A stretch of 64,000 nt of DNA from an uncultured Rhodospirillaceae bacterium (GTDB lineage: Bacteria > Pseudomonadota > Alphaproteobacteria > Rhodospirillales > Magnetospirillaceae), in contig CAIUSV010000044.1 of NCBI GenBank assembly GCA_903901915.1, forward strand, positions 1 through 64,000, written 5' to 3'. Positions 1 to 64,000 of this stretch are shown piece after piece. The notes beneath the pieces were generated by a model that was given only the letters and a program-made list of their open reading frames with translations, did not search any database and was not told the origin of the DNA. How positions within the stretch are numbered: the stretch's first letter is position 1; each line of letters begins with the position of its first letter. The translations under genes were made by a program, and so were the position numbers.

Positions 1-2
1 AC

Positions 3-140
3 CATGACGGCTTCTACGCCGCCAAGCTGGTCTCCGCCCGCTTCTACATCGGCCACATCCTGCCCCACGCCGCCGCCCTCGAACAAACCGTCCTCACCGG
101 AACCGACGCCGTCATGGACCTCGAAGAGTGCCAATTGTGA
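3..140 (+). CDS. Acyl-CoA dehydrogenase, C-terminal fragment (cut by window edge)
   Basis: The frame starting at base 3 is open from the window edge to TGA at 138-140 and reads as the last 45 residues of an acyl-CoA dehydrogenase-type protein. The stretch with FYIGHILP followed by a short tail ending EECQL resembles the C-terminus of the large acyl-CoA / 3-methylthiopropionyl-CoA dehydrogenase group. The ORF track lists a different frame here (4-471), which is a shadow. The identification rests on a short tail only, so the enzyme subclass and substrate cannot be given. Confidence 0.6.
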   Translation, partial: HDGFYAAKLVSARFYIGHILPHAAALEQTVLTGTDAVMDLEECQL

Positions 141-220
141 GGTAACCCCACCGCCGCCGTCGAGAGGTTGCCAGTCTTCCGCTTCTGGGCGACTATGGCG
201 ATCTTTAAGAACGGGGGGAC

Positions 221-1054
221 GTGGTGGCAGCAGCAGCCGGTCCGGCTTGGATTCGCGACGCGCGCCACGTCCAGTTGGCGATTCTCGCGCTGCTGCTGGC
301 GATCAATCTGATCGCGGTCGATTTCGGTGCCGACCTGCTGGCGGCGGCGGTGGCGGTAGCAGCGGCGGTAGCGACCCAGGCCGGATGTTCGCGGCTGGTC
401 GGTCTGCCGAGGGTCGAATGGCGCTCGGCAGTGATCGCCGCGCTGTCGCTGACCCTGCTGTTGCGCGGTGATGCCCTCTGGGTCCATGCCGTGGCGGCGG
501 CCGTCGCCATCGCCGCGAAATTTTTCGTCAGGGTGCGGGGCAAGCACGTCTTCAATCCGTCGGCGCTGGGCATCGCCGTCCTGATCTTCGCCACCGACCA
601 CGCCTGGGTTTCGCCGGGCCAATGGGGAACCAGCGCCTGGTTCGCCGTCCTGCTGACGCTTCTGGCCGCCTGGGTGCTGCACGCCTCGCGCCGGACCGAC
701 ATCGCGCTGTTCTATCTGTGCAGCCATTGCGGCTTGCTGCTGGTCCGCGCCTGGTGGCTTGGCGACCCCATCGCCATTCCGCTCAATCAGGTGCAGAGCG
801 GCTCGCTGCTGCTGTTCTCGTTCTTCATGATCTCGGACCCGCGTACCGTTCCCGACGCCCGGCCCGCCCGCCTGCTGTTCGCCGTCGTGGTGGCGGTAAC
901 CGCCCACTGGCTGGCCTTCCAATGGCATTTCCGCCCAGCGCTGTACGCGGCGCTGGTCGCCCTGTCGCCGCTGATCCCCCTCCTCGACCGCCTGTTTCCG
1001 GCCGACCGGTTTGAATGGCAGGCCCCCGCAACAGAAGGAACCCCGTCATGCTGA
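221..1054 (+). CDS. RnfD/NqrB-like integral membrane protein
   Basis: A 277-residue hydrophobic protein with about eight predicted membrane segments. The K-H-V-F-N-P-S-A-L motif near residue 108 and the later FFMISDPRT motif are hallmarks of the RnfD/NqrB family, the flavin-carrying membrane subunits of the Rnf and Na+-NQR complexes. The protein is shorter than true RnfD, I see no clear S-G-A-T flavin attachment motif, and no other rnf/nqr subunit is nearby, so it is probably a stand-alone relative. An in-frame stop at 206-208 leaves GTG 221 (or GTG 224) as start, with a G-rich ribosome site just upstream. Its last 7 bases overlap the start of the DUF2330 gene, implying translational coupling. 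Function is unknown; electron transfer or flavin binding is inference. Confidence 0.75.
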   Translation: MVAAAAGPAWIRDARHVQLAILALLLAINLIAVDFGADLLAAAVAVAAAVATQAGCSRLVGLPRVEWRSAVIAALSLTLLLRGDALWVHAVAAAVAIAAKFFVRVRGKHVFNPSALGIAVLIFATDHAWVSPGQWGTSAWFAVLLTLLAAWVLHASRRTDIALFYLCSHCGLLLVRAWWLGDPIAIPLNQVQSGSLLLFSFFMISDPRTVPDARPARLLFAVVVAVTAHWLAFQWHFRPALYAALVALSPLIPLLDRLFPADRFEWQAPATEGTPSC

Positions 1055-2421
1055 CTCCCGTCCGTGGCGCCGTGCTGCTGGCCGCCCTGATCCTGCTGCC
1101 CTCCTCCGCCGCCCAGGCGTTCTGCGGCTTTTATGTCGCCAAGGCCGACGCCCGGCTGTTCAACAAGGCGTCGAAGGTGGTGGTGGCGAACGAGACCAAG
1201 GGGATCAACGATCACGAGACCGCCATCACCATGGCCAGCGATTACGAAGGCGATCCCAAGGAATTCGCCATCGTCGTCCCGGTTCCCACCTTCATCGAGC
1301 GCAAGCAGATCGGCGTGGTCGAGATCAAGACCATCGACCACCTGGACGCCTATACCGCGCCCCGGCTGGTCGAATACCACGACGGCGACCCGTGCTACGT
1401 CCCCGACGACACCATGATGAGGGCGACCGGTTCGGCGCCGCGCCCGGCCCCTTCCGCCATGCACGCGCCTGAACGCTATCGCGGCGTCACCGTCGAAGCG
1501 ACCTACGACGTGGCCGAATACGACGTATCGATCCTGTCAGCCACCGAAAGCGACGGTCTGGCCAACTGGCTGATCGATAACGGCTATCGCCTACCCGACG
1601 GCGCCGACGCGGTGCTGGGGAGTTATATCAAGCAGAACATGCGGTTCTTCATCGCCAAGGTGAATCTTGACCGCATGCAACTGCTGGGGCGCGGCTTCCT
1701 GCGCCCCTTGCAGGTGCGCTATCACTCGGCCAAGTTCATGATCCCGATCCGGCTGGGCACCCTTAACGCCTCGGGTCCCCAGGATCTGGTCGCCTTCCTG
1801 CTGAGTCCCCGTGGCCGGATCGAAACCACGAATTACCAGACCGTGGCGCTGCCCAGCGGGATGGACATCCCGCTTTACGTCAAGCAGGACTTCGGTACTT
1901 TCTACAAGGCCATGTTCGATCACGCCGTCGCCGCCACGGGAATGAGGGCGGTATTCCTGGAATACGGATGGGACATGGCTTGGTGCGATCCGTGCGCCGC
2001 CGATCCCTTGAAGAACAGCGAACTGGTGGAACTGGGGGCGCGCTGGATCGACGGCGACGCCCCCACCCCGTTCCGCGGCGGCCGGGGCGGGTATTCCTCG
2101 GTTTACGTCACCCGCCTGCACCTCCGCTACGACGCCAAGCATTTCCCCGAGGATCTGATGCTGCAGGAAACCCCCAACCGCGACAATTTCCAGGGCCGCT
2201 ACGTGCTGCGCCATCCCTGGCGCGGCGAGGCCGACTGCAAGGCCGGCGACCGCTATTTCGACGGCCTGCCCGACCGGTATAGCCGCGAGGCCGACACCCT
2301 GGCTGACCTGACCGGTTGGGACCGGGCGGCGATCAAGACCAAGATGGAGGAGAACGGCCAGCCCTTCAGTTCCCAACGGGCCGGCGGCTTCGGCGCGTTC
2401 TTTCGCCGAGGCCTGGAATAG
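1048..2421 (+). CDS. DUF2330 domain secreted protein
   Basis: A 457-residue exported protein. I chose ATG 1048 because it follows AGAAGGAA at a good distance and gives a clean signal peptide (MLTPVRG, hydrophobic core, cleavage after AQA); the ORF-track start at 1015 lies inside the preceding gene. The mature part begins with CGFYV and contains paired cysteines (WCDPCAADP), as in DUF2330 proteins, which are periplasmic and of unknown function. It overlaps the RnfD-like gene by 7 nt, so the two products probably work together at the membrane. This pairing of a DUF2330 protein with an NqrB/RnfD-like protein is something I recall from other genomes, but no reaction is known to me. Confidence 0.75.
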   Translation: MLTPVRGAVLLAALILLPSSAAQAFCGFYVAKADARLFNKASKVVVANETKGINDHETAITMASDYEGDPKEFAIVVPVPTFIERKQIGVVEIKTIDHLDAYTAPRLVEYHDGDPCYVPDDTMMRATGSAPRPAPSAMHAPERYRGVTVEATYDVAEYDVSILSATESDGLANWLIDNGYRLPDGADAVLGSYIKQNMRFFIAKVNLDRMQLLGRGFLRPLQVRYHSAKFMIPIRLGTLNASGPQDLVAFLLSPRGRIETTNYQTVALPSGMDIPLYVKQDFGTFYKAMFDHAVAATGMRAVFLEYGWDMAWCDPCAADPLKNSELVELGARWIDGDAPTPFRGGRGGYSSVYVTRLHLRYDAKHFPEDLMLQETPNRDNFQGRYVLRHPWRGEADCKAGDRYFDGLPDRYSREADTLADLTGWDRAAIKTKMEENGQPFSSQRAGGFGAFFRRGLE

Positions 2422-2432
2422 CTTGGCCCCCC

Positions 2433-2927
2433 CTATTCCGCCGGCCCCGAATCGGGAGGCATGAAATCGGGGCGACTACGGCCGGTCCACGTCGCCGGTC
2501 CCTTGCCGGGAAACCGGTTCTTTTCCGCCGCGTAATAGGCGCGATACGCCGCCACCGGATCGGAAGTCCGGTAGCAATCGGGCATCGCCTGGGGAGGGTC
2601 GCTCCAGCCGATATCGGGGATGACGGGAACATCCGGCAATCCGGCGATGACGCCGGCCGACGCATGGACCCGTTGCCGCCTCAGGGTATATTCCGCCCCC
2701 AACGCCAACCCCAGCCGCCGCGTCCATTGCCAGTGGGCCAGACTGTCGCCGACCCACAAGACGCAGGGATGGCGACCATGGGTTGGCTTATAGGGGGTGG
2801 TCATACCGTGGCGAAACAGCGCCGCGCACAGGATCTGAGCGGTTTCCAGCACCATCTTGGCTACATGCTGGTCGCAGTGCAGTCGGGCGGCGATCGCCGG
2901 GTCGCGATCAAGGAAAAAGATGTTCAC
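2433..2927 (-). CDS. Conserved hypothetical protein (phage/bacterial MNIF-LD-DP family)
   Basis: A 164-residue soluble protein. The start is GTG 2927, preceded by AGAGGG at six bases. The N-terminus (NIFFLDRDP, then HCDQHVAKM and LETAQILC) and the later P-T-H-x-x-H-P-C-x-x-W block match a widespread small family in phages and bacteria. Some members are labelled pyrimidine-dimer glycosylase-like, but I cannot confirm that activity from sequence. Conserved His, Cys and Asp residues (DRD, CDQH, HPC) look like catalytic or metal ligands. It is convergent with the DUF2330 gene and divergent from the small heat-shock gene. No function assigned. Confidence 0.7.
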   Translation of the reverse strand: MNIFFLDRDPAIAARLHCDQHVAKMVLETAQILCAALFRHGMTTPYKPTHGRHPCVLWVGDSLAHWQWTRRLGLALGAEYTLRRQRVHASAGVIAGLPDVPVIPDIGWSDPPQAMPDCYRTSDPVAAYRAYYAAEKNRFPGKGPATWTGRSRPDFMPPDSGPAE

Positions 2928-2973
2928 CGTGGTCCCTCTTGACGCCCTCCGACACCGACCTATCTCGATACCA

Positions 2974-3047
2974 CGAAATCGCCGTTATCGGGATTTCGCG
3001 GTGGCCCGGAACAGGCCGCCTCCCTGGTTGCTTCGCAAAGGAGAGCT
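2974..3047 (+). promoter_or_regulatory. ROSE-like RNA thermometer in hsp20 leader
   Basis: The leader before the Hsp20 start folds into three consecutive hairpins: 2974-2980/2992-2998 (CGAAATC/GATTTCG), 3000-3006/3014-3020 (7 bp), and a last one that hides the ribosome site. In the last, TTGCT (3028-3032) can pair with AGGA (3039-3042) with one bulged G, which is the U-U/C-G-C-U anti-Shine-Dalgarno signature of ROSE elements. ROSE elements control small heat-shock genes in alphaproteobacteria by melting at raised temperature. Sequence and position fit; folding was done by eye. Confidence 0.6.
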
Positions 3048-3051
3048 AGTC

Positions 3052-3510
3052 ATGCGTACCTTCGATCTGTCCCCGCTGTTGCGGTCGAGCGTTGGCTTCG
3101 ACCACCTCAACCATCTGCTGGAGACCGCCGCCCGCCTTGACGAGACGGCACCGTCCTATCCCCCCTACAACATCGAGAAGCAAAGTGACGACCGTTATCG
3201 TATCACCATGGCGGTTGCCGGTTTCGAGGAAAGCGACATCGAACTGACCGCCAAAGGCCAAACCCTGCTGATCGCCGGTAAGATCCGCAAGGAAGAAGCC
3301 AAGGTGGAGTACCTCCATCACGGCATCGCCGGCCGGTCGTTTGAACGCCGGTTTGAGCTGGCGGAGCATATTCGCGTCGACCGTGCCAGCTTGGCCAACG
3401 GCCTGCTGCATGTGGATCTGGTGCGCGAAATCCCCGAGGCCATGAAACCCCGCACCATCAAGATCGAGGCCCAGGCCGAACCCCGGCTGATCGAGTCCAA
3501 GGCCGCATAA
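3052..3510 (+). CDS. Small heat shock protein, Hsp20/IbpA family
   Basis: A 152-residue protein. ATG 3052 follows AAAGGAGAG; the longer ORF-track start at 2857 runs back through the leader and the divergent gene. The N-terminal arm (residues 1-40, FDLSPLLRSSVGFD) and the alpha-crystallin domain (about 40-130, with YPPYNIEK, IAGRSFERRFELAEHI and NGLLHVDL) match class A IbpA-like chaperones of alphaproteobacteria. These proteins bind unfolding proteins in the cytoplasm as large oligomers. The final I-x-I-like motif (TIKI) is present. Expression is probably heat-induced through the ROSE-like leader just upstream. It is monocistronic and followed by a large hairpin. Confidence 0.93.
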   Translation: MRTFDLSPLLRSSVGFDHLNHLLETAARLDETAPSYPPYNIEKQSDDRYRITMAVAGFEESDIELTAKGQTLLIAGKIRKEEAKVEYLHHGIAGRSFERRFELAEHIRVDRASLANGLLHVDLVREIPEAMKPRTIKIEAQAEPRLIESKAA

Positions 3511-3518
3511 GCTTTCAG

Positions 3519-3605
3519 TGCCAAAAAGTCTGCCGCCGGTCGGACACCCGAGGCCCATCGCCTTGGCGGACCGGCTGGCGGCAGGCGAGCGGGCTTTGGC
3601 ATTTT
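3519..3605 (+). terminator. Long imperfect hairpin after hsp20
   Basis: TGCCAAA (3519-3525) pairs with TTTGGCA (3595-3601); inside it CTGCCGCCGGTC (3530-3541) pairs with GACC and GGCGGCAG (3569-3584, with a 4-nt bulge). The outer stem is followed by TTTT at 3602-3605. It lies between the Hsp20 stop and the DyP start and most likely ends the hsp20 transcript. Confidence 0.55.
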
Positions 3606-3679
3606 CGGAACGGCGAGTTTGAGCTACCTTGCCACCTGACCGGACTGATACCGGCCCCTTGCCGACGGAACCTGTCGAT

Positions 3680-4594
3680 ATGCCAAGTCCACAAGCGGCC
3701 ATCTGCACCGAAAGTGCAAGTTTCGGCCTGTTTCTGACCCTGGTGATTGAACCGGGCGGCGAGGCCGCCGCCCGCCGCGCCGCCGCCGCCTTGTCCGAAC
3801 TGACCCAACGCCTCGCCGGGGAACTGGCCGAGCCGGCGCTGGTCAGTGCCCTGGGTATCGGCGCCGCCGTCTGGCCACGTCTGGTCGGAGGTACCGCGCC
3901 GTCCGGTCTGGCGCCGTTTCGGGCGATCGCCGACGGGCCGCGCCGGGCTCCGTCCACCCCGGCGGATCTGTTCGTGCACATCCACTCGCCTCGCCACGAC
4001 GCTAATTTCGCCCTGGCCCGCGCGATGATGGGCATGCTCGGCCCCCGGGCGCGGGTGATCGAGGAGATTCACGGGTTCAGGAATCGCGGTGGACGGGATC
4101 TCACCGGCTTCGTCGATGGCACCGAGAATCCCAAGGGTGACGAGAAGGCGGCAGTGGCCCTGGTGGGCGACGAGGACCCTGTTTTTGTCGGCGGCAGTTA
4201 CGTATCCATCCAACGCTGGGTCCATGACCTTGCCGAGTGGGAGGCACTGCCGATCCCGGAGCAGGAAGGGGTGATCGGCCGCACCAAGGACGACGACCAT
4301 GAGCTGGATGAAGAAACCAAGCCGCCCAGCGCCCACATCGCCCGCGTCGTCATCGAGGAACACGGCAACGAGTTGCAGATCGTCCGCCATTCACTGCCCT
4401 ATGGCACCATCGGCGAATGCGGACTTTATTTCGTCGCCTATGCCGCCGACCCGCTTACCTTCGACAAGATGCTGGGCCGCATGATCAACCGCGATGCCGA
4501 GGGCAACAGTGATCGCCTGATGGAATTCTCCCGCCCGGTGACCGGTGCCGCGTTCTTCGCGCCATCCGTGGAGTTTCTTCGCGCCCTCGATTGA
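3680..4594 (+). CDS. Dyp-type peroxidase
   Basis: A 304-residue heme peroxidase of the DyP family (YfeX-like class). The diagnostic G-F-x-D-G-T-x-N-P motif (GFVDGTENPKG) lies near residue 155, followed by the region with the probable proximal heme His (QRWVHDLAEW) and a conserved distal Arg region (IVRHSLPYG). I use ATG 3680 because the ORF-track start is a TTG 17 codons earlier without a better ribosome site. No signal peptide is visible, so it is cytoplasmic or an encapsulin cargo; no encapsulin gene is adjacent. Substrate unknown. Convergent with the HDOD regulator downstream. Confidence 0.92.
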   Translation: MPSPQAAICTESASFGLFLTLVIEPGGEAAARRAAAALSELTQRLAGELAEPALVSALGIGAAVWPRLVGGTAPSGLAPFRAIADGPRRAPSTPADLFVHIHSPRHDANFALARAMMGMLGPRARVIEEIHGFRNRGGRDLTGFVDGTENPKGDEKAAVALVGDEDPVFVGGSYVSIQRWVHDLAEWEALPIPEQEGVIGRTKDDDHELDEETKPPSAHIARVVIEEHGNELQIVRHSLPYGTIGECGLYFVAYAADPLTFDKMLGRMINRDAEGNSDRLMEFSRPVTGAAFFAPSVEFLRALD

Positions 4595-4754
4595 ACGCCG
4601 ACCGCCCCCAAATGGGACTATCGGCGAAAGGTGGACCACCCCAAACTTGCCCCAGTCTCAGGGAGAGACAGACTGAAGGCTCCGTTGCGGCGGTGTGACC
4701 CCCACATCCCCCCAAGATGCCCCGTCATACGTCGCGGGCGGAGTCGGTCAGGGA

Positions 4755-4788
4755 GCCGGCAGGGAGAGAGCAATCCCCCCCTGCCGGC
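4755..4788. terminator. GC-rich hairpin between convergent genes
   Basis: GCCGGCAGGG (4755-4764) and CCCTGCCGGC (4779-4788) form a 10-bp perfect stem with a 14-nt loop. It sits between the convergent DyP and HDOD genes, 49 nt beyond the stop of the latter. There is no clear T run, so it may slow polymerase or protect 3' ends rather than act as a full intrinsic terminator. The rest of 4595-4837 shows no gene I can support. Confidence 0.4.
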
Positions 4789-4837
4789 ATACCCCCCTCG
4801 CCGGAACGTGTTCGCGCCGACGACGTGGCGGCGGCGG

Positions 4838-6073
4838 TCAGGTTTCGCACTTGTCCTTGATTTTCGCGGCCTCGGCGGCCCAGGCATCGATGCGTGCGGC
4901 AACGCCGATATCGGCGAGATAGGTAAGATCAAGTCCCGCCTTCCACATCTCCTTTTCGACCGCGCTCTCCGGCTCGGGCTTAACCATATGCTGGGCGGCA
5001 TGGACCACCGCGACCGGCCCCAGTCGCTGGCTGAAAGCCGACTCCCCCGCGGACGGTCGATGATGGTAGAGAACGGCTTCGACCAGCGTGTCGCTAAACC
5101 CCCACAGACTCAGCAATGCCCCTCCGATTTCCTGATGGGAGGCGCCGAACATCGCCCGCTCGGCGGAAACAATCTCGCCACCGGAGCTGTCGAGATCGCG
5201 GCACAACCGGGCCATCTCTCCCGGACGATTGCTGAACAGAATCAATGAACCGACCTGGGACAGCAGCCCGGCACACTGGCACTGATCGGCCTCGGCCTGA
5301 GCCATCCCCTCCAGTTCCGCGATGCGGCGGGCGACAGCCCCGATCATCAGGCTGCGAGCCCCGAGACGCCTTATCGCCTCCAGCCCCGAGCCTTCCACCC
5401 GGAAGGCATCGAAAACACCGGCGACCACCGCGAGAGTGCGGACCAGATCAAACCCCAGCAACCGCACGGCCTGCAGAACGTCCGAAACCTTGGTGGGGGT
5501 GACGAAATAGGCGGAATTGACGAATTTCAGCAGCTGCACCGTCAGTCCGACATCCGACGAGATGATCCGCGCCACCTCGGCGGCGGAACCGTTGGCCGAT
5601 TGCAGCTGATCGAACAACTCGGTAAGAGCCGTGGGAAATGCCGGGACCGACTTGGCCCCCGAAATCACCGACAGCAATTCCGGCGCTCCCAGCTTCCTGC
5701 GGATCAGCAGCGTTCGCTCCAAGGCCTGGACCAAGGTCGTGGTATCGCAGGGCTTGACGAAATATTGATGGGCGGGACCGAGCGTGCGAAAGATCGCTTC
5801 GCGCTGGGAATAGCCCGATAGAATGAATCTTGCGGTCGCCGGATGGCGGTGACGGACCTCCTCCAGCAGAGCCGCTCCGTCCATCCCCGGCATGCGCATA
5901 TCGGTTACAATCACATCGACCGCTTCCGAAGCCATGACGTCGAGTGCCGCCGGTCCGCCCGTCGCGAACAGCAACCTCCAGCGATTGTCCTGATCCGACA
6001 GCTTGCGCCGCAAGCCGTCAAGAATCGGCTTTTCGTCATCAACGAACAGAATTGTCGGAGAATGCTCCGTCAT
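4838..6073 (-). CDS. Response regulator with HDOD output domain
   Basis: A 411-residue protein. Residues 1-125 form a receiver with the acidic pocket (FVDDE), phospho-acceptor D58 in VIVTDMRMPGMDG and the conserved K in YFVKPCD. Residues 140-335 form an HDOD domain, a catalytically silent HD-type module linked to signalling and chemotaxis-like output. ATG 6071-6073 overlaps the stop of the upstream histidine kinase (ATGA), so the kinase-kinase-HDOD genes are one translationally coupled unit read leftward. The two kinases are the obvious phosphodonors. What HDOD controls here is unknown. Confidence 0.92.
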   Translation of the reverse strand: MTEHSPTILFVDDEKPILDGLRRKLSDQDNRWRLLFATGGPAALDVMASEAVDVIVTDMRMPGMDGAALLEEVRHRHPATARFILSGYSQREAIFRTLGPAHQYFVKPCDTTTLVQALERTLLIRRKLGAPELLSVISGAKSVPAFPTALTELFDQLQSANGSAAEVARIISSDVGLTVQLLKFVNSAYFVTPTKVSDVLQAVRLLGFDLVRTLAVVAGVFDAFRVEGSGLEAIRRLGARSLMIGAVARRIAELEGMAQAEADQCQCAGLLSQVGSLILFSNRPGEMARLCRDLDSSGGEIVSAERAMFGASHQEIGGALLSLWGFSDTLVEAVLYHHRPSAGESAFSQRLGPVAVVHAAQHMVKPEPESAVEKEMWKAGLDLTYLADIGVAARIDAWAAEAAKIKDKCET

Positions 6074-8007
6074 GCGACTTCCTTCGAGGATTGTTCCGGT
6101 GAACCACCGATGGGCAAGAGAACCTCGAAGCAGGTTCCAACTCCGGGTTCGGACTTGACCTTGATGGTCCCACCGTGGCGATGAACGATCGCCTTGGTAA
6201 TGGCAAGACCCTGGCCGGTACCCTCGCCCGGAGCCTTGGTGGTGAAAAACAGCTCGAACAGCCGATCCAGGTTTTCCTGGGGAATCCCCACACCGGTATC
6301 GGCTATGGCCAACTCGATAAAATCATTGATAGCCCGCGTTCTCACGGTAATCCGTCCTGGCTGCGGGCGTTCCGCCTGGCCGATCGCCTGGGCCGCGTTA
6401 ACGATGAGATTGACCAGGATCTGGTTGACCTCTCCCTCGATGGCGTTCAACCGCGGCAGGTCATGCGCAAGATCACATACGATTTCGGCAACGTTCTTCC
6501 ACTGGCTGCGCGTGACGGTCAGTGCGGTCTCGATCGCCAGATTGAGATCGAACGGCTGTGGCGTCTTGCCGCTGGGATAGGAGAATGCCTTGATCGCCTG
6601 GACAATGGCTGAAATTCGTTTCACCCCGTCCAACGCCTGATCGGCCGCCGCTGGCAGTTCACGGGCGGCGAAATCGAACTTGAAGGCGACCACCTGATCA
6701 CGAACCGCCGCCCACTCGCCGGATGCCGCCGCCGACCGGGCTTGGTTGACGATATCCAACAACCGGGGAAGCCAATCCCGGATGAAGGATATGTTGTCAC
6801 CGATGAACTGCGCCGGTGTGTTGATCTCATGGGCCACACCACCAGCCAGACTCCCCAGCGCCTCCAGCCGACCGATTTCCGCCAGCCTTTCTATCATCGC
6901 GGCGCGCTCGTGTGCCTGACGCGCCGATGTCCGCGCGGCCTCGCGGTTGTTCAGCAACTGCGAGATCCACCACATCAGCGCGGCACAGATCAAGGACAGA
7001 GCCACCGCGCCGCCACCGATCAACACCGCCCTGTGGCGCCACTCGGCAAATACCAGTTCCTCGGTCGCCGTCACGATGACCACCAGCGGATAGCCGGAAA
7101 CCTCGCGGGGGGCGACGATTCGGAATCGGCTATCGCTTTGATCAACCAACCGCGGCTCGTTGGTGATAAAGGACCCGACCCCCGCCTTGACTGCCTCCAA
7201 CCCGGGTTGAGAAAGTATTTTCCCCATGGAATCGTCGGCCTCGGGGCTTCTCGCCATCAGCCCGCCATCGGCGCGATAGAGTGAAATGGCGCTGAACTCG
7301 CTGAAACTGACCGCTCGGTAATAGTCGCTGAAAAAGCCGCTTCCCAGTCCCGTCAGCACCAGCCCGATGGTTTCCCCGGCGCTGTTCTTGATCTTGCGGG
7401 TCAGATAGAACGTCCATTGGCCGGTGCCGCGATTGCGGACCGGCAGGCTGAGAAAGAATCTCAGATCCGGGTCGGTAAAGTGTGCCTTGAAATAATCGCG
7501 GTCGGCCAGATTGATCGGTGGCGGCGGATAACTGCGGGTGAAATTCACCACGTCGCCATTGGCCGCCACCACCGTGGCCACGTCGATCTGCGGAAGACCG
7601 CCGACCTTGTCGTTCAGCATGTCGAAGATTGCCCGACTGCCCAAGACCTGACGCAGTCCACGGTCATCTTCGACGCCCAGTTCCAATACGCGATCGGCGA
7701 TGGATTTTTGCACCAGATCGGCTGCCGCGATCGATTGCCGGGCGTGCTCGGCCAGAAGCCGGGAAAGGTTCGGCAGGTTGGCCCGATAGCTCTCGATGGC
7801 TTGCAGGCGTTGGACGTAAATCGTCATCGCCGCCGCCAACAACAACAAAACGATGAGAACGATGCCGTAGATACTGACGATATTGCTGACCGGGGAAACC
7901 TGACGCGCGGCACGCATTTCGCCATCCGCTCCCTGCGGATGTGTCGCCTGCGTCGCTTCGCGCATTCCATCTGGGCTCATCGGCGGCAACCCCTGCACGA
8001 ACGTCAT
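6070..8007 (-). CDS. Membrane sensor histidine kinase, second of tandem pair
   Basis: A 645-residue kinase. I place the start at ATG 8005-8007 because it overlaps the stop of the upstream kinase (ATGA); the ORF-track start lies 26 codons inside that gene. Layout: membrane segment about 43-64, an extracytoplasmic Cache-like sensor (about 65-335, with the typical [11 protein letters not shown] block), second membrane segment about 335-357, then a kinase core with H-box [11 protein letters not shown] (about 395), N-box LIVNAAQA and G-boxes DTGVGIP and GTGQGLAI. It has no HAMP or receiver. The core is closely similar to that of the neighbouring kinase, so the pair arose by duplication with divergent sensors. 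Confidence 0.92.
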
Positions 8008-9965
8008 ATTTCTTGTGGACAGGATATACTTGGCGACGGGGCGTGCCCAGAAAACTGTGCCGCATCGGCAACTGCGGGCAGCCACACCCGGAAGCAGGCG
8101 CCGGAGCCCGGCTTCGATTCGGCTGTGATGGTACCGCCGTGGCGCAAGATGATCGCCCGGGATATCGCCAACCCCTGACCCGTTCCCTTGCCTGGCTCCT
8201 TGGTGGTAAAAAACAACTCGAAAAGGTGATCGAGATTCTCCTGGGCAATACCGGTGCCGGTATCGGCCACCGACAATTCCACGCCACCGCCTTTTGAGTG
8301 GGTCTGGATATCGATGCGCCCGAGTTCACCTCCACCCTTCTCCTCGATGGCATGTGTGGCGTTGACGATCAGGTTGACAAGAACCTGATTGATTTCGGAC
8401 TCGATACCGGAAACGTGCGGCAGGTCGGCGTCGAGATGGAATTCGAGATTGGCCGCGTACTTCCACTGATTCCTGGTGACGGTGGTCGCGATCCTGACCG
8501 CCCGGTTCAGGTCGAATGGCTGGGGCGTCTTATTGCTGGGATACGAGAATTCCTTGATCGCTTGTACGATCGAGGAAATCTGCTCGATACCCCCGCGCGC
8601 CTGTTCGGCGGCGGCGGGAAGCTCCCGCGCGGCGAAGTCATACCGCATTTCTCCGGCGTATTCTTTCATCCGGAAATCTTCGGTGGCCTGCGCCAGCTTT
8701 AACAGCCCCAGAAGGCGCGGCAGCCAGTCGATGATGAAATCAAGGTTATCCTTGATGTATTGCGCCGGAGTATTGATTTCATGGGCCACCCCACCCGCCA
8801 AGGTTCCAAGCGATTCCAGGCGGTTGGCTTCAGCCATCCGCAACATGTAGGCCGCCGCGTCGATTTCGCTTCTGGCGGTCATCAGCCGACGCAATCCGAT
8901 GGTCAGCACCACGGCGGCGCAAAGCGCCAGAACTCCACCGACGATACCTTGCAGCTCCTGGCGCCGCAAAACGTCCATATCGCCTTTGACGCCTCGTCCG
9001 TATCCGATATGGACGGGATAGTTGGGAAGTTTGCGGAAAACCCAGGTGCGCCTGATGCCATCCACCGGGGATTCCAGGACCGCCCACTTCTCGGTAACTC
9101 CCCTGTTCAACATATCGCTCAAGGCTGGGGAATTGATCACTTTTCCAAGGCTCTGTTCCGCCACCGGGTAGCGGACCATCTGGAGTGCATTGGCGTCGAT
9201 CAATGTCACGACGTCGTCATGCTCCATCTTCAGCGTCTGATAGAAGCCGATAAATCCCTCATCCAATCCTAGATTGGCCACCAGCATGCCGGCGAAGGTG
9301 CCGTCGGGAAATTCGATCCGGCGGGCGATCTGCACGCCCCATTTTTCCGAGACCCGCCCCTTGAGAGCCTCGGACAATGACGGGCCATCGCCGGCCCCCT
9401 GCTTCAGAAACTGAAAATATTGGCGATAGGCAAGGGAGCCACCGTTGGCGCCTCCCACCGAATTCGCGAAAATAGTACCTTCGGCGTCCGTCAGGGTCAT
9501 CGAGACGATGGCCGGAAAGCGGACTTGGTGTTCCTTAAGCATCAGCTCCAGCGCCCTACGCCGCGCCGGGGCGATGCCATTGCCCCGAGCCATGTCGGAG
9601 GGAAGGACATGTTCGACCGTTTCAAGCAACAGCTGGTTCGCGCGGTCAAATGTCAGTAACGCTTGGCTCTCCGCCAGCCTGACGGCGAATTGAACCTGAT
9701 CGTGTTGGCTCTGAAGGTGGGCGCCATAGGATTGGTATATGTTATTGGCCAGAAAACACTCGAACCCCAACGTGCAAATCCAGATCAATCCGATAATAAA
9801 ATGGGTGCGCCGCTGGAGTGGCGGATATTTCTTCCTCTTGGCGAAATCCTTGATGTGGCCGACCAGAGGCAATTCCGCCCCCCCAAAAACAGAACCTCGA
9901 ATGCCCCATTCATGGTGACGCAGAACCTCCAACCCCGTAGTCCCAAATGGGATCGGCCTCCCCAT
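8004..9965 (-). CDS. Membrane sensor histidine kinase, first of tandem pair
   Basis: A 653-residue kinase counted from ATG 9965; the start is uncertain because no strong ribosome site is seen and the ORF extends to 10088, through the stop of the rhodanese gene. Layout: membrane segment about 54-76, Cache-like periplasmic sensor about 77-335 (with ADAEGTIFANS and FPDGTFAGMLVANL blocks), second membrane segment about 335-355, kinase core with H-box [11 protein letters not shown] (about 396), N-box LIVNATHA and G-boxes DTGTGIA and GTGQGLAI. It is followed by the second kinase and the HDOD regulator with 4-nt overlaps. The input signal is unknown. Confidence 0.88.
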   Translation of the reverse strand: MGRPIPFGTTGLEVLRHHEWGIRGSVFGGAELPLVGHIKDFAKRKKYPPLQRRTHFIIGLIWICTLGFECFLANNIYQSYGAHLQSQHDQVQFAVRLAESQALLTFDRANQLLLETVEHVLPSDMARGNGIAPARRRALELMLKEHQVRFPAIVSMTLTDAEGTIFANSVGGANGGSLAYRQYFQFLKQGAGDGPSLSEALKGRVSEKWGVQIARRIEFPDGTFAGMLVANLGLDEGFIGFYQTLKMEHDDVVTLIDANALQMVRYPVAEQSLGKVINSPALSDMLNRGVTEKWAVLESPVDGIRRTWVFRKLPNYPVHIGYGRGVKGDMDVLRRQELQGIVGGVLALCAAVVLTIGLRRLMTARSEIDAAAYMLRMAEANRLESLGTLAGGVAHEINTPAQYIKDNLDFIIDWLPRLLGLLKLAQATEDFRMKEYAGEMRYDFAARELPAAAEQARGGIEQISSIVQAIKEFSYPSNKTPQPFDLNRAVRIATTVTRNQWKYAANLEFHLDADLPHVSGIESEINQVLVNLIVNATHAIEEKGGGELGRIDIQTHSKGGGVELSVADTGTGIAQENLDHLFELFFTTKEPGKGTGQGLAISRAIILRHGGTITAESKPGSGACFRVWLPAVADAAQFSGHAPSPSISCPQEI

Positions 9966-10011
9966 ATCGGCAAATAAAACCCTCGGCCCGATCCGATCCG
10001 TCGGGACGGTA

Positions 10012-10437
10012 TCAGGGGGTAAACGGGCGCATGGGCAATCCCCGGGCTTGCCAGCCTCGCCCCGAAGCGTCCCCCAATACGCCCTCATTGATATTCAACA
10101 CCCGGACGAAGCCCTGCTTCAGCAACAGCGATTGGGCCGCCGCCGAGCGGCGTCCCGAACGGCAGATGACACCGACGGGCCGGGTCCGGTCCCCATTGAC
10201 GACCTTGAGAACGCCTGAAACGAAATCGTCATTCAACTCGACCGTCGCGGCACCGGACGGAACACCGCTCTGGCGCCACTCCGCCGGTGTACGGACATCA
10301 ACAATGATCAACTCTCCCTTGGCCGCCAGAGCCAGCGCCTCATCGGGAGAAATGATCGCACCGTCGTTCGCCCGTGCGCCAAAACCCGTCAATACCAGGA
10401 TGGTCGAAAGGAGCAGGTTCTTAAGCTTCAGCATCAT
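10012..10437 (-). CDS. Exported single-domain rhodanese
   Basis: A 141-residue protein. ATG 10437 (or 10434) has GGAG eight bases upstream; the longer ORF-track start is not supported. It has a signal peptide (LKLKNLLLSTILVL, cleavage near ARA-ND) and one rhodanese domain with the active-site loop CRSGRRS. The cysteine is therefore present, so sulfur transfer from a persulfide is plausible in the periplasm. Partner unknown. It is transcribed toward the kinase pair with a 46-nt gap and is divergent from the phasin gene. Confidence 0.85.
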   Translation of the reverse strand: MMLKLKNLLLSTILVLTGFGARANDGAIISPDEALALAAKGELIIVDVRTPAEWRQSGVPSGAATVELNDDFVSGVLKVVNGDRTRPVGVICRSGRRSAAAQSLLLKQGFVRVLNINEGVLGDASGRGWQARGLPMRPFTP

Positions 10438-10666
10438 GCATCTCCGCGCGTCAACCACGGGGGGCGACGATATATTAATTATACCTAATATTATACGATC
10501 GCCCCTCCGTCGCAACTCGAAAAGTCGGCGGCACCAATCGCAGCGGCAACGCCCCCATGCTGCACCGCAACATAGTGCTTGCATTTTCGCCCAGCTCGCG
10601 TACAAAGGCGTCATGTTGCAACGCAGCAATCGCTGCCGCGAATACCCAACCGAAGGAAACGCCATC
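10438..10666. promoter_or_regulatory. Divergent promoter region, rhodanese / phasin
   Basis: A 229-nt gene-free stretch with a marked AT-rich block (10470-10500) on the rhodanese side. On the phasin side, TTGC-N6-GCAA (10616-10629) and GCAGC-N4-GCTGC (10623-10636) overlap just before the phasin ribosome site. PhaR, the usual phasin repressor, binds short TGC/GCA dyads of this sort in related bacteria, so these are candidate PhaR sites. No experimental or computed support. Confidence 0.4.
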
Positions 10667-11014
10667 ATGACCGTAGCCACCGTCGATCAGATCACCGCCG
10701 CCGCCAAGGCCAATGTTGATGCCCTGACCAAGGGCGGCAACGCCGCCATCGCCGGTTTCCAGGAGCTGGCCAAGGCCTATCAGGCGCTGGCCACCAAGAA
10801 TGCCGAGAAGCTGACCGCTTCGATCCAGGCGCTTAGCTCGGTCAAGAGCCCGGCCGAGTTCGTCGAGCTTCAGCAGAAGCTGATCAAGGAAGGCGTCGAT
10901 GCCGCCGTCAGCGACAGCCGCAACATCGCCGACCTGACCACCGCCGTATTCACCGCCGCGTTCGAGCCGGTCAAGCAGCAGGTCGAGGCCGTGCAGAAGT
11001 CGATCAAGAAGTAG
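10667..11014 (+). CDS. phaP: Phasin (PHB granule-associated protein)
   Basis: A 115-residue, largely helical, Ala/Lys/Gln-rich protein of the phasin_2 type. ATG 10667 follows GAAGGAAA; the ORF-track start at 9947 is spurious. Recognisable parts are GFQELAKAYQALATKNAEK, the central S-VKSPAEFVELQQKL and the tail AAFEPVKQQVEAVQKSIKK, which are standard for alphaproteobacterial PhaP. Phasins coat polyhydroxyalkanoate granules and limit their size. A strong intrinsic terminator follows, so the gene is monocistronic and probably highly expressed. No pha synthesis gene is in the window. Confidence 0.92.
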   Translation: MTVATVDQITAAAKANVDALTKGGNAAIAGFQELAKAYQALATKNAEKLTASIQALSSVKSPAEFVELQQKLIKEGVDAAVSDSRNIADLTTAVFTAAFEPVKQQVEAVQKSIKK

Positions 11015-11049
11015 GCGCCCCGGCCTTCATGGCCGTCCCTGCCGAAATC

Positions 11050-11084
11050 GAGCCGCATCCTGTCACCGGGGTGCGGCTCTTTTT
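11050..11084 (+). terminator. Intrinsic terminator after phasin
   Basis: GAGCCGCATCC (11050-11060) pairs along its whole length with GGGTGCGGCTC (11069-11079), including one T-G pair, with an 8-nt loop and a TTTTT run at 11080-11084. This is a textbook Rho-independent terminator on the plus strand. Confidence 0.88.
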
Positions 11085-11177
11085 GCGCCGAAAGCCAACC
11101 GGTGATATCGCCCCTTCCCGCTCGACCGACGAAGAGGCATCATCGCTGGACGCACTCCAGAACCCCACGGAAAAGCA

Positions 11178-11609
11178 ATGTTCGAGCAATTCTCAGGTCC
11201 CGTGACCCTCCTTGTGATTGACGACGATGAAACCGTGCTTGGGCTACTATCCCACTTGGCTAAACAAATGGGGGCGACCGAGGTTCTGTTGGCCAAGGAC
11301 GGCGGCCAGGGATTGCTGATCGCCTGCGAAAAAAAGCCGACCTTGGTAGTCTGCGATCTTGGCATGTATCCGGTCGATGGGATCTCGTTTCTCGCCGGAT
11401 TGCGCCACGCCCGGGACAAGGAGGTGGCGTCGATCCCGGTGGTGATGTTCACCGCCGAGGGCGACACCGATTCCGAGGTCAAGACCAGCCGCCTGGGCAC
11501 GGCGGGCTATTTCAAGAAGCCGTTCAACCCCAAGGGCTTGGCTGTGAGGCTTTACGCCATCGCCGAAAGCCGCCTGAAGGAGCTTGCCGATAACGCCGCG
11601 GCGCATTGA
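11178..11609 (+). CDS. Single-domain response regulator (CheY-like receiver)
   Basis: A 143-residue stand-alone receiver. The acidic pocket (VIDDDE), the phospho-acceptor D60 in VVCDLGMYPVDG, the T in MFTAEG and the K in YFKKPFNPKG are all present. The loop after D60 reads LGMYPVDG rather than the common M-P-x-M-D-G, a small deviation. There is no output domain, so it acts by protein contact. It is followed 100 nt later by the pilin-like membrane protein on the same strand, and no kinase is directly adjacent. Confidence 0.9.
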   Translation: MFEQFSGPVTLLVIDDDETVLGLLSHLAKQMGATEVLLAKDGGQGLLIACEKKPTLVVCDLGMYPVDGISFLAGLRHARDKEVASIPVVMFTAEGDTDSEVKTSRLGTAGYFKKPFNPKGLAVRLYAIAESRLKELADNAAAH

Positions 11610-11709
11610 ACATCGATCCCTTCCCGCCCTCGCATCACCAATCCGACCTTGACACCCCTGGGTATAGCGTAAACCCTAAGTATGGTCGTCGGATCGCGAG
11701 GCGGGCAGG

Positions 11710-12606
11710 TTGGCGGACAGTCCAGAGACACCGGAAAGACAAGAGGCTCTCTTCCAGGACATCATCGGAAAGATGTCCTCGGCGAGTGATCCCGCCAAGC
11801 TCGAGGAGCTTTCCCTCCTGGCGCTGAAGATGATGCTGCGGCGTTCGGATGACTCGAAGGCGTTGAGTGACCAACTGACCGGGCAGATCAAATCGATTGT
11901 CGCCGCGGTAACGACCGTCCACCCGTCCGAGGCGTCCCGGAAAGCCATGGTGATCGCGGCGAAGGGCTGCATACAGGTCCTCAAGGCTGCCCGGGACCAA
12001 CGGCCGCCGCGCAAAGCCGAGGCCGCCGGTACGGGGTCGACGCCCCCGCCGCCCAAGACGGATATAAGAAAGGCCCCCGGATCGAGCAAGAAAGCCGCGG
12101 ACGAGCCCGAAGACGCGAAGCCCGTCGAAGACAGCGGCGATCATGAGGAAAAAAGGCTGAAGATCATCATGCTGTCCGTCGTGGGCGTGCTGATCATAGC
12201 CACGTCGATCGCCGGATACGTCGTGTGGCATTCCCTGCCGGGGACCCTAGCCATCGACGGAGCGCAAGCCGGCAAGTCGGCCACCGACGGGACCGCGTCT
12301 CCCCCCGATACCTCCGACGCCGGCCAGTTCATCGACCAGATCGTCCTGGCGGCACGGCACAATGCCGCCCCGGCGCCCCCCCTGTTCGGCGGAACGCTTG
12401 AAGTCACCTCCATCATGGGCGGCCACCAAGTGGTCGTGGCGGGCGGTGTCCCCCCGCAGGTCTGCGCGGATGCCGGAATGGTGTTGGCCGAAAAGGGCCT
12501 GCTCAGCATCAACGGCCAAACGCCGTCCATCACCACGCAGCAGGCCATAAACGATCTGTGTGCCAAGGACGGCAACGGCGCCACCATCACATGGTCGCCG
12601 AAGTAA
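11710..12606 (+). CDS. Single-pass membrane protein with type IVb-pilin-like C-terminal domain
   Basis: A 298-residue protein. An in-frame stop at 11677 leaves TTG 11710 as the only good start. Layout: helical cytoplasmic part (1-95), Pro/Lys/Ala-rich linker (96-148), one membrane helix (151-173), low-complexity linker (180-225) and a C-terminal domain (226-298). The last domain has two cysteines (C252, C284) and the order GTLEV, V-P-x-x-V-C, S-I-N-G, a Cys, then ITW at the end. That pattern recalls the C-terminal fold of type IVb pilins (PilS/TcpA group). There is no prepilin-type leader; the pilin-like part follows an internal membrane helix, an unusual arrangement. Function unknown. Convergent with the chemoreceptor, with 15 nt between stops. 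Confidence 0.65.
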   Translation: MADSPETPERQEALFQDIIGKMSSASDPAKLEELSLLALKMMLRRSDDSKALSDQLTGQIKSIVAAVTTVHPSEASRKAMVIAAKGCIQVLKAARDQRPPRKAEAAGTGSTPPPPKTDIRKAPGSSKKAADEPEDAKPVEDSGDHEEKRLKIIMLSVVGVLIIATSIAGYVVWHSLPGTLAIDGAQAGKSATDGTASPPDTSDAGQFIDQIVLAARHNAAPAPPLFGGTLEVTSIMGGHQVVVAGGVPPQVCADAGMVLAEKGLLSINGQTPSITTQQAINDLCAKDGNGATITWSPK

Positions 12607-12621
12607 CGCCGGGTTCCGCCG

Positions 12622-14967
12622 TTACGAAAGCCGGCGCAGTTCGCTCGCCATCTCCTCCAGCAGGGCCAGCACTTCGTGCGAGGCGCCGTTCAGGCGATCG
12701 ACCTCGGCCAGAGCCTCGGTGGTGTCACCGTGGGCGTGAAGTTCCAGCGCCACCCTGCCGTGGGCGTGGACCCGCTGATGAGGATCGAGCAATCGGCCAT
12801 AGGCCGGCAGACGGGTCAGACGGTCATCCTTGAGCGTATCGTACCACTTGCCCAATCGGCAGGTATGATGATCGGTCAGTTGGCCGGACGTCAGCGCGTT
12901 GCGCCCCATGATCCGATCGAGAATGGAACGCTTGAACCGAATATGGTCGTTCTTGGCGACCTGAAGCAACGTCTCGGCGGTACCGAGCTTGGCGAACTCC
13001 TCCGCCCTACCGTCAAGAACGTCGGCCGCATTGGTCATGGCCTTAAGAACTTCGGATATTTCGTCCAGATTCTCATGCGCCAACGCGGCGATATCACCGG
13101 TGGCCGAAGACACTTCGGCCGCAGCCGAATTCTGCTGGTTAAGGATTTCCGAAATTTCCCGCATGCGCTCGGTAACGCCGTCGATACGTCCGGCGATAAT
13201 ACCCAGACCATCGGTGACCTGCGCCACCGCCGCCGTCCCTTCCTCCGCCGCCCCGCGCGAGCGGACCATGGAGTCCCGGGCGCCATTCATGTCGGAAATC
13301 AACCCGCCGATGCGTTCGCGAATGTCCACGGTGGCCTTGGCGGTCTGGTTGGCGAGATGTTTGACCTCGTTGGCGACCACGGCGAAGCCCTTGCCGGCCT
13401 CGCCGGCCCGCGCCGCCTCGATGGTGGCGTTGAGCGCCAGCAGGTTGGTCTGTCCGGCGATATCCTCGATCTGGTCGATGATGGTGGCGATCAGGTCCGA
13501 GGTCTTGCCCAATGCCTCGATCTTGTCTCCCACTTCGGCGACCGCCTGCATCAGGGCGGTCATGACCCGTTGGGCGGTTTCGGTCGCCGCCACGCCATCC
13601 CGTGCGGCCACTTCGGCGTTGTATGCCTCGTCGGCGGCGATGGCCGAGGACTGGGAAATGGTATCGACCGAGGCCACCATTTCCTCGATGGCGCTGGCGA
13701 TGGATTGGGTCTGTTCGGCCGAACGGCGCACCGAAACCATCATCCGGGCCAGGACCACGCCGGCCTCGTTGCTTTGGACGGCGGCTTCAACCACGCCTTC
13801 CAACTGAAGTTGCATGCCGTCCTGAAGTGCCTTATGCCCGGTTTCCAGTTCCGCGACGCTACGCTGCTGCGCCGCCTCCAACTCGGCAGTGCGCTGGACT
13901 TCCCGCTTGACCACTTCGACGGCCCGCGCCATGTACCCGATTTCGTCGGCGCGCTCGAGACCGGCGATCTCCACGTCGAAGTCGCGTCTGGCGATGCGGT
14001 CCAAGGCGCCGCTCATGGCCAGAACCGGCCGGGTGATGGCGCGGCCGAGCCAAGCGCCAAGCGCGGCGGCAAGCACCAGTGCGCCAAGCACCAGCCCCCA
14101 CATGATCCGATGCACTTCGGCCAGTTGGCCGCCGTAGAGGCTGGCGTCCATGGCGATTTCCGCGACCCCCAGCGGCTTGCCGCTATAATCGGCGACCACC
14201 CGTCCCAACACGGCGATCCTGCCGCCCTTGCCGTCCTCCATCGCCTTGATCACGTCCCGCCCCGCCAGGGCGGCGGCAATCTCGGACGACTCGAGGTTGG
14301 ATGTCGGCAAGGTTCCGGCAAACATCTTGAAGCCGTCCTTGCCTGGGACATGCAACACCACATCGACGCCATAGGATTTCTTGAAATCATTGAAAAAGGG
14401 CTGCCCGAAACTCATGCCGAATTCAATCGATCCCACATGCCGGCCTTCGTCGAACAGCGGCGTCAGCCCGCGCACCCCCAGACCGGCGACGCCGTATTCC
14501 AACCCCTTGGTCGGCTTCTGCGTGGCATTGGTCTGAACCACGGTCTGGCGAATGGCCGACAGGTCGTCACCGAATTTGGCCGGAGCGTGCGCCCGCAGGA
14601 ACGAAGTGGCCGGCGGAGTATGAAACTGGAACTGCTCGATGCCGAAAGTGGCCGCCATCGCCTTGAACGGTGGCAGCATCTGGGCCGCCAGCTGATCACG
14701 TTGTCCGGTAGCGACCAGATGGGATACCCCCGGAAGATTGGCCACCAGAACCGCCAGGGCGCTGGCCTCATCGGCCGCCCCCGAGATCGCGGCAGCCAAC
14801 TGCTCGAATCGCCCGACAAGCTCGCGGTGTTCCGCCTGCTCGATCAGCGAGACGGCATGGCGGTTGGCGACCCACCCCATGAACGCGGCGGTTCCCACCG
14901 ACATGGCGATCAGGGCGGTTCCAAATCGAGCGGCGATTCCAATGGCCATATCTTTGCGAGCCTTCAT
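12622..14967 (-). CDS. Methyl-accepting chemotaxis protein with Cache sensor and C-terminal CZB domain
   Basis: A 781-residue chemoreceptor. Layout: membrane helix 8-33, periplasmic double-Cache-like sensor (about 34-287, with GVRGLTPLF and [14 protein letters not shown]), second membrane helix 288-308, HAMP (about 309-362), signalling domain with the conserved hairpin tip ([22 protein letters not shown]) and a C-terminal chemoreceptor zinc-binding (CZB) domain from about 680. CZB ligands are visible: His in KNDHIRFK, Cys in HTCRLGKWY and two His in [11 protein letters not shown] domains bind zinc and can sense hypochlorite or zinc in other bacteria. A second possible start, Met7, cannot be excluded. 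Convergent with the pilin-like gene. Confidence 0.93.
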
Positions 14968-15153
14968 TCAGAAAGGCAGTTGTCCTGCCGCAATCGGCCG
15001 GTATGGTATCTAAAACACCTATAATTTTAAATACTGAACACAGCCACTCTCACCCCCGTTTATGTGGGCGAGAGCAATCTGTCGATTATTGTTTTCCCCT
15101 CAACCCTTCATCACACCGACATTCACCACCGAATGCGTACATATGCGAGTATC
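14968..15153 (-). promoter_or_regulatory. Chemoreceptor upstream region with hairpin ending the FNR-like gene
   Basis: A 186-nt gene-free stretch. An AT-rich block (15010-15035) is a likely promoter zone for the chemoreceptor. CTCTC (15047-15051) and GAGAG (15070-15074), with CCC/GGG inside, form a hairpin about 80 nt beyond the FNR-like stop and may end that transcript. No T run is seen, so terminator strength is doubtful. Confidence 0.35.
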
Positions 15154-15849
15154 CTAATCGCCATCGGATATCAATTCCAACGCCTGCGCATCGCGGCGGA
15201 AGATATTGCTGGCGACTTCGACAATCACCCGCCTCTTCTTGAAATCGGACACCACCCGGCAAGCCGTCTCGGTGGTGATCCCCAGCAGCGCCCCGACGTC
15301 GTCGCGGCCGAACAGGCGGCAATGTTCGACCGAAGACGGCGCCAGCAACAAGAACAGCCGCGCCATCCGCTGCCGGGCGCTGCCGGTGGACAGCTCGCGC
15401 ATGCATTGATGCGATCGCTGCACCATGGCATGCCACTTTTCCATCAGCTGCCGATTGAGTTTCGGCGATAGCTTCGCCACCACGTCCCTGGGCAGACGGC
15501 AGACCTTGGTGGGCAGCAGCGCAACGGCGGTATGCTCGTAGTGAGGCGATACCGTGGCCTCCAGGCCGGCGACATCGCCCTGGCCGACAAGACTGACGAT
15601 GCGATAACCGCCGTCCGCCAGATATTGCTCCAGTTTGATCAACCCCTCCCGCACGGTAAACAGCGCGGAAGCCGGCTGCTCTTGTTGATAGAGCGCGGTC
15701 CCGGGAGGCAGCCAAATGTCTTCAATGGGAAGATGAACGCTATTGAAATCGTCGCTGGTAAGATCGGCGAAAAGAACCAAATGTCGAATGGCGCATTTTT
15801 CGCAGGTCTCCAAACCATACCAAGCCGCTTGAATCTCAGTCTCGCGCAT
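15154..15849 (-). CDS. Crp/Fnr-family transcription regulator, FNR-like with incomplete cysteine set
   Basis: A 231-residue regulator: N-terminal cysteine region, cyclic-nucleotide-type beta barrel (about 40-130), dimer helix and a C-terminal winged helix (about 165-225). I prefer ATG 15849 over the upstream TTG 15906, which lies inside the operator. Compared with E. coli FNR, C16-x2-C19 matches C20/C23 and C117 in KVCRLP matches C122, but the position of FNR C29 is V25. So three of four cluster ligands align. The recognition helix reads TETACR where FNR has VETISR: E and R are kept and S becomes C. Divergent from the tandem-CZB / Mms6-like unit, which it may control. Confidence 0.85.
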   Translation of the reverse strand: MRETEIQAAWYGLETCEKCAIRHLVLFADLTSDDFNSVHLPIEDIWLPPGTALYQQEQPASALFTVREGLIKLEQYLADGGYRIVSLVGQGDVAGLEATVSPHYEHTAVALLPTKVCRLPRDVVAKLSPKLNRQLMEKWHAMVQRSHQCMRELSTGSARQRMARLFLLLAPSSVEHCRLFGRDDVGALLGITTETACRVVSDFKKRRVIVEVASNIFRRDAQALELISDGD

Positions 15850-15897
15850 TGCCTGGATACCTTTATCAGACACAAAACATACCGGATATCCATCATC

Positions 15898-15915
15898 CAC
15901 TGACAATTGTCAGTG
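15898..15915. promoter_or_regulatory. 18-bp perfect palindrome, candidate FNR-family operator
   Basis: CACTGACAATTGTCAGTG is a perfect palindrome in the gap between the FNR-like gene and the tandem-CZB gene. Its core TGAC-N4-GTCA has the layout of CRP/FNR-family sites (FNR: TTGAT-N4-ATCAA; NnrR-like sites often have GTCAA). It lies 49 nt before the regulator's ATG and 95 nt before the CZB start, so it can serve both promoters. Binding by the adjacent regulator is inference. Confidence 0.65.
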
Positions 15916-16009
15916 ATGACCTGCCGCGTCGCCGCCTATACAGACAACACTCCCGGCGCCGGATTACCACGCGCCGCCCCGATGTCTTCGCACCCAAGGA
16001 CGACGCAAG

Positions 16010-16861
16010 ATGACCGCTGTCGAACTCGACGTCAACGCCGCTCGGCTTGCCCATCTTCGCTGGGAAACCGCTCTTGAGGCGTTGGTGAACGGCAGCCGCA
16101 CCGACACGCCGCTGCAGGGGCACGAGGATTGTGACCTGGGCACCTGGATCTACGGCACCGGTCTCAGCCGCTATGGCAAATTGGGGGCGGTCTGGCAGTT
16201 GAAGACCGCGCACAAGCGCTTTCACCACGTCGCCGAAGAGATCCTGGCCGCCCTGGCCGCTGGCGAACAGAAACGCGCCGTGGATCTGCTGGACGCGGTC
16301 CGGCGGTTGAGCGGAGAAATTCTCTTCCTGCTGACGTCGCTGGAGTTGGATGTGATCGAAGCGGCAATCAACGCCACGCGAGCCAAGGACATTCCATCCC
16401 GGCTGCTACGGGCGCTGTTTCCTCGCCCCACCCCCATCGACATCATCTCGATCCAGAGCCTGGGCGAAGCCGGCAGTGGCCGCCATAGCCTCAACGTTAC
16501 CGGCGCCCGCCTCGCCCACCTGAAATGGATACGCGATCTGCAATGGGCATTTCGCGGCCACGGCAAAACCATGTGCGCCCAACCCAGTGATGAATGCAGC
16601 CTGGGAATCTGGATACACGGAACGGCGATGAAGGAACTGGGGGCCACCGAAATTCTGAGGGCGCTTGATGTATCCCACAAGAAATTCCATCGTGAAGTCG
16701 ACATAGTACTGTCCTCACTAAAACATGGAAAGTACAAAAGTGCGGACGAATCCTATGAAGAGGCATTGGTGTTGAGCGGAGAAATTATAACCATCCTGAC
16801 ACGCCTCCAACTTGAACTTACAGACTCCAACGTCCTGTCCGCTCAGACCTCAAAGCTCTAA
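16010..16861 (+). CDS. Stand-alone tandem CZB (chemoreceptor zinc-binding) protein
   Basis: A 283-residue soluble, helical protein made of two CZB-like repeats and almost nothing else. Repeat 1 (about 10-130) has AHLRW, DCDLGTWI and AHKRFHH; repeat 2 (about 165-275) has AHLKW, ECSLGIWI and SHKKFHR. Each keeps the His, Cys and His-x-x-x-His ligand pattern of CZB domains, so two metal sites are expected. CZB domains are usually appended to chemoreceptors, GGDEF or PAS proteins; two in tandem without partner domains is unusual. The 3' third of the gene is AT-richer than its start. The Mms6-like gene follows after 24 nt on the same strand, so they probably form an operon behind the FNR-type palindrome. 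Confidence 0.85.
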   Translation: MTAVELDVNAARLAHLRWETALEALVNGSRTDTPLQGHEDCDLGTWIYGTGLSRYGKLGAVWQLKTAHKRFHHVAEEILAALAAGEQKRAVDLLDAVRRLSGEILFLLTSLELDVIEAAINATRAKDIPSRLLRALFPRPTPIDIISIQSLGEAGSGRHSLNVTGARLAHLKWIRDLQWAFRGHGKTMCAQPSDECSLGIWIHGTAMKELGATEILRALDVSHKKFHREVDIVLSSLKHGKYKSADESYEEALVLSGEIITILTRLQLELTDSNVLSAQTSKL

Positions 16862-16885
16862 CGCCATACTCACGGAGACGGCGCC

Positions 16886-17332
16886 ATGCCCATGCGATTG
16901 CATTCACCTTTCGGCCCAACCTGCCTTCAGGGCACGGGAACCGCGACGCCGGCAACGGCGGGGGGAGCCGTCACCTGTCCCCAGACCGGGGGATCACTGA
17001 CCGCCAAAGGATTGGGCCTTAAGGCTGGCGCGGGAGCCGGGAGCGGCCTGGGACTTGGCCCCTGCGGCACCGGCACCGTCGGCAAGACGGCTCTGGGCGC
17101 CAAGGGGGCGTTGGGAGCCAAGGGAGCCACCGCCGTAGCCTGGAGCGTCGGGGGCGGCGCGGCCACCGGCCACGGCTTCAGCCTCGGCCTCGGTCTGGGC
17201 TTGGGGGCATGGGGGCCGGTCCTGTTGGGGGCCGGGGTCGTGGCGCTGGGTTACTACCTCTACGCCAACCGGGATCGCCGGCCGGTCCCGAAGGATGAGC
17301 TGGCATCCGCCCTTGAAGACATCAACCGCTGA
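16886..17332 (+). CDS. Mms6/MamD/MamG-like magnetosome-type membrane protein
   Basis: A 148-residue protein; ATG 16886 has GGAG eight bases upstream. Residues 1-97 are low-complexity and rich in Gly, Ala, Thr and Lys (for example GAKGALGAKGA), with Cys at 13, 31 and 60. Residues 99-108 form an alternating Leu-Gly run leading into G-A-W-G-P-V-L-L-G and one membrane helix (to about 126). A charged tail of 22 residues (with KDELASALEDI) follows. This order, an A/G/T/K-rich region, an LG repeat with AWGP, a membrane helix and a charged tail, is that of Mms6, MamD and MamG, which sit in the magnetosome membrane and shape magnetite crystals. The tail is less acidic than that of Mms6. No known mam/mms cluster gene is in view. 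Confidence 0.8.
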   Translation: MPMRLHSPFGPTCLQGTGTATPATAGGAVTCPQTGGSLTAKGLGLKAGAGAGSGLGLGPCGTGTVGKTALGAKGALGAKGATAVAWSVGGGAATGHGFSLGLGLGLGAWGPVLLGAGVVALGYYLYANRDRRPVPKDELASALEDINR

Positions 17333-17359
17333 TCTGCCCGACCGGCCGAAAAAGGCCGG

Positions 17360-20300
17360 TCACCGGCGCCCCTCTTCGACCAACCCGCGGATGGCCGCCG
17401 CGATGACGGCATACCGCTGCTCGACGGTATCAATCAGCCCATTGATCGATTCAGCGGTGTCGCCGTCGAGAATGGCCCGCTCCATCTGCGCCGCCGCGTC
17501 GTGGACGCCGGTGACCCCCAGAAAGGCGGAACTACCCTTCAGCGAATGGGCGATACGGCGCGCCTCGGCGATCTCGCCGGCGGCCAGATGCGCCCTCACC
17601 CGCGCCATGTAGCCGCCGTACTCTCCGGCATAACTTTCAAGAACCGAAACATAGCGGATGGCCCGGCGGCAGTATTTGATGCCCACCTCGACGTCGATTC
17701 CGTCAACATGGCCGAGATGGCGCCGCAGACGCGCCTCTTCGTCTTCATCGGCGACGGGCGTGGCCGCCTCGGACGGCGCGGCAACAGCCTGAGAAGAGGA
17801 TATCGTCAGCCATTTGAGCAGGGCGCCATAAAGGTCCTCGGGCAGAACGGGCTTGGCCAGATGGTCGTTCATGCCGGCCGCCAGGCACCTGTTCTGGTCC
17901 TCGGCGAATGCGTTGGCCGTCATCGCCACGATCGGCACCTGGCGCCCGGCCGGTAACCGCCGGATCGCCCTGGTCGCGTCCAACCCATCCATCTCGGGCA
18001 TCTGCATGTCCATCAGGATCAGATCGAAGCCTCGGGACCTCACCGCGTCCACCGCATGTATACCGTTCTCGGCGATTGCCGCCTTCAATCCGATATCCGC
18101 CAACATCCCCAGAACCACCTCTCGGTTGGTCCGGTTGTCTTCGACCAGCAGAATGCGGGCCTCGGCATACGTCTCGGTCAGGCGCCTCTCGACCTCGGCG
18201 GCACTCAGTCCCGCCGCCTCGCCCCCCACCGCCGGCACCTGTTCGCCCGCCACGCCCAAGACCGCATCGAACCAGAACAGGCTGCCGGCGCCCGGTGTAC
18301 TGTCAAAGCCCGCCCCCCCTCCCATCATCACCGCCAGACGCCGCGTGATGGCCAGCCCCAGGCCGGTTCCACCGTATTTACGGCTGGTGGAATCGTCCGC
18401 CTGCTGAAAATCGGTGAACAGCCGGCCTTGCGCTTCGAGGGGAATTCCCACCCCGGTATCCTCGACTTCAAAGCGGCACAGGACCCCGCCGTCACGGTCC
18501 TCGACCTTGCGGGCGCGCAGGACGATCGCGCCCTCGGCGGTGAATTTTATCGCGTTGCTGAGATAGTTGAGCAGGCATTGCCTGATCCGCAGTTGATCAC
18601 CGTTCAACCGGAATGGAATAGCCGGATCGACCTCCACCGACAGGGACAATCCCTTGTCGTCCACGGCCTGGGCGACCTGAAGACGGGCAACCTCGATCGC
18701 GGCACGGAGATCGAAATCCCCGGCACTGAGCGTCAATTTCCCGGATTCAATTTTCGAGAAATCAAGAATGTCATTTATAAGTAGCAAAAGATGCTGGCCA
18801 GACATTAATATCTTATCAATGATATCTATATTATCCCTTTTTTCAACCCTCCTCCTGAGCATCGATGCCATGCCAATAATAGCATTCATTGGCGTTCTTA
18901 TCTCATGACTCATATTTGCGAGAAATGACGACTTTGCATGGTTTGCCGCATCAGCGGCAATATTACTTTTCTGCAATTCAATATTCTTAATCCGGATATC
19001 ATCCTCGGCAATCTTGCGCTCGGTAATATCCTCGAAAACCCAAATGCTTCTATTCCCGGAAAGCTCTTTCTGAATGATCTGCCCCGACACCCGAATCCAG
19101 ATATCCCGACCACTAATGTGGCGCATTTGCAGCTCTGTCGTATAGCGCTCCCCTCGATCGAGAATAGGGTAGCCGCTACGTTGGATTTCGTCATAGTCTT
19201 CGTCTGAGATGAACAGGCATCGCGTTGAAACGCCATTCAGCTCTCCCTGAGAATAGCCAAATATTTTTTCGACCATCCTGTTTGTCCAAACGAATATGCG
19301 ATCCCTGATGTAGGCGATACCAACGCTGGAGTTGGACAGAATCGTATTAAGCTCCTCCATTCTTTGATGGAGGCTGTCGTTTAAACGGATCTGGTCGGTA
19401 ATATCGCGGGAGAAAATCGCGACGCCGGAAATGACGCCGCGACTGCCATGCACAGGATATATCCGGTTGTCGAGGATCAGCTCACCCTGTTCATCCTGAT
19501 TGCACAGGGGCGTACCGGTTTGGATGACCTGGCGGCATTGCTCCCGGCGCGATTGCGCCAGAGCGGGAGGGAGAAGGGCGAAGAACGATACGCCGATCAG
19601 GTCTTCGACCCGGGCGTTGACCCGCTCGGCCAACGCCTGGTTCGCCGCCAGTGTGATTCCGTTGCCATCCATCAACAGGGCGGCGTCACCGGAGGCATTG
19701 ATCAGCGTCCTGGCGACTCCCTCGCTGTCGGAAAGCTTCCGCTGCTGTCGTTGCGCCCACAACAGCAGCCCCGCCATCACCAGCGAAGAAACGAAGACGG
19801 TGGCCAGGGTGATTTTGTTGCGCAGGTTGGTGGCGGCGATGGTTTCATGGATGGGTGCCAACTCGGCCCTTTCGTCCAAGGCCACCACCGAGATCAACGG
19901 CCATTCGCTGAGCCGCTTCCACGCAAAATCCAGCGGAATATTGTCGATCGACGACATCCCGCGATAGGTTTCGGTATCGCTGCGGGCGGGATCGAGGAAC
20001 GGCCGGTCGGCGGGAGTCTTGCGGCCCATGGCCTCTTCCATGCCGTGGTTGCGCGCCAGGAAGGTGCCGTCGCTCTGGATCAGCGAGACAACGTCACCTG
20101 GGTTCAGCGACAAGGCGGCAAACGATGCCGAAAGATATTCCGGCCGAATGCCGACGACCGCCACCCCCAGGAACCGACCATCCTTGCGCACCGCACGGGA
20201 AAAGACGATCACCCACCGCTTTTCACCCAAACGCCCTTTCAATGGGCTGCCGATGAACAATCGGTCCTCGTCGCTTTCGGCGTGAAACTTGAAATATTGG

Positions 20301-20698
20301 CGATCTCCGACGTAAAGCCCCTGGCTGACGGTGTCGGAGGAATAGGCCACATGCCCGGTCGGATCGACAACCAGGACCAGATTGACCGAGCCCGACGGAA
20401 GACTTCTAATAATATGAGCGGCTTCGCGGTTGGCCTCCGCTTCTCCCTGGGCCAGCGCTTCTCGCAGATGGAACAACGCCATTTCCACAAGGCGGATCAG
20501 CGCGACGGTATGCTGGCTGATCGAATCAGCCAGCTGCTTGGCCCGCAGATCATTGCGCGCCATGGCTTCGGTCAACAGCCGCTCCTGGACCCTGGCGGAA
20601 TCGACCGTATAGAAAAAGCCGAACGCCGCGCTCAACACGATGATGGCCACCGCCATCGCCGAGAGAAGAGGAACGCGAATCCGCATGGGGCTAGACAT
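17360..20698 (-). CDS. Hybrid sensor histidine kinase (Cache-PAS-PAS-HK-REC-HPt)
   Basis: A 1112-residue membrane kinase. Order: membrane helix 12-33, Cache-type periplasmic sensor (about 40-285, with [10 protein letters not shown]), membrane helix about 293-312, two PAS domains (about 325-440 and 445-565), dimerisation/H-box [13 protein letters not shown] (about 597), ATPase domain ([21 protein letters not shown]), receiver with [13 protein letters not shown] (about 855-975) and a C-terminal HPt domain with [12 protein letters not shown]. All phosphorelay residues are present. The section encoding the second PAS and the H-box (about 18760-19450) is clearly AT-richer than the rest, suggesting domain exchange. 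A response regulator partner is not obvious; it lies between the Mms6-like and hemerythrin-PilZ genes, the latter overlapping by 8 nt. Confidence 0.93.
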
Positions 20699-21425
20699 CG
20701 TCCCCGGAGACTACGGCGCCATCCGCCTTCGCCGTCGTGTTCAGGACATGATGGATCATGGCGCGGGTCTGGCCGTATTCCTCGGGAGCGAATTTTATGA
20801 TAAGGCAGTCGCCATCGGCCCGCTCCACGGTGCCGGTCGTCTCGATCCTCTGGCTCTCCAGCAGGGCCCCCCTGATCCTGGGAATAAGCCCGATCGCCAC
20901 GGAAGCGACGGACGGAACCAGCGTTGTCCGCAGCGTCATCGAGTCGACCGAAATGTCGACCACGTCCACCATTGCCCCACCGATATCGGCCTTGATGCCC
21001 TGGCCGGTAAGACGGGGAAACTTCCGGCGCTCCAATTCCTTGACGTGCTGGGCGACGGCCCGATCGTGACTGAACAGATCGACGACGATTTCGACCAACC
21101 GCTCTTTCAGGGCCTGGCGCATGGCGGCGATATCCGCTTCGTCGCAGACGAGGTGCCGCAACCCCTCGATGCGCGACTCCGCCTTTCTATGGGCGGCAAG
21201 ATGCTTGGCCTTGGAAGACAGATCATCCTCGGGAAACAGTTTTTCCTCGTCGGCGAAGTGAATGGTCGACAATTCCTGAAATTCCATCACCGCGGTCTGT
21301 GCCGCTTCGACATAGCCCTCATCGACGGCGAGACTCAGGCCCGAGAGCAGCTGCATCAGCTGCCTATGCTGGTCGTCGAGCCGCGTGTTGCCGACGGACA
21401 TGGACTCGTGCCAACTGAACCGCAT
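20691..21425 (-). CDS. Hemerythrin-PilZ fusion protein
   Basis: A 244-residue soluble protein preceded by AGGAGAG. Residues 1-130 are a bacteriohemerythrin domain: [18 protein letters not shown] and HLAAH supply His/Glu ligands, but the last motif reads [10 protein letters not shown] where the family has H-x4-D, so the bridging Asp appears to be replaced by Ala. Residues 131-235 look like a PilZ domain beginning ERRKFPRL (RxxxR kept), followed by DISVDS where D/N-x-S-x-x-G is usual. The protein could link oxygen or redox state to cyclic-di-GMP. It follows the hemerythrin chemoreceptor by 15 nt and overlaps the hybrid kinase start, so the three are likely co-transcribed. Confidence 0.8.
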
Positions 21426-21440
21426 GGCAGGTCTCTCCTG

Positions 21441-23576
21441 TTAACGGGCCTGGCCCATTGATGGAACGGCCCCTTTTGCCTTGCGGGCAAGATGGGCGGC
21501 AAAATCGATATCGGTTTTCTGGATATGAACCAGCAGCCAGTCCTTGAGGAATTGCAGGACCTTGAGCGAAACGGTGCCGCTTCGCATCTCCAGCTGCTTC
21601 TGAAACTCCTCGACCTTGGCGATGAAGCCGGCATGCGCCTGCATATGGGCATCGAAGCCCGGATAGGTGGCCCGGTCCATCTGCGCCTGCTCGCGGGCGA
21701 AGTGCTCGCGGGTATAGGAGATCAGGTTGGCCACCACCCGCTCGATCGCCTCCGAACCCTGGCCGCCCAGCATGGCGGTGTGCAGGTCGTTCACATAGGC
21801 GATCAATCTTCGGTGATCGCCGTCGATCATCGCGTTGCCGGTGACCAGACTGTCGGACCAGGCAAAGAAGCCGCCTTCTTCCTCGACCGAAGCATCACTG
21901 ATGCTCGACAGGAACCCGTGAACATCCTCTCTCAGCTTGGTCGCCCGCGCTCCCAACGCCGTCGCCGCCACCGAAACGTCGCGGGCGGCCGTATCAACGC
22001 CCTTGGCGCCATCCAGAACCTCCGAGGCGCTGTTCGAGACCTCGGCGGTTCTTTGCGACGCCGCCTGTACGCTCCGCGAAATCTCGTCGGTGGCCGCCGA
22101 CTGTTGCTCGACGGCGGCGGCAATGGACGCCGAAATCTGGCTGACCTCCTCGATGGTGGCGGTGATCCCCCGCAATGCGCTAACGGCATTGTCGGTAGCC
22201 ACCTGCACCTCGGAGATCTGATCGGCGATGCTGCCGGTGGCCTTGGTGGTCTGCGCCGCGAGTTGCTTGACCTCGCTGGCGACCACGGCGAAGCCCTTGC
22301 CGGCTTCGCCCGCCCGGGCCGCCTCGATGGTGGCGTTCAGCGCCAACAGGTTGGTCTGGGACGCTATGTCGTTGATCAGGTTGACCACGTCGCCGATCCG
22401 CTGGACCGCCGCGGCAAGCCCCTGGACCAGGACATCGGTCCTCGCCGCCTCCTCGGTGCCCGAGTGGGACACTTGGCTGGCCAGCGATACCTGCCGGGCG
22501 ATTTCCTGAATCGACGCCGACAGTTCCTCGGCGGCGGAGGCGACGGTCTGAACATTGCCCGAGGCCATGTCCGAAGCCACCGCCATCGCGTTCGCCCGTC
22601 CCGACACCAGTTCCGCCACCTCGGCCATGGACTGCGCCGACTTCTCCAAGGTCACCACGGAATGAACCAGTTCCGTCACCGTCGCGCTGGCAATGCCGTC
22701 AAACTCGGTGGTGATCTCCTCGATACGCTCGGCCCGCTTCTCGCGCGCCGCCTTGTCCGACTGGATTTTCTCGCTGATGGTGCGGCGCTCTCGCTCGCCT
22801 GCCCGCCACACCTCGATGGCGGAAGCCATGGCCCCGATTTCGTCACTGCGGCCGACTCCCGGGATGGCGACATCGAGTTTACCCGCCGCCAGACTGCCCA
22901 TGGTTCCCGTGATGCCGCCTAACGGCAGGGTGATGGAACGGGCAACGGCGATGGCGCCGACGCAGGCAAGAACCGACCCGATGGCGGCAAAAATAAGGGC
23001 GGCGGCCTTGTACCAGCCATCGCTGGCGTCCGCCTCCTTCTCGGTCGCCTTGATCAAACGGTCGGACTTGATCACCAGCGCATCGATCGCCGAGCGATGA
23101 ATTTCGTAGGCTGCGGTCATATCGCGGAACGCCGTTTCGGCCGCCGCCCGATCACCGCGCCCAAGGGCGGGGAACAACGCTTTTTCGCTCAGATCAAAAA
23201 AGCGAATCGCCGGCCCATATGACGTGTCGAGAAGAAGTGTGCGAATATCGGCATCGACATTGGCGCTCGACCAGAACGCGTGACGATCGTCATAGTCCGA
23301 TCGAAGCCGCCGCATCTTCTCGATGTATATTTTATAATCTTCGGCAGGCGCCGTTATGGCTTTCGATGCCGTCAGGTATGATTCGATGATGTATTCCGGC
23401 GGCGGCAAAATGTCCGCCACCAGATCCTTTTCCTGGGAAATCTTGTTATAGATCGGACCATTGACCTTCAACGTATTGAGGGCCACCCACCAGCCTGCGG
23501 ACACGCAGGAGATGGCCAGGGGAAAGAGCGTGGCAAGCACAAGAAGCTTACCTTTGATTGTCAAACTCATAATCAA
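21441..23576 (-). CDS. Methyl-accepting chemotaxis protein with C-terminal hemerythrin domain
   Basis: A 711-residue chemoreceptor (start Met1 or Met3). Layout: membrane helix 9-30, helical periplasmic sensor (about 31-188), membrane helix 190-212, HAMP (about 213-265), signalling domain with [22 protein letters not shown], and a hemerythrin domain from about 570. The hemerythrin ligands are complete: DGDH, HFAREQ, HMQAH and HIQKTDID. DcrH of Desulfovibrio has the same arrangement and acts in oxygen taxis, so aerotaxis is a reasonable inference. First gene of the probable MCP, hemerythrin-PilZ, hybrid-kinase unit read leftward. Confidence 0.93.
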
Positions 23577-23775
23577 ATCTCATTGATAAGCTTCGGAGAT
23601 TTTAACCTGGACGCCGGTACGGCGGCATCCATCCGGGTATTCCCACCTGACCGGGGTGAAAGGTGCCCCCCCGCGGTTTCGATACCCGTGCCGCAAATCA
23701 AGCTGATCCACGAACCCGCGCGCGTGCCAGTCCCAAACAGGACCTCCGGAATGCCGCAAGCAATGCCGGCGCCGC

Positions 23776-24750
23776 CTAGCCAACCGGCGAAACACGATTG
23801 AGTACCAGTCTGACCAACTCGGCCTGTCGCGACACGCCGGTCTTGAGAAACACCCGTTTGAGATAGTTTCGCGCGGTACCGACGGTAATTCCGGAAACTC
23901 TCGCCGCCTCGACCAGCGACAGCCCAAGCGACAGGGAATGGGCAATATGCGCTTCGGCCGGCGTCAGACCGAAGATCGAGGCCAGATGCGTCGAACTGGG
24001 GATGTTGGCGTCGTCGGGATCGCGGAGATAGATGGCGGCGGCCCCGGCGTCGCGCAGGCCCGAAGCCGCGGCCACCACCACCGATAACGGGCTTCCCAAC
24101 AGCGGCCGCGCGACCGACATGCTGCCGCCGCTGCCCTTTTCCGCCGCCAGACGGATCAACTCGTGCAGGCTGGCGCTCTCGGGCGGAGTCGAAGTCCGAC
24201 AGATCTTGTCCGGGCCGATCATCAAGCCGTCGCCGACGGCGCAGATCTCGCGGCCGCGGCGGTTCATAAACAGAACATGCGCCCCGGCATCGACCACCAG
24301 CACGCCGACCGCCAAGGAATCCAGCGCCACCTCGCCTAGGGATGCGGCCGAAGACATGACGGCACGGGCCTTGGATTTGCACGCGGCCTCGATACCTTCA
24401 ACCAGGAAATTGATATGGCATGGCTTTGTAAAGAAACGGAATATTTCTGCGCGATTAATCGCATCAATGGCGATTTTCAGATCCGCCTCTCCGGTAAGGA
24501 TGATGTATTCGGCGTTCTGCCTTATCTTGCGCATGGCCAGAACCAGTTCGATGCCATTGATCATCGGCATCTTCATGTCCGACACGACCACGTCGTAGGC
24601 ATTCGCCTTGAACTGGACCAGGGCGTCCTGCGGCGAATTGCAAAACGTCATCTCCCAACGCGCGGCGTGATGGGAACCCAAAGCACGCCGCAGGCCGTCC
24701 AGCACGTTGGACTCGTCATCAACGAACAGAATGCGAGGTTTGTTTACCAT
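23776..24750 (-). CDS. Response regulator with LuxR-type HTH output and PAS-like middle domain
   Basis: A 324-residue protein. Residues 1-125 form a receiver (FVDDE, D58 in VVVSDMKMPMING, K in FFTKPC). Residues 145-245 look like a degenerate PAS domain (LAVGVLVVDAGAHVLFMNRRG). Residues 258-318 are a LuxR/GerE helix-turn-helix (LTPAEAHIAHSLSLG, GITVGTARNYLKRVFLKTGVSRQAELV). A receiver, PAS and LuxR order in one chain is uncommon. The gene stops 199 nt before the chemoreceptor start on the same strand. No cognate kinase can be named; the hybrid kinase downstream is a candidate. Confidence 0.9.
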   Translation of the reverse strand: MVNKPRILFVDDESNVLDGLRRALGSHHAARWEMTFCNSPQDALVQFKANAYDVVVSDMKMPMINGIELVLAMRKIRQNAEYIILTGEADLKIAIDAINRAEIFRFFTKPCHINFLVEGIEAACKSKARAVMSSAASLGEVALDSLAVGVLVVDAGAHVLFMNRRGREICAVGDGLMIGPDKICRTSTPPESASLHELIRLAAEKGSGGSMSVARPLLGSPLSVVVAAASGLRDAGAAAIYLRDPDDANIPSSTHLASIFGLTPAEAHIAHSLSLGLSLVEAARVSGITVGTARNYLKRVFLKTGVSRQAELVRLVLNRVSPVG

Positions 24751-24997
24751 GCCGCCTGCTTGCCCACGTGCCGACTTTCACCGGCTGGTGCCATCCCGAA
24801 GATCTCTTCAGGGATAGGGCGGCGCCTCTCCGGATCACCGCACAGCATACCAATAGCATACTTATCCTGGACATATCGAGCGACAAGGAGTTTACGCCGA
24901 CGCATAGCCGGTACGCGGGTTTGGCCTGAAACCCGTACCCACCATCCGACGTGCGGCACCGCATGGATTCCACGAAACCGCAGCCTGCGCTTTCAGC

Positions 24998-25232
24998 TTG
25001 CCGCAGGCTTTGGGGGAGGAGCTGGCGGTCAGCTGTACGGATAACATCGACAAGCATCGGGTGGCGGTCGAGGTTCTCGGCATTCCCCAAGATCAGGTCG
25101 ACGAGGTGTTTGCCTTGGTCACGATGATCCGGGCCAAGGCCATGGGCCACGCCGCAGCCCGCTTCAACGGCAACGGGACGCATCCCCGTGGCAACACCTG
25201 GGCGGTAGCACATCGCTACCGCCCCTTTTCTT
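24998..25232 (+). pseudogene. Possible AhpD/carboxymuconolactone-decarboxylase-like fragment
   Basis: One plus-strand frame reads like the second half of an AhpD-type core: LGEELAVSCTDNIDKHRVAVE, then a D-E-V-F-A-L-V helix and Ala-rich end. The catalytic C-x-x-C would be C-T-D-N, so the second cysteine is lost, and there is no credible start or ribosome site. I read it as a decayed remnant between the REC-LuxR gene and the ars cluster. The rest of 24751-24997 shows no gene I can support. Weak evidence. Confidence 0.3.
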
Positions 25233-25355
25233 TCATTGGCAGAAGATATTGGCGGCCAACGTCAGGTCCATGACCGGATTCCGGTACAGGGACCAGGCCG
25301 AGGCCAGCAGGGCGAGTCCCAGCGCCATCCCCACAGCGCGAACCAGCGTCGTCAC
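25233..25355 (-). CDS. 40-residue membrane ORF coupled to MFS gene
   Basis: Not in the ORF track. GTG 25353-25355 overlaps the TGA of the MFS gene (GTGA), and the frame runs 40 codons to TGA at 25233. The product has one hydrophobic helix (MALGLALLASAW) followed by SLYRNPVMDLTLAANIFC. The Y-x-x-P-V and terminal F-C ending recall other tiny single-pass proteins, but I cannot name a family. The stop/start overlap and good codon use support translation. It could be a small partner of the transporter. Confidence 0.45.
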   Translation of the reverse strand: MTTLVRAVGMALGLALLASAWSLYRNPVMDLTLAANIFCQ

Positions 25356-26563
25356 GCCGCCACCTTCACCGCCTCCGCACCTGTCTCCTCCTTGATCGGC
25401 AGGTTGATCAGGGCGGCGATCAGGCTGAGGCCGATGGCCACGGCCCAGGCGCCATCATAGGAGCCCAACCGGTCATACAGCACGCCGCCCAGCCAGCCCC
25501 CGAGGAAGGCACCGAGCTGATGGGCGAGGAACACCACGCCTCCCAGCATCGACATGTTGCGGACTCCGAACAGGGTGGCGATGGTTCCGTTGGTGAGCGG
25601 CACGGTGGATAGCCAGAACAGTCCCATGGCCGCACCGAAGACATAGGCGCTGGTTTCGCTCACCGGCAGGAAGGCGAAGGCGGCGATGATCCCAGCCCGC
25701 GCCAGATAGAGCCAGGACAGCAGCATCGGCTTGCGCCACCTGCCGCCCCACAGGCCGGCAAAATAAGTGCCGGGGATATTGAGCAGGCCGATCAGGGCCA
25801 GCACCATCGAGCCGGTCCCCGCCGACAAACCCTTGTCGGAGAGAAAGGCCGGAACATGGGTGGCGATAAACACCACCTGGAAGCCGCAGACGAAGAAGCC
25901 CAGCGCCAGCAACTGGAAGCCGCGGTGGCGAAGGGCGGTGCGGATGGCCGCCGCCGCGCCCATCTCGGCGGCCTGGACAGGGGCTCCGCCACGCTCGAAC
26001 AGGGGCAGGGCCAGCGGGACGATGACCACCACCAGGATCGCCATGGCCGCCAGCGCTCCCGACCACCCGAGCAGGCCGATGCCGCCGAGAGCCCCAGGCA
26101 GCATGACGAACTGGCCGAAAGCCGCCCCACCCATGGCGATGCCCAAGGCAAGGCTGCGCTTCTCTGCCGAGGTCGATCGGGTGACGGCCCCCAGCACCAG
26201 CGGATAGGTGGTGCCGCTCAGGCCCAGCCCAACCAGAACACCCGCGCCGAGGACAAAGGCAAACTCGCCCTGGGTCAGGGCCATCACCAACATTCCGGCG
26301 ACGTAGAGGATGGTGCCCGCGATGATCATTCGGCCCGCCCCTATACGGTCGGCGAGCATGCCGGCGAAGGGCTGGGAGAGGCCCCAGATCAGGTTCTGGA
26401 GCGCGATGGCAAATCCGAACACCTCCCGCCCCCAACCACCGGCCACGGAGATTGGCTGCAGGAACAGACCGAAGGAGTGTCGGACTCCCAATGAGATCGC
26501 CAGGATGGCGGAGGCACAGACGAGCACGGTAAGTGGGCTGTGACCGGTCTTGGACTGAGGCAT
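25352..26563 (-). CDS. MFS transporter
   Basis: A 403-residue major facilitator with 12 predicted helices. I use ATG 26563, which follows GGGAGAG and begins just before helix 1; a longer start at 26629 would overlap the stop of the preceding small gene (ATGA) but adds an atypical N-terminus. The block GVRHSFGLFLQP and the loop GMLADRIGAGR are typical of the oxalate/formate-monocarboxylate-like MFS group. It is the fourth gene behind arsR-arsM. MFS proteins such as ArsK and ArsJ do export arsenicals elsewhere, but this one shows no arsenic-specific signature, so the substrate is open. Confidence 0.88.
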   Translation of the reverse strand: MPQSKTGHSPLTVLVCASAILAISLGVRHSFGLFLQPISVAGGWGREVFGFAIALQNLIWGLSQPFAGMLADRIGAGRMIIAGTILYVAGMLVMALTQGEFAFVLGAGVLVGLGLSGTTYPLVLGAVTRSTSAEKRSLALGIAMGGAAFGQFVMLPGALGGIGLLGWSGALAAMAILVVVIVPLALPLFERGGAPVQAAEMGAAAAIRTALRHRGFQLLALGFFVCGFQVVFIATHVPAFLSDKGLSAGTGSMVLALIGLLNIPGTYFAGLWGGRWRKPMLLSWLYLARAGIIAAFAFLPVSETSAYVFGAAMGLFWLSTVPLTNGTIATLFGVRNMSMLGGVVFLAHQLGAFLGGWLGGVLYDRLGSYDGAWAVAIGLSLIAALINLPIKEETGAEAVKVAA

Positions 26564-26625
26564 GGTTCTCTCCCGTCTGGAGGTAAATCGAAGGTCCGGC
26601 ATGGGAATTTCGAGCGGATCGATGC

Positions 26626-26892
26626 TCATGGCGCGCCCCCGTCGCGAAGCGTGCAGGGCACTGCGTCATGGCCGAGATCGAGCTGACAGTGATGACCCAA
26701 CCGCTCGCGCAGCGCCGCTCGCGCCCGGTGCAGCACGTTGCCCTCCGCTATTCCCAGAGCCTTTACGACCTCGGCATGACTGGCCCCGCCCATGTCGTGG
26801 AGAACCAGAACCTCGCGCCGGCGGTCGGACAGCGCCAGCACCACGAAGTGGCGCAGATCGGCCCGATAGGCGGCAAGATCGAGGTCGGTCAC
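26626..26892 (-). CDS. Sigma-70 region-4-only protein, probably degenerate ECF remnant
   Basis: An 88-residue ORF starting at GTG 26892 behind a strong AAGGAGAAGG site. Residues 20-65 match ECF sigma region 4 (LSDRRREVLVLHDMGG, AEVVKALGIAEGNV, LHRARAALRERL), but region 2 is absent. About three residues are missing from the recognition helix, where G-T-V-K-S-R-L-H is usual and G-N-V-L-H is found. A working sigma factor is unlikely. It may be a decayed gene kept by its place in the operon, or a small DNA-binding protein. Its TGA overlaps an ATG of the MFS frame. Confidence 0.55.
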   Translation of the reverse strand: MTDLDLAAYRADLRHFVVLALSDRRREVLVLHDMGGASHAEVVKALGIAEGNVLHRARAALRERLGHHCQLDLGHDAVPCTLRDGGAP

Positions 26893-26984
26893 GGTGCCTT
26901 CTCCTTTAGTCCGAAACGGACCGGACTGGCCCTGTCTCTCATTGGACGGACGAGCCGGCGGGACCGTTACCTGGGCTGCGATAA

Positions 26985-27012
26985 ATTTCTATATTTCGAG
27001 ATATATAGAAAT
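26985..27012. promoter_or_regulatory. 10-bp inverted repeat, candidate operator before sigma-like/MFS genes
   Basis: ATTTCTATAT (26985-26994) and ATATAGAAAT (27003-27012) are perfect inverted arms around TTCGAGAT, in a short AT-rich island inside GC-rich DNA. The centre shares TTTCGAGA with the palindrome before arsR. It lies between arsM and the sigma-like gene, so it may be a second ArsR site and promoter for the sigma-like/MFS genes, or a transcript-end structure. Confidence 0.45.
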
Positions 27013-27072
27013 AATAGGACGCAGTTTACGTTTTAGTGCCGGGTAAACCGGGGATCAGGCCAAAACCATGCG

Positions 27073-27870
27073 CTACGGCTTGCGGGCCTGGATGATGGCC
27101 GATGTCACGTAATCTTCGACGCCGAGACCGGGGGTCCATTCGGCGATCAGCTCTCGGCTCTCGGGCTTGGGGTCGATGCGAATGTCGAAGAATCCGGCCT
27201 GTTCCAGCCATCGCGACAGGTCTGCGACTGTCGCCGCGCCACCAACACAACCGGTGAACAGATCCCTGACGGCAGCCAGTTCCGGCGGCAATGGCTTCAA
27301 CATCACCACATCCGACACCGCCACTCTGCCACCGGGTTTCAAGACCCGGAACGCCTCGGCGAACACCGCCGCCTTGTCGGGCGAGAGATTAATGACGCAG
27401 TTGGATATGATCACGTCAGCGGCATTGTCGGCGATGGGCAGATGCTCGATCTCACCCAGACGGAATTCGACATTGGAGAGGCCCAGCCGAGCGGCGTTGG
27501 CGCGCGCCTTGTTCAGCATTTCATGGGTCATATCGACCCCGATGACGCGCCCGGTCTCGCCGATCCGGCGGGCGGCAAGAAAGGCGTCGAAGCCCGCCCC
27601 GCTGCCCAGGTCAACCACCACCTCGCCCGGCCGCATCGCGGCGATGGCCTGGGGATTGCCGCAGCCGAGGCCAAGATTGGCACCGTCACCCACCGCGCTC
27701 AGATCCGCCTCGTCATAGCCCATGCGCCGGGCTAACTCGGTTGCGTCGGGACCGCCGCAGCACGGCGATTTGGCCACCGGCTTGGGGGCGCAACACGACG
27801 ACGCAGCGCCTTCGGCAATGGCGCCGTAGCGCGAGCGGACAAGATCTCGGACCTGTTCGGGGGTCATCAC
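27073..27870 (-). CDS. arsM: Arsenite S-adenosylmethionine methyltransferase
   Basis: A 265-residue class I methyltransferase of the ArsM family. The SAM site reads VVDLGSGAGFDAFLA, followed by VIGVDMTHEML; the arsenite-binding cysteines appear in SNCVINL and TGCVGGA, with an extra Cys-rich N-terminal stretch (SCCAPKP and PCCGG). The enzyme converts As(III) to methylated, partly volatile forms in the cytoplasm. It starts 7 nt after arsR on the same strand, so the two form an operon under ArsR control. Length is normal for the family. Confidence 0.95.
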   Translation of the reverse strand: MMTPEQVRDLVRSRYGAIAEGAASSCCAPKPVAKSPCCGGPDATELARRMGYDEADLSAVGDGANLGLGCGNPQAIAAMRPGEVVVDLGSGAGFDAFLAARRIGETGRVIGVDMTHEMLNKARANAARLGLSNVEFRLGEIEHLPIADNAADVIISNCVINLSPDKAAVFAEAFRVLKPGGRVAVSDVVMLKPLPPELAAVRDLFTGCVGGAATVADLSRWLEQAGFFDIRIDPKPESRELIAEWTPGLGVEDYVTSAIIQARKP

Positions 27871-27877
27871 AGCCTCC

Positions 27878-28177
27878 TCAGCTACAACAGGGATCGCGGC
27901 TACAGCAATTCTCGGTCAGATAGGCCACCACCGCCCGCATCTGGACGAACTCGGCGGAATAGATCAGCGAGCGTCCTTCGCGCCGTACCGTCACCAGCCC
28001 GGCGTTCTTGAGGTGCGACAGGTGGAACGACAAGGTGTTCGGTGGGATGGCCAATTCCTCGGCGATCTGCCCGGCAGGCAGCCCGGCAGGCCCGGCGGTC
28101 ACCAGCAGGCGAAATACCCGAAGGCGGCTTTCCTGGGCCAGCGCGGACAGCGCGGTGATGACGGCTTGCTCTTCCAT
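27878..28177 (-). CDS. arsR: ArsR-family metalloregulatory repressor
   Basis: A 99-residue winged-helix repressor from ATG 28177; the ORF-track start is 75 codons too early. HTH: ALAQESRLRVFRLLV, GQIAEELAIPPNTLSFHLSHLKNAGLV, with wing VRREGRSLIYSA. Cysteines are not in the helix-3 motif of classical ArsR but at the C-terminus (ENCCSRDPCCS), as in other alphaproteobacterial As(III)-responsive ArsR types. It should release the arsR-arsM promoter on binding arsenite. A palindrome lies directly before its start. Confidence 0.92.
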   Translation of the reverse strand: MEEQAVITALSALAQESRLRVFRLLVTAGPAGLPAGQIAEELAIPPNTLSFHLSHLKNAGLVTVRREGRSLIYSAEFVQMRAVVAYLTENCCSRDPCCS

Positions 28178-28178
28178 G

Positions 28179-28196
28179 TTTCGAGAATTATCGAAA
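28179..28196. promoter_or_regulatory. Candidate ArsR operator
   Basis: TTTCGAGAATTATCGAAA has perfect 6-bp inverted arms around a 6-nt centre and sits two bases upstream of the arsR ATG. Such a position would let ArsR repress its own operon. It shares TTTCGAGA with the inverted repeat at 26985-27012. Confidence 0.6.
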
Positions 28197-28261
28197 TATG
28201 CGGGGCTGTCAAGATCCATGACTGAATTTTTTCGCCATCCGGGTGTGAAGCGGATCGCCTC

Positions 28262-28402
28262 AGAACGGTGTCCCCGACGTCGTTGCCAGCGCCGGTATTC
28301 CAGCTTCCAATGCTCGATGGTGACGGTGCCGAACGGTTCGCCGCTCAGCACCCAGACCACGTCCGGTTCCAGGTCACCTTGGCCGGGGATATGGCGCGGC
28401 AC
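28262..28402 (-). pseudogene. Coding-like fragment of unknown gene
   Basis: The minus-strand frame (EPDVVWVLSGEPFGTVTIEH followed by WKLEYRRWQRR) has the codon bias of a real gene and a protein-like composition. It has no credible start or ribosome site and is only about 45 codons long. It continues without a stop into the arsR upstream region. I do not recognise the family. It is likely the remnant of a displaced gene. The remainder of 28197-28446 holds nothing else I can support. Confidence 0.3.
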
Positions 28403-28446
28403 CCGCTACCGGATACTATTTGGGTACTGAAATCGAGTCTGCGCCA

Positions 28447-28480
28447 AAACGAAAAGCCCCGGCACTATGGGCCGGGGCTT
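28447..28480 (-). terminator. Intrinsic terminator after tRNA-Thr
   Basis: Read on the minus strand, AAGCCCCGGC (28471-28480) and GCCGGGGCTT (28454-28463) form a 10-bp stem with a 7-nt loop, followed by TTTTCGTTTT. It lies 27 nt beyond the tRNA-Thr 3' end. Confidence 0.85.
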
Positions 28481-28507
28481 AACTACCTGGAAATACAGGC
28501 TTAAAAA

Positions 28508-28583
28508 TGGTGCTGCCGAATGGAATCGAACCATCGACCTTACCCTTACCAAGGGTATGCTCTACCGACTGAGCTACGGCAGC
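28508..28583 (-). tRNA. tRNA-Thr (anticodon GGT)
   Basis: A 76-nt cloverleaf with encoded CCA. Acceptor GCTGCCG pairs with CGGCAGC; D arm GCTC/GAGC; anticodon stem TACCC/GGGTA with loop TTGGTAA (GGT, reading ACC/ACT); T arm with TTCGATT loop. All parts are canonical. Confidence 0.96.
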
Positions 28584-28707
28584 AATGTCAGCGGCCGGGC
28601 GACCCGGGCCGTGAAGAGGGGCGCTTTATGCCACAGCCATTAACCTGACGCAAGCCTCTTCACCTCGGTGATTGACGGCCGGCGCGGCGGCGGGAATAGT
28701 GACGGCC

Positions 28708-28896
28708 ATGAGCCAGCAAGACCACCCCAATCTCTCGGAAAAAGGCCGGGCGGACGCCGCCGCCCGCCAGCGCAGGCAGGCCGAGGCGCTGCGCGCCAAT
28801 CTGGCCCGGCGCAAGGCCCGGGAGCGGTTACGCCACGACGACGAGAGCCGCGCTTGTCCCGATGACGGCCATGGGCTAAAGGACCCCGAGACCTAA
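28708..28896 (+). CDS. Small basic conserved protein upstream of dcd
   Basis: A 62-residue Arg/Ala-rich protein. ATG 28708 gives [17 protein letters not shown] followed by the helix [20 protein letters not shown]. Short helical proteins with this EALRANL-x-RRK block are common in Rhodospirillales, but no function is known to me. It ends 13 nt before dcd on the same strand, and the GGGAGCG before dcd serves as ribosome site, so the pair is probably co-transcribed. The ORF-track start at 28672 is less likely. Confidence 0.65.
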
Positions 28897-28909
28897 GGGA
28901 GCGCTCACC

Positions 28910-29464
28910 ATGTCCGTCATGCCCGATACCTGGATTCGTGAAAGGGCCACCACGGCCGGCATGATCGAACCGTTCACCGAGAAGCTTCAGCGCGAAGGCG
29001 TCATCTCCTACGGCCTGTCGTCCTATGGCTACGACGCCAGGGTCAGCCGCGAGTTCAAGATCTTCACCAACGTCGATTCGGCGGTGGTCGATCCCAAGGC
29101 GTTCTCGCAGGAAAGCTTCGTCGACCGCGAGACCGACGTCTGCGTCATCCCGCCCAACAGCTTTGCCTTGGCCCGCACCGTCGAATACTTCCGTATCCCC
29201 CGCGACGTGCTGGTGATCTGCCTGGGCAAATCCACCTATGCCCGCTGCGGCATCATCGTCAACGTCACCCCGCTCGAGCCCGAGTGGGAAGGGCACGTCA
29301 CCCTGGAATTCTCCAACACCACGCCGTTGCCGGCCAAGATCTACGCCAACGAGGGCGCCTGCCAGTTCATCTTCCTCAAGGGCCATTCGGTGTGCGAGAC
29401 CTCCTATGGCGACCGCTCGGGCAAGTACCAGGGCCAGAAGGGCGTCACCCTGCCCCGGTTGTGA
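28910..29464 (+). CDS. dcd: dCTP deaminase
   Basis: A 184-residue enzyme converting dCTP to dUTP for dTTP synthesis. Recognisable parts: [56 protein letters not shown] (catalytic Glu inside TPLEPEWEG), and the C-terminal [15 protein letters not shown], which closes over the nucleotide. Length and ends match the family; ATG 28910 follows GGGAGCG. The bifunctional kinase gene begins one base beyond its stop. Confidence 0.97.
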
Positions 29465-29465
29465 C

Positions 29466-30983
29466 GTGGACGCGACCTCCCAGTCCGAGGTCATCCGGTT
29501 CCTGGCCGATCCCGCCAGTCATGGCGGTGCCCCGGTCGAGCGCATCGACACCCATATCTCCACGGTAATCCTGACCGGTCGGTCCGTCTTCAAGCTGAAG
29601 AAGGCGGTGCGATTGCCGTTTCTCGACTTCACCACCCTGGCGGCGCGCAAGGCCGCCTGCGACGCCGAGTTGGCCATCAACCGCCGCGCCGCGCCCGACC
29701 TCTATCTCGGGGTGATGGCGGTGACGCGGACCGCCGCCGGCGATTTGGCGCTGGGCGGCGACGGCGAGGCGGTGGACTGGGTGGTGGAGATGCGCCGCTT
29801 CGACCAGTCCACCCTGTTCGATCGGCTGGTGCGGACCGGTGGCCTCGACCGCCCCCGCCTCAATCAGTTGACCGAGGCAATCGCCGCCTTCCACCGCGCC
29901 GCGCCGGTACGCCGCGACAAGGGGGGCGCCGCCGGGCTGGCCTGGACCATCGACACCAACCGCGCCTCGATGCTGCCCCATGTCTCCGCCATCCTGCCCG
30001 CCGCCCAGGTCGAGCGACTGGCCGGGGAATCCCGCGCCGCGCTGGCCCGGCTTGGCCCGCTGATGGAGGCCCGGCGCGACGCCGGGATGGTGCGCCACTG
30101 CCACGGTGATCTTCACCTTGGCAACATCTGCCTGTTCGACGGCCGACCTACCCTGTTCGACGCCATCGAGTTCTCCGAGGACATCGCCTGCATCGATGTG
30201 TTCTATGACCTCGCCTTCCTGCTGATGGACCTGGACCATCGCGGCGCTCGCCCCATGGCCAATTGGGTGCTGAACCACTATCTCGACCTCACCGCCGATT
30301 TCGACGGGGTCGGATTGCTGCCGCTGTTCCTCTCGGCCCGCGCCGCCATCCGCGCCCATGTCGCAGCCACCATCGCCGCCAACGGCGGCGGCGGGGAGCG
30401 GATCACCGAGGCCCGCGCCTATCTCGACGCCGCCTTGGCCTATCTGTCGCCGCCGCCGCCTCGTCTGCTGGCGGTGGGTGGCCTGTCGGGCAGCGGCAAG
30501 TCGCGCATGGGCCGCGAGCTGGCGACCTTTCTGGCGGTTCCCGGCGCGGCGGTGGTGCGCACCGATTCGCTGCGCAAGCATCTGATGGGGGTTGCCATCC
30601 ACGACCGCCTCGGCCCCGAAGGCTATGGCGAAGAGACCACCGAGCGCACCTACCGCACGCTTTACGACACCTGCGCCCGCCTGCTGGCCGCCGGCCATTC
30701 GGCGGTGGCCGACGCGGTGTTCGCCCGACCGGACCAGCGCGCCGCCATCGAAGCGGTGGCGGCCAGGGCGGGGGTGCGGTTCGACGGCCTGTGGCTGGAT
30801 GCGCCGCCCGACCTTGCCGCCGCCCGCATCCTTGGCCGCAAGGCCAACGTCTCGGACGCGACGCCCGAAGTGTTGCAACGCCAGCTCGCCTACGATCTTG
30901 GCGCCATCACCTGGAGCCGCATCGATTCGTCGCCGCCCAAGGAGGAGTCCCTGGCCGCCGGCAGGGCCGCGATCGGGGTATGA
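29466..30983 (+). CDS. Bifunctional protein: aminoglycoside-phosphotransferase-like domain plus P-loop kinase
   Basis: A 505-residue soluble protein. I take GTG 29466, next to the dcd stop. Residues 1-320 are a protein-kinase-like phosphotransferase fold: HCHGDLHLGNICL (catalytic loop) and LFDAIEFSED (metal-binding loop). Residues 335-505 are a P-loop kinase with Walker A GGLSGSGKSRMGRE and a VVRTDSLRK block, as in gluconate-kinase or zeta-toxin-like ATPases. This fused pair is widespread in proteobacteria and usually labelled APH/AAA family; real substrates are unknown. The label aminoglycoside should not be read as antibiotic resistance. Confidence 0.88.
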   Translation: MDATSQSEVIRFLADPASHGGAPVERIDTHISTVILTGRSVFKLKKAVRLPFLDFTTLAARKAACDAELAINRRAAPDLYLGVMAVTRTAAGDLALGGDGEAVDWVVEMRRFDQSTLFDRLVRTGGLDRPRLNQLTEAIAAFHRAAPVRRDKGGAAGLAWTIDTNRASMLPHVSAILPAAQVERLAGESRAALARLGPLMEARRDAGMVRHCHGDLHLGNICLFDGRPTLFDAIEFSEDIACIDVFYDLAFLLMDLDHRGARPMANWVLNHYLDLTADFDGVGLLPLFLSARAAIRAHVAATIAANGGGGERITEARAYLDAALAYLSPPPPRLLAVGGLSGSGKSRMGRELATFLAVPGAAVVRTDSLRKHLMGVAIHDRLGPEGYGEETTERTYRTLYDTCARLLAAGHSAVADAVFARPDQRAAIEAVAARAGVRFDGLWLDAPPDLAAARILGRKANVSDATPEVLQRQLAYDLGAITWSRIDSSPPKEESLAAGRAAIGV

Positions 30984-31063
30984 CACCCACCCGGACGCGG
31001 TGGATTTCCAAGCCGCCGCTTCCGGAGCATAATGACGGATCAAATAGCGAATGGAGGGCCGTC

Positions 31064-31936
31064 ATGTCCGCCTATAAGTCCATTCTGGTGCCGGTCGGCG
31101 ACGCCATTTCCGGCGTCGCCCCGCTGGACGCCGCCATGCGTCTGGCCGGACGTTTCGGCAGCCATGTCACCGCCCTGCATGTCCGTGTCGATCCCACCAC
31201 GGCGGTACCGCTGGTGGGTGAAGGCATGTCGGGAGCCATGGTCGAGGAGATGATCGGCCTGGCCGAGACCCAGGGCGCCCAGCGGGCCATGGGGGCGCGC
31301 CGCGCCTTCGACGACGCCTGTGCCCGTCACGCCATGCCGTTGGCCATCGCCGCGCCGGTCCTCGGCCCGTCGGCCGAGTGGATCGACACCGTCGGCCGCG
31401 AGGAGGATCTGGTGGCGTGGCGCGGGCGCCTGTCCGATCTGCTGGTGTTCGGCCACCCCGGCGCCGACGCCGAGATGCCCACCGCCATGACCCTCAACAC
31501 CGCCCTCATGGCCAGCGGCAAGCCGCTGCTGCTGTGCCCCGACCAGCTTCAGACCGATTTCGGCCGTTCGATCGCCATCGCCTGGAATGGCAGCGCCGAG
31601 GCCGGGCGGGCGGTGGGTTGCGCCATGCCCTTCCTGCGCGAGGCAAAGAGCGTCACCGTGCTGTCGGTGGCGGAACACGCCGACAGCGCCGTCGAGGCGC
31701 CGGCCGCCGAGCTGACCGCCTATCTGGGATGGAACGGCGTCGCCGCCGCCACCACCGTGGTGCATGCCTCGGCCTCCCATGCCGGCGAGGAACTGCTGCG
31801 ACAGGCTTCGAGCTGCGGCGCCGATCTGCTGGTGATGGGGGCCTATACCCATTCCCGCCTGCGTCAACTGATCCTGGGCGGCGTCACCCGCCACGTCATC
31901 GCCCACGCCAAGCTGGCGGTGCTGATGACCCACTGA
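31064..31936 (+). CDS. Universal stress protein, tandem UspA domains
   Basis: A 290-residue protein with two UspA folds. The first begins YKSILVPVGD; the second begins RSIAIAWNGS and keeps the ATP-binding loop G-A-Y-T-H-S-R-L-R-Q-L-I-L-G-G-V-T, so nucleotide binding is expected in the second half only. ATG 31064 follows ATGGAGGG. Long tandem Usp proteins of this type are common in Rhodospirillales. Convergent with dsbB across the repeat element. No partner gene suggests a specific stress. Confidence 0.9.
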   Translation: MSAYKSILVPVGDAISGVAPLDAAMRLAGRFGSHVTALHVRVDPTTAVPLVGEGMSGAMVEEMIGLAETQGAQRAMGARRAFDDACARHAMPLAIAAPVLGPSAEWIDTVGREEDLVAWRGRLSDLLVFGHPGADAEMPTAMTLNTALMASGKPLLLCPDQLQTDFGRSIAIAWNGSAEAGRAVGCAMPFLREAKSVTVLSVAEHADSAVEAPAAELTAYLGWNGVAAATTVVHASASHAGEELLRQASSCGADLLVMGAYTHSRLRQLILGGVTRHVIAHAKLAVLMTH

Positions 31937-31956
31937 GGCGCGTCTAGTGGTCCGAT

Positions 31957-31983
31957 CCTGACGCTTGGTTCCCAAGCGTCAGG
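31957..31983. terminator. 12-bp perfect hairpin after usp gene
   Basis: CCTGACGCTTGG (31957-31968) and CCAAGCGTCAGG (31972-31983) form a perfect stem with a TTC loop, 20 nt past the usp stop. No T run follows. It could be a strong structural transcript end or a palindromic repeat unit of its own; it is adjacent to but not part of the 90-bp element shared with 35.0 kb. Confidence 0.5.
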
Positions 31984-32017
31984 TGAATCGGCCCGCCAAC
32001 TGATTGAATTGTGGATA

Positions 32018-32108
32018 TACGAAAAAGCTGCGCTTTTTCATGGCTCAAACGCCGCTCTGGCTCAAGAGTTTCCCGATTTTCCGAATTCAGCTTAAATGCG
32101 GGAAACTC
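32018..32108 (-). repeat. Intergenic repeat element, copy A
   Basis: Reverse complement of 35014-35103 with one substitution and one 1-base indel over about 90 bp. On the minus strand it opens with GAGTTTCCCG, which pairs with CGGGAAACTC further on, and closes with the hairpin GAAAAAGC-N3-GCTTTTTC. It lies between the convergent usp and dsbB genes, and the dsbB stop codon begins at its edge. The A/T-flanked hairpin would work as a terminator in both directions. Confidence 0.85.
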
Positions 32109-32587
32109 TAGGAATTCCTGCGCGTCAACACCAGCGCCAACAGGCCGAGACCGGCGGAGTACGGCAGGTTGAGCGCCGCCATGGTGATACCATGGAACGA
32201 CCATTGCGGCTGGTCGCAATGGACCTCGGCCGGGCGGTTCAGTTCGGCCAGCATGTCGGCCACCGCAAGCGGGCCGTCATTGCTGGCGGGGCAGACCGCC
32301 GACGCCCACCAGTGCTGCTCGACGCCGACGTGATAGAAGGCGATGCAAGCGTTGATCAGCAATACCAACCCGGCCAACCGGATCAGGAGTTGGCCTAGCG
32401 ACGGCGAAGCCGATCGCCGCAACGAAACCGCCGCCAACAGCGCCGCCAGCACGAACGGCACCCGCTGGGCATGGCAAAGCACGCAAGGACGCAGGCCGAA
32501 GACGAATTGGCCGGTAAGGGCGGCGGCCAGGGCCGAAACACAGGCCGCAACAAGGGCGATAGCGATCAGACGGGGCGAGATAACCAT
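32108..32587 (-). CDS. dsbB: Disulfide bond formation protein B
   Basis: A 159-residue inner-membrane protein with four helices and the DsbB cysteine pairs: CVLC in RPCVLCHAQR in the first periplasmic loop, and the pair in AVCPASN and EVHCDQPQW in the second. DsbB reoxidises DsbA and passes electrons to quinone. Its stop codon falls exactly at the edge of repeat copy A, so the natural C-terminus may have been changed slightly by the insertion. Divergent from the meaB-like gene. Confidence 0.93.
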   Translation of the reverse strand: MVISPRLIAIALVAACVSALAAALTGQFVFGLRPCVLCHAQRVPFVLAALLAAVSLRRSASPSLGQLLIRLAGLVLLINACIAFYHVGVEQHWWASAVCPASNDGPLAVADMLAELNRPAEVHCDQPQWSFHGITMAALNLPYSAGLGLLALVLTRRNS

Positions 32588-32670
32588 GGTGGCGGACTAT
32601 AGCCTCTGTCGGCCGGCTTGACCATAACCGCGACGCCATCGACAATCGCGTTTTGAGGATCTGGGAATTC

Positions 32671-33606
32671 ATGACACTGGACGAGGTCAGGGCGGGGGGC
32701 AAGGCGGGGCTGGCGAAAGCGCTGGCGGAGATCGAGCGCGCCCCCGATGCCGAGGCCACCGTGGCGTTGCTGGACGCCGCCCATGCCGCACCCACCGCCC
32801 ATGTGGTCGGCATGACCGGCCCGCCCGGGGTCGGCAAATCGACCCTGATGAACGCCTTGATCGCCAGTTGGCGACAGTCGGGCCGCACCGTCGGCTGCAT
32901 CGCCGTCGATCCGTCGTCGCGCCGTTCGGGCGGAGCCTTGCTGGGCGACCGAACCCGCCTGACCACCGATCCCGACGACCAGGGGGTGTTCGTGCGATCC
33001 ATGGCCGCGCGCGACCGCCTGGGCGGTCTGGCGGCGCTTACCATATCCGCCATGGTGCTGATGCGGGCGCTCTATGACATCGTGCTGATCGAGACCGTGG
33101 GCGTCGGCCAATCCGAAACCGACGTGGTCGGAGTCGCGGATACCGTGCTGTTCTGTGTCCAGCCGGGATCCGGCGATTCGCTTCAATTCATGAAGGCCGG
33201 AATCGCCGAAATCCCCCATCTTGTGGTGGTGACCAAGTCCGACATGGGCGCCGCGGCGGTGCGGGCCCGGGCCGACGTATTGGGAGCGCTGAGCCTGGGC
33301 GGCGGCGATACCCATGAGGGTGGCGCACACGAGGGCTGGACGGTTCCGGTCATGATGGTATCCTCCACCCTACGCGACGGTATCGGCGCGCTGGCGGATG
33401 CTATCGACTCCCACGCCACCTTTCTCGCCGCGTATGGCCGGCTTGGCCGCACTCGCCATGCCCAGGCCGAGGCGTGGTTGGTGGAGGCGGTGCGGGAGCG
33501 GTTCGGCCGCGAGGGAATTCGTCGCGCCGGCAACCTTGCCCTGGATGCGGCGGCCTCGCCGTTCGGACGCCTGGCCGAGATATCGCGCCACCTAAGGATT
33601 GATTAG
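32671..33606 (+). CDS. MeaB/ArgK-family GTPase (methylmalonyl-CoA mutase chaperone)
   Basis: A 311-residue G3E GTPase. P-loop GPPGVGKST, the DPSSRRSGGALLGDRTR block and GVGQSETDVV are family hallmarks; the base-binding motif appears as TKSD. MeaB loads and protects cobalamin-dependent methylmalonyl-CoA mutase. No mutase gene is in the window. ATG 32671 is preferred over the TTG at 32653; GAGG lies upstream. The gene stands alone between dsbB and the GGDEF protein. Confidence 0.92.
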   Translation: MTLDEVRAGGKAGLAKALAEIERAPDAEATVALLDAAHAAPTAHVVGMTGPPGVGKSTLMNALIASWRQSGRTVGCIAVDPSSRRSGGALLGDRTRLTTDPDDQGVFVRSMAARDRLGGLAALTISAMVLMRALYDIVLIETVGVGQSETDVVGVADTVLFCVQPGSGDSLQFMKAGIAEIPHLVVVTKSDMGAAAVRARADVLGALSLGGGDTHEGGAHEGWTVPVMMVSSTLRDGIGALADAIDSHATFLAAYGRLGRTRHAQAEAWLVEAVRERFGREGIRRAGNLALDAAASPFGRLAEISRHLRID

Positions 33607-33684
33607 TTTTTCGGGTTCCGTCGCAGATGTTGACAACCCGAGCAGAATAGGCCGACCATCAGATAACGCTAACCAGGGGGAAAC

Positions 33685-34995
33685 GTGCCCTCTTCCGCCG
33701 CGGCCCGGTCCGGAACGGTCATTCTCGATCACGAGCTTCTCGAGCTCGTGTCGGCGCTTGTCTGCATTCTGCGCGACGGCGAGGTGACGTTCCTCAATCA
33801 GGCCGGCGTCAAGATGCTGGGCCTGGACGGCGGCGAAGCGGCCATCGGCACACCGTTCGTCGATTTCGTCGAATCCGATTACCGCTTTCTGGTCGAGGCT
33901 GGTTGGGATCTCCTGGCCGAGGAGGAATTCCTGCCGCTGAAGCTGCATCGCACCGACGGCACCCGTTTCGAGGCGGAAATCCGCGTACGTCGGGCACCGT
34001 CGCCCGACGAGCTGTTTTTGGTCGAGGCGCGCGATATCTCTAAGTTCGTCCGCTCCGCCGAGGCCCTGCGCGAGCGCGAGGAGCGGCTTCAGGGCGTGCT
34101 GGCCTCTGTCGCCGAAGGCATCATCACCGTCAACGAACAGGGACTGATCGAAACCGCCAATCCGGCGGTGGACCGCATGTTCGGTTGCGGTCGCGGCCAA
34201 CTGGTCGGGCAGCCCATGGCCCTGCTGATGCCCGAAAACATGCGTGACCATCACGACGAAATGTTCCGCCTGTACCTCGGCGGCCATCACAAGCTGATGG
34301 GGCGTTCGGTCGAAGGGGTGGGCCGCCGCGCCGACGGCACGCAATTCCCCATGGAAATCTCGGTCGCCGAGCTGCGTCACGGCAAGGGCCGGCTGTTTAC
34401 CGGCATTTTGCGCGATATCTCCGAGCGCAAGGAAAACGAGGACCGCATCAAGCGGCTCGCCCATCACGACACCCTGACCGGCCTGCCCAACCGCAATCTG
34501 CTCAACGACCGCATCAATCACGCCTTGGCCCGCGTCCGCCGCCATGGCGGCCGCATGGCGGTGCTGTATGTCGACCTCGACAAGTTCAAGCCGATCAACG
34601 ATACCCTGGGTCACGAAGCCGGCGATGCGGTGCTGCGCGAGGTGGCGCAGCGACTGAATACCTGTATCCGCGGGTCCGACACGGTGTCGCGGGTCGGCGG
34701 CGACGAGTTCGTGGTGGTGGTCGAGGAAATCGGCCGCCCCGGCGAGGCGGCCATGGTCGCCCGCAAGATCGTCGATGTGCTGGCGCGGCCCATCCCCTAC
34801 AACGAGCATGCCTGCCAGATCGGCGCCTCGATCGGCATCGCCGTGTTCCCCGACGACGGCAGCACCATGGACGACGTCTGCAAAGCCGCCGACGTGGCCA
34901 TGTACCGGGTCAAGCACGCCGGCCGCAACGGCTTTTGCTTCTATTCCCAAAGCGAGCCGCAGGACGAAATCGACTACAGCGACGCCCCGGCCTGA
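33685..34995 (+). CDS. Diguanylate cyclase with two PAS domains
   Basis: A 436-residue soluble protein from GTG 33685 behind AGGGGG. Residues 10-125 and 135-255 are PAS domains (LVCILRDGEVTFLNQAG and EGIITVNEQGLIETANPAV). Residues 265-425 are a GGDEF domain with an intact VGGDEF active site and the product-inhibition site RGSD five residues before it, so it should make cyclic-di-GMP. There is no EAL domain and no membrane helix. The signal perceived by the PAS domains is unknown. It ends 18 nt before repeat copy B. Confidence 0.94.
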   Translation: MPSSAAARSGTVILDHELLELVSALVCILRDGEVTFLNQAGVKMLGLDGGEAAIGTPFVDFVESDYRFLVEAGWDLLAEEEFLPLKLHRTDGTRFEAEIRVRRAPSPDELFLVEARDISKFVRSAEALREREERLQGVLASVAEGIITVNEQGLIETANPAVDRMFGCGRGQLVGQPMALLMPENMRDHHDEMFRLYLGGHHKLMGRSVEGVGRRADGTQFPMEISVAELRHGKGRLFTGILRDISERKENEDRIKRLAHHDTLTGLPNRNLLNDRINHALARVRRHGGRMAVLYVDLDKFKPINDTLGHEAGDAVLREVAQRLNTCIRGSDTVSRVGGDEFVVVVEEIGRPGEAAMVARKIVDVLARPIPYNEHACQIGASIGIAVFPDDGSTMDDVCKAADVAMYRVKHAGRNGFCFYSQSEPQDEIDYSDAPA

Positions 34996-35013
34996 GACCG
35001 CCCCGAATCGCTG

Positions 35014-35103
35014 GAGTTTCCCGCATTTAGGCTGAATCGGAAAATCGGGAAACTCTTGAGCCAGAGCGGCGTTTGAGCCATGAAAAAGCGCAGCTTTTTC
35101 GTA
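35014..35103 (+). repeat. Intergenic repeat element, copy B
   Basis: About 90 bp, nearly identical in inverted orientation to 32018-32108. Stem 1 is GAGTTTCCCG (35014-35023) with CGGGAAACTC (35046-35055); stem 2 is GAAAAAGC-N3-GCTTTTTC (35082-35100). Like copy A it lies between convergent genes (GGDEF gene and Pro-rich gene). Confidence 0.85.
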
Positions 35104-35115
35104 CAACCAGAATCC

Positions 35116-35148
35116 TAGAGTGCTGCAGCTTCAAGCCGAAGCACTCTA
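35116..35148. terminator. Hairpin at the end of the Pro-rich gene
   Basis: TAGAGTGCT (35116-35124) and AGCACTCTA (35140-35148) pair over 9 bp with an inner GCTTC/GAAGC alternative stem. It overlaps the stop codon of the minus-strand Pro-rich gene and is next to repeat copy B, so transcripts from both sides meet strong structure here. Confidence 0.5.
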
Positions 35149-35697
35149 TTGGCAGCGCGGCAGCTTCGCCGCCTGTTCCAACGTCGCCGTGGCGGCGGCC
35201 TTCAGGCACACCGGCGCGGGCGGCGGCGTGGACGGCGGCGCGGCGGCGGAAGGAGGTGGCGCAGGCTTGGCCACCGGCTTGGGCGGCGGGACGGTGACGG
35301 CGGGTGGCGACGCGACAACCGGAGCGGCAGGAGCCGGAACACTGGCGGGGGGAACACTGGCGGCCGGCGTCGGCAACGCGACCGGCGTTACCGGTGTCGG
35401 TGCGGGTGCAGGAACCGGCGGCGCGACCGGAGCCGGCGCGGAAGCCTGGACCGGGGGCGACACGGGGGCAGGCGCCTCGGACGGCGGCGGCGACACCGGA
35501 CCCGGCAGGTTGAGATAGGGCGACGGGCTGGAGATCGGCGGCCCGACCAACACCTTGAGGAAGCCGCCGACACCGTCGATGACATCATCGACCACGGTCT
35601 GATCGGCGGGAGCGTCATCGGCCCGAACCGGAACGGTCGAGGCCAACACCACCCACACCGCCAGGGTCAGACGAAGGCCGGCACCGGACGCCCGCAT
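35146..35697 (-). CDS. Secreted proline/alanine-rich protein
   Basis: A 183-residue protein with a signal peptide (cleavage near VRA-DD), a short acidic segment (DQTVVDDVIDGVGGFLKVLVG), about 100 residues of Pro/Ala/Val repeats, and a C-terminal end with two cysteines (PVCLKAAATATLEQAAKLPRC). It starts 4 nt after purS on the same strand, so it is probably translated from the pur mRNA although unrelated to purines. A periplasmic spacer or envelope-binding role is a guess. I do not recognise a family. Confidence 0.7.
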   Translation of the reverse strand: MRASGAGLRLTLAVWVVLASTVPVRADDAPADQTVVDDVIDGVGGFLKVLVGPPISSPSPYLNLPGPVSPPPSEAPAPVSPPVQASAPAPVAPPVPAPAPTPVTPVALPTPAASVPPASVPAPAAPVVASPPAVTVPPPKPVAKPAPPPSAAAPPSTPPPAPVCLKAAATATLEQAAKLPRCQ

Positions 35698-35701
35698 ACC
35701 C

Positions 35702-35944
35702 TCAGTCTGCCAGCTCGATGGCGTAGTTCTCGATCACGGTATTGGCGAGCAGGCCCTTGCACATCTGCTCGACCGCGGCCTTGGCCTTGGCGGGATCGCT
35801 TTCGGCCAGATCAAGCTCGATATACTTGCCCTGGCGCACGTCGTTGACGCCGGCGAAGCCAAGCGAGCCAAGCGCGTGCTGCACCGCCTTGCCTTGGGGA
35901 TCGAGGACGCCGGTCTTGAGGGTGATGTGGACTTTGGCTTTCAC
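35702..35944 (-). CDS. purS: Phosphoribosylformylglycinamidine synthase subunit PurS
   Basis: An 80-residue protein from GTG 35944 behind GGAAAG. KAKVHITLKTGVLDPQGKAVQHALGSLGF and VRQGKYIELDL are diagnostic of PurS, the small subunit that with PurL and PurQ makes FGAM in purine synthesis. purC is 59 nt upstream on the same strand. The usual next genes purQ and purL are missing here. Confidence 0.95.
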   Translation of the reverse strand: MKAKVHITLKTGVLDPQGKAVQHALGSLGFAGVNDVRQGKYIELDLAESDPAKAKAAVEQMCKGLLANTVIENYAIELAD

Positions 35945-36003
35945 TTGCGGTCTTTCCGTTCTATCGCTGCACAGGACAGACAAGGGGGGGCGGAAGCTCC
36001 CCC

Positions 36004-36768
36004 TCACTGCATGGTCGCCGGCCCCTTGAGATCGCGGGGGCCACCCTCGGGCAGAATACCCAGGCGCCGCGCCACTTCCTGATAGGCTTCCTCGACACCG
36101 CCGAGGTCACGGCGGAAACGGTCCTTGTCCATCTTGTCGCCGGTCTTGACGTCCCACAGGCGGCAGGAATCGGGGCTGATCTCATCGGCCAGAACGATCT
36201 GCATGTCGTCGCCGTTGTAGAGGCGGCCGAACTCGATCTTGAAGTCCACCAGACGGATGCCGACGCCGAGAAACAGCCCGGTCAGAAAGTCGTTGATGCG
36301 CAACGCAAGCGACATCATCTCGTCCAGGTCCTGGGTATTGGCCCAGCCGAACGCGGTGATGTGTTCCTCCGACACCATGGGATCGCCCAGCGCATCGGAC
36401 TTGAAATAGTATTCGACGATCGAGCGCGGCAACGCCGTGCCCTCGGACAGGCCGAAGCGCTGCGCCAGCGAACCGGCGGCGACATTGCGGAGCACCACTT
36501 CCAGCGGAATGATCTCGACCTCGCGAACCAGTTGTTCGCGCATGTTGAGACGGCGCACGAAATGGGTGGGAATTCCGATCTCGCCCAGGCGAAGCATCAG
36601 ATACTCGGAGATGCGGTTGTTCAGCACCCCCTTGCCGGTGATGGTGCCCCGCTTCTTGTTGTTGAAGGCGGTCGCGTCATCCTTGAAGTACTGGACCAGG
36701 GTGCCGGGTTCGGGTCCCTCGAACAGCACCTTGGCCTTGCCTTCGTAGATCTGTCTGCGTCTGGCCAT
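36004..36768 (-). CDS. purC: SAICAR synthetase (phosphoribosylaminoimidazole-succinocarboxamide synthase)
   Basis: A 254-residue enzyme joining CAIR and aspartate with ATP in purine synthesis. [11 protein letters not shown], the [12 protein letters not shown] block, [19 protein letters not shown], and the C-terminal [10 protein letters not shown] with [13 protein letters not shown] match the bacterial class. First gene of the purC-purS-Pro-rich unit read leftward. Confidence 0.97.
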
Positions 36769-36864
36769 GAAAAGCTTCCGGTTGAAACGGGGCGCGCTAT
36801 GGCCCGGAGGACCCGCCGGGTCCGTGGCTTGGTATAGCAGGGAAGCCGGGGGGGAGCAACGGCA

Positions 36865-37635
36865 TCACATCCGCAGTTCCACCTCGGTGAAGGCGGTGCG
36901 ATCGGGACGGCCGGCGGCGAAGCGCCACACCGGCGGCAGCGGTGCCAGCGCCATCGATGGCAAGGCGATCAGCGAACTCGACACCGTGCCGAATCCGTCG
37001 GCACGGGAGAAACACATGGCGGGCGCCTCCTCGCCGTCGGGTCCGGTGGCGCCGGTATCGGCCATCAGTCCCGGCCAGCCGCCCCAATCGCCGCCGTCGG
37101 GCCGGGCCGGGTCGGGGCAGGGCGGCGCCAGGGTGCCGAACCGGTCGAAATAGGCGGCGATGCGCGGGCTGGAACGGTCGTCAAGGTCCAGCGCGCTCAG
37201 CATGTGCAGGCCCGGCGCGATGGGAACCTTCCGGATGGCGCGACCGTCGGCCCGCATCCAGAAGGCATCGCGATTATCGGCCACCACCATATTGAACGGA
37301 CGGTAGGAACCGGCCTCCAGGCCGGCCAGGGCTTCGGCGGCATCGGCGGCATCGGCGTGGTCCAGGGCTTCGAGCACCAGTTCACCGCGCGACCGCTTGC
37401 CCGCCTCCGGCCCCAATGTACCCATCCGATTGAGAATGGCGGCCACCACTCCGGTATCGTTTATCCCCAGCCACGACCCGCCGGCCAGTTCGTCTCGCCC
37501 CGCCACCGCCTCGGGCCGGTCATCCCACCAGCGGCCCGGCCGCCGCCATGGCCGGTCGGCCATCTCGTCGCGATTGGCGGCAACCACCAGCGGCCATGAT
37601 TCGGTGGGTCGGCGAAGCAGCACCAGGGTGCACAT
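36865..37635 (-). CDS. NRDE (TANGO2-like) family protein
   Basis: A 256-residue protein. The start MCTLVLL (37635) and the block NRDEMADRPWRRPGRWW, with N-R-D-E giving the family name, are clear, as is GGSWLGIN. N-terminal-nucleophile-like Cys2 would be exposed after Met removal. The family is linked to heme trafficking and lipid metabolism in eukaryotes; the bacterial role is unsettled. Divergent from the DUF1476 gene. Confidence 0.88.
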   Translation of the reverse strand: MCTLVLLRRPTESWPLVVAANRDEMADRPWRRPGRWWDDRPEAVAGRDELAGGSWLGINDTGVVAAILNRMGTLGPEAGKRSRGELVLEALDHADAADAAEALAGLEAGSYRPFNMVVADNRDAFWMRADGRAIRKVPIAPGLHMLSALDLDDRSSPRIAAYFDRFGTLAPPCPDPARPDGGDWGGWPGLMADTGATGPDGEEAPAMCFSRADGFGTVSSSLIALPSMALAPLPPVWRFAAGRPDRTAFTEVELRM

Positions 37636-37712
37636 GGGCAAGAAATCCGTTTCTAGCGATCCTGCGGCTGGTTATAACACTTCCGTCGAAGATTTGGCGG
37701 CGGGACGCTCCG

Positions 37713-38045
37713 GTGAACAACAACGTTTTCGATGATCGCGAGAAGTCTTTCGAGGCAAAATACCGGCTCGATCAGGAAATGGCGTTCAAGGTCCGGATGC
37801 GACGCGACAAGCTGCTGGGCCTGTGGGCCGCGGAGAAGATGGGTATCGGCGGTGACGCCGCCAAGGCCTATGCGTTAGCCGTGGTCCAGGTGGAATTCGA
37901 CGCCGACGACCGCGACGCCGGTCACAAGGTGGCACGTGACTTCATCGCCAGCGGCATCGATATCGCCGAGCCCGAGATCCGCCACCAGATGACGGTGTTG
38001 CTGGAAACCGCCCGGGAACAGCTGTTCTCCGAAGTGGCTCGGTAA
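37713..38045 (+). CDS. DUF1476 protein, F1-ATPase zeta-subunit family
   Basis: A 110-residue helical protein from GTG 37713. VFDDREKSFEAKYRLDQEMAFKVRMRRDKLLGLWAAEKMG is the DUF1476 signature. In Paracoccus this family is the zeta subunit, whose N-terminus blocks F1-ATPase hydrolysis; in other alphaproteobacteria inhibition can be weak. Here residues 1-20 could serve that role. Convergent with pyruvate kinase. Confidence 0.92.
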   Translation: MNNNVFDDREKSFEAKYRLDQEMAFKVRMRRDKLLGLWAAEKMGIGGDAAKAYALAVVQVEFDADDRDAGHKVARDFIASGIDIAEPEIRHQMTVLLETAREQLFSEVAR

Positions 38046-38054
38046 TAAAGCGCG

Positions 38055-39530
38055 TCAGTCGGAATGGTGGGGCTTGTGCGCCCCGTGATGGCCGACATGC
38101 TCGTCGATCTCGGCCACCCGCAGCACGTTGGTGGTTCCCGAATGGCCGAACGGCACGCCGGCGGTGATGACCACCCGGTCGCCAACCTTGGCGAAGCCTT
38201 CGGTGCAGGCGAAATGCATCGCCTTTTGGACCATCTCGGTGAAGTTGCGCACGTCCTTGGCCAGGACCGAATGTGTCCCCCACACCAGGGCCATCTGGCG
38301 CGCCACCTCGATGTCGGCGGTCACCGACAGGATCGGCGGATCCGGGCGCTCGCGCGCCGCCCGCAGCGTGGTCGATCCCGACGAGGTATAGGTGACGATG
38401 GCCGCCGCCCCCAGGGTATGCGCCACCTGACGCGCGGCGGCGCTTATGGCGTCCTGGGTGGTGCGCTCGGGCTCCAACCGCGAGGCCTCGATAATGACGC
38501 GGTAATGCTGGTCGCCTTCCACCGTGCCGATGATGCGGTCCATCATGGCAACCGCCTCGACGGGAAAATCGCCGGACGCGGTTTCCGCCGACAGCATCAC
38601 CGCATCGGCGCCGTCATAGACGGCGGTGGCGACGTCCGATGCCTCGGCCCGGGTCGGTGACGGCGAGTGAATCATGGATTCCAGCATCTGGGTCGCCACC
38701 ACCACCGGCTTGCCGGCCAGCCGGCAGGCCCGCACGATGCGCTTTTGCAGGATCGGCACCGTCTCGGGCGGACATTCGACCCCCAGATCGCCGCGCGCCA
38801 CCATCACCGCGTCCGAGTATTCGACGATCTCGGCAAGGTGTTCGATGGCCGAGGGCTTCTCCAGCTTGGACAGCAGGCGCACCCGCCCGCCGCCCTCGAC
38901 CTCGGCGATCAGGCGGCGCGCCTCCATTACGTCCTCGGGTCGCTGGACGAAGCTGAGCGCGATCCAGTCCGCCCCCATCTCGACCGCGAAACGCAGGTCT
39001 CGGCGGTCCTTCGCGGTCAGGGGCGAGATCGGCAAGATGACGTTGGGAACGTTGAGGCCCTTGTGGTTGGACAGTTCACCGCCGGTCAACACGGTGGTCT
39101 CGGCGAAATCGCTACCGTGCCGCTCGACCCGGAGGCGGATACGCCCGTCGTCCAGCAGCAGTTCGGCGCCCACCGACAGGGCGGCGAACACTTCGGGATG
39201 GATCAGCGGCGCCCGCAGGGCGGTTCCCAGCGTCTCGCTCATGTCGAGTCGAAAAGCGGCGCCGCTCTCGATACGGACCCGGCCCCCCTGGAAATCGCCG
39301 ACCCGCAGCTTCGGCCCCTGAAGGTCGGCGACCACGGCAATGGGACGGTGAAGTTTTTTCTCGACCTCGCGGATGGCGGCGATCCGCGCCTGATGGTCGT
39401 CGTGGCCGCCATGGCTGAAATTGAGCCGGAACACGTCGGCACCGGCAAGGAACAGGCTTTCGATCGCGGTTTGGGTCGAACTGGCCGGCCCCAGCGTGGC
39501 GATGATCTTGGCGTTTCGCTTCCGTCTCAT
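38055..39530 (-). CDS. pyk: Pyruvate kinase
   Basis: A 491-residue enzyme making pyruvate and ATP from phosphoenolpyruvate. The start is ATG 39530 (MRRKRNAKIIATLGP) with GGGGAA upstream; the ORF-track start is 27 codons early. Key parts: RLNFSHG, the catalytic Lys in LLSKLEKPSAIEHL, VMVARGDLGVE (metal site) and TQMLESMIHSPSPTRAEASDVA. The C-terminal regulatory domain is present, with a His-rich end (EHVGHHGAHKPHHSD). Downstream of the FadR-type gene by no shared transcript sign other than a 20-nt gap on the same strand. Confidence 0.96.
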   Translation of the reverse strand: MRRKRNAKIIATLGPASSTQTAIESLFLAGADVFRLNFSHGGHDDHQARIAAIREVEKKLHRPIAVVADLQGPKLRVGDFQGGRVRIESGAAFRLDMSETLGTALRAPLIHPEVFAALSVGAELLLDDGRIRLRVERHGSDFAETTVLTGGELSNHKGLNVPNVILPISPLTAKDRRDLRFAVEMGADWIALSFVQRPEDVMEARRLIAEVEGGGRVRLLSKLEKPSAIEHLAEIVEYSDAVMVARGDLGVECPPETVPILQKRIVRACRLAGKPVVVATQMLESMIHSPSPTRAEASDVATAVYDGADAVMLSAETASGDFPVEAVAMMDRIIGTVEGDQHYRVIIEASRLEPERTTQDAISAAARQVAHTLGAAAIVTYTSSGSTTLRAARERPDPPILSVTADIEVARQMALVWGTHSVLAKDVRNFTEMVQKAMHFACTEGFAKVGDRVVITAGVPFGHSGTTNVLRVAEIDEHVGHHGAHKPHHSD

Positions 39531-39550
39531 CGCAAGTTCCCCTCGTGCGG

Positions 39551-40345
39551 TTATGATCCGCCGACGTCCGGCCGCCGGGCCGGCTGTTCGGCGTAGCGGT
39601 CGAGCACCCAACCCAGATGAGCGCGCATGGCGGCCTCGGCCGCCGCCGGATCGCGGGCGCGAATCCCGTCAACTATGGCGCGGTGCTGGGCAAGGATGAC
39701 GCCGTCGTCGGTGCGCGACGGAAACAGACGATAGCGATGGAACTCCAGCATTTCGCGCAGCACGCCGCGAATCACCGCAACGATGTGCAGATAGATGCCG
39801 CTGCGCGACGCCTTGGCGATGGCGAGATGAAAGCGCATGTCGTTTTCGGTCTTGTGCCGGCCGGCGGCGATGTCGGCTTCGGTGGCCGACATGATCCGCT
39901 CAAGCTCGGCGATGTCGTCGTCGCTGCGGTTGAGCGCGGCGCGCACCACCGCCCAGGTTTCCAGGATGGCGCGGATTTCCGCCAGATCGTTCAGATTCTC
40001 GCAATTGACCCTGACCAGTTCCCGCATGCCGGGATCCATCGCCGCCGACGAGGCGATCACCCGGGTACCACCGCCCTGCACCGCATCCAACAGTCCTTGT
40101 GTCTTCAGGCCTTGCAGCGCGGCGCGCACCGAGACACGGCTGACCCCCATCTCCTCGGCAAGCCGGCGCTCGCCGGGCAAACGATGCCCCGGCCCCCATT
40201 CGCCCGAAGCGATACTGGCCAAAATCCGGTCGGCCACCCGCTCGGAGACCAACCCACCGTCCTTTGCCCCAGACTTGTCGGGTGCCCCAGACTTGTCGGG
40301 TGCCCCAGACTTGTCGGGTGCCCCGGACTTGTCAGGACGTGGCAT
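39551..40345 (-). CDS. FadR-subfamily GntR regulator with repeated N-terminal tail
   Basis: A 264-residue regulator. Residues 5-28 are four copies of P-D-K-S-G-A encoded by an 18-bp tandem repeat. Then a GntR winged helix (LVSERVADRILASIASGEWGPGHRLPGERRLAEEMGVSRVSVRAALQGL) and a helical FadR/FCD ligand domain (about 110-245) with the Asp/His metal set (NDMRFHLAIAKAS and AQHRAIVDGI and MRAHL). Divergent from the solute-binding-protein gene; control of that catabolic cluster is likely. The ligand may be an organic acid. Confidence 0.92.
   Translation of the reverse strand: MPRPDKSGAPDKSGAPDKSGAPDKSGAKDGGLVSERVADRILASIASGEWGPGHRLPGERRLAEEMGVSRVSVRAALQGLKTQGLLDAVQGGGTRVIASSAAMDPGMRELVRVNCENLNDLAEIRAILETWAVVRAALNRSDDDIAELERIMSATEADIAAGRHKTENDMRFHLAIAKASRSGIYLHIVAVIRGVLREMLEFHRYRLFPSRTDDGVILAQHRAIVDGIRARDPAAAEAAMRAHLGWVLDRYAEQPARRPDVGGS
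40265..40336. repeat. Four tandem 18-bp repeats in the GntR gene
   Basis: TGCCCCAGACTTGTCGGG occurs three times exactly (40265, 40283, 40301) and a fourth time with two changes (40319). Being a multiple of three, copy-number change would keep the frame and only alter the N-terminal tail length. Confidence 0.95.
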
Positions 40346-40534
40346 CGTTTTCCCGCATGGCAATGAGACCGCGATATTTTCCGACGTTTCCGGATCGTGC
40401 GCCCGCCCGGTTGCGCCGTCAAGCCGGCGGGTGCACCATGGAATACGGCGCTTCGCTTTTGCGCAATTCGGTACTACAATGCCGACAAACCAAAAAACAA
40501 GACTTGCTACAAACACAGCATGGGAGGAAGTTTC
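40346..40534. promoter_or_regulatory. Divergent promoter region, GntR gene / solute-binding gene
   Basis: A 189-nt gap whose plus-strand end (40470-40515) is AT-rich and leads to a strong GGGAGGAAG ribosome site. I see no clear FadR-type TGGT-N3-ACCA box; GGTACTAC near 40470 is only a weak partial dyad. Nothing else supportable. Confidence 0.4.
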
Positions 40535-41689
40535 ATGAGCTGGAAGCATACCGCCGGGGCCGCCCTGGCGATCGCCTTGAGTGTGACCGGAGCCACCAAT
40601 GCGCTGGCGGCCGACGACATCAAGATCGGCGCATTCCTGTCGGTCACCGGCCAGATGTCGCCCATGGGCGACCCGCAGAAGCGGACCTTCGACATGATGG
40701 TCGAGAAGATCAACGCCGAGGGTGGCGTGCTTGGCCGCAAGATCCAGATGATCATGTACGACGATGGTTCCGAGCCGGAAAAGGCCACCACCTTCGTCAA
40801 GCGCCTGATCGACAACGACAAGGTCGATATCATCATCGGCGGCTCGGGCACCCCCACCAGCATGTCGGTGCTGGGGCTGATCGAACGCGCCGAGATTCCG
40901 TACATGTCGCTGGGCGGCGGCACCGCCATCGGCGACCCGGTGCGCAAGTGGACCTTCAAGTTTCCCCAGTCCGACCGGCTGGCGGCCGAGAAGGTGCTGG
41001 CCGACCTCAAGAAGCGCGGCCTGACCAAGATCGCCCTGCTGTCGGAGAACGTCGGCTTCGGCAAGTCCGGCCATGACCAGACCGTGGCGCTGGCCCCCAA
41101 ATACGGCATCCAGATCCTGATCGACGAGGTCTATTCCCCCAAGGACCCCGACGTCACTCCGCAATTGACCAAGATTCGCGGCACGGCGGGTACCCAGGCG
41201 CTGTTCATCTTCGGCACCGGCACCGGTCCGGCGGTGGTCACCAAGAACCTGCGCCAGCTCGGTATCACCCTGCCGACCTACCAGTCCCACGGCGTCGCTT
41301 CCAAGGAGTTCCTGAAGCTGGTCGGCACCGCCGCCGACGGCACCCGCCTGCCGGCGGGCGCCCAGGCCGTCGCCGAGCAGTTGCCGGCCAACGACCCGCA
41401 GAAGAAAGTCACGATGGACTTCAAGAAGATGTACGAGGACAAGAACAAGCCGCTGGAAGCCGGCCCCCTGCCCGGCCATGGCCTTGATGCGCTGATGATG
41501 ACCATCGACGCCATGAAGCGGTGCAACTGCACCGACAAGGCCAAGCTGCGCGACGAAATCGAAAAGACCAAGGGCTTCGTCGCCACCACCGGCATCTACA
41601 CCTACTCGCCCACCGACCACATGGGCCTTGGCCTCGACGCCTTCCGCATGGTCGAAATCAAGAACGGCGACTGGGTCATCGTCGACTAA
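40535..41689 (+). CDS. Branched-chain amino-acid/aromatic-acid-type ABC substrate-binding protein
   Basis: A 384-residue periplasmic protein. ATG 40535 follows GGGAGGAAG; the signal peptide cleaves near ALA-AD. The mature start DDIKIGAFLSVTGQMSPMGDPQ is that of LivK-type proteins (peripla_BP_6 fold). No ABC permease or ATPase is beside it. Neighbouring CoA ligase suggests an aromatic or branched acid ligand, as for many LivK-type proteins in aromatic catabolism. Confidence 0.9.
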   Translation: MSWKHTAGAALAIALSVTGATNALAADDIKIGAFLSVTGQMSPMGDPQKRTFDMMVEKINAEGGVLGRKIQMIMYDDGSEPEKATTFVKRLIDNDKVDIIIGGSGTPTSMSVLGLIERAEIPYMSLGGGTAIGDPVRKWTFKFPQSDRLAAEKVLADLKKRGLTKIALLSENVGFGKSGHDQTVALAPKYGIQILIDEVYSPKDPDVTPQLTKIRGTAGTQALFIFGTGTGPAVVTKNLRQLGITLPTYQSHGVASKEFLKLVGTAADGTRLPAGAQAVAEQLPANDPQKKVTMDFKKMYEDKNKPLEAGPLPGHGLDALMMTIDAMKRCNCTDKAKLRDEIEKTKGFVATTGIYTYSPTDHMGLGLDAFRMVEIKNGDWVIVD

Positions 41690-41713
41690 GGTCCCTGACG
41701 CCTTCCCTCCCCA

Positions 41714-41742
41714 GCCATGCCCGTGACACCCACGGGCATGGC
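41714..41742 (+). terminator. 12-bp hairpin between solute-binding protein and CoA ligase genes
   Basis: GCCATGCCCGTG (41714-41725) and CACGGGCATGGC (41731-41742) form a perfect 12-bp stem with a 5-nt loop. There is no T run. In solute-binding-protein operons such a hairpin commonly stabilises the upstream mRNA so that binding protein exceeds downstream enzymes; that role is inference. Confidence 0.5.
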
Positions 41743-41801
41743 AAGGGTGGGGGATAGCCCTTTCCGGGCCTTACGCTGACATCTGGACAGGACCGAACTC
41801 C

Positions 41802-43310
41802 ATGAACGGTGCCGACGAAATCCTGGGGCCGTCTCTGGCCGCCGGGCGGGGCGATCAGCTTGCCCTGGTCTGCGGTGAGCGGACCCTGACCTTCTTCCAA
41901 TTGGAGCGCCTCGCCTGCCGTTTCGGCAATGCCATGACGGCTGCCGGGGTCAAGCGGCAACAGCCGGTGCTGTTGCTGCTCGACGACGGCCCCGAGTTGG
42001 TGGCGTCCTATCTGGGCGCCATGAAGGCTGGGCTGATCGCCGTCGCCCTGAACACCCGATTGGCGGTGAAAGATCTCGCCCATGCCCTCGGCGACAGCGG
42101 TTCACCGCTGCTGCTGGTCGAGAACGAGTTGCGCGACCTTGCCGCCGAAGCCTGCACCCTGGCCCATGTCTCGCCCCGCCTCGTCCCGATGGCGGCGTTG
42201 GACGCTTTTCTCGCCGATGCCTCCGATCGACTGGTATCAGCCGACATGGCGCCCGAGGACACCGCGCTGTGGATGTACACCTCCGGCACCACCGGCCAGC
42301 CCAAGGGCGCGGTGCATGTCCACGCTTCGATCCCGCTGGGGGATCGCCATGTGCGCGAGAACCTGGGGATCCAACCCGGCGACCGCATGTTCTCGACCTC
42401 CAAGCTGTTCTTCGCCTATCCGCTGGGCCACTGCCTGATCGGCGGCCTGCGCGCCGGCGCCACCCTGGTGCTGCATCGCGGCTGGCCCGACGCCGCCGCC
42501 GCCGCCGAGGTCATCACCCGCACCCGACCCAAGGTGGTGTTGTCGGTACCGTCGCTCTACCGCATCCTCGCCAAGGAGGGATTGGGCACCACCGAAGCAT
42601 TCCGCAATGTCCGCACCTGGGTCTCGGCCGGCGAGAACCTGCCGGCCGAACTGTGCCGCCAGTGGATGGACCAGACCGGCGGCCTGATGCTGGAAGGCAT
42701 CGGCTCGACCGAGGCGTTGTTCCTATTCATCGCCAACACTCCCGCGGCCATGAAGCCCGGAGCCTGTGGCCGTCCGCTGCCCTGGGCCGAGGCCCAGTTG
42801 CGCACCCCCACCGGCGAGGTCATCACCGCCGCCGATACGCCCGGCGATCTGTGGGTCCGCATGGCCTCGCTGTTCCGCCGCTACCACAACCGGCCCGACG
42901 TCACCCAGCGGGTGCTAAAGGACGGCTGGTGGAAGACCGGCGATGTCTTCGCCTTCGACGCCGACGGCTGGTGGACGCCGCAAGGACGCTCCGACGACAT
43001 GATCAAGGTATCGGGCCAGTGGGTCAGCCCAGCCGAAGTCGAGGAGGCCGCGCTAGCCGTTCCCGGCGTCGCCGACGCCGTGGCGGTGGGAATACCCAAC
43101 GAGGACGGACTGGTGCGTCTGGTGCTTTATGCCGTCGCCGATGTCGGCGAGCACGAACCGGCGCTGGAAGGGCGCATCGTCGAAACCCTGCGCGGCAAGC
43201 TGGCCATCTACAAGTGTCCACGCAGCGTCCGCTTCCTCGACGCCATACCACGCACCGCCACCGGCAAGGTGCAACGCTTCAAGCTGCGCGAACAGGAGGC
43301 CGCCCCATGA
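41802..43310 (+). CDS. Benzoate-CoA-ligase-like acyl-CoA synthetase
   Basis: A 502-residue AMP-forming ligase. P-loop YTSGTTGQPKGAVHVH, then SKLFFAYPLGH and GIGSTEALFLF are close to benzoate/4-hydroxybenzoate-CoA ligases (BadA/HbaA group), and the C-terminal catalytic Lys is in TATGKVQRFKL. It would activate an aromatic or related carboxylic acid with CoA and ATP. Length is slightly short at the N-terminus relative to BadA. It overlaps the next gene by 4 nt. Confidence 0.88.
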   Translation: MNGADEILGPSLAAGRGDQLALVCGERTLTFFQLERLACRFGNAMTAAGVKRQQPVLLLLDDGPELVASYLGAMKAGLIAVALNTRLAVKDLAHALGDSGSPLLLVENELRDLAAEACTLAHVSPRLVPMAALDAFLADASDRLVSADMAPEDTALWMYTSGTTGQPKGAVHVHASIPLGDRHVRENLGIQPGDRMFSTSKLFFAYPLGHCLIGGLRAGATLVLHRGWPDAAAAAEVITRTRPKVVLSVPSLYRILAKEGLGTTEAFRNVRTWVSAGENLPAELCRQWMDQTGGLMLEGIGSTEALFLFIANTPAAMKPGACGRPLPWAEAQLRTPTGEVITAADTPGDLWVRMASLFRRYHNRPDVTQRVLKDGWWKTGDVFAFDADGWWTPQGRSDDMIKVSGQWVSPAEVEEAALAVPGVADAVAVGIPNEDGLVRLVLYAVADVGEHEPALEGRIVETLRGKLAIYKCPRSVRFLDAIPRTATGKVQRFKLREQEAAP

Positions 43311-44257
43311 AAGCCATGGTGATCGATGCATTCGGCGGCCCCGAGGCCATGCATATGGCCGACATTCCCACTCCCGTCCCCGCTTCCGGCGAGGTGCTGA
43401 TCCGCATCCGCGCCACCAGCGTCAATCCGGTGGAGTGGAAGATCCGCGACGGCCACCTGTCCCGGCTGTTCCCCTGCTCGTTCCCGCTGATCCTGGGCTG
43501 GGACGCCGCCGGCACCGTCGCCGCGATGGGCGAAGGCGTCACCGGCTTTTCCCCGGGCGACAGGGTGTGGTCGTACTGCCGCAAGCCGGACATCCAATGG
43601 GGCACCTACGCCGAATACGTCACCATGGCGGCCGAATCGGTGGCACCGATGCCGGCCGTCCTGTCCTTCGCCCAGGCATCGACCATTCCCCTGGTCGGGC
43701 TGACCTCGTGGCAGTCTCTGTTCGACGTCGGCGCCATCCGCCCCGGCCAATTCGTGCTGATCCATGCCGGCGCCGGCGGCATCGGCAGCCTGGCGATACC
43801 GCTGGCCAAGTGGGCGGGCGCGACGGTGATCGCCACGGCGCGGACGGTCAATCACGACTATGTGCGGGGCCTGGGCGCCGACCACGTCATCGACTACACC
43901 GCCCAGGACTTCGTCGCCGCCACCAAGGCCATCGCCCCCGAAGGCGTCGACATGGCCTTCGGCACCGTCGGCGGCGAGGTGCTGACACGCAGCTACGCGG
44001 CGGTCAGGCGGGGCGGCATTCTGGTCTCCGTCACCGACCGCATCGACGCCGATCGGGCCGAACGCCACGGCATCCGCGTCGCCTATGTCTTCGTCGCCCC
44101 CAACGGCCAGCAGTTGCGCCGTCTCGCCGCCCTGGTGGACGGTGGCACCCTGCGACCGCCCGAGATCGAGGAAATGCCCCTAGACCGTGCCGCCGAGGCG
44201 CTGGAACGCAACAAGCTGGGCCATGTCCGCGGCAAGATCGTGCTGAACGTCGGGTAG
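43307..44257 (+). CDS. Zinc-free MDR alcohol dehydrogenase / quinone oxidoreductase-like protein
   Basis: A 316-residue MDR-family enzyme. N-terminal groES-like fold (MKAMVIDAFGGPEAM, SVNPVEWKIRDG) and a Rossmann domain with the GAGGIGSLAIPLAKWAGA nucleotide motif. The zinc-ligand residues of true alcohol dehydrogenases are absent, so NADPH-dependent reduction of a quinone or enone is likely. ATG 43307 overlaps the ligase stop (ATGA) behind CAGGAGG, so both are co-translated. Confidence 0.92.
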   Translation: MKAMVIDAFGGPEAMHMADIPTPVPASGEVLIRIRATSVNPVEWKIRDGHLSRLFPCSFPLILGWDAAGTVAAMGEGVTGFSPGDRVWSYCRKPDIQWGTYAEYVTMAAESVAPMPAVLSFAQASTIPLVGLTSWQSLFDVGAIRPGQFVLIHAGAGGIGSLAIPLAKWAGATVIATARTVNHDYVRGLGADHVIDYTAQDFVAATKAIAPEGVDMAFGTVGGEVLTRSYAAVRRGGILVSVTDRIDADRAERHGIRVAYVFVAPNGQQLRRLAALVDGGTLRPPEIEEMPLDRAAEALERNKLGHVRGKIVLNVG

Positions 44258-44265
44258 AGACGCCA

Positions 44266-45927
44266 CTACACGCGAACCAGATGGACCTCGGTAATCGGCT
44301 TCTTGCCGTGGCTGTCCCGCAGCGAGCGGCGCACCGCCAGACGGGCGGCCTCCCGCACCACGCCGTCATCACGCCGGGCCTTGAGCGGCAATTCCTCGAC
44401 GGCATCACGCACCGCCTCGACCACCACCTCGTGCTCCTCGGCCTCGTGGGCGGAATCCAGCAGGCCCAGCGCGGTCAGCTGGGGATCGCCCAGCAGCCTG
44501 CCCGCCTTGTCCAGCACCACCGTCACCACCGCCGAGCCGTTGAACACCATGCGGCGGCGATTGCGCAGAATCTCCGAATCCAGACGGACGATGCGGGGAC
44601 CGTCCTGACACAGCCGGCCGGTGGCGACGTGGTCCACCACCTCGGCGGGACCAGGCGCCAGCCGCAGCACATCGCCATTGACGATTTCCACCGCCTCGGC
44701 GACGCCGCATGACCGGGCCAGCCTTGCGTGCTCCTGGAGGTGGCGGGCTTCGCCGTGAACCGGCACCGCGATCCGTGGCCGCACCAGCCGGTACATCTCC
44801 TGCATGTCCTCGCGGGCGGGATGGCCGGAGACGTGGACGAACTCGTCCTTCTCGGTCACCACCTCGACGCCCAGGCGGACCAGTTCATTTTGAAGGTGAT
44901 AGATCGGCTTCTCGTTGCCCGGAATGATGCGCGACGAGAAAATCACCACGTCGCCCTTGCCCAAGGTCACATGGGGATGGTCGCCCGAGGCGATGCGAGC
45001 CAGCGCCGCCCGTGGTTCGCCCTGGCTGCCGGTACAGATGTACAGCACCTTGTCCTTGGGCAGATAGCCGGCGTCATGCTCGGTGAGGAACGGCGGCAGA
45101 TCGGACAGATAGCCGTTTTCCCGCGCCGCCTTGTCGATGCGCCACAGCGACCGCCCGACCAGGGCGACGTTGCGGTCATTGGCCGCCGCCGCCACGGCGA
45201 TGCTTTCCAGCCGCGCCACGTTGGTGGCAAAGCACGATACCGCCACCCGACCATCGTAGCGCCCCAACAGACCGATCAGGCTGGCCCGCACCTGGGATTC
45301 CGAGCCGGTATGCCCCCGGCTGAAGACATTGGTGGAATCGCCGACCAGCGCCAGCACCCCCTCCTTGCCGGCACGGCGAAGCGCCTCGAAGTCGGTGGGC
45401 AGCCCCAGCAGCGGGTCGGGATCGAACTTCCAGTCGCCGGTATGGATCACCGTGCCGACCGGCGTGCGGATGGCCAGCACATTCGGTTCGGGAATGGAAT
45501 GAGTGACCGAGATCATTTCGATATCGAACGGACCGGCGGTGAAGCGCGAGCCCAATTCAACTACATTGAGAGGCACCCGCCCCTGCAAGCCGGTCTCGTG
45601 TAGCTTGTTGCGCAGGATCGAGGCCGAGAACGGAGTTGCCCACACCGGACAGCCCAACCGCTCCCACAGGTACTGAATCGCCCCCAGGTGATCCTCGTGG
45701 CCGTGGGTCACCACCAGCCCGACCAGATCGTCACGCCGCTCGGCGATCCACTCGGGATCGGCCATCACCACGTCGATCATCGGCATGGTGTCGTCGCCGA
45801 ACGACACTCCCAGATCCACCATCAGCCACTTGCCGCCGAAACCGTACAGCGACAGGTTCATACCAATCTCACCCGCGCCCCCAAGCGGCAGGTAGACAAG
45901 CTCGGCCCCCGATCCGGTCAGGTTCAT
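44266..45927 (-). CDS. rnj: Ribonuclease J
   Basis: A 553-residue metallo-beta-lactamase/beta-CASP nuclease. Metal motif [10 protein letters not shown], later [21 protein letters not shown], beta-[18 protein letters not shown] and [13 protein letters not shown]. RNase J combines 5'-exonuclease and endonuclease activities in rRNA and mRNA processing and is typical of alphaproteobacteria. It is the last gene of the nuo-birA-coaX-rnj run and overlaps coaX by 4 nt. Convergent with the MDR enzyme gene. Confidence 0.95.
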
Positions 45928-46706
45928 TCCGTCGCCAATCCGGCGTTACGGCGGTGGATCTCCAACAGGCCGCGCAAGGTGAGGTCGGCGTCCAGCGCCT
46001 CGATCACCTTGGTGGCCTCGGCGAACAGCGGCGCTAGGCCGCCGGTGGCGACCACCAGCATTTCCGAGCCGAACTCCTCCTTGATGCGGCGGATCAGCCC
46101 TTCGATCAACCCGACATAACCCCAGAAAATGCCCGACTGCATCGCCGGCACCGTGGCGCGGCCGATCACCTGCTTGGGCCGTCCGATGGCGACGCGCGGC
46201 AACTTGGCAGCGGCCATGTGCAGCGCCTCCAATGACAGGTTGATGCCCGGGGCGATGGCGCCGCCGCAGTAATTGCCGTCGCCGTCGACCACATCGAAGG
46301 TGGTGGCGGTGCCGAAATCGATGACGATCAGCGGCCCCTTGTAATATTTGTGCGCCGCCACGGCGTTGACCAGGCGGTCGGCGCCCACTTCCTCGGGGCG
46401 GTCGAGCAGCACCGACAGGCCGAGATAAACCCCGTCATCGCCCACCACCAGCGGTTCGCAATGGAAATAGCGCCGGCACAGCGTCTTCAGCCCGAACACC
46501 ATGGCCGGCACCACGCTGGCGATGATGGCCGCGGTGATGTCTTGGCGGTTCAGCCCCTCGATGGTCAGCAACTGGGCCAGCCACACCCCCAACTCGTCGG
46601 CGGTGCGCTCGGTATCGGTCGAGGCGCGCCACTCGCCGCGGCGCTGGTCGCCGTCATAGACGGCGAAGACGATATTGGTGTTGCCCGAATCGATGGCAAG
46701 CAGCAT
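45924..46706 (-). CDS. coaX: Type III pantothenate kinase
   Basis: A 260-residue ASKHA-fold kinase for the first step of CoA synthesis. The phosphate loop [16 protein letters not shown], the G-A-D-R-L-V-N motif and the [13 protein letters not shown] motif mark CoaX. Its stop overlaps rnj by 4 nt; its start is 12 nt after birA. Confidence 0.95.
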
Positions 46707-46718
46707 GAAACGACTCCG

Positions 46719-47465
46719 TCAGGCTCCCGGAAAGAACACATCGCCGGCCAGAATACGCCGCCGGCCGGCTTCCCCCTGATCCAGCAGCAGGGCGCCTTCC
46801 TCGTCAAGGCCGGCGAATACCCCGGCCAACGTCTCCGCCTCCAGCCGCACCACCACCTGCGCGCCCACTCCCCGCGCCCGCTTGATCCATTCGTGGCGGA
46901 TCGGGGCGAAACCGGATTGGCGCCACACCTCCAGCCACGGGACGAAGCGGCGGCAAATCGCCGTCAGCACCTCGGGCACCCCGCCGGTCCACCCCACCTC
47001 GGCCAGGGCAACCGCCGCATAAAGGCTTTGGCCCGGCGGCGGGGCGCGCTCGACGTCAACCCCCAGTCCCAGAACCAACCAGCCGTCACCGGCGGCTTCC
47101 AGCAGCATGCCGGCGACTTTCTTGCCGTTACACAGCACGTCGTTAGGCCACTTGCAGCGAAATTCGGCGGCGGTCACCAGATCTTCAAGCCCCTCGGCAA
47201 CCGCCAGCGCGGCGGCAAAGCCGATTTGCGCGGCCTCGGCCAGGGGGCGATCCAGCCGGATCAGGATCGAAGCGTGCAGGTTGCCCGCCGGGCTTTCCCA
47301 ATGACGGCCGCGCCGACCGCGACCGGCGGTCTGAGTTTCGGCGGAAATCACCAGAAGATCGGCGGCGGTGCCGTCAGACACCAGCCGCCGCGCTTCGTCA
47401 TTGGTACTGCCGACACTGCCCAGCCGGATATGGCGGCAGGGCGGCGGCGGCTTGCCAGCGATCAT
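46719..47465 (-). CDS. birA: Biotin-[acetyl-CoA-carboxylase] ligase
   Basis: A 248-residue biotin ligase without the N-terminal HTH, so not a repressor. Motifs: [25 protein letters not shown] (biotinyl-AMP loop), [19 protein letters not shown]. It activates biotin and attaches it to carboxylases. Its ATG overlaps the nuoN stop by 4 nt. Confidence 0.95.
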
Positions 47466-48925
47466 CCGGCGGCGGGAAACAGCACCGCCGCCGCCGCCTT
47501 GGCGCTGATCACCAACGGTCCGGGAAGGAAAGTGAAGGCCAGAACCACCAGGGTAGCCACCGCCATCACCACGCCCATGGCACGGCCGACCGGGCGGTCG
47601 AACGCTTCGGCGGCTTCATCAAAATACATCACCTTGATGATGCGCAGGTAGTAATAGGCGCTCACCACCGAGGACAGCACGCCCAGGATGGCCAGGGTGT
47701 ACATGTGGGCCTCGATCGCCGCCATGAAGACGTAGAACTTGCCCCAGAACCCCGCCAGCGGCGGAACACCCGCCATGGAGAACATCAGCACCGCCATCAC
47801 CACGGCCATGGCCGGATTGGTCTTGGACAGACCGGCCAGATCGTCGATGCCTTCCAGCATGCGGCCCTTTTGGCGCATGGACAGTATGACGGCGAACACA
47901 CCGACATTCATGAACAGGTAGATCGCCAGATAGATCAGCACGCCCTGGATACCCAGGTCGGACCCCGACGCGATGCCCACCAGCATGAAGCCCACATGGC
48001 CGATGGCGCTATAAGCCATCAGTCGCTTGATATTGCTTTGTACGATGGCGGCAAAGGCGCCGACGAACATCGAGGCGATGGACAGGAAAGTCACCACCTG
48101 GCGCCACTGGTCGGCAAGCTCGCCGAACGGACCGGTCAGGACGCGGGTCAGCAGGCACATCGCCGCGATCTTGGGCGCCACCGCGAAGAACGATGTCACC
48201 GGGGTCGGAGCGCCTTCGTAGACGTCAGGCGCCCACATGTGGAACGGCACCGCCGAGATCTTGAACGACAGCCCCGCCAGCACGAACACCAGACCGGCGA
48301 TGACGCCGAAATTAACCGCCGTCCCATGGCCGTGGCCGTCGGCGAAGACCTTGGCCAACCCCTCGAACGAGGTGGTGCCGACAAAGCCGTACAGCAGCGA
48401 GGCGCCGTACAGCAGCATACCCGACGCCAGCGCGCCAAGGACGAAGTACTTCAACCCCGCTTCGGTGGCGCGATGGTTGTCGCGGTGATAGGCCGCCAGC
48501 ACATACAGCGACAGGCTTTGCAGTTCCAGGCCGAGGTAAAGCGACATGAAGTCGTTGGCCGAAACCATCATCATCATGCCCAGCGTGGCGAACAGTACCA
48601 GCACCGGATACTCGAAGCGCCCGATCTGCTCCTTCTCAAGGAAGGGCAGCGACATGGCGCAGGTCATGGCCGAAGCCAGCAGGATCAGCGCCTTGGCGAA
48701 ACCGGAGAACCGGTCGGCGACGAAGGCGCCGTTGAAGGCAAGGTGACGGTCGGCGCCCAGCGACGACACCAGCACCATGGCCGCCGCCAGGACCAGGATG
48801 GTAAGCACCGAGATCGGCCGCGTATTGTCCTCCTTGCGGAAGACGCCGAGCATCAGCAGCGCCATTCCGGCGATGGCGACGAACACTTCCGGCAGCACCG
48901 GGACGAGGTCGAGAGTCTGAATCAC
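47462..48925 (-). CDS. nuoN: NADH-quinone oxidoreductase subunit N
   Basis: A 487-residue antiporter-like proton-channel subunit with about 14 helices. I use GTG 48925 behind GGGAGA ([16 protein letters not shown]); the ORF-track start is 21 codons early. Channel motifs: [46 protein letters not shown] and [19 protein letters not shown]. Last nuo gene, overlapped by birA. Confidence 0.96.
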
Positions 48926-48938
48926 GTCGGCATCTCCC

Positions 48939-50453
48939 TCAGCGCACCGCCACCGACAGGCCGTCATGGGCGGCCCTGGCGAGCTCATAATTGTCGATCA
49001 GCTTGGCCACCGAGGCGTGGATCGGCTCGATGAAGGTCGACGGGTACACGCCCATCCAGATCACCACCACGATGAGGGGCACGAACACCGCCACCTCGCG
49101 CAGGTCGAGGTCGAGGATGGTCTTCAAATCCTCGCGCACCAAGCGGCCAAAGACCACCCGGCGGTAGAGGTACAGCATGTAGGACGCTCCGAGCACCAGA
49201 CCGGTGGCGGCGAAGAACGACACCCAGGTGTTGACCTGGAAGACGCCCAGCAGCACCAGGAACTCGCCGACGAAGCCAGAGGTTCCGGGCAGGCCGACCG
49301 AGGCCAGGGTGAACAGCATGAACACCGCCGCGTATTTCGGCATCCGCTCGGCCAGACCGCCGTAACGGCCGATCTCGCGGGTGTGCATGCGGTCGTAGAC
49401 CACGCCGACGCACAGGAACAGCGCGCTGGCGACGATGCCGTGCGACAGCATCTGGAAGATGGCGCCCTCGACCGCCTGGGTGGTCATGGCGAAGATGCCG
49501 ATGGTGACATAGCCCATGTGGGCCACCGAGCTGTAGGCGATCAGCTTCTTCATGTCCTCCTGCACCAGCGCCACCAGCGAGGTGTAGATCACCGCGACGA
49601 TGGACAGGGTGTAGACCAGGGGAGTGAAGTAGATCGACGCCTCGGGCATCATCGGCACCGAAAAGCGCAGGAAGCCGTATCCGCCCATCTTCAGCAGCAC
49701 GCCCGCCAGGATCACCGAACCGGCGGTCGGCGCCTCGACGTGGGCGTCGGGCAGCCAAGTATGGACCGGCCACATCGGCACCTTCACCGCGAACGAGGCG
49801 AAGAACGCCAGCCACAGCCACTGCTGCATGGCGAAGGGGAACGAATGCGCCATCAGCGACGGGATGTCGGTGGTGTGAGCCTCGAAGTACATGGCCAGCA
49901 TGGCCAACAGCATCAGCACCGAGCCGAGCAGGGTGTAGAGGAAGAACTTGAACGCCGCGTATACCCGCCGGCGACCGCCCCACACGCCGATGATGATGAA
50001 CATCGGGATCAGCACGCCCTCGAAGAACAGGTAGAACAGCACCAGATCAAGGGCGCAGAACATGCCCACCATCATGGTTTCCAGCACCAGGAAGGAAATC
50101 ATGTACTCCTTCACCCGCACCTTGACGCTGCCGAAGGTCGACAGGATGCACAAGGGCGTCAGGAAGGTGGACAGCAGCACGAACCACATGGATACCCCGT
50201 CCACGCCCATGGAATAGGCGATGGTGGTGCCAGGGAACCAGTTGGCGGTTTCCTTGAACTGGAAGTCGGGGGAGGCGCCGTTGAACTTGCCCCAGACGAA
50301 CAGGGAAACGATGAAGGTTGCCGCCGAGGTCAGCAGCGCCACGCTGCGGGCGTTCCTCGTCACCACCTCGGCTTCGCCGCGAATGGTGAGGATGAACAAC
50401 GCGCCGAGTAGCGGCAGGAACGTCGTCAGCGAGAGAAGTGGCCAGTCGTTCAT
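48939..50453 (-). CDS. nuoM: NADH-quinone oxidoreductase subunit M
   Basis: A 504-residue antiporter-like membrane subunit. Motifs: [61 protein letters not shown] and [19 protein letters not shown] hold the proton-path Lys, Glu and His residues. It starts 18 nt after nuoL and is 13 nt before nuoN. Confidence 0.97.
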
Positions 50454-50471
50454 GTGACGTCTTCCTCGTCG

Positions 50472-52403
50472 TCAGCGCGCGTTGAAAATGTACCAGGTCA
50501 CGAACACCGCCACGCCGATCAGCATGGCGAAGGCGTAGTGGTAGATGAAGCCGCTTTGCAGCCGCGCCACCCGCCGCGCCATCCCCCGGGTCGCCGCCGC
50601 GACCCCGTCGGGGCCGCAACCGTCGATCAGGGCGCCGTCGCCGCCCAGCCACAAGCCGCGGCCGAGACGGAAGGCCGGCTTGACGAACAGGGTGTCGTAC
50701 AACTCGTCGAAGTACCACTTGTTCAGCAGGAAGCGGTAGATGCCCTGGAAGGCACCCGCCAGCGCCACCGGCAGGGCGGGTACCAGCGAGTAGAACAGAT
50801 AGGCCAGGGCGATGCCCGACACCGCCACCACCGTCGGCAGCAACGCCACCCATTCCGGAACATGGTGGGCGTTCTCCAGCGACGGATGCGCCGCCGTCAC
50901 CAGGATGGAATGCCCCCAGAACTCGTGGATACCATGGCCGACAAACAGCTCGTGGCCCAGCCAGCCGGCGAACACCGCACCCGTCGCCAGGAATAGCAGC
51001 GGCAGCAGCATCACCGCCGGGCTTTCGTGGACGTGGGCCATCACATGCTCGTCGGCGCGGGGACGGCCGTGGAACGTCAGCAGCAGCAGCCGCCAGGAAT
51101 AGAACGCCGTCAGGAAGGCGGCCGAGATGCCCATCCAGTAGGCACCCTGCCCGACCACCGTGTGCGAGGCCCAGGCCGCCTCCAGGATGGTGTCCTTGGA
51201 GTAGTAGCCGGCGAAGAACGGAATGCCGGCCAGGGCCAACGACCCGATCCACATCAGCGCCCAGGTCACTTTGACGTGCTTCCAGATGCCGCCCATCTTG
51301 CGGATGTCCTGCTCGTCGCTCATGGCGTGGATCACCGAACCGGCGCCGAGGAACAGCAGGGCCTTGAAGAAGGCATGGGTCATCAGGTGGAAGATCGCCG
51401 CCTGATAGGCCGATACGCCGATGGCGAAGAACATGTAGCCCAACTGCGAGCAGGTCGAGTAGGCGATGATCCGCTTGATATCGTTTTGCACGCAGCCCAC
51501 CGTCGCCGCGAAAATCGCGGTAGCGGCACCGACCACGGTCACCACGCTGAGCGCGGTATCGGAGAACTCGAACAGCGGGCTCATGCGGGCCACCATGAAC
51601 ACGCCGGCGGTCACCATGGTGGCGGCGTGGATCAAGGCGGAAACCGGCGTCGGACCCTCCATCGCGTCGGGCAGCCATGTGTGCAGGCCGAGCTGGGCCG
51701 ACTTGCCCATGGCGCCGACGAACAGCAGCAGGCAGCAGATGGTGATGGCGTGCCACTCGACGCCGAAGAAGGTCACGGTGGCATTGGCCTTATCGGGCGC
51801 CGCGGCAAAGATGGCGTCGAAGCCGACGCTGTCGAACAGGAAGAAAATGCCGAAGATGCCCAGCGCGAAGCCGAAATCACCCACCCGGTTGACCACGAAC
51901 GCCTTGATGGCGGCGGCGGAAGCCGACGGCTTCTCGTACCAGAAGCCGATCAGCAGGTAGGATGCAAGACCGACGCCTTCCCAGCCGAAGAACATCTGGA
52001 CCAGATTGTCGGCGGTCACCAGCATCAGCATGAAGAAGGTGAACAGGGACAGATAGCTCTGGAAGCGCTGGATGCACGGGTCATGGGCCATGTAGCCGAC
52101 CGAGTAGACATGCACCGCCGCCGACACCCAGGTGACGACGATCAGCATGACCGCGGTCAGGGTATCGACCTTCAACGCCCAGGTGACGTTGACCGAGCCG
52201 GACTGAATCCAGTTCATCAGCGCGATGGTCTCGGGCTGGCCGCCCAACGCCACCTTGGCGAAGGTCACCCCCGCCAGCGCGGCGGAAGCCAGCAGCAGCC
52301 CGCAGGTGACCAGCTGGGCCCCGCGCTTGCCGATGAAGCTGCCGAACAGACCGGCGATGGCAGCTCCCAGCAGCGGCAGGAATACGGTCGCGATGGTGAT
52401 CAT
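50472..52403 (-). CDS. nuoL: NADH-quinone oxidoreductase subunit L
   Basis: A 643-residue subunit with the antiporter core and the C-terminal long lateral helix. Motifs: FFGWEGVGLASYLLIGFWYEKPSA, GKSAQLGLHTWLPDAMEGPTPVSALIHAATMVTAGVFM and IKRIIAYSTCSQLGYMFFAIG. Full length. It begins 6 nt after nuoK. Confidence 0.97.
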   Translation of the reverse strand: MITIATVFLPLLGAAIAGLFGSFIGKRGAQLVTCGLLLASAALAGVTFAKVALGGQPETIALMNWIQSGSVNVTWALKVDTLTAVMLIVVTWVSAAVHVYSVGYMAHDPCIQRFQSYLSLFTFFMLMLVTADNLVQMFFGWEGVGLASYLLIGFWYEKPSASAAAIKAFVVNRVGDFGFALGIFGIFFLFDSVGFDAIFAAAPDKANATVTFFGVEWHAITICCLLLFVGAMGKSAQLGLHTWLPDAMEGPTPVSALIHAATMVTAGVFMVARMSPLFEFSDTALSVVTVVGAATAIFAATVGCVQNDIKRIIAYSTCSQLGYMFFAIGVSAYQAAIFHLMTHAFFKALLFLGAGSVIHAMSDEQDIRKMGGIWKHVKVTWALMWIGSLALAGIPFFAGYYSKDTILEAAWASHTVVGQGAYWMGISAAFLTAFYSWRLLLLTFHGRPRADEHVMAHVHESPAVMLLPLLFLATGAVFAGWLGHELFVGHGIHEFWGHSILVTAAHPSLENAHHVPEWVALLPTVVAVSGIALAYLFYSLVPALPVALAGAFQGIYRFLLNKWYFDELYDTLFVKPAFRLGRGLWLGGDGALIDGCGPDGVAAATRGMARRVARLQSGFIYHYAFAMLIGVAVFVTWYIFNAR

Positions 52404-52409
52404 CCGCTT

Positions 52410-52721
52410 CTACCCCTTGAGCTGGCTGACTTCTTCGACCGCGATGGTACCGCGGTTGCGGAAGAAGATGACGACGATGGCCAGACCGATGGCGGCTTCA
52501 GCCGCCGCCACCGTCATGATGAACATGGCGAACACCTGACCGACCAGGTCGTTCAGATAGGACGAGAACGCCACCAGATTGAGGTTCACCGCCAACAGCA
52601 TCATCTCGATCGACATCATGATGATGATGATGTTCTTGCGGTTGATGAAGATGCCGAACACCCCCAGCGTGAAGATGATGGCGGCAACCGTCAGATAATG
52701 GGACAGACCGATCTCGAACAT
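52410..52721 (-). CDS. nuoK: NADH-quinone oxidoreductase subunit K
   Basis: A 103-residue three-helix subunit. ATG 52719-52721 shares one base with the nuoJ stop; the ORF-track start reaches back into nuoJ in another frame. Motifs: [34 protein letters not shown] with the conserved Glu of the proton path, and [13 protein letters not shown]. Confidence 0.96.
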
Positions 52722-53329
52722 CAGATGCCCCTCCCCGACTGGACCTTGCGCAGTACCGCCGATTTGGCCGTGCGCGCCACCTGATCGGCGATGACCTGCT
52801 TGCGAACCCCGGTGCGGGACCGATGGGTCAACAAAATGGTGCCGATCATCGCCACCAGCAGGATCAGTCCCGACGCCTGGAACATGTAGACGTAGTTGGT
52901 ATAGATCAGCTTCCCCAGCGCCACGATATTGGTGGCTTGATCGATGGTCGGCGTCGGCGCCCGGATCAGCGCCTCGACATCGGGGGCAAAGGCCCAGCCG
53001 CCGACCATGGCCAGCAGCTCCACCAACAGCACCACCGCGATCAACGCCCCGGTGGGCAGGTATTGCAGGAAGCCCTCGCGGAACTGGACCTGATTGATGT
53101 CGAGCATCATCACCACGAACAGGAACAGCACCGCCACCGCGCCGACATAGACCACCACCAGCACCATGGCGAGGAACTCGGCCCCCAGCAGCAGGAACAA
53201 CCCCGCCGAGTTGAAGAAGGCGAGAATCAGCCAAAGTACGGAATTCACCGGGTTGCGTGCCGAGATGACCATCACCCCGGCCCCTACCACGATGGCAGAG
53301 AACATGTAGAAGATCAGAGCCGTGAACAT
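52721..53329 (-). CDS. nuoJ: NADH-quinone oxidoreductase subunit J
   Basis: A 202-residue five-helix membrane subunit: [50 protein letters not shown] and [18 protein letters not shown] with the pi-bulge region. It lies 15 nt after nuoI and overlaps nuoK by one base. Confidence 0.96.
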
Positions 53330-53344
53330 GCCTCGTCCCCTAAA

Positions 53345-53833
53345 TCAGCGGTAGGGCGCGTCGGCGGCGATGCGGTAGGCCAATTCGACCTCCCAGCGGT
53401 CGCCGTTGGCGAGCAGTTTGGACTTGTTGTACATGAGCTCCGCCCGGGTCTCGGTGGCGTACTCGAAGTTCGGCCCCTCGACGATGGCGTCCACCGGGCA
53501 CGCCTCCTGGCAGAAGCCGCAGAAGATGCACTTCGTCATGTCGAGGTCGTAGCGCCGCGCCCGGCGCGACCCGTCCGCCCGCGGCTCCGGCTCGATGGTG
53601 ATGGCCTGGGCCGGACATACCGCCTCGCAAAGCTTGCAGGCGATGCAGCGTTCCTCGCCGTTGGCATAACGGCGCAATGCATGCTCGCCGCGGAAGCGGG
53701 GCGACAACACACCCTTTTCATAGGGGTAGTTGATGGTCACCGGCGGCTTGAAGAAATAACGCAGCGTCACCGCCAAGCCCTGAAACAGCTCGTACAGGAA
53801 GAACGCGCGCGCGGTGCGGTCGATGAACGACAT
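53345..53833 (-). CDS. nuoI: NADH-quinone oxidoreductase subunit I
   Basis: A 162-residue peripheral subunit carrying clusters N6a and N6b. Two C-x2-C-x2-C-x3-C-P motifs are seen: [16 protein letters not shown] and [16 protein letters not shown]. The N-terminal amphipathic helix is normal. Confidence 0.97.
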
Positions 53834-53844
53834 CAGTCAGGCTC

Positions 53845-54873
53845 CTATCCCTGATTCGGCAGCCAACCGAACGCGGTCAGCACGCTTGCGGTCAGAACCA
53901 GCCATATCAACGAGAACGGCAGGAATACCTTCCAGCCCAGGCGCATCAACTGGTCGTAGCGATAACGCGGGAAGGTGGCTCGCACCCACAGGAAGATGAA
54001 CATCACGAAGCAGATCTTGAGGAACAGCCACAGCGGCCCCGGGATCATATTGAACGGCGCGATGTCGAACAGCGGCAGCCACCCGCCCAGGAACAGAATG
54101 GAGGTCATCGCCCCCATCAGCAGCATGTTGGCGTACTCGCCCAAAAAGAACAGGGCGAAGGCCATGGCCGAGTATTCGACGTTGTAGCCGGCCACCAGTT
54201 CCGCCTCGGCCTCGGGAAGGTCGAAGGGCGAGCGATTGGTCTCGGCCAGGCCGGAAATCAGGAAGATGAAGAACATCGGCAGGTGCGGGATGATGAACCA
54301 CATCTTCTTTTGCGCCAGCACCACGTCGGAGAGGTTCAGCGACCCCACCGTCAGCAGCACCGAGATCAGCACGAAGCCGATGGAGACCTCGTAGGACACC
54401 ATCTGCGCCGCCGACCGCAGGCCGCCGAGGAAGGCGTACTTTGAGTTGGAGGCCCAACCGGCCATGACGATGCCGTACACCCCCATGGACGAGATGGCGA
54501 AGATGTAAAGGATGCCGACGTTGATGTCGGCCAGCACCATGCCCTGATCGAACGGGATCACCGCCCACGCCACCAGCGCCAGGAAGAAGGTCAGCATCGG
54601 CGCGCCGATGAAGATCACCGGGTTGGAGTTGGTCGGAAGCACCGTCTCCTTGACGAACAGCTTGAGGCCGTCCGCCATGGGCTGCAGCAGCCCGAGCGGC
54701 CCAACCGTGTTGGGTCCCTTGCGCAGCTGCATGGCACCGATCACCTTGCGCTCGGCATAGGTGAGGTACGCCACCGCGATCAGCAGCGGCAAGACGATGG
54801 CGACGATCTGAACGACGATTACGATCAGACGCCAGACGAAGGGGGGCAGCAGCCCGGCCAGAAGGTCAACCAT
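53845..54873 (-). CDS. nuoH: NADH-quinone oxidoreductase subunit H
   Basis: A 342-residue subunit at the quinone site. Start ATG 54873, overlapping nuoG by 8 nt; the ORF-track start is inside nuoG. Motifs: [33 protein letters not shown]-like loop here [18 protein letters not shown], and [27 protein letters not shown] with the acidic quinone-cavity residues. Confidence 0.97.
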
Positions 54874-56935
54874 GGGTCCCCGTCTTCTTGTGGTTGCAAC
54901 CACCGCCGAACGCCGCCGTGCACTCCGCCATGGTCTTGGAGGCACGACTGATCGGGTCGGTCATGTAGAAGTTGTCGATACCAGACACCAGCGACCGGTC
55001 CGACGGCGTACCGTCGGTGCCGAAAGCGGCCCCCCAGGGGGCGGCGGTGACCTCGCCGATGGCGGCGAAGACCGGACTGACCTTGGTCAGACGCTCGCGC
55101 ACCGCCTTCAGGCTGTCGTAAGGCAGCAACTTACCCAACGTCTCGGACAGCGCGCGAATGATGCGCCAATCCTCCTTGGCCTCGCCGGGCGGGAAGACCG
55201 CCAGCTTGGTCTGCTGGGCCCGGCCTTCGGTGTTGACGTAGGTGGCGTTCTTCTCGGTATAGGCCGCACCGGGCAAAACCACGTCGGCGCGGTGCGCCCC
55301 GGCATCGCCATGGGACCCCTGATAGACCACGAAGGCACTGCCAAGGCCCTTGACGTCGATCTCGTCGGCGCCAAGCAGGAACACTACCGAGATGTCACCC
55401 TTGGCGGCGCCATCGACGATGGCGGCGGTATCCCGCCCCCCCGTCCCCGGCACGAAACCGAGGTCGAGACCACCGACGCGGGCCGCTGCTGTGTGCAGTA
55501 CGTTAAAGCCGTTCCAACCGTCCTTGACCAATCCGGCGGCATCGGCCAGCTTGCGGGCCAGCCCCAGGATCGCCGCACCGTCGTCAGCGGCCAAGGCGCC
55601 CTGACCGATGATCAGCGCCGGCTTGGCCGCCGCCTTCAGCACCTCGAAGAAGGGATGCTTGCCGTCGGCGATATCCTTGAGAACCGTCGCCGAAGCCCCC
55701 AGATGCTCGTACTTGTAGGTCAGGTCCGACTTGTGGCCGATGCGCGCCACCTTGAAGCCACCCTTGCTCCAACGCTTGCGAATGCGCGCGTTGAGTACCG
55801 GGGATTCCTTGCGCGGATTGGTGCCGATCAGCAACAGCGCGTCGGCCTCCTCGATGCCCGCCGCCGTGCTGTTGAACAGGTACGACGCCCGCACCGCCGG
55901 ATCGAGCTTGGCGCCGTCCTGACGACAATCCAGATTGGGCGACCCCAGCAGCGCCATCAGGTCCTTCAGCGCCACCATGGCCTCGGCGTCGGCCTGATCA
56001 CCGGCGATGGCGGCGATCTTCGAGCCGTCGAGGCCCTTGATCCTGGCGGCGATGGCGGCGAATGCCTCGGCCCAGCTCGCCGGCTGCAACTTGCCGTCCT
56101 TGCGGACATATGGCCGGTCCAGACGCTGGCGCTTAAGCCCATCGACGGCAAAGCGCGAGCGGTCCGACAACCATTCCTCGTTGACGTCCTCGTTGACGCG
56201 GGGCAGGACGCGAATGACCTCGTTGCCGCGGGTGTCGACCCGGATGGACGCGCCGAGGCCGTCCATGGCATCGATGCTTTCGGTCTTCTTCAACTCCCAC
56301 GCCCGGTAGGTATAGGACGCCGGCTTATTGGTCAGCGCCCCCACCGGGCACAGGTCGATCAGGTTACCCGACAGCTCGGACGAAACCGCTGCGTTGACGT
56401 AGCGACCGATCTCCAGGTGCTCGCCGCGACCGAGACCACCCAGCACCGGGGTGCCGGCGACTTCGGAAATGAAGCGGATACAGCGGGTGCATTGGATGCA
56501 GCGGGTCATCATGGTCTGAACCAGCGGACCATAATCCTTGTCCGGCACCGCCCGCTTGCCCTCCTGGCAACGGCCGCGATCGGAGCCATAGGCCATGGCC
56601 TGATCCTGCAGATCGCACTCGCCGCCCTGGTCGCAGATCGGGCAGTCGAGCGGATGGTTGATCAGCAGGAATTCCATCACCCCCTGGCGGGCCTTGCGCA
56701 CCACCGCGGTGTTGGTCTTGACCACCATGCCCTCGCCCACCGGTTGGGCGCAGGACGCCACCGGCTTGGGCATCTTCTCCACTTCCACCAAGCACATGCG
56801 GCAATTGCCGGCGATGGCGAGGCGCTCGTGATAGCAGAAACGCGGGATCTCGATGCCGAGTTGGTCGGCGGCCTGGATGATGGTCGTCCCGGCCTCGACT
56901 TCGATTTCCCTGCCGTCGATCGTCAGCTTGGGCAT
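54866..56935 (-). CDS. nuoG: NADH-quinone oxidoreductase subunit G
   Basis: A 689-residue iron-sulfur subunit. N-terminal 2Fe-2S and 4Fe-4S region: [40 protein letters not shown] and [13 protein letters not shown]. The rest is a molybdopterin-oxidoreductase-like fold without a Mo site. Length is normal for alphaproteobacteria. Confidence 0.97.
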
Positions 56936-56952
56936 TGCCGTACTCTCTCTTC

Positions 56953-58236
56953 TCAGGCCGCGCGGGTCTTGGCTTGGCGATCCTTGATGCGCCGCTCAAG
57001 CTCGGGACGGAAGGTGCGGATCAGGCCCTGGACCGGCCACGCGGCCGCATCACCCAGGGCGCAGATGGTGTGACCCTCGATCTGCCGGGAAACCTCCTCG
57101 AGAAGGTCGATCTCGGACAGCTGGGCGTCGCCGGTAACCATGCGGTTCATGATGCGGGCCATCCAGCCGGTGCCTTCGCGGCACGGCGTGCACTGGCCGC
57201 AGCTCTCGTGCCAGTAGAACTTGGACAGCCGGGCGATGGCGCGGACCAGATCGGTGGACTTGTCCATGACGATCACCGCCGCGGTGCCAAGACCGGAGCG
57301 CTGGGCCTTGAGCGCGTCGAAATCCATGGTCACGGTATCGCACTGAGCCTTGTTCAGCATCGGCACCGACGACCCGCCGGGAATGATCGCCAACAGATTG
57401 TCCCAGCCGCCGCGCACACCGCCGGCATGCTTTTCGATGAGGTCCTTGAGCGGAACACCCATTTCCTCTTCGACGTTGCACGGATTGTTCACATGGCCGG
57501 AAATGCAGAACACCTTGGTGCCGGTGTTGTTGGGCTTGCCCAGGCCGGCGAACCAGGAGGCACCGCGACGCAGGATGGTGGGCGAAACCGCGATGGATTC
57601 CACGTTGTTAACCGTGGTCGGACAGCCGTAAAGGCCGACACCGGCCGGAAACGGCGGCTTCAGGCGGGGCTGGCCCTTCTTGCCTTCCAAGCTTTCGATC
57701 AGCGCCGATTCCTCGCCGCAAACATAGGCGCCGGCGCCGCGATGGACGTAGACCTCGCAGTCCCAGCCCGAGCCGCAGGCGTTCGGCCCGATCAGGCCGG
57801 CAGCCCTGGCTTCGTCGATGGCGTAGTTGAGGTGTTCGGCCTCGCGCACGAATTCGCCGCGAATATAGATATAAGCGGCGTGCGCCCCGATGGCGAAACT
57901 GGCGATCAGCGCGCCCTCGACCAGCTTATGCGGATCGAACCGCATCATCTCGCGGTCCTTGCAGGTGCCGGGCTCGCCCTCGTCGGCGTTGATAACGAGG
58001 TAGTGCGGCCGTGGCCCTTCGGTCTTGGGCATGAACGACCACTTCACCCCGGTGGGGAAGCCGGCGCCGCCTCGGCCGCGCAGACCGGAATTCTTCATCT
58101 CGTCGATGATCCAGTCGCGGCCCTTGGCGAGAATGTCCTTGGTGCCATTCCAGTCCCCGCGTGAGCGCGCCCCGGCCAGCCGCCAGTCGTGGAGGCCGTA
58201 CAGGTTGGTGAAGATCCTATCTGAGTCGCGCAGCAT
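56953..58236 (-). CDS. nuoF: NADH-quinone oxidoreductase subunit F
   Basis: A 427-residue NADH- and FMN-binding subunit. Start ATG 58236, sharing one base with the nuoE stop; the ORF-track start lies 70 codons inside nuoE. Motifs: [20 protein letters not shown] (NADH site), [16 protein letters not shown] (FMN site) and [12 protein letters not shown] with HTICALGD (cluster N3). Confidence 0.97.
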
Positions 58237-58844
58237 CAGGCCTTCTCCGTCTGGAAGGTAAGCTCGGTGAGCGAAGTCGGCCCGCCCGCCGGGCACGAGA
58301 ACTGGCGACCGTTCTGCGGACCCGGCTTGGGGGTCTCGCCGCGCTTCAGCGCCTCCAGCACCGCCTTGGTGCTGTTGGCGTCCAGGTCCTCGTAATAATC
58401 GTCGTTGATCTGCATCATCGGCGCGTTGACGCAGGCGCCCAGGCATTCAACTTCCGACAGGGTAAACAGCCCGTCGGAGGTCATGTCGCCGAAATCGACG
58501 CCCAGCGCCGCCTTGGCGGCGGCAACCACGTCGTCGGAACCTCGCAGCATGCAGGGCAGGTTGGTGCAGACCTGGACGTGGAACTTACCCACCGGCTTGC
58601 GGTTGTACATGGTGTAGAAGGTCGCCACCTCCTCCACCCGGATGGGGGCCATGTCCAGCATGCCGGCAATCACCTCCATGGCGGCGCGGCTGACCCAGCC
58701 TTCCTGGCGCTGGGCCAGATCAAGCAGCGGCATCACCGCGCTCTGCTGGCGGCCGGCGGGATATTTGGCGATGAAGGCCTTGGCCTTCTCGGCATAATCC
58801 GCCGTGAAGGCGAAGCTGTTCGGTTCGTGGGTCATGTTGCTCAT
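58236..58844 (-). CDS. nuoE: NADH-quinone oxidoreductase subunit E
   Basis: A 202-residue thioredoxin-like 2Fe-2S subunit with C-x4-C in VCTNLPCML and C-x3-C in [10 protein letters not shown] (cluster N1a). The last 40 residues carry a second Cys region ([11 protein letters not shown]) that is an extension seen in alphaproteobacteria. Start overlaps nuoD stop by 4 nt. Confidence 0.96.
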
Positions 58845-60019
58845 CGGTCGATCTCGCCGAAAACGATGTCGACGGAGCCGATGTTGGCGACCACGTCGGC
58901 CAGCATGTGCCCCTTGGACATCATGTCGAGGGCCTGGAGGGAGACGAACCCCGGCGGCCGGATCTTGCAGCGGTAAGGCTTACCCGAGCCGTCGGAGATC
59001 AGATAGACCGAGAACTCGCCCTTGGGCGCCTCGGTAGCGGCATAGACCTCGCCGGCCGGGACATGGAAGCCCTCGGTGCACAGCTTGAAGTGATGGATCA
59101 ACGCCTCCATCGAAGTCTTCATCTCGGCGCGCGGCGGTGGGCTGACCTTGCGGTCCTGCACCTTGACCGGGCCGCCCGGCATCTTGGCCAGGCACTGCTT
59201 CATGATCTTGATGCTTTCGCGCATTTCGAGAATGCGCATCAGGTAGCGGTCGTAGCAATCGCCGTGGCTGCCCACCGGAATGTCGAAGTCCATCTCGTCA
59301 TAGACTTCGTAGGGCTGGGCCTTGCGCAGGTCCCAGGCGATGCCCGAGGCGCGCAGATTGGCGCCGGTAAAGCCCCAGTCCAGGGCCTGATCCGGACTGA
59401 CGATGCCGATATCCACCACCCGCTGCTTGAAGATGCGGTTTTCGGTGGCGATGGTCTCCATGTCGTCGAGGACGGGAATGAAGGTCTCACACCACTGGCC
59501 GATGTCGTCGAGCAGATCCGGCGGCAGATCGGCGGCGACGCCGCCCACCCGGAAATAGGCGGTATGGAGCCGGGCACCCGAGGCGCGCTCGTAATACTCC
59601 ATCAGCTTCTCGCGTTCCTCGAAGGCGTAGAGCAGCGGCGTCATGCCGCCCACGTCCATGACGAAACAGCCGACGTTCAGCAGATGGTTGAGGATGCGGC
59701 TGAGCTCGGCCATCAGCGTGCGGATGTACTTGGCCCGCGGCGGCAATTCGATCCCCAGCAGCCGCTCCGTCGCCAGGACGAACGGATGCTCCTGGTTCAT
59801 GGTGCCGACATAATCCAGCCGGTCGAAATACGGCGTCGATTGCAGGTAGGTCTTGTGCTCAATCAGCTTCTCGGTACCCCGATGCAGCAGGCCGATATGG
59901 GGGTCGGCTCGCGCCACCACCTCGCCCGCCATCTCCAGCACCAGACGCAGCACGCCGTGCGCCGCCGGATGCTGGGGACCGAAATTGATGCTGTAATTCT
60001 GGATCTGGGATTCGGCCAT
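58841..60019 (-). CDS. nuoD: NADH-quinone oxidoreductase subunit D
   Basis: A 392-residue 49-kDa-type subunit lining the quinone site: [19 protein letters not shown] (conserved His), [26 protein letters not shown] and the C-terminal DIVFGEIDR. Separate from NuoC, as usual in alphaproteobacteria. It begins one base after the nuoC stop. Confidence 0.97.
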
Positions 60020-60020
60020 C

Positions 60021-60623
60021 TCAGCTATTCCCCCCGGCCTTCTCGTCGCCCGGCAGCGGACCTTCCCACGGCGACAGGAAATCGAAGCTGCGGAAATCCT
60101 GGGTGAGTTTCACCGGCTCGTAGACCACCCGCTTCTGCTCGTCGTCGTAACGCACCTCGACATAGCCGGTCAGCGGGAAATCCTTGCGCAGCGGATGCCC
60201 CTCGAAGCCGTAATCGGTCAGGATGCGGCGCAGATCGGGATGGTCGGAGAACAGCACCCCGTACATGTCCCACACCTCGCGCTCGAACCACCCCGCCGAA
60301 CTGAACACCCCGGTCACCGAGGGAACCGGAGTCTCCTCGTCGGTGGCGACCTTCACCCGGACCCGCTGGTTATGCTTCAGCGACAGCAGGTGATAGACCA
60401 CGTCGAAGCGCTGCTCGCGCGACGGCCAGTCCACCCCGCACACATCCACCAGCTGCTTGAACAGGCAACCGGCGTCGTCACGGAGATAGGTGAGAACCTT
60501 GACCACCCCGGCGGCGCGGACCTGAAGCGTCAGTTCGCCGCAGCGATTGACCTCGGTCCCCAACACGTCCTGGGGCAGGGCTGCGGCGATGTAGTCGCCA
60601 AGATCCTTCAGCGCTTGCGTCAT
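60021..60623 (-). CDS. nuoC: NADH-quinone oxidoreductase subunit C
   Basis: A 200-residue 30-kDa-type subunit. ATG 60623 starts MTQALKDLG; the longer ORF-track frame runs into nuoB. Motifs: [20 protein letters not shown] and [41 protein letters not shown] are diagnostic. Confidence 0.97.
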
Positions 60624-60646
60624 GTTGGGCAATCCCTGTTTGTGCG

Positions 60647-61213
60647 CTAGCGGAAAATCGACCCGGTGCGCCGGATCTTCTTCTTCAGTTGCAGGATGCC
60701 GTACATCAGCGCCTCGGCGCTGGGCGGGCAGCCCGGCACATAGATATCCACCGGCACGATGCGGTCGCACCCGCGTACCACCGAGTAGGAATAATGGTAG
60801 TAGCCGCCACCGTTGGCGCACGATCCCATCGAGATCACCCAGCGCGGCTCGGCCATCTGGTCGTAGACGCGCCGTAGCGCCGGCGCCATCTTGTTGGTCA
60901 GCGTGCCGGCGACGATCATCAGGTCGGACTGGCGCGGGCTGGGACGGAAGACGACGCCGAAGCGGTCCATGTCGTAACGCGAACAGCCCGCGTGCATCAT
61001 CTCGACGGCGCAACAGGCCAGACCGAAGGTCACCGGCCAAAGGCTGCCGGTACGGGCCCAGTTGACCACGGCGTCGACGCTGGCGACGACAAAACCCTTA
61101 TCGGAAATCTCGTCGGTGACGACACGCAGCAGCGCATCCTGGGCCGGACCGGGAGGCAGCGGCGCCGCGTGGTCGGCCGACAGGATGCCGGTGGAGGACG
61201 GGTTCACTCCCAT
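60647..61213 (-). CDS. nuoB: NADH-quinone oxidoreductase subunit B
   Basis: A 188-residue subunit holding cluster N2: [23 protein letters not shown] and [11 protein letters not shown] supply the four cysteines. I take ATG 61213 (AAAGGGAG seven bases upstream), overlapping nuoA by 10 nt; ATG 61234 is an alternative. Confidence 0.95.
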
Positions 61214-61569
61214 TCCAGGGCTCCCTTTCGCCATTCATAGATGAAGCCGACGGTCAGCACGCCCAGGAACAGCATCATCGACCAGAACCCGAACATGCCG
61301 ATCTTGCCCAGCGTCACCGCCCACGGAAACAGGAAGGCGACTTCCAGGTCAAAGATGATGAACAGGATGGCGACGAGGTAGAACCGCACCTCGAACTTGG
61401 AACGGGCATCGCCGAAGGCGTCGAAGCCGCATTCATAGGCGGCCGCCTTCTCCGTGTCGGGCTTCTGGGTCGCGACCAGCCATGAGCCGCCGACACAGAT
61501 CCCGGCGACGACGATGGCGATGCCGAGAAAAACCAGGATAGGCAGATATTCGAGCAGCCAAGCGTCCAT
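61204..61569 (-). CDS. nuoA: NADH-quinone oxidoreductase subunit A
   Basis: A 121-residue three-helix subunit: [41 protein letters not shown] is diagnostic, with the conserved Cys in the loop. First gene of the 14-gene nuo operon read leftward. Confidence 0.96.
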
Positions 61570-61806
61570 CGTCCCGCCCTACCAAAAGGTGTTCCGACCC
61601 GAGGCCCCATCCCGACTTCCGGATCGTCGCGCGCCCGATCCCGCCCTTAGACTGCCAAACATCTTGGAATTGTCGTCATGGCGGGGTGGTGCGAAAGCGA
61701 CGGTTCGTGAATGCCGATCGGGAGCGACCTCCTGCTACAAACCACACCACACTGCGCCCGCCCTTGGCCGGTCGCCCCCCGCGGAACCACCTCTATCAGG
61801 GCGGTA
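61570..61806 (-). promoter_or_regulatory. Upstream region of the nuo operon
   Basis: A 237-nt gene-free stretch between tRNA-Asp and nuoA, which must contain the nuo promoter. I see no convincing -35/-10 pair or operator. The AATTGTCGTCATG stretch near 61670 is the only AT-richer part. Confidence 0.3.
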
Positions 61807-61883
61807 TGGCGGGAGTGACGGGGCTCGAACCCGCGACCTCCGGCGTGACAGGCCGGCGCTCTGACCGACTGAGCTACACCCCC
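61807..61883 (-). tRNA. tRNA-Asp (anticodon GTC)
   Basis: A 77-nt cloverleaf with encoded CCA. Acceptor GGGGGTG pairs with CACTCCC with one G-T pair; D arm GCTC/GAGC; anticodon stem CCGGC/GCCGG with loop CTGTCAC (GTC); T arm GCGGG/CCCGT with TTCGAGC. Canonical apart from the wobble in the acceptor stem. Confidence 0.95.
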
Positions 61884-62289
61884 CGCGGCCACCCGCGTGG
61901 GTAGGAGCGGTGTAATCCAGGGCCAATGACCTGTCAAGCCAACAAGGTGATACCCACAACATTTTTATGGCGGAAGGGGCATGCGGAAATCCGCGAGGGA
62001 AGCTGGCACGCCAAAATTGGCCGATCGTCACGATGGCTAGATTTATAATAATTGCCGACTTATCCCAAAGTATGCGCAGTATAACCATATTCGGCGCCGA
62101 CTGGACTTTGCATAGTCTTCGCTAGATCACAATGAAATGTCTTGATGTTTTTTTGACATAGATCAGTTGTTAACGTTTCGTCACCTTTCGCCGCGTAAAA
62201 TGGCGCATAACTGACGATGAGGGGGCGGTCTTTTTCCGGCATCCCACAGGTGCGGAAGGCCGGCGTGAGAGTCGGCGCGATCTCACCGG
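61884..62289. other. Gene-poor stretch of about 400 bases
   Basis: AT-richer than its surroundings. The 60-codon minus ORF at 62060-62242 lacks a ribosome site and recognisable features, so I leave it out. GCCGGCGTGAGA (62259-62270) and TCTCACCGGC (62281-62290) form a hairpin just past the GGDEF gene stop and may end that transcript. TTGAC-N4-ATCAG (62153-62166) is a loose FNR-like match without an obvious target gene. Confidence 0.4.
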
Positions 62290-63765
62290 CTACCCACGTC
62301 CGACGACGGGAGACTGGCTGCTCCGGCGCTTGGCCTCATACATGGCGGCATCCGCATCCTTGATGATCTGATCCGGATCGCCATCATCTCCCAGGAACAG
62401 CCGTATCCCGATACTGGTTGACCCCTGGTGGCGAATATCGCCCAACACATACTCCTCGCTGAGACTCCGACGGAGTTTATCGGCTACCGAATTGGCCTGA
62501 GCCGCCGCCCGGTCCGGATCGGGCCCCAACCGTTCCAGCACCACAACGAACTCATCGCCACCGATCCGGGCGACGGTATCGCTGTCGCGCACCGACGCCA
62601 GCAGGCGGCGACCGACTTCCAACAGCAGGCGATCTCCGACATCATGGCCGTGCGTATCGTTTAACTGTTTGAATTTATTCAGATCAAGAAACAGAACCGC
62701 CAGATGGCTGTCGTCACGCCGGCTGGTGCTCAATGCCCGGCTCAACCGATCCAGCAGGAGACGGCGGTTGGGAAGATGGGTCAGCGCATCATGAAAGGCG
62801 ATATGGCGTAGTTCCTCTTCTCTGCGTTTGCGCTCGGTCAGGTCAACGAACTGGATCAGCAGATGCCCTTCGCCGTCGAGATAGGTCGGCAGTATCCGGG
62901 CTTCGACCCAAATTTTCCCATTGCAGGGGGTTACGACGTTGATTTCCCGCTGCTGCGGGCTGTGGTGCGCCAGCGCGGTCAGGCAATCGCCGAGAAGGCC
63001 GGATTCCCGCCACGCCTCGATGGCGTGGAAGTTTTGCGCGGCAAGGTCCTCCCGCGTCGCGCCGACAAGCCGGGCATAGGCGTCATTCGCCAGAACGCAC
63101 CGGCCACTGCCGGCATACACCCCCATCGGAAGTGGTGAGCACAGAAGAATCGTCTTGTTGAAGTCAAGAGCTTCGGAGAGGTGCCGGGTACGCTCGATGA
63201 CGCGATCTTCCAGGGTCGTGATCGAGGCAGCCAGATTCTGAAACAGCCTTGCGTTATCGATGGCGACGCTCGCCTGATTGGCGAATAGCGTCATGACGGT
63301 CAGGTCGCGGGTGTCGAAAGAAGCGCCACCTTCCTTGCCCATCGCCGACAGTCCGCCGATGATGACGCCGCGGCATATCAGCGGAACCAGCAGAATCGAA
63401 GACATGCCCGGTGCCCAACGCTTGCTGGAATCCAGCTCGAAATCCCAGTGCTCGCCGAAAAGCAGCGGCCGTTGGCGTTGGAGGACCCAGCCGCAGGGGC
63501 CCTCTTGAATCGGAAAGGTTTGATTGAGAAGCATCGACGCGAACTTTCCGTGCGCCGCGCCATAGGTGAAGGTCCGGCGATCAGGATCGATCAGCGGTAC
63601 GACCAGCGTCTCGGCATTCACGACCTGGCGGGCGGCCTCGGCCACCGATACCAGCAGGTGCTCCAGATTCAGTTCCGAGACCAGATTCTCCCCCAGCGCC
63701 AGCAAAAGCTCCATTTCCTTGCTGGTCAGCGCAGGGGGGCCGGTGATGTCGTTGAGTTCGTCCAT
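62290..63765 (-). CDS. Diguanylate cyclase with GAF and PAS domains
   Basis: A 491-residue soluble protein. Residues 15-175 are a GAF domain (ELNLEHLLVSVAEAARQVV and GLSAMGKEGGASFDTRDL), residues 200-310 a PAS domain (MGVYAGSGRCVLANDAYARLVGA), residues 325-485 a GGDEF domain with intact IGGDEF and the inhibition site RDSD before it. It should synthesise cyclic-di-GMP in response to a small ligand or redox cue. It is the second active-looking cyclase in the window, and no EAL or HD-GYP phosphodiesterase is seen. The DsrE-like gene ends 30 nt before its start on the same strand. Confidence 0.94.
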   Translation of the reverse strand: MDELNDITGPPALTSKEMELLLALGENLVSELNLEHLLVSVAEAARQVVNAETLVVPLIDPDRRTFTYGAAHGKFASMLLNQTFPIQEGPCGWVLQRQRPLLFGEHWDFELDSSKRWAPGMSSILLVPLICRGVIIGGLSAMGKEGGASFDTRDLTVMTLFANQASVAIDNARLFQNLAASITTLEDRVIERTRHLSEALDFNKTILLCSPLPMGVYAGSGRCVLANDAYARLVGATREDLAAQNFHAIEAWRESGLLGDCLTALAHHSPQQREINVVTPCNGKIWVEARILPTYLDGEGHLLIQFVDLTERKRREEELRHIAFHDALTHLPNRRLLLDRLSRALSTSRRDDSHLAVLFLDLNKFKQLNDTHGHDVGDRLLLEVGRRLLASVRDSDTVARIGGDEFVVVLERLGPDPDRAAAQANSVADKLRRSLSEEYVLGDIRHQGSTSIGIRLFLGDDGDPDQIIKDADAAMYEAKRRSSQSPVVGRG

Positions 63766-63795
63766 CGACGTGATCTCGAAAACAGCCGCTGAGGA

Positions 63796-64000
63796 TCAGA
63801 ACGTGACGTTGTAGTCCGCGCCCGCGACCTCAAGATAATAGGAGGTGACGCCCTTGACCTCGGCATCCACGATCAGGTCATGGGGAACCGAGGTCGCCAG
63901 GGCATCGACGCAGACCTGGCAGATGGTATAGCGGACCCCCAGGTCGCTGGCGTGACGGATCAGGTCCTCCAGTTGGGCCATGCCCTTGCGGCGCATGACG
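63796..64000 (-). CDS. DsrE/DsrF-like protein, C-terminal part (cut by window edge)
   Basis: The frame is open to the window edge. The visible 67 or so residues (QLEDLIRHASDLGVRYTICQVCVDALA, then SVPHDLIVDAEVKGVTSYYLEVAG) match the end of DsrE-fold sulfur-relay or peroxiredoxin-like proteins, with cysteines in the C-Q-V-C position. The Met at 63996 is internal, not a start. Family-level call only; 30 nt separate its stop from the GGDEF gene, so co-transcription is likely. Confidence 0.7.
   Translation of the reverse strand, partial: VMRRKGMAQLEDLIRHASDLGVRYTICQVCVDALATSVPHDLIVDAEVKGVTSYYLEVAGADYNVTF

Follow-up and report, generated by a model that had tools for sequence, protein, structure and literature searches.

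The locus at positions 15154-17332 of the window (the whole 64-kb stretch of DNA that was analysed) raised the question of whether a CRP/FNR-type regulator, a protein with two CZB domains and a protein with an LG motif belong to one conserved unit, and whether this unit takes part in magnetosome formation. The earlier note had described an FNR-like regulator divergent from a tandem-CZB gene and an Mms6-like gene. It had suggested oxygen- or metal-controlled biomineralisation or metal storage.

Gene arrangement and synteny

All three open reading frames were present. The regulator gene occupied 15154-15849 on the minus strand and was divergent from a pair of plus-strand genes. These were the tandem-CZB gene (16010-16861, 283 aa), whose product had no transducer domain, and the gene for the LG-motif protein (16886-17332, 148 aa), which was related to the C-terminal part of MamD, Mms6 and MamG. 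The stop codon of the CZB gene ended at 16861 and the ATG of the LG gene was at 16886, leaving a gap of 24 nt. The perfect 18-bp palindrome CACTGACAATTGTCAGTG was located at 15898-15915, and its core CTGAC-N4-GTCAG made it an FNR-box-like candidate operator. The reading frames, the divergent arrangement, the palindrome and the gap were all confirmed. For the regulator gene, the ATG start at 15849 was preferred to the TTG start at 15906, which was the first reading. The TTG start would place the palindrome inside the regulator gene, and the orthologs started at the residue matching ATG 15849.

Downstream of the regulator gene, at a distance of about 187 bp and in the same orientation, was a gene for a dCache_3-HAMP-MCP-CZB chemoreceptor (12622-14967, minus strand). 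Shared signalling or read-through between these two genes is possible. At 20691-23576 (minus strand), a hemerythrin-domain protein of 244 aa adjoined a chemoreceptor-like protein, and the C-terminal part of the latter resembled hemerythrin-like ORFs near magnetosome genes elsewhere.

For the comparison, genomes G021, G043, G039 and G044 were taken to be MSR-1, XM-1, AMB-1 and ME-1, respectively. G030 was UT-4, G048 was SS-4, G037 was P. kuznetsovii LBB-42 and G022 was M. moscoviense BB-1; G000 was the window genome and G031 an uncultured Rhodospirillaceae MAG. Full-length orthologs of the tandem-CZB protein with 66-80% identity were found in ten other genomes of the family, and the BB-1 copy was broken. 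The outcome that would speak against a conserved unit, namely no other genome carrying the trio, had been set beforehand. The synteny check found the three genes together in XM-1, G040, G008 and G041 besides the window, with a truncated LG gene in G041. The regulator gene was divergent beside the tandem-CZB gene in G041, XM-1, G040 and G031. In the case of G008, the genes were rearranged to the order CZB-LG-regulator on one strand, with the linkage kept. The LG gene followed the tandem-CZB gene in XM-1, MSR-1, G040, UT-4, G038 (with a frameshift or an assembly error), SS-4 and G008, and it was absent in G031 and LBB-42. The conserved three-gene unit was confirmed, and a chance arrangement was ruled out by the synteny together with the conserved operator.

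In MSR-1, homology to XM-1 reached only the first 12 codons of the regulator, a remnant of 36 nt. In UT-4, homology ended just before the regulator start codon. These breakpoints suggested that the regulator was probably lost from the MSR-1 and UT-4 lineages, and the remnant indicated that the divergon was present earlier in the MSR-1 line. The cassette was absent from the MamK-encoding genomes that are apparently AMB-1 and ME-1. In the G041 LG gene, an in-frame deletion removed the whole membrane segment (L091:2465-2659). In BB-1, the CZB and LG genes were both broken, and feoAB beside them looked intact (L100:8673-9089). The G038 contig CACVCF010000279.1 (L148) carried a Magnetospirillum-type island, and its genome grouped with the genus of the window genome. 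Its title, 'Terasakiella sp. PR1', looks misassigned.

Linkage to magnetosome genes

Of the 297 genomes sampled from the order, 16 had the full-length tandem-CZB protein (E <= 1e-30), and all 16 were among the 35 genomes that encode MamK. A naive Fisher test gave p = 3.5e-17, a value to be read with the genomes as non-independent draws because island genes share ancestry. The association with MamK is partly phylogenetic in origin. The tandem-CZB genomes spanned five families, and 5 of the 16 came from four families other than that of the window. In G070 and G090, which belong to another family, the LG gene was located directly upstream of the tandem-CZB gene on the same strand, the reverse of the window order. 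Among 385 genomes sampled across the class, the window genome was the sole match for the tandem-CZB protein, and no case was found outside the order.

The CZB-LG pair was divergent beside feoAB in MSR-1 (feoAB1), G038 and BB-1. In XM-1, the regulator was followed by an OprB-type porin, FeoA and FeoB. In G038 and SS-4, the pair was upstream of a MamX gene and an FtsZ-family gene, and the MamX of G038 scored above the NCBIfam cut-off. The magnetosome-island setting was indicated by these feoAB and mamX/ftsZ neighbours in MSR-1, G038, BB-1 and SS-4, and by the limit of the tandem-CZB gene to MamK-bearing genomes among the 297 sampled. The biomineralisation link of the earlier note was backed by this context, that is, by the MamK-bearing genomes and the magnetosome ferrous-iron transporter. 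According to Uebe et al. 2018 (PMC5920173), the older MSR-1 assembly had put a transposase-flanked block of about 10 kb with feoAB1 and mmxF at the opposite island end. Since G021 is apparently this older assembly, its long-range order is unsafe and its local order is fine.

The window genome carried MamK and mamAB (contigs C77 and C21) and mms6- and mamGFDC-type genes (C21 and C11), and was therefore regarded as a magnetosome-type genome. The cassette was on C44, where mam genes were absent. The genome yielded no FeoB1-type gene, and its sole FeoB match was 56% identical to FeoB1. The gene for this FeoB was at G000:C44:94059-96140, on the cassette's own contig and outside the window.

MSR-1 mutants with a deleted island form magnetosomes again when they receive a cassette of five operons, namely feoAB1, mms6, mamGFDC, mamAB and mamXY (PMC7908775). 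Any role of the CZB-LG pair is therefore accessory. The pair shares an island region with the MSR-1 mms5op and feoAB1op, which likewise involve an LG protein and ferrous-iron transport. However, in the literature found, it was listed neither in mms5op nor in any of the five described operons. This is a real, conserved and apparently undescribed accessory magnetosome cassette. The claim that no such system had been described agreed with the literature, where the cassette is apparently missing.

The regulator and its candidate operator

The regulator matched Pfam cNMP_binding (1e-13) and HTH_Crp_2 (1.6e-7). PF00027, PF13545 and PF00325 were above their gathering scores, which placed the protein in the CRP/FNR superfamily. 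Of the four cysteines of the FNR cluster, three were kept. The equivalents of C20, C23 and C122 were Cys, and that of C29 was Val in 26 of 26 subfamily members. A canonical FNR with a 4Fe-4S sensor (C20, C23, C29 and C122 in E. coli) was rejected by this four-cysteine test. The ligands of MgFnr are C25, C28, C37 and C125 (PMC4065386). The position matching MgFnr C37, with +9 spacing from C28, was Ala here and not Cys. The residues at the C29 and C37 positions gave no support to redox sensing by an FNR-type cluster. Non-Cys fourth ligands occur in other Fnr proteins, such as that of B. subtilis, so it is possible that the regulator would hold an Fe-S cluster in this way.

The regulator resembled FNR and MgFnr in the CRP/FNR fold, the CxxC motif, the C122 equivalent, the E-x-x-(S/C)-R helix and the FNR-box-like 5-4-5 site. 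However, it had no third N-terminal cysteine, and in its recognition helix ETACR the FNR Ser212 was replaced by Cys. All regulators of the cassette clade (100/100 support) had Cys at this position, in contrast to Ser in 18 of 18 paralogs. The replacement may fit a changed operator preference of the cassette clade, which it does not prove. Paralogs linked to ccoG, a cbb3 oxidase accessory gene, were found at AMB-1-like, XM-1, LBB-42 and MSR-1 loci (profile test: AMB-1-like locus). These regulators of Magnetospirillum-type genomes belonged to the same subfamily, with 50-70% identity and the identical three cysteines. In contrast to the cassette regulators, they adjoined ccoG without a CZB or LG partner, had Ser in the recognition helix and fell outside the supported cassette clade. 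The exception was P. kuznetsovii LBB-42, where a cassette-clade regulator was at the ccoG locus. Since the paralogs adjoin ccoG, there is a hint that microoxic respiration was the original setting of the regulator family. No FNR-type boxes were found next to the regulator or ccoG at the ccoG-linked paralog loci.

The palindrome was the longest perfect one in the window. Alone it was weak evidence, because with equal base frequencies chance would yield about 0.24 perfect palindromes of this length. Its core was kept in 12 of 12 CZB-bearing genomes of the family and was the best-conserved non-coding stretch. The palindrome centre preceded the start codon of the CZB gene by 103 nt and that of the regulator gene by about 57 nt. 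The upstream regions shared TGACAAwTGTCAGTG, followed by TATACA or TATATA at 29-30 nt from the centre, and the remaining region had diverged. This distance from the centre to TATAnA was observed in 11 of 12 genomes. It was 30 nt in the window, where TATACA at 15937-15942 (plus strand) was, judging from conservation, the likely -10 element of the CZB promoter. In G008, the operator was present and the -10 match was shifted. FNR and CRP act as class II activators from about -41.5. If the -10 hexamer starts at -12, the operator centre is predicted at about -41.5 to -42.5, likely the class II activator position. The half-sites CTGAC-N4-GTCAG differed from the FNR box TTGAT-N4-ATCAA at the two outermost bases.

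The 14-mer YTGACAWWTGTCAR was found in one copy, at the cassette, in nearly every cassette-bearing genome, and the reversed control gave 0. The exceptions were UT-4, with one extra copy, and G031 and G008, with a variant in which the outer base was changed. G049, which has no cassette, had one copy elsewhere. The 14-mer was not found in the AMB-1-like and ME-1-like genomes, both without the cassette. A wider regulon in the window genome was rejected, since CTGACAATTGTCAG with up to two mismatches matched only 4 places, a number close to that of the reversed-pattern control. The palindrome was kept in MSR-1, UT-4, G038, SS-4 and BB-1 without an adjacent regulator. In the case of G038 and SS-4, no member of the regulator subfamily was found at E <= 1e-20. 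Since the palindrome outlasts the loss of the regulator, the latter is a presumed partner of this site. The single regulatory unit of the earlier note stood as a conserved arrangement, and control by the regulator stayed a presumption.

The two proteins and their possible role

The tandem-CZB protein matched Pfam CZB (7.5e-19) in two stretches of one ORF. Both domains carried the 3His/1Cys zinc-ligand set (H15 C41 H68 H72 and H170 C196 H223 H227), which was invariant in 15 homologs from five families. The AlphaFold model had two helical bundles and a low-confidence linker at 123-160, with a mean pLDDT of 72. At the domain level, it best matched DosC MID with a TMt of 0.77 and the CZB of DgcZ with a TMt of 0.62. 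The fold search gave CZB-type domains at probability 0.90-1.0 with poor E-values, and the sequence search among solved structures gave no relative. The DgcZ CZB acts as a homodimer, so the tandem protein would by analogy be a covalent CZB pseudo-dimer. It shared the CZB fold and the 3His/1Cys ligands with CZB-only proteins, DgcZ and the TlpD/McpA sensors. However, it had two CZB domains per chain, no GGDEF or MCP output and a magnetosome context. CZB-only architectures are already known (PMC8262984), and the sensing of HOCl and zinc by CZB and aerotaxis via McpA were reported (PMC8262984, preprint PMC13370339). In our literature search, no description of a tandem CZB architecture and no work joining magnetosome and CZB were found. 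Both the CZB and LG genes were under purifying selection, with dN/dS of about 0.09-0.23 in unsaturated pairs.

A second CZB-only gene was observed in the MSR-1 island. It encoded a single CZB of 117 aa (L131:15255-15608, G021:C1:2474254-2474607) near a FieF-type CDF transporter gene, and relatives of 119 aa were present in other MamK-bearing genomes. In G078 (L160), the tandem-CZB gene was near a CDF gene 51% identical to that of MSR-1.

The LG protein matched the NCBIfam models of MamD (46.6 bits, 2.7e-12), Mms6 (35.8 bits, 8.5e-9) and MamG (32.5 bits, 7.6e-8), all under the curated equivalog cut-offs of 200 bits for Mms6 and 100 bits for MamD and MamG. Assignments to canonical Mms6 and to the MamD or MamG family were rejected. 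The seven LG proteins scanned all matched the three models, and the Mms6 scores of the homologs were 23-32 bits. The best match covered MamD positions 228-313 of 318, which is only the C-terminal glycine-rich part. A single hydrophobic segment was located at residues ~102-122, and the tail KDELASALEDI was short and weakly acidic by sequence. The acidic DEEVE-type tail of the canonical Mms6 of the window genome was absent. The cassette LG proteins shared the C-terminal LG-rich hydrophobic segment with Mms6, MamD, MamG and Mms5. However, they scored 20-49 bits against cut-offs of 100-200 and had a CZB operon partner. This meant that 'Mms6-like' was correct as kinship and not as membership. For the C-terminal glycine-rich domains of MamD and Mms5, targeting to the magnetosome membrane depends on MamF-like proteins (PMC11628618). 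By analogy, the LG protein may also be located in this membrane.

The best explanation was an accessory redox-gated magnetosome cassette, which we hold with as much doubt as confidence. The FNR-clade regulator, or another FNR-type protein in some strains, would bind CTGAC-N4-GTCAG near -41.5 and activate the CZB-LG operon in class II fashion, and the regulator would probably control its own gene too. The glycine-rich C-terminal helix of the LG protein would bring it into the magnetosome membrane, as in the case of MamD and Mms5. The soluble tandem-CZB protein would bind two Zn and shift its state with cellular zinc or oxidants. As oxygen varies, the two proteins might adjust the iron loading of magnetosomes or the growth of crystals, or might protect this step. 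Magnetosomes form only at low oxygen and with ample iron. The redox tie of the core magnetosome genes is disputed, and a claim of 2024 on their redox control by NsrR (PMC11014258) was contradicted in 2026 (PMC12774639). The CZB-LG pair is conserved, apparently unstudied, has a clear candidate operator and is located beside feoAB1 in the model organism MSR-1. Being small and directly testable, it offers a way into the oxygen-dependent tuning of biomineralisation. If the proposal is true, organelle mineralisation would join chemotaxis and c-di-GMP signalling among the processes in which the CZB family acts.

A dedicated redox/zinc module was considered possible and is put forward tentatively. 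In several alphaproteobacterial lineages, the soluble tandem-CZB protein and the LG membrane protein would make the iron loading of magnetosomes depend on the cellular redox or zinc state, and in some strains their own CRP/FNR-clade regulator would act through a near single-target operator. It is somewhat unlikely that the operator instead serves a global FNR-type regulator such as MgFnr. The cassette would then be part of a general low-oxygen regulon, and the divergent regulator would be a lineage-specific takeover or would mainly control other genes. The five genomes that kept the site without an adjacent regulator (MSR-1, UT-4, G038, SS-4 and BB-1) were consistent with a global regulator. 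So were the P. kuznetsovii cassette-clade regulator, located at ccoG, and the resemblance of CTGA-N6-TCAG to TTGA-N6-TCAA of MgFnr targets (PMC4065386). However, the motif was near-unique per genome and absent in the cassette-less AMB-1-like and ME-1-like genomes, the Ser-to-Cys change marked the cassette-clade regulators, and the MSR-1 remnant indicated an older divergon there.

The remaining alternatives concerned what the two proteins do. The CZB protein could dock to receptor arrays or CZB receptors and adjust swimming to redox, serving magneto-aerotaxis and not mineral formation. CZB domains occur mostly in chemoreceptors and steer taxis, including toward O2 (PMC8262984, PMC13370339), and the receptor gene at 12622-14967 is the next gene after the regulator, in the same orientation. 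We regard this as unlikely; in two families the CZB gene shares its operon with a gene for a magnetosome-type LG protein, and the neighbours elsewhere are feoAB and mamXYZ, with no receptors. The metal storage suggested in the earlier note was dropped, as no supporting feature was found. A role in metal hygiene, where the tandem CZB buffers or reports zinc and keeps the wrong metal out of the iron transporters and magnetite, is rather doubtful. The very tight zinc site of the DgcZ CZB is a sensor and no store (PMC8262984), and two sites per protein would give little buffering unless the protein were highly expressed. Points that agreed with metal hygiene were the complete Zn-ligand sets of both domains, the FeoB linkage and, in MSR-1 and G078, the vicinity of CZB-only genes to those of FieF-type CDF efflux proteins. 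Finally, the pair could be hitchhiking in the island, retained through linkage and with no current function in magnetosomes. In several strains genes were lost, truncated or frameshifted, and the island is rich in mobile elements (PMC5920173); both points spoke for this reading, to which we give little probability. Both genes had dN/dS of about 0.1-0.2, the operator was conserved between diverged flanks, and the genes were retained in five families and, in the window genome, apart from the known mam genes.
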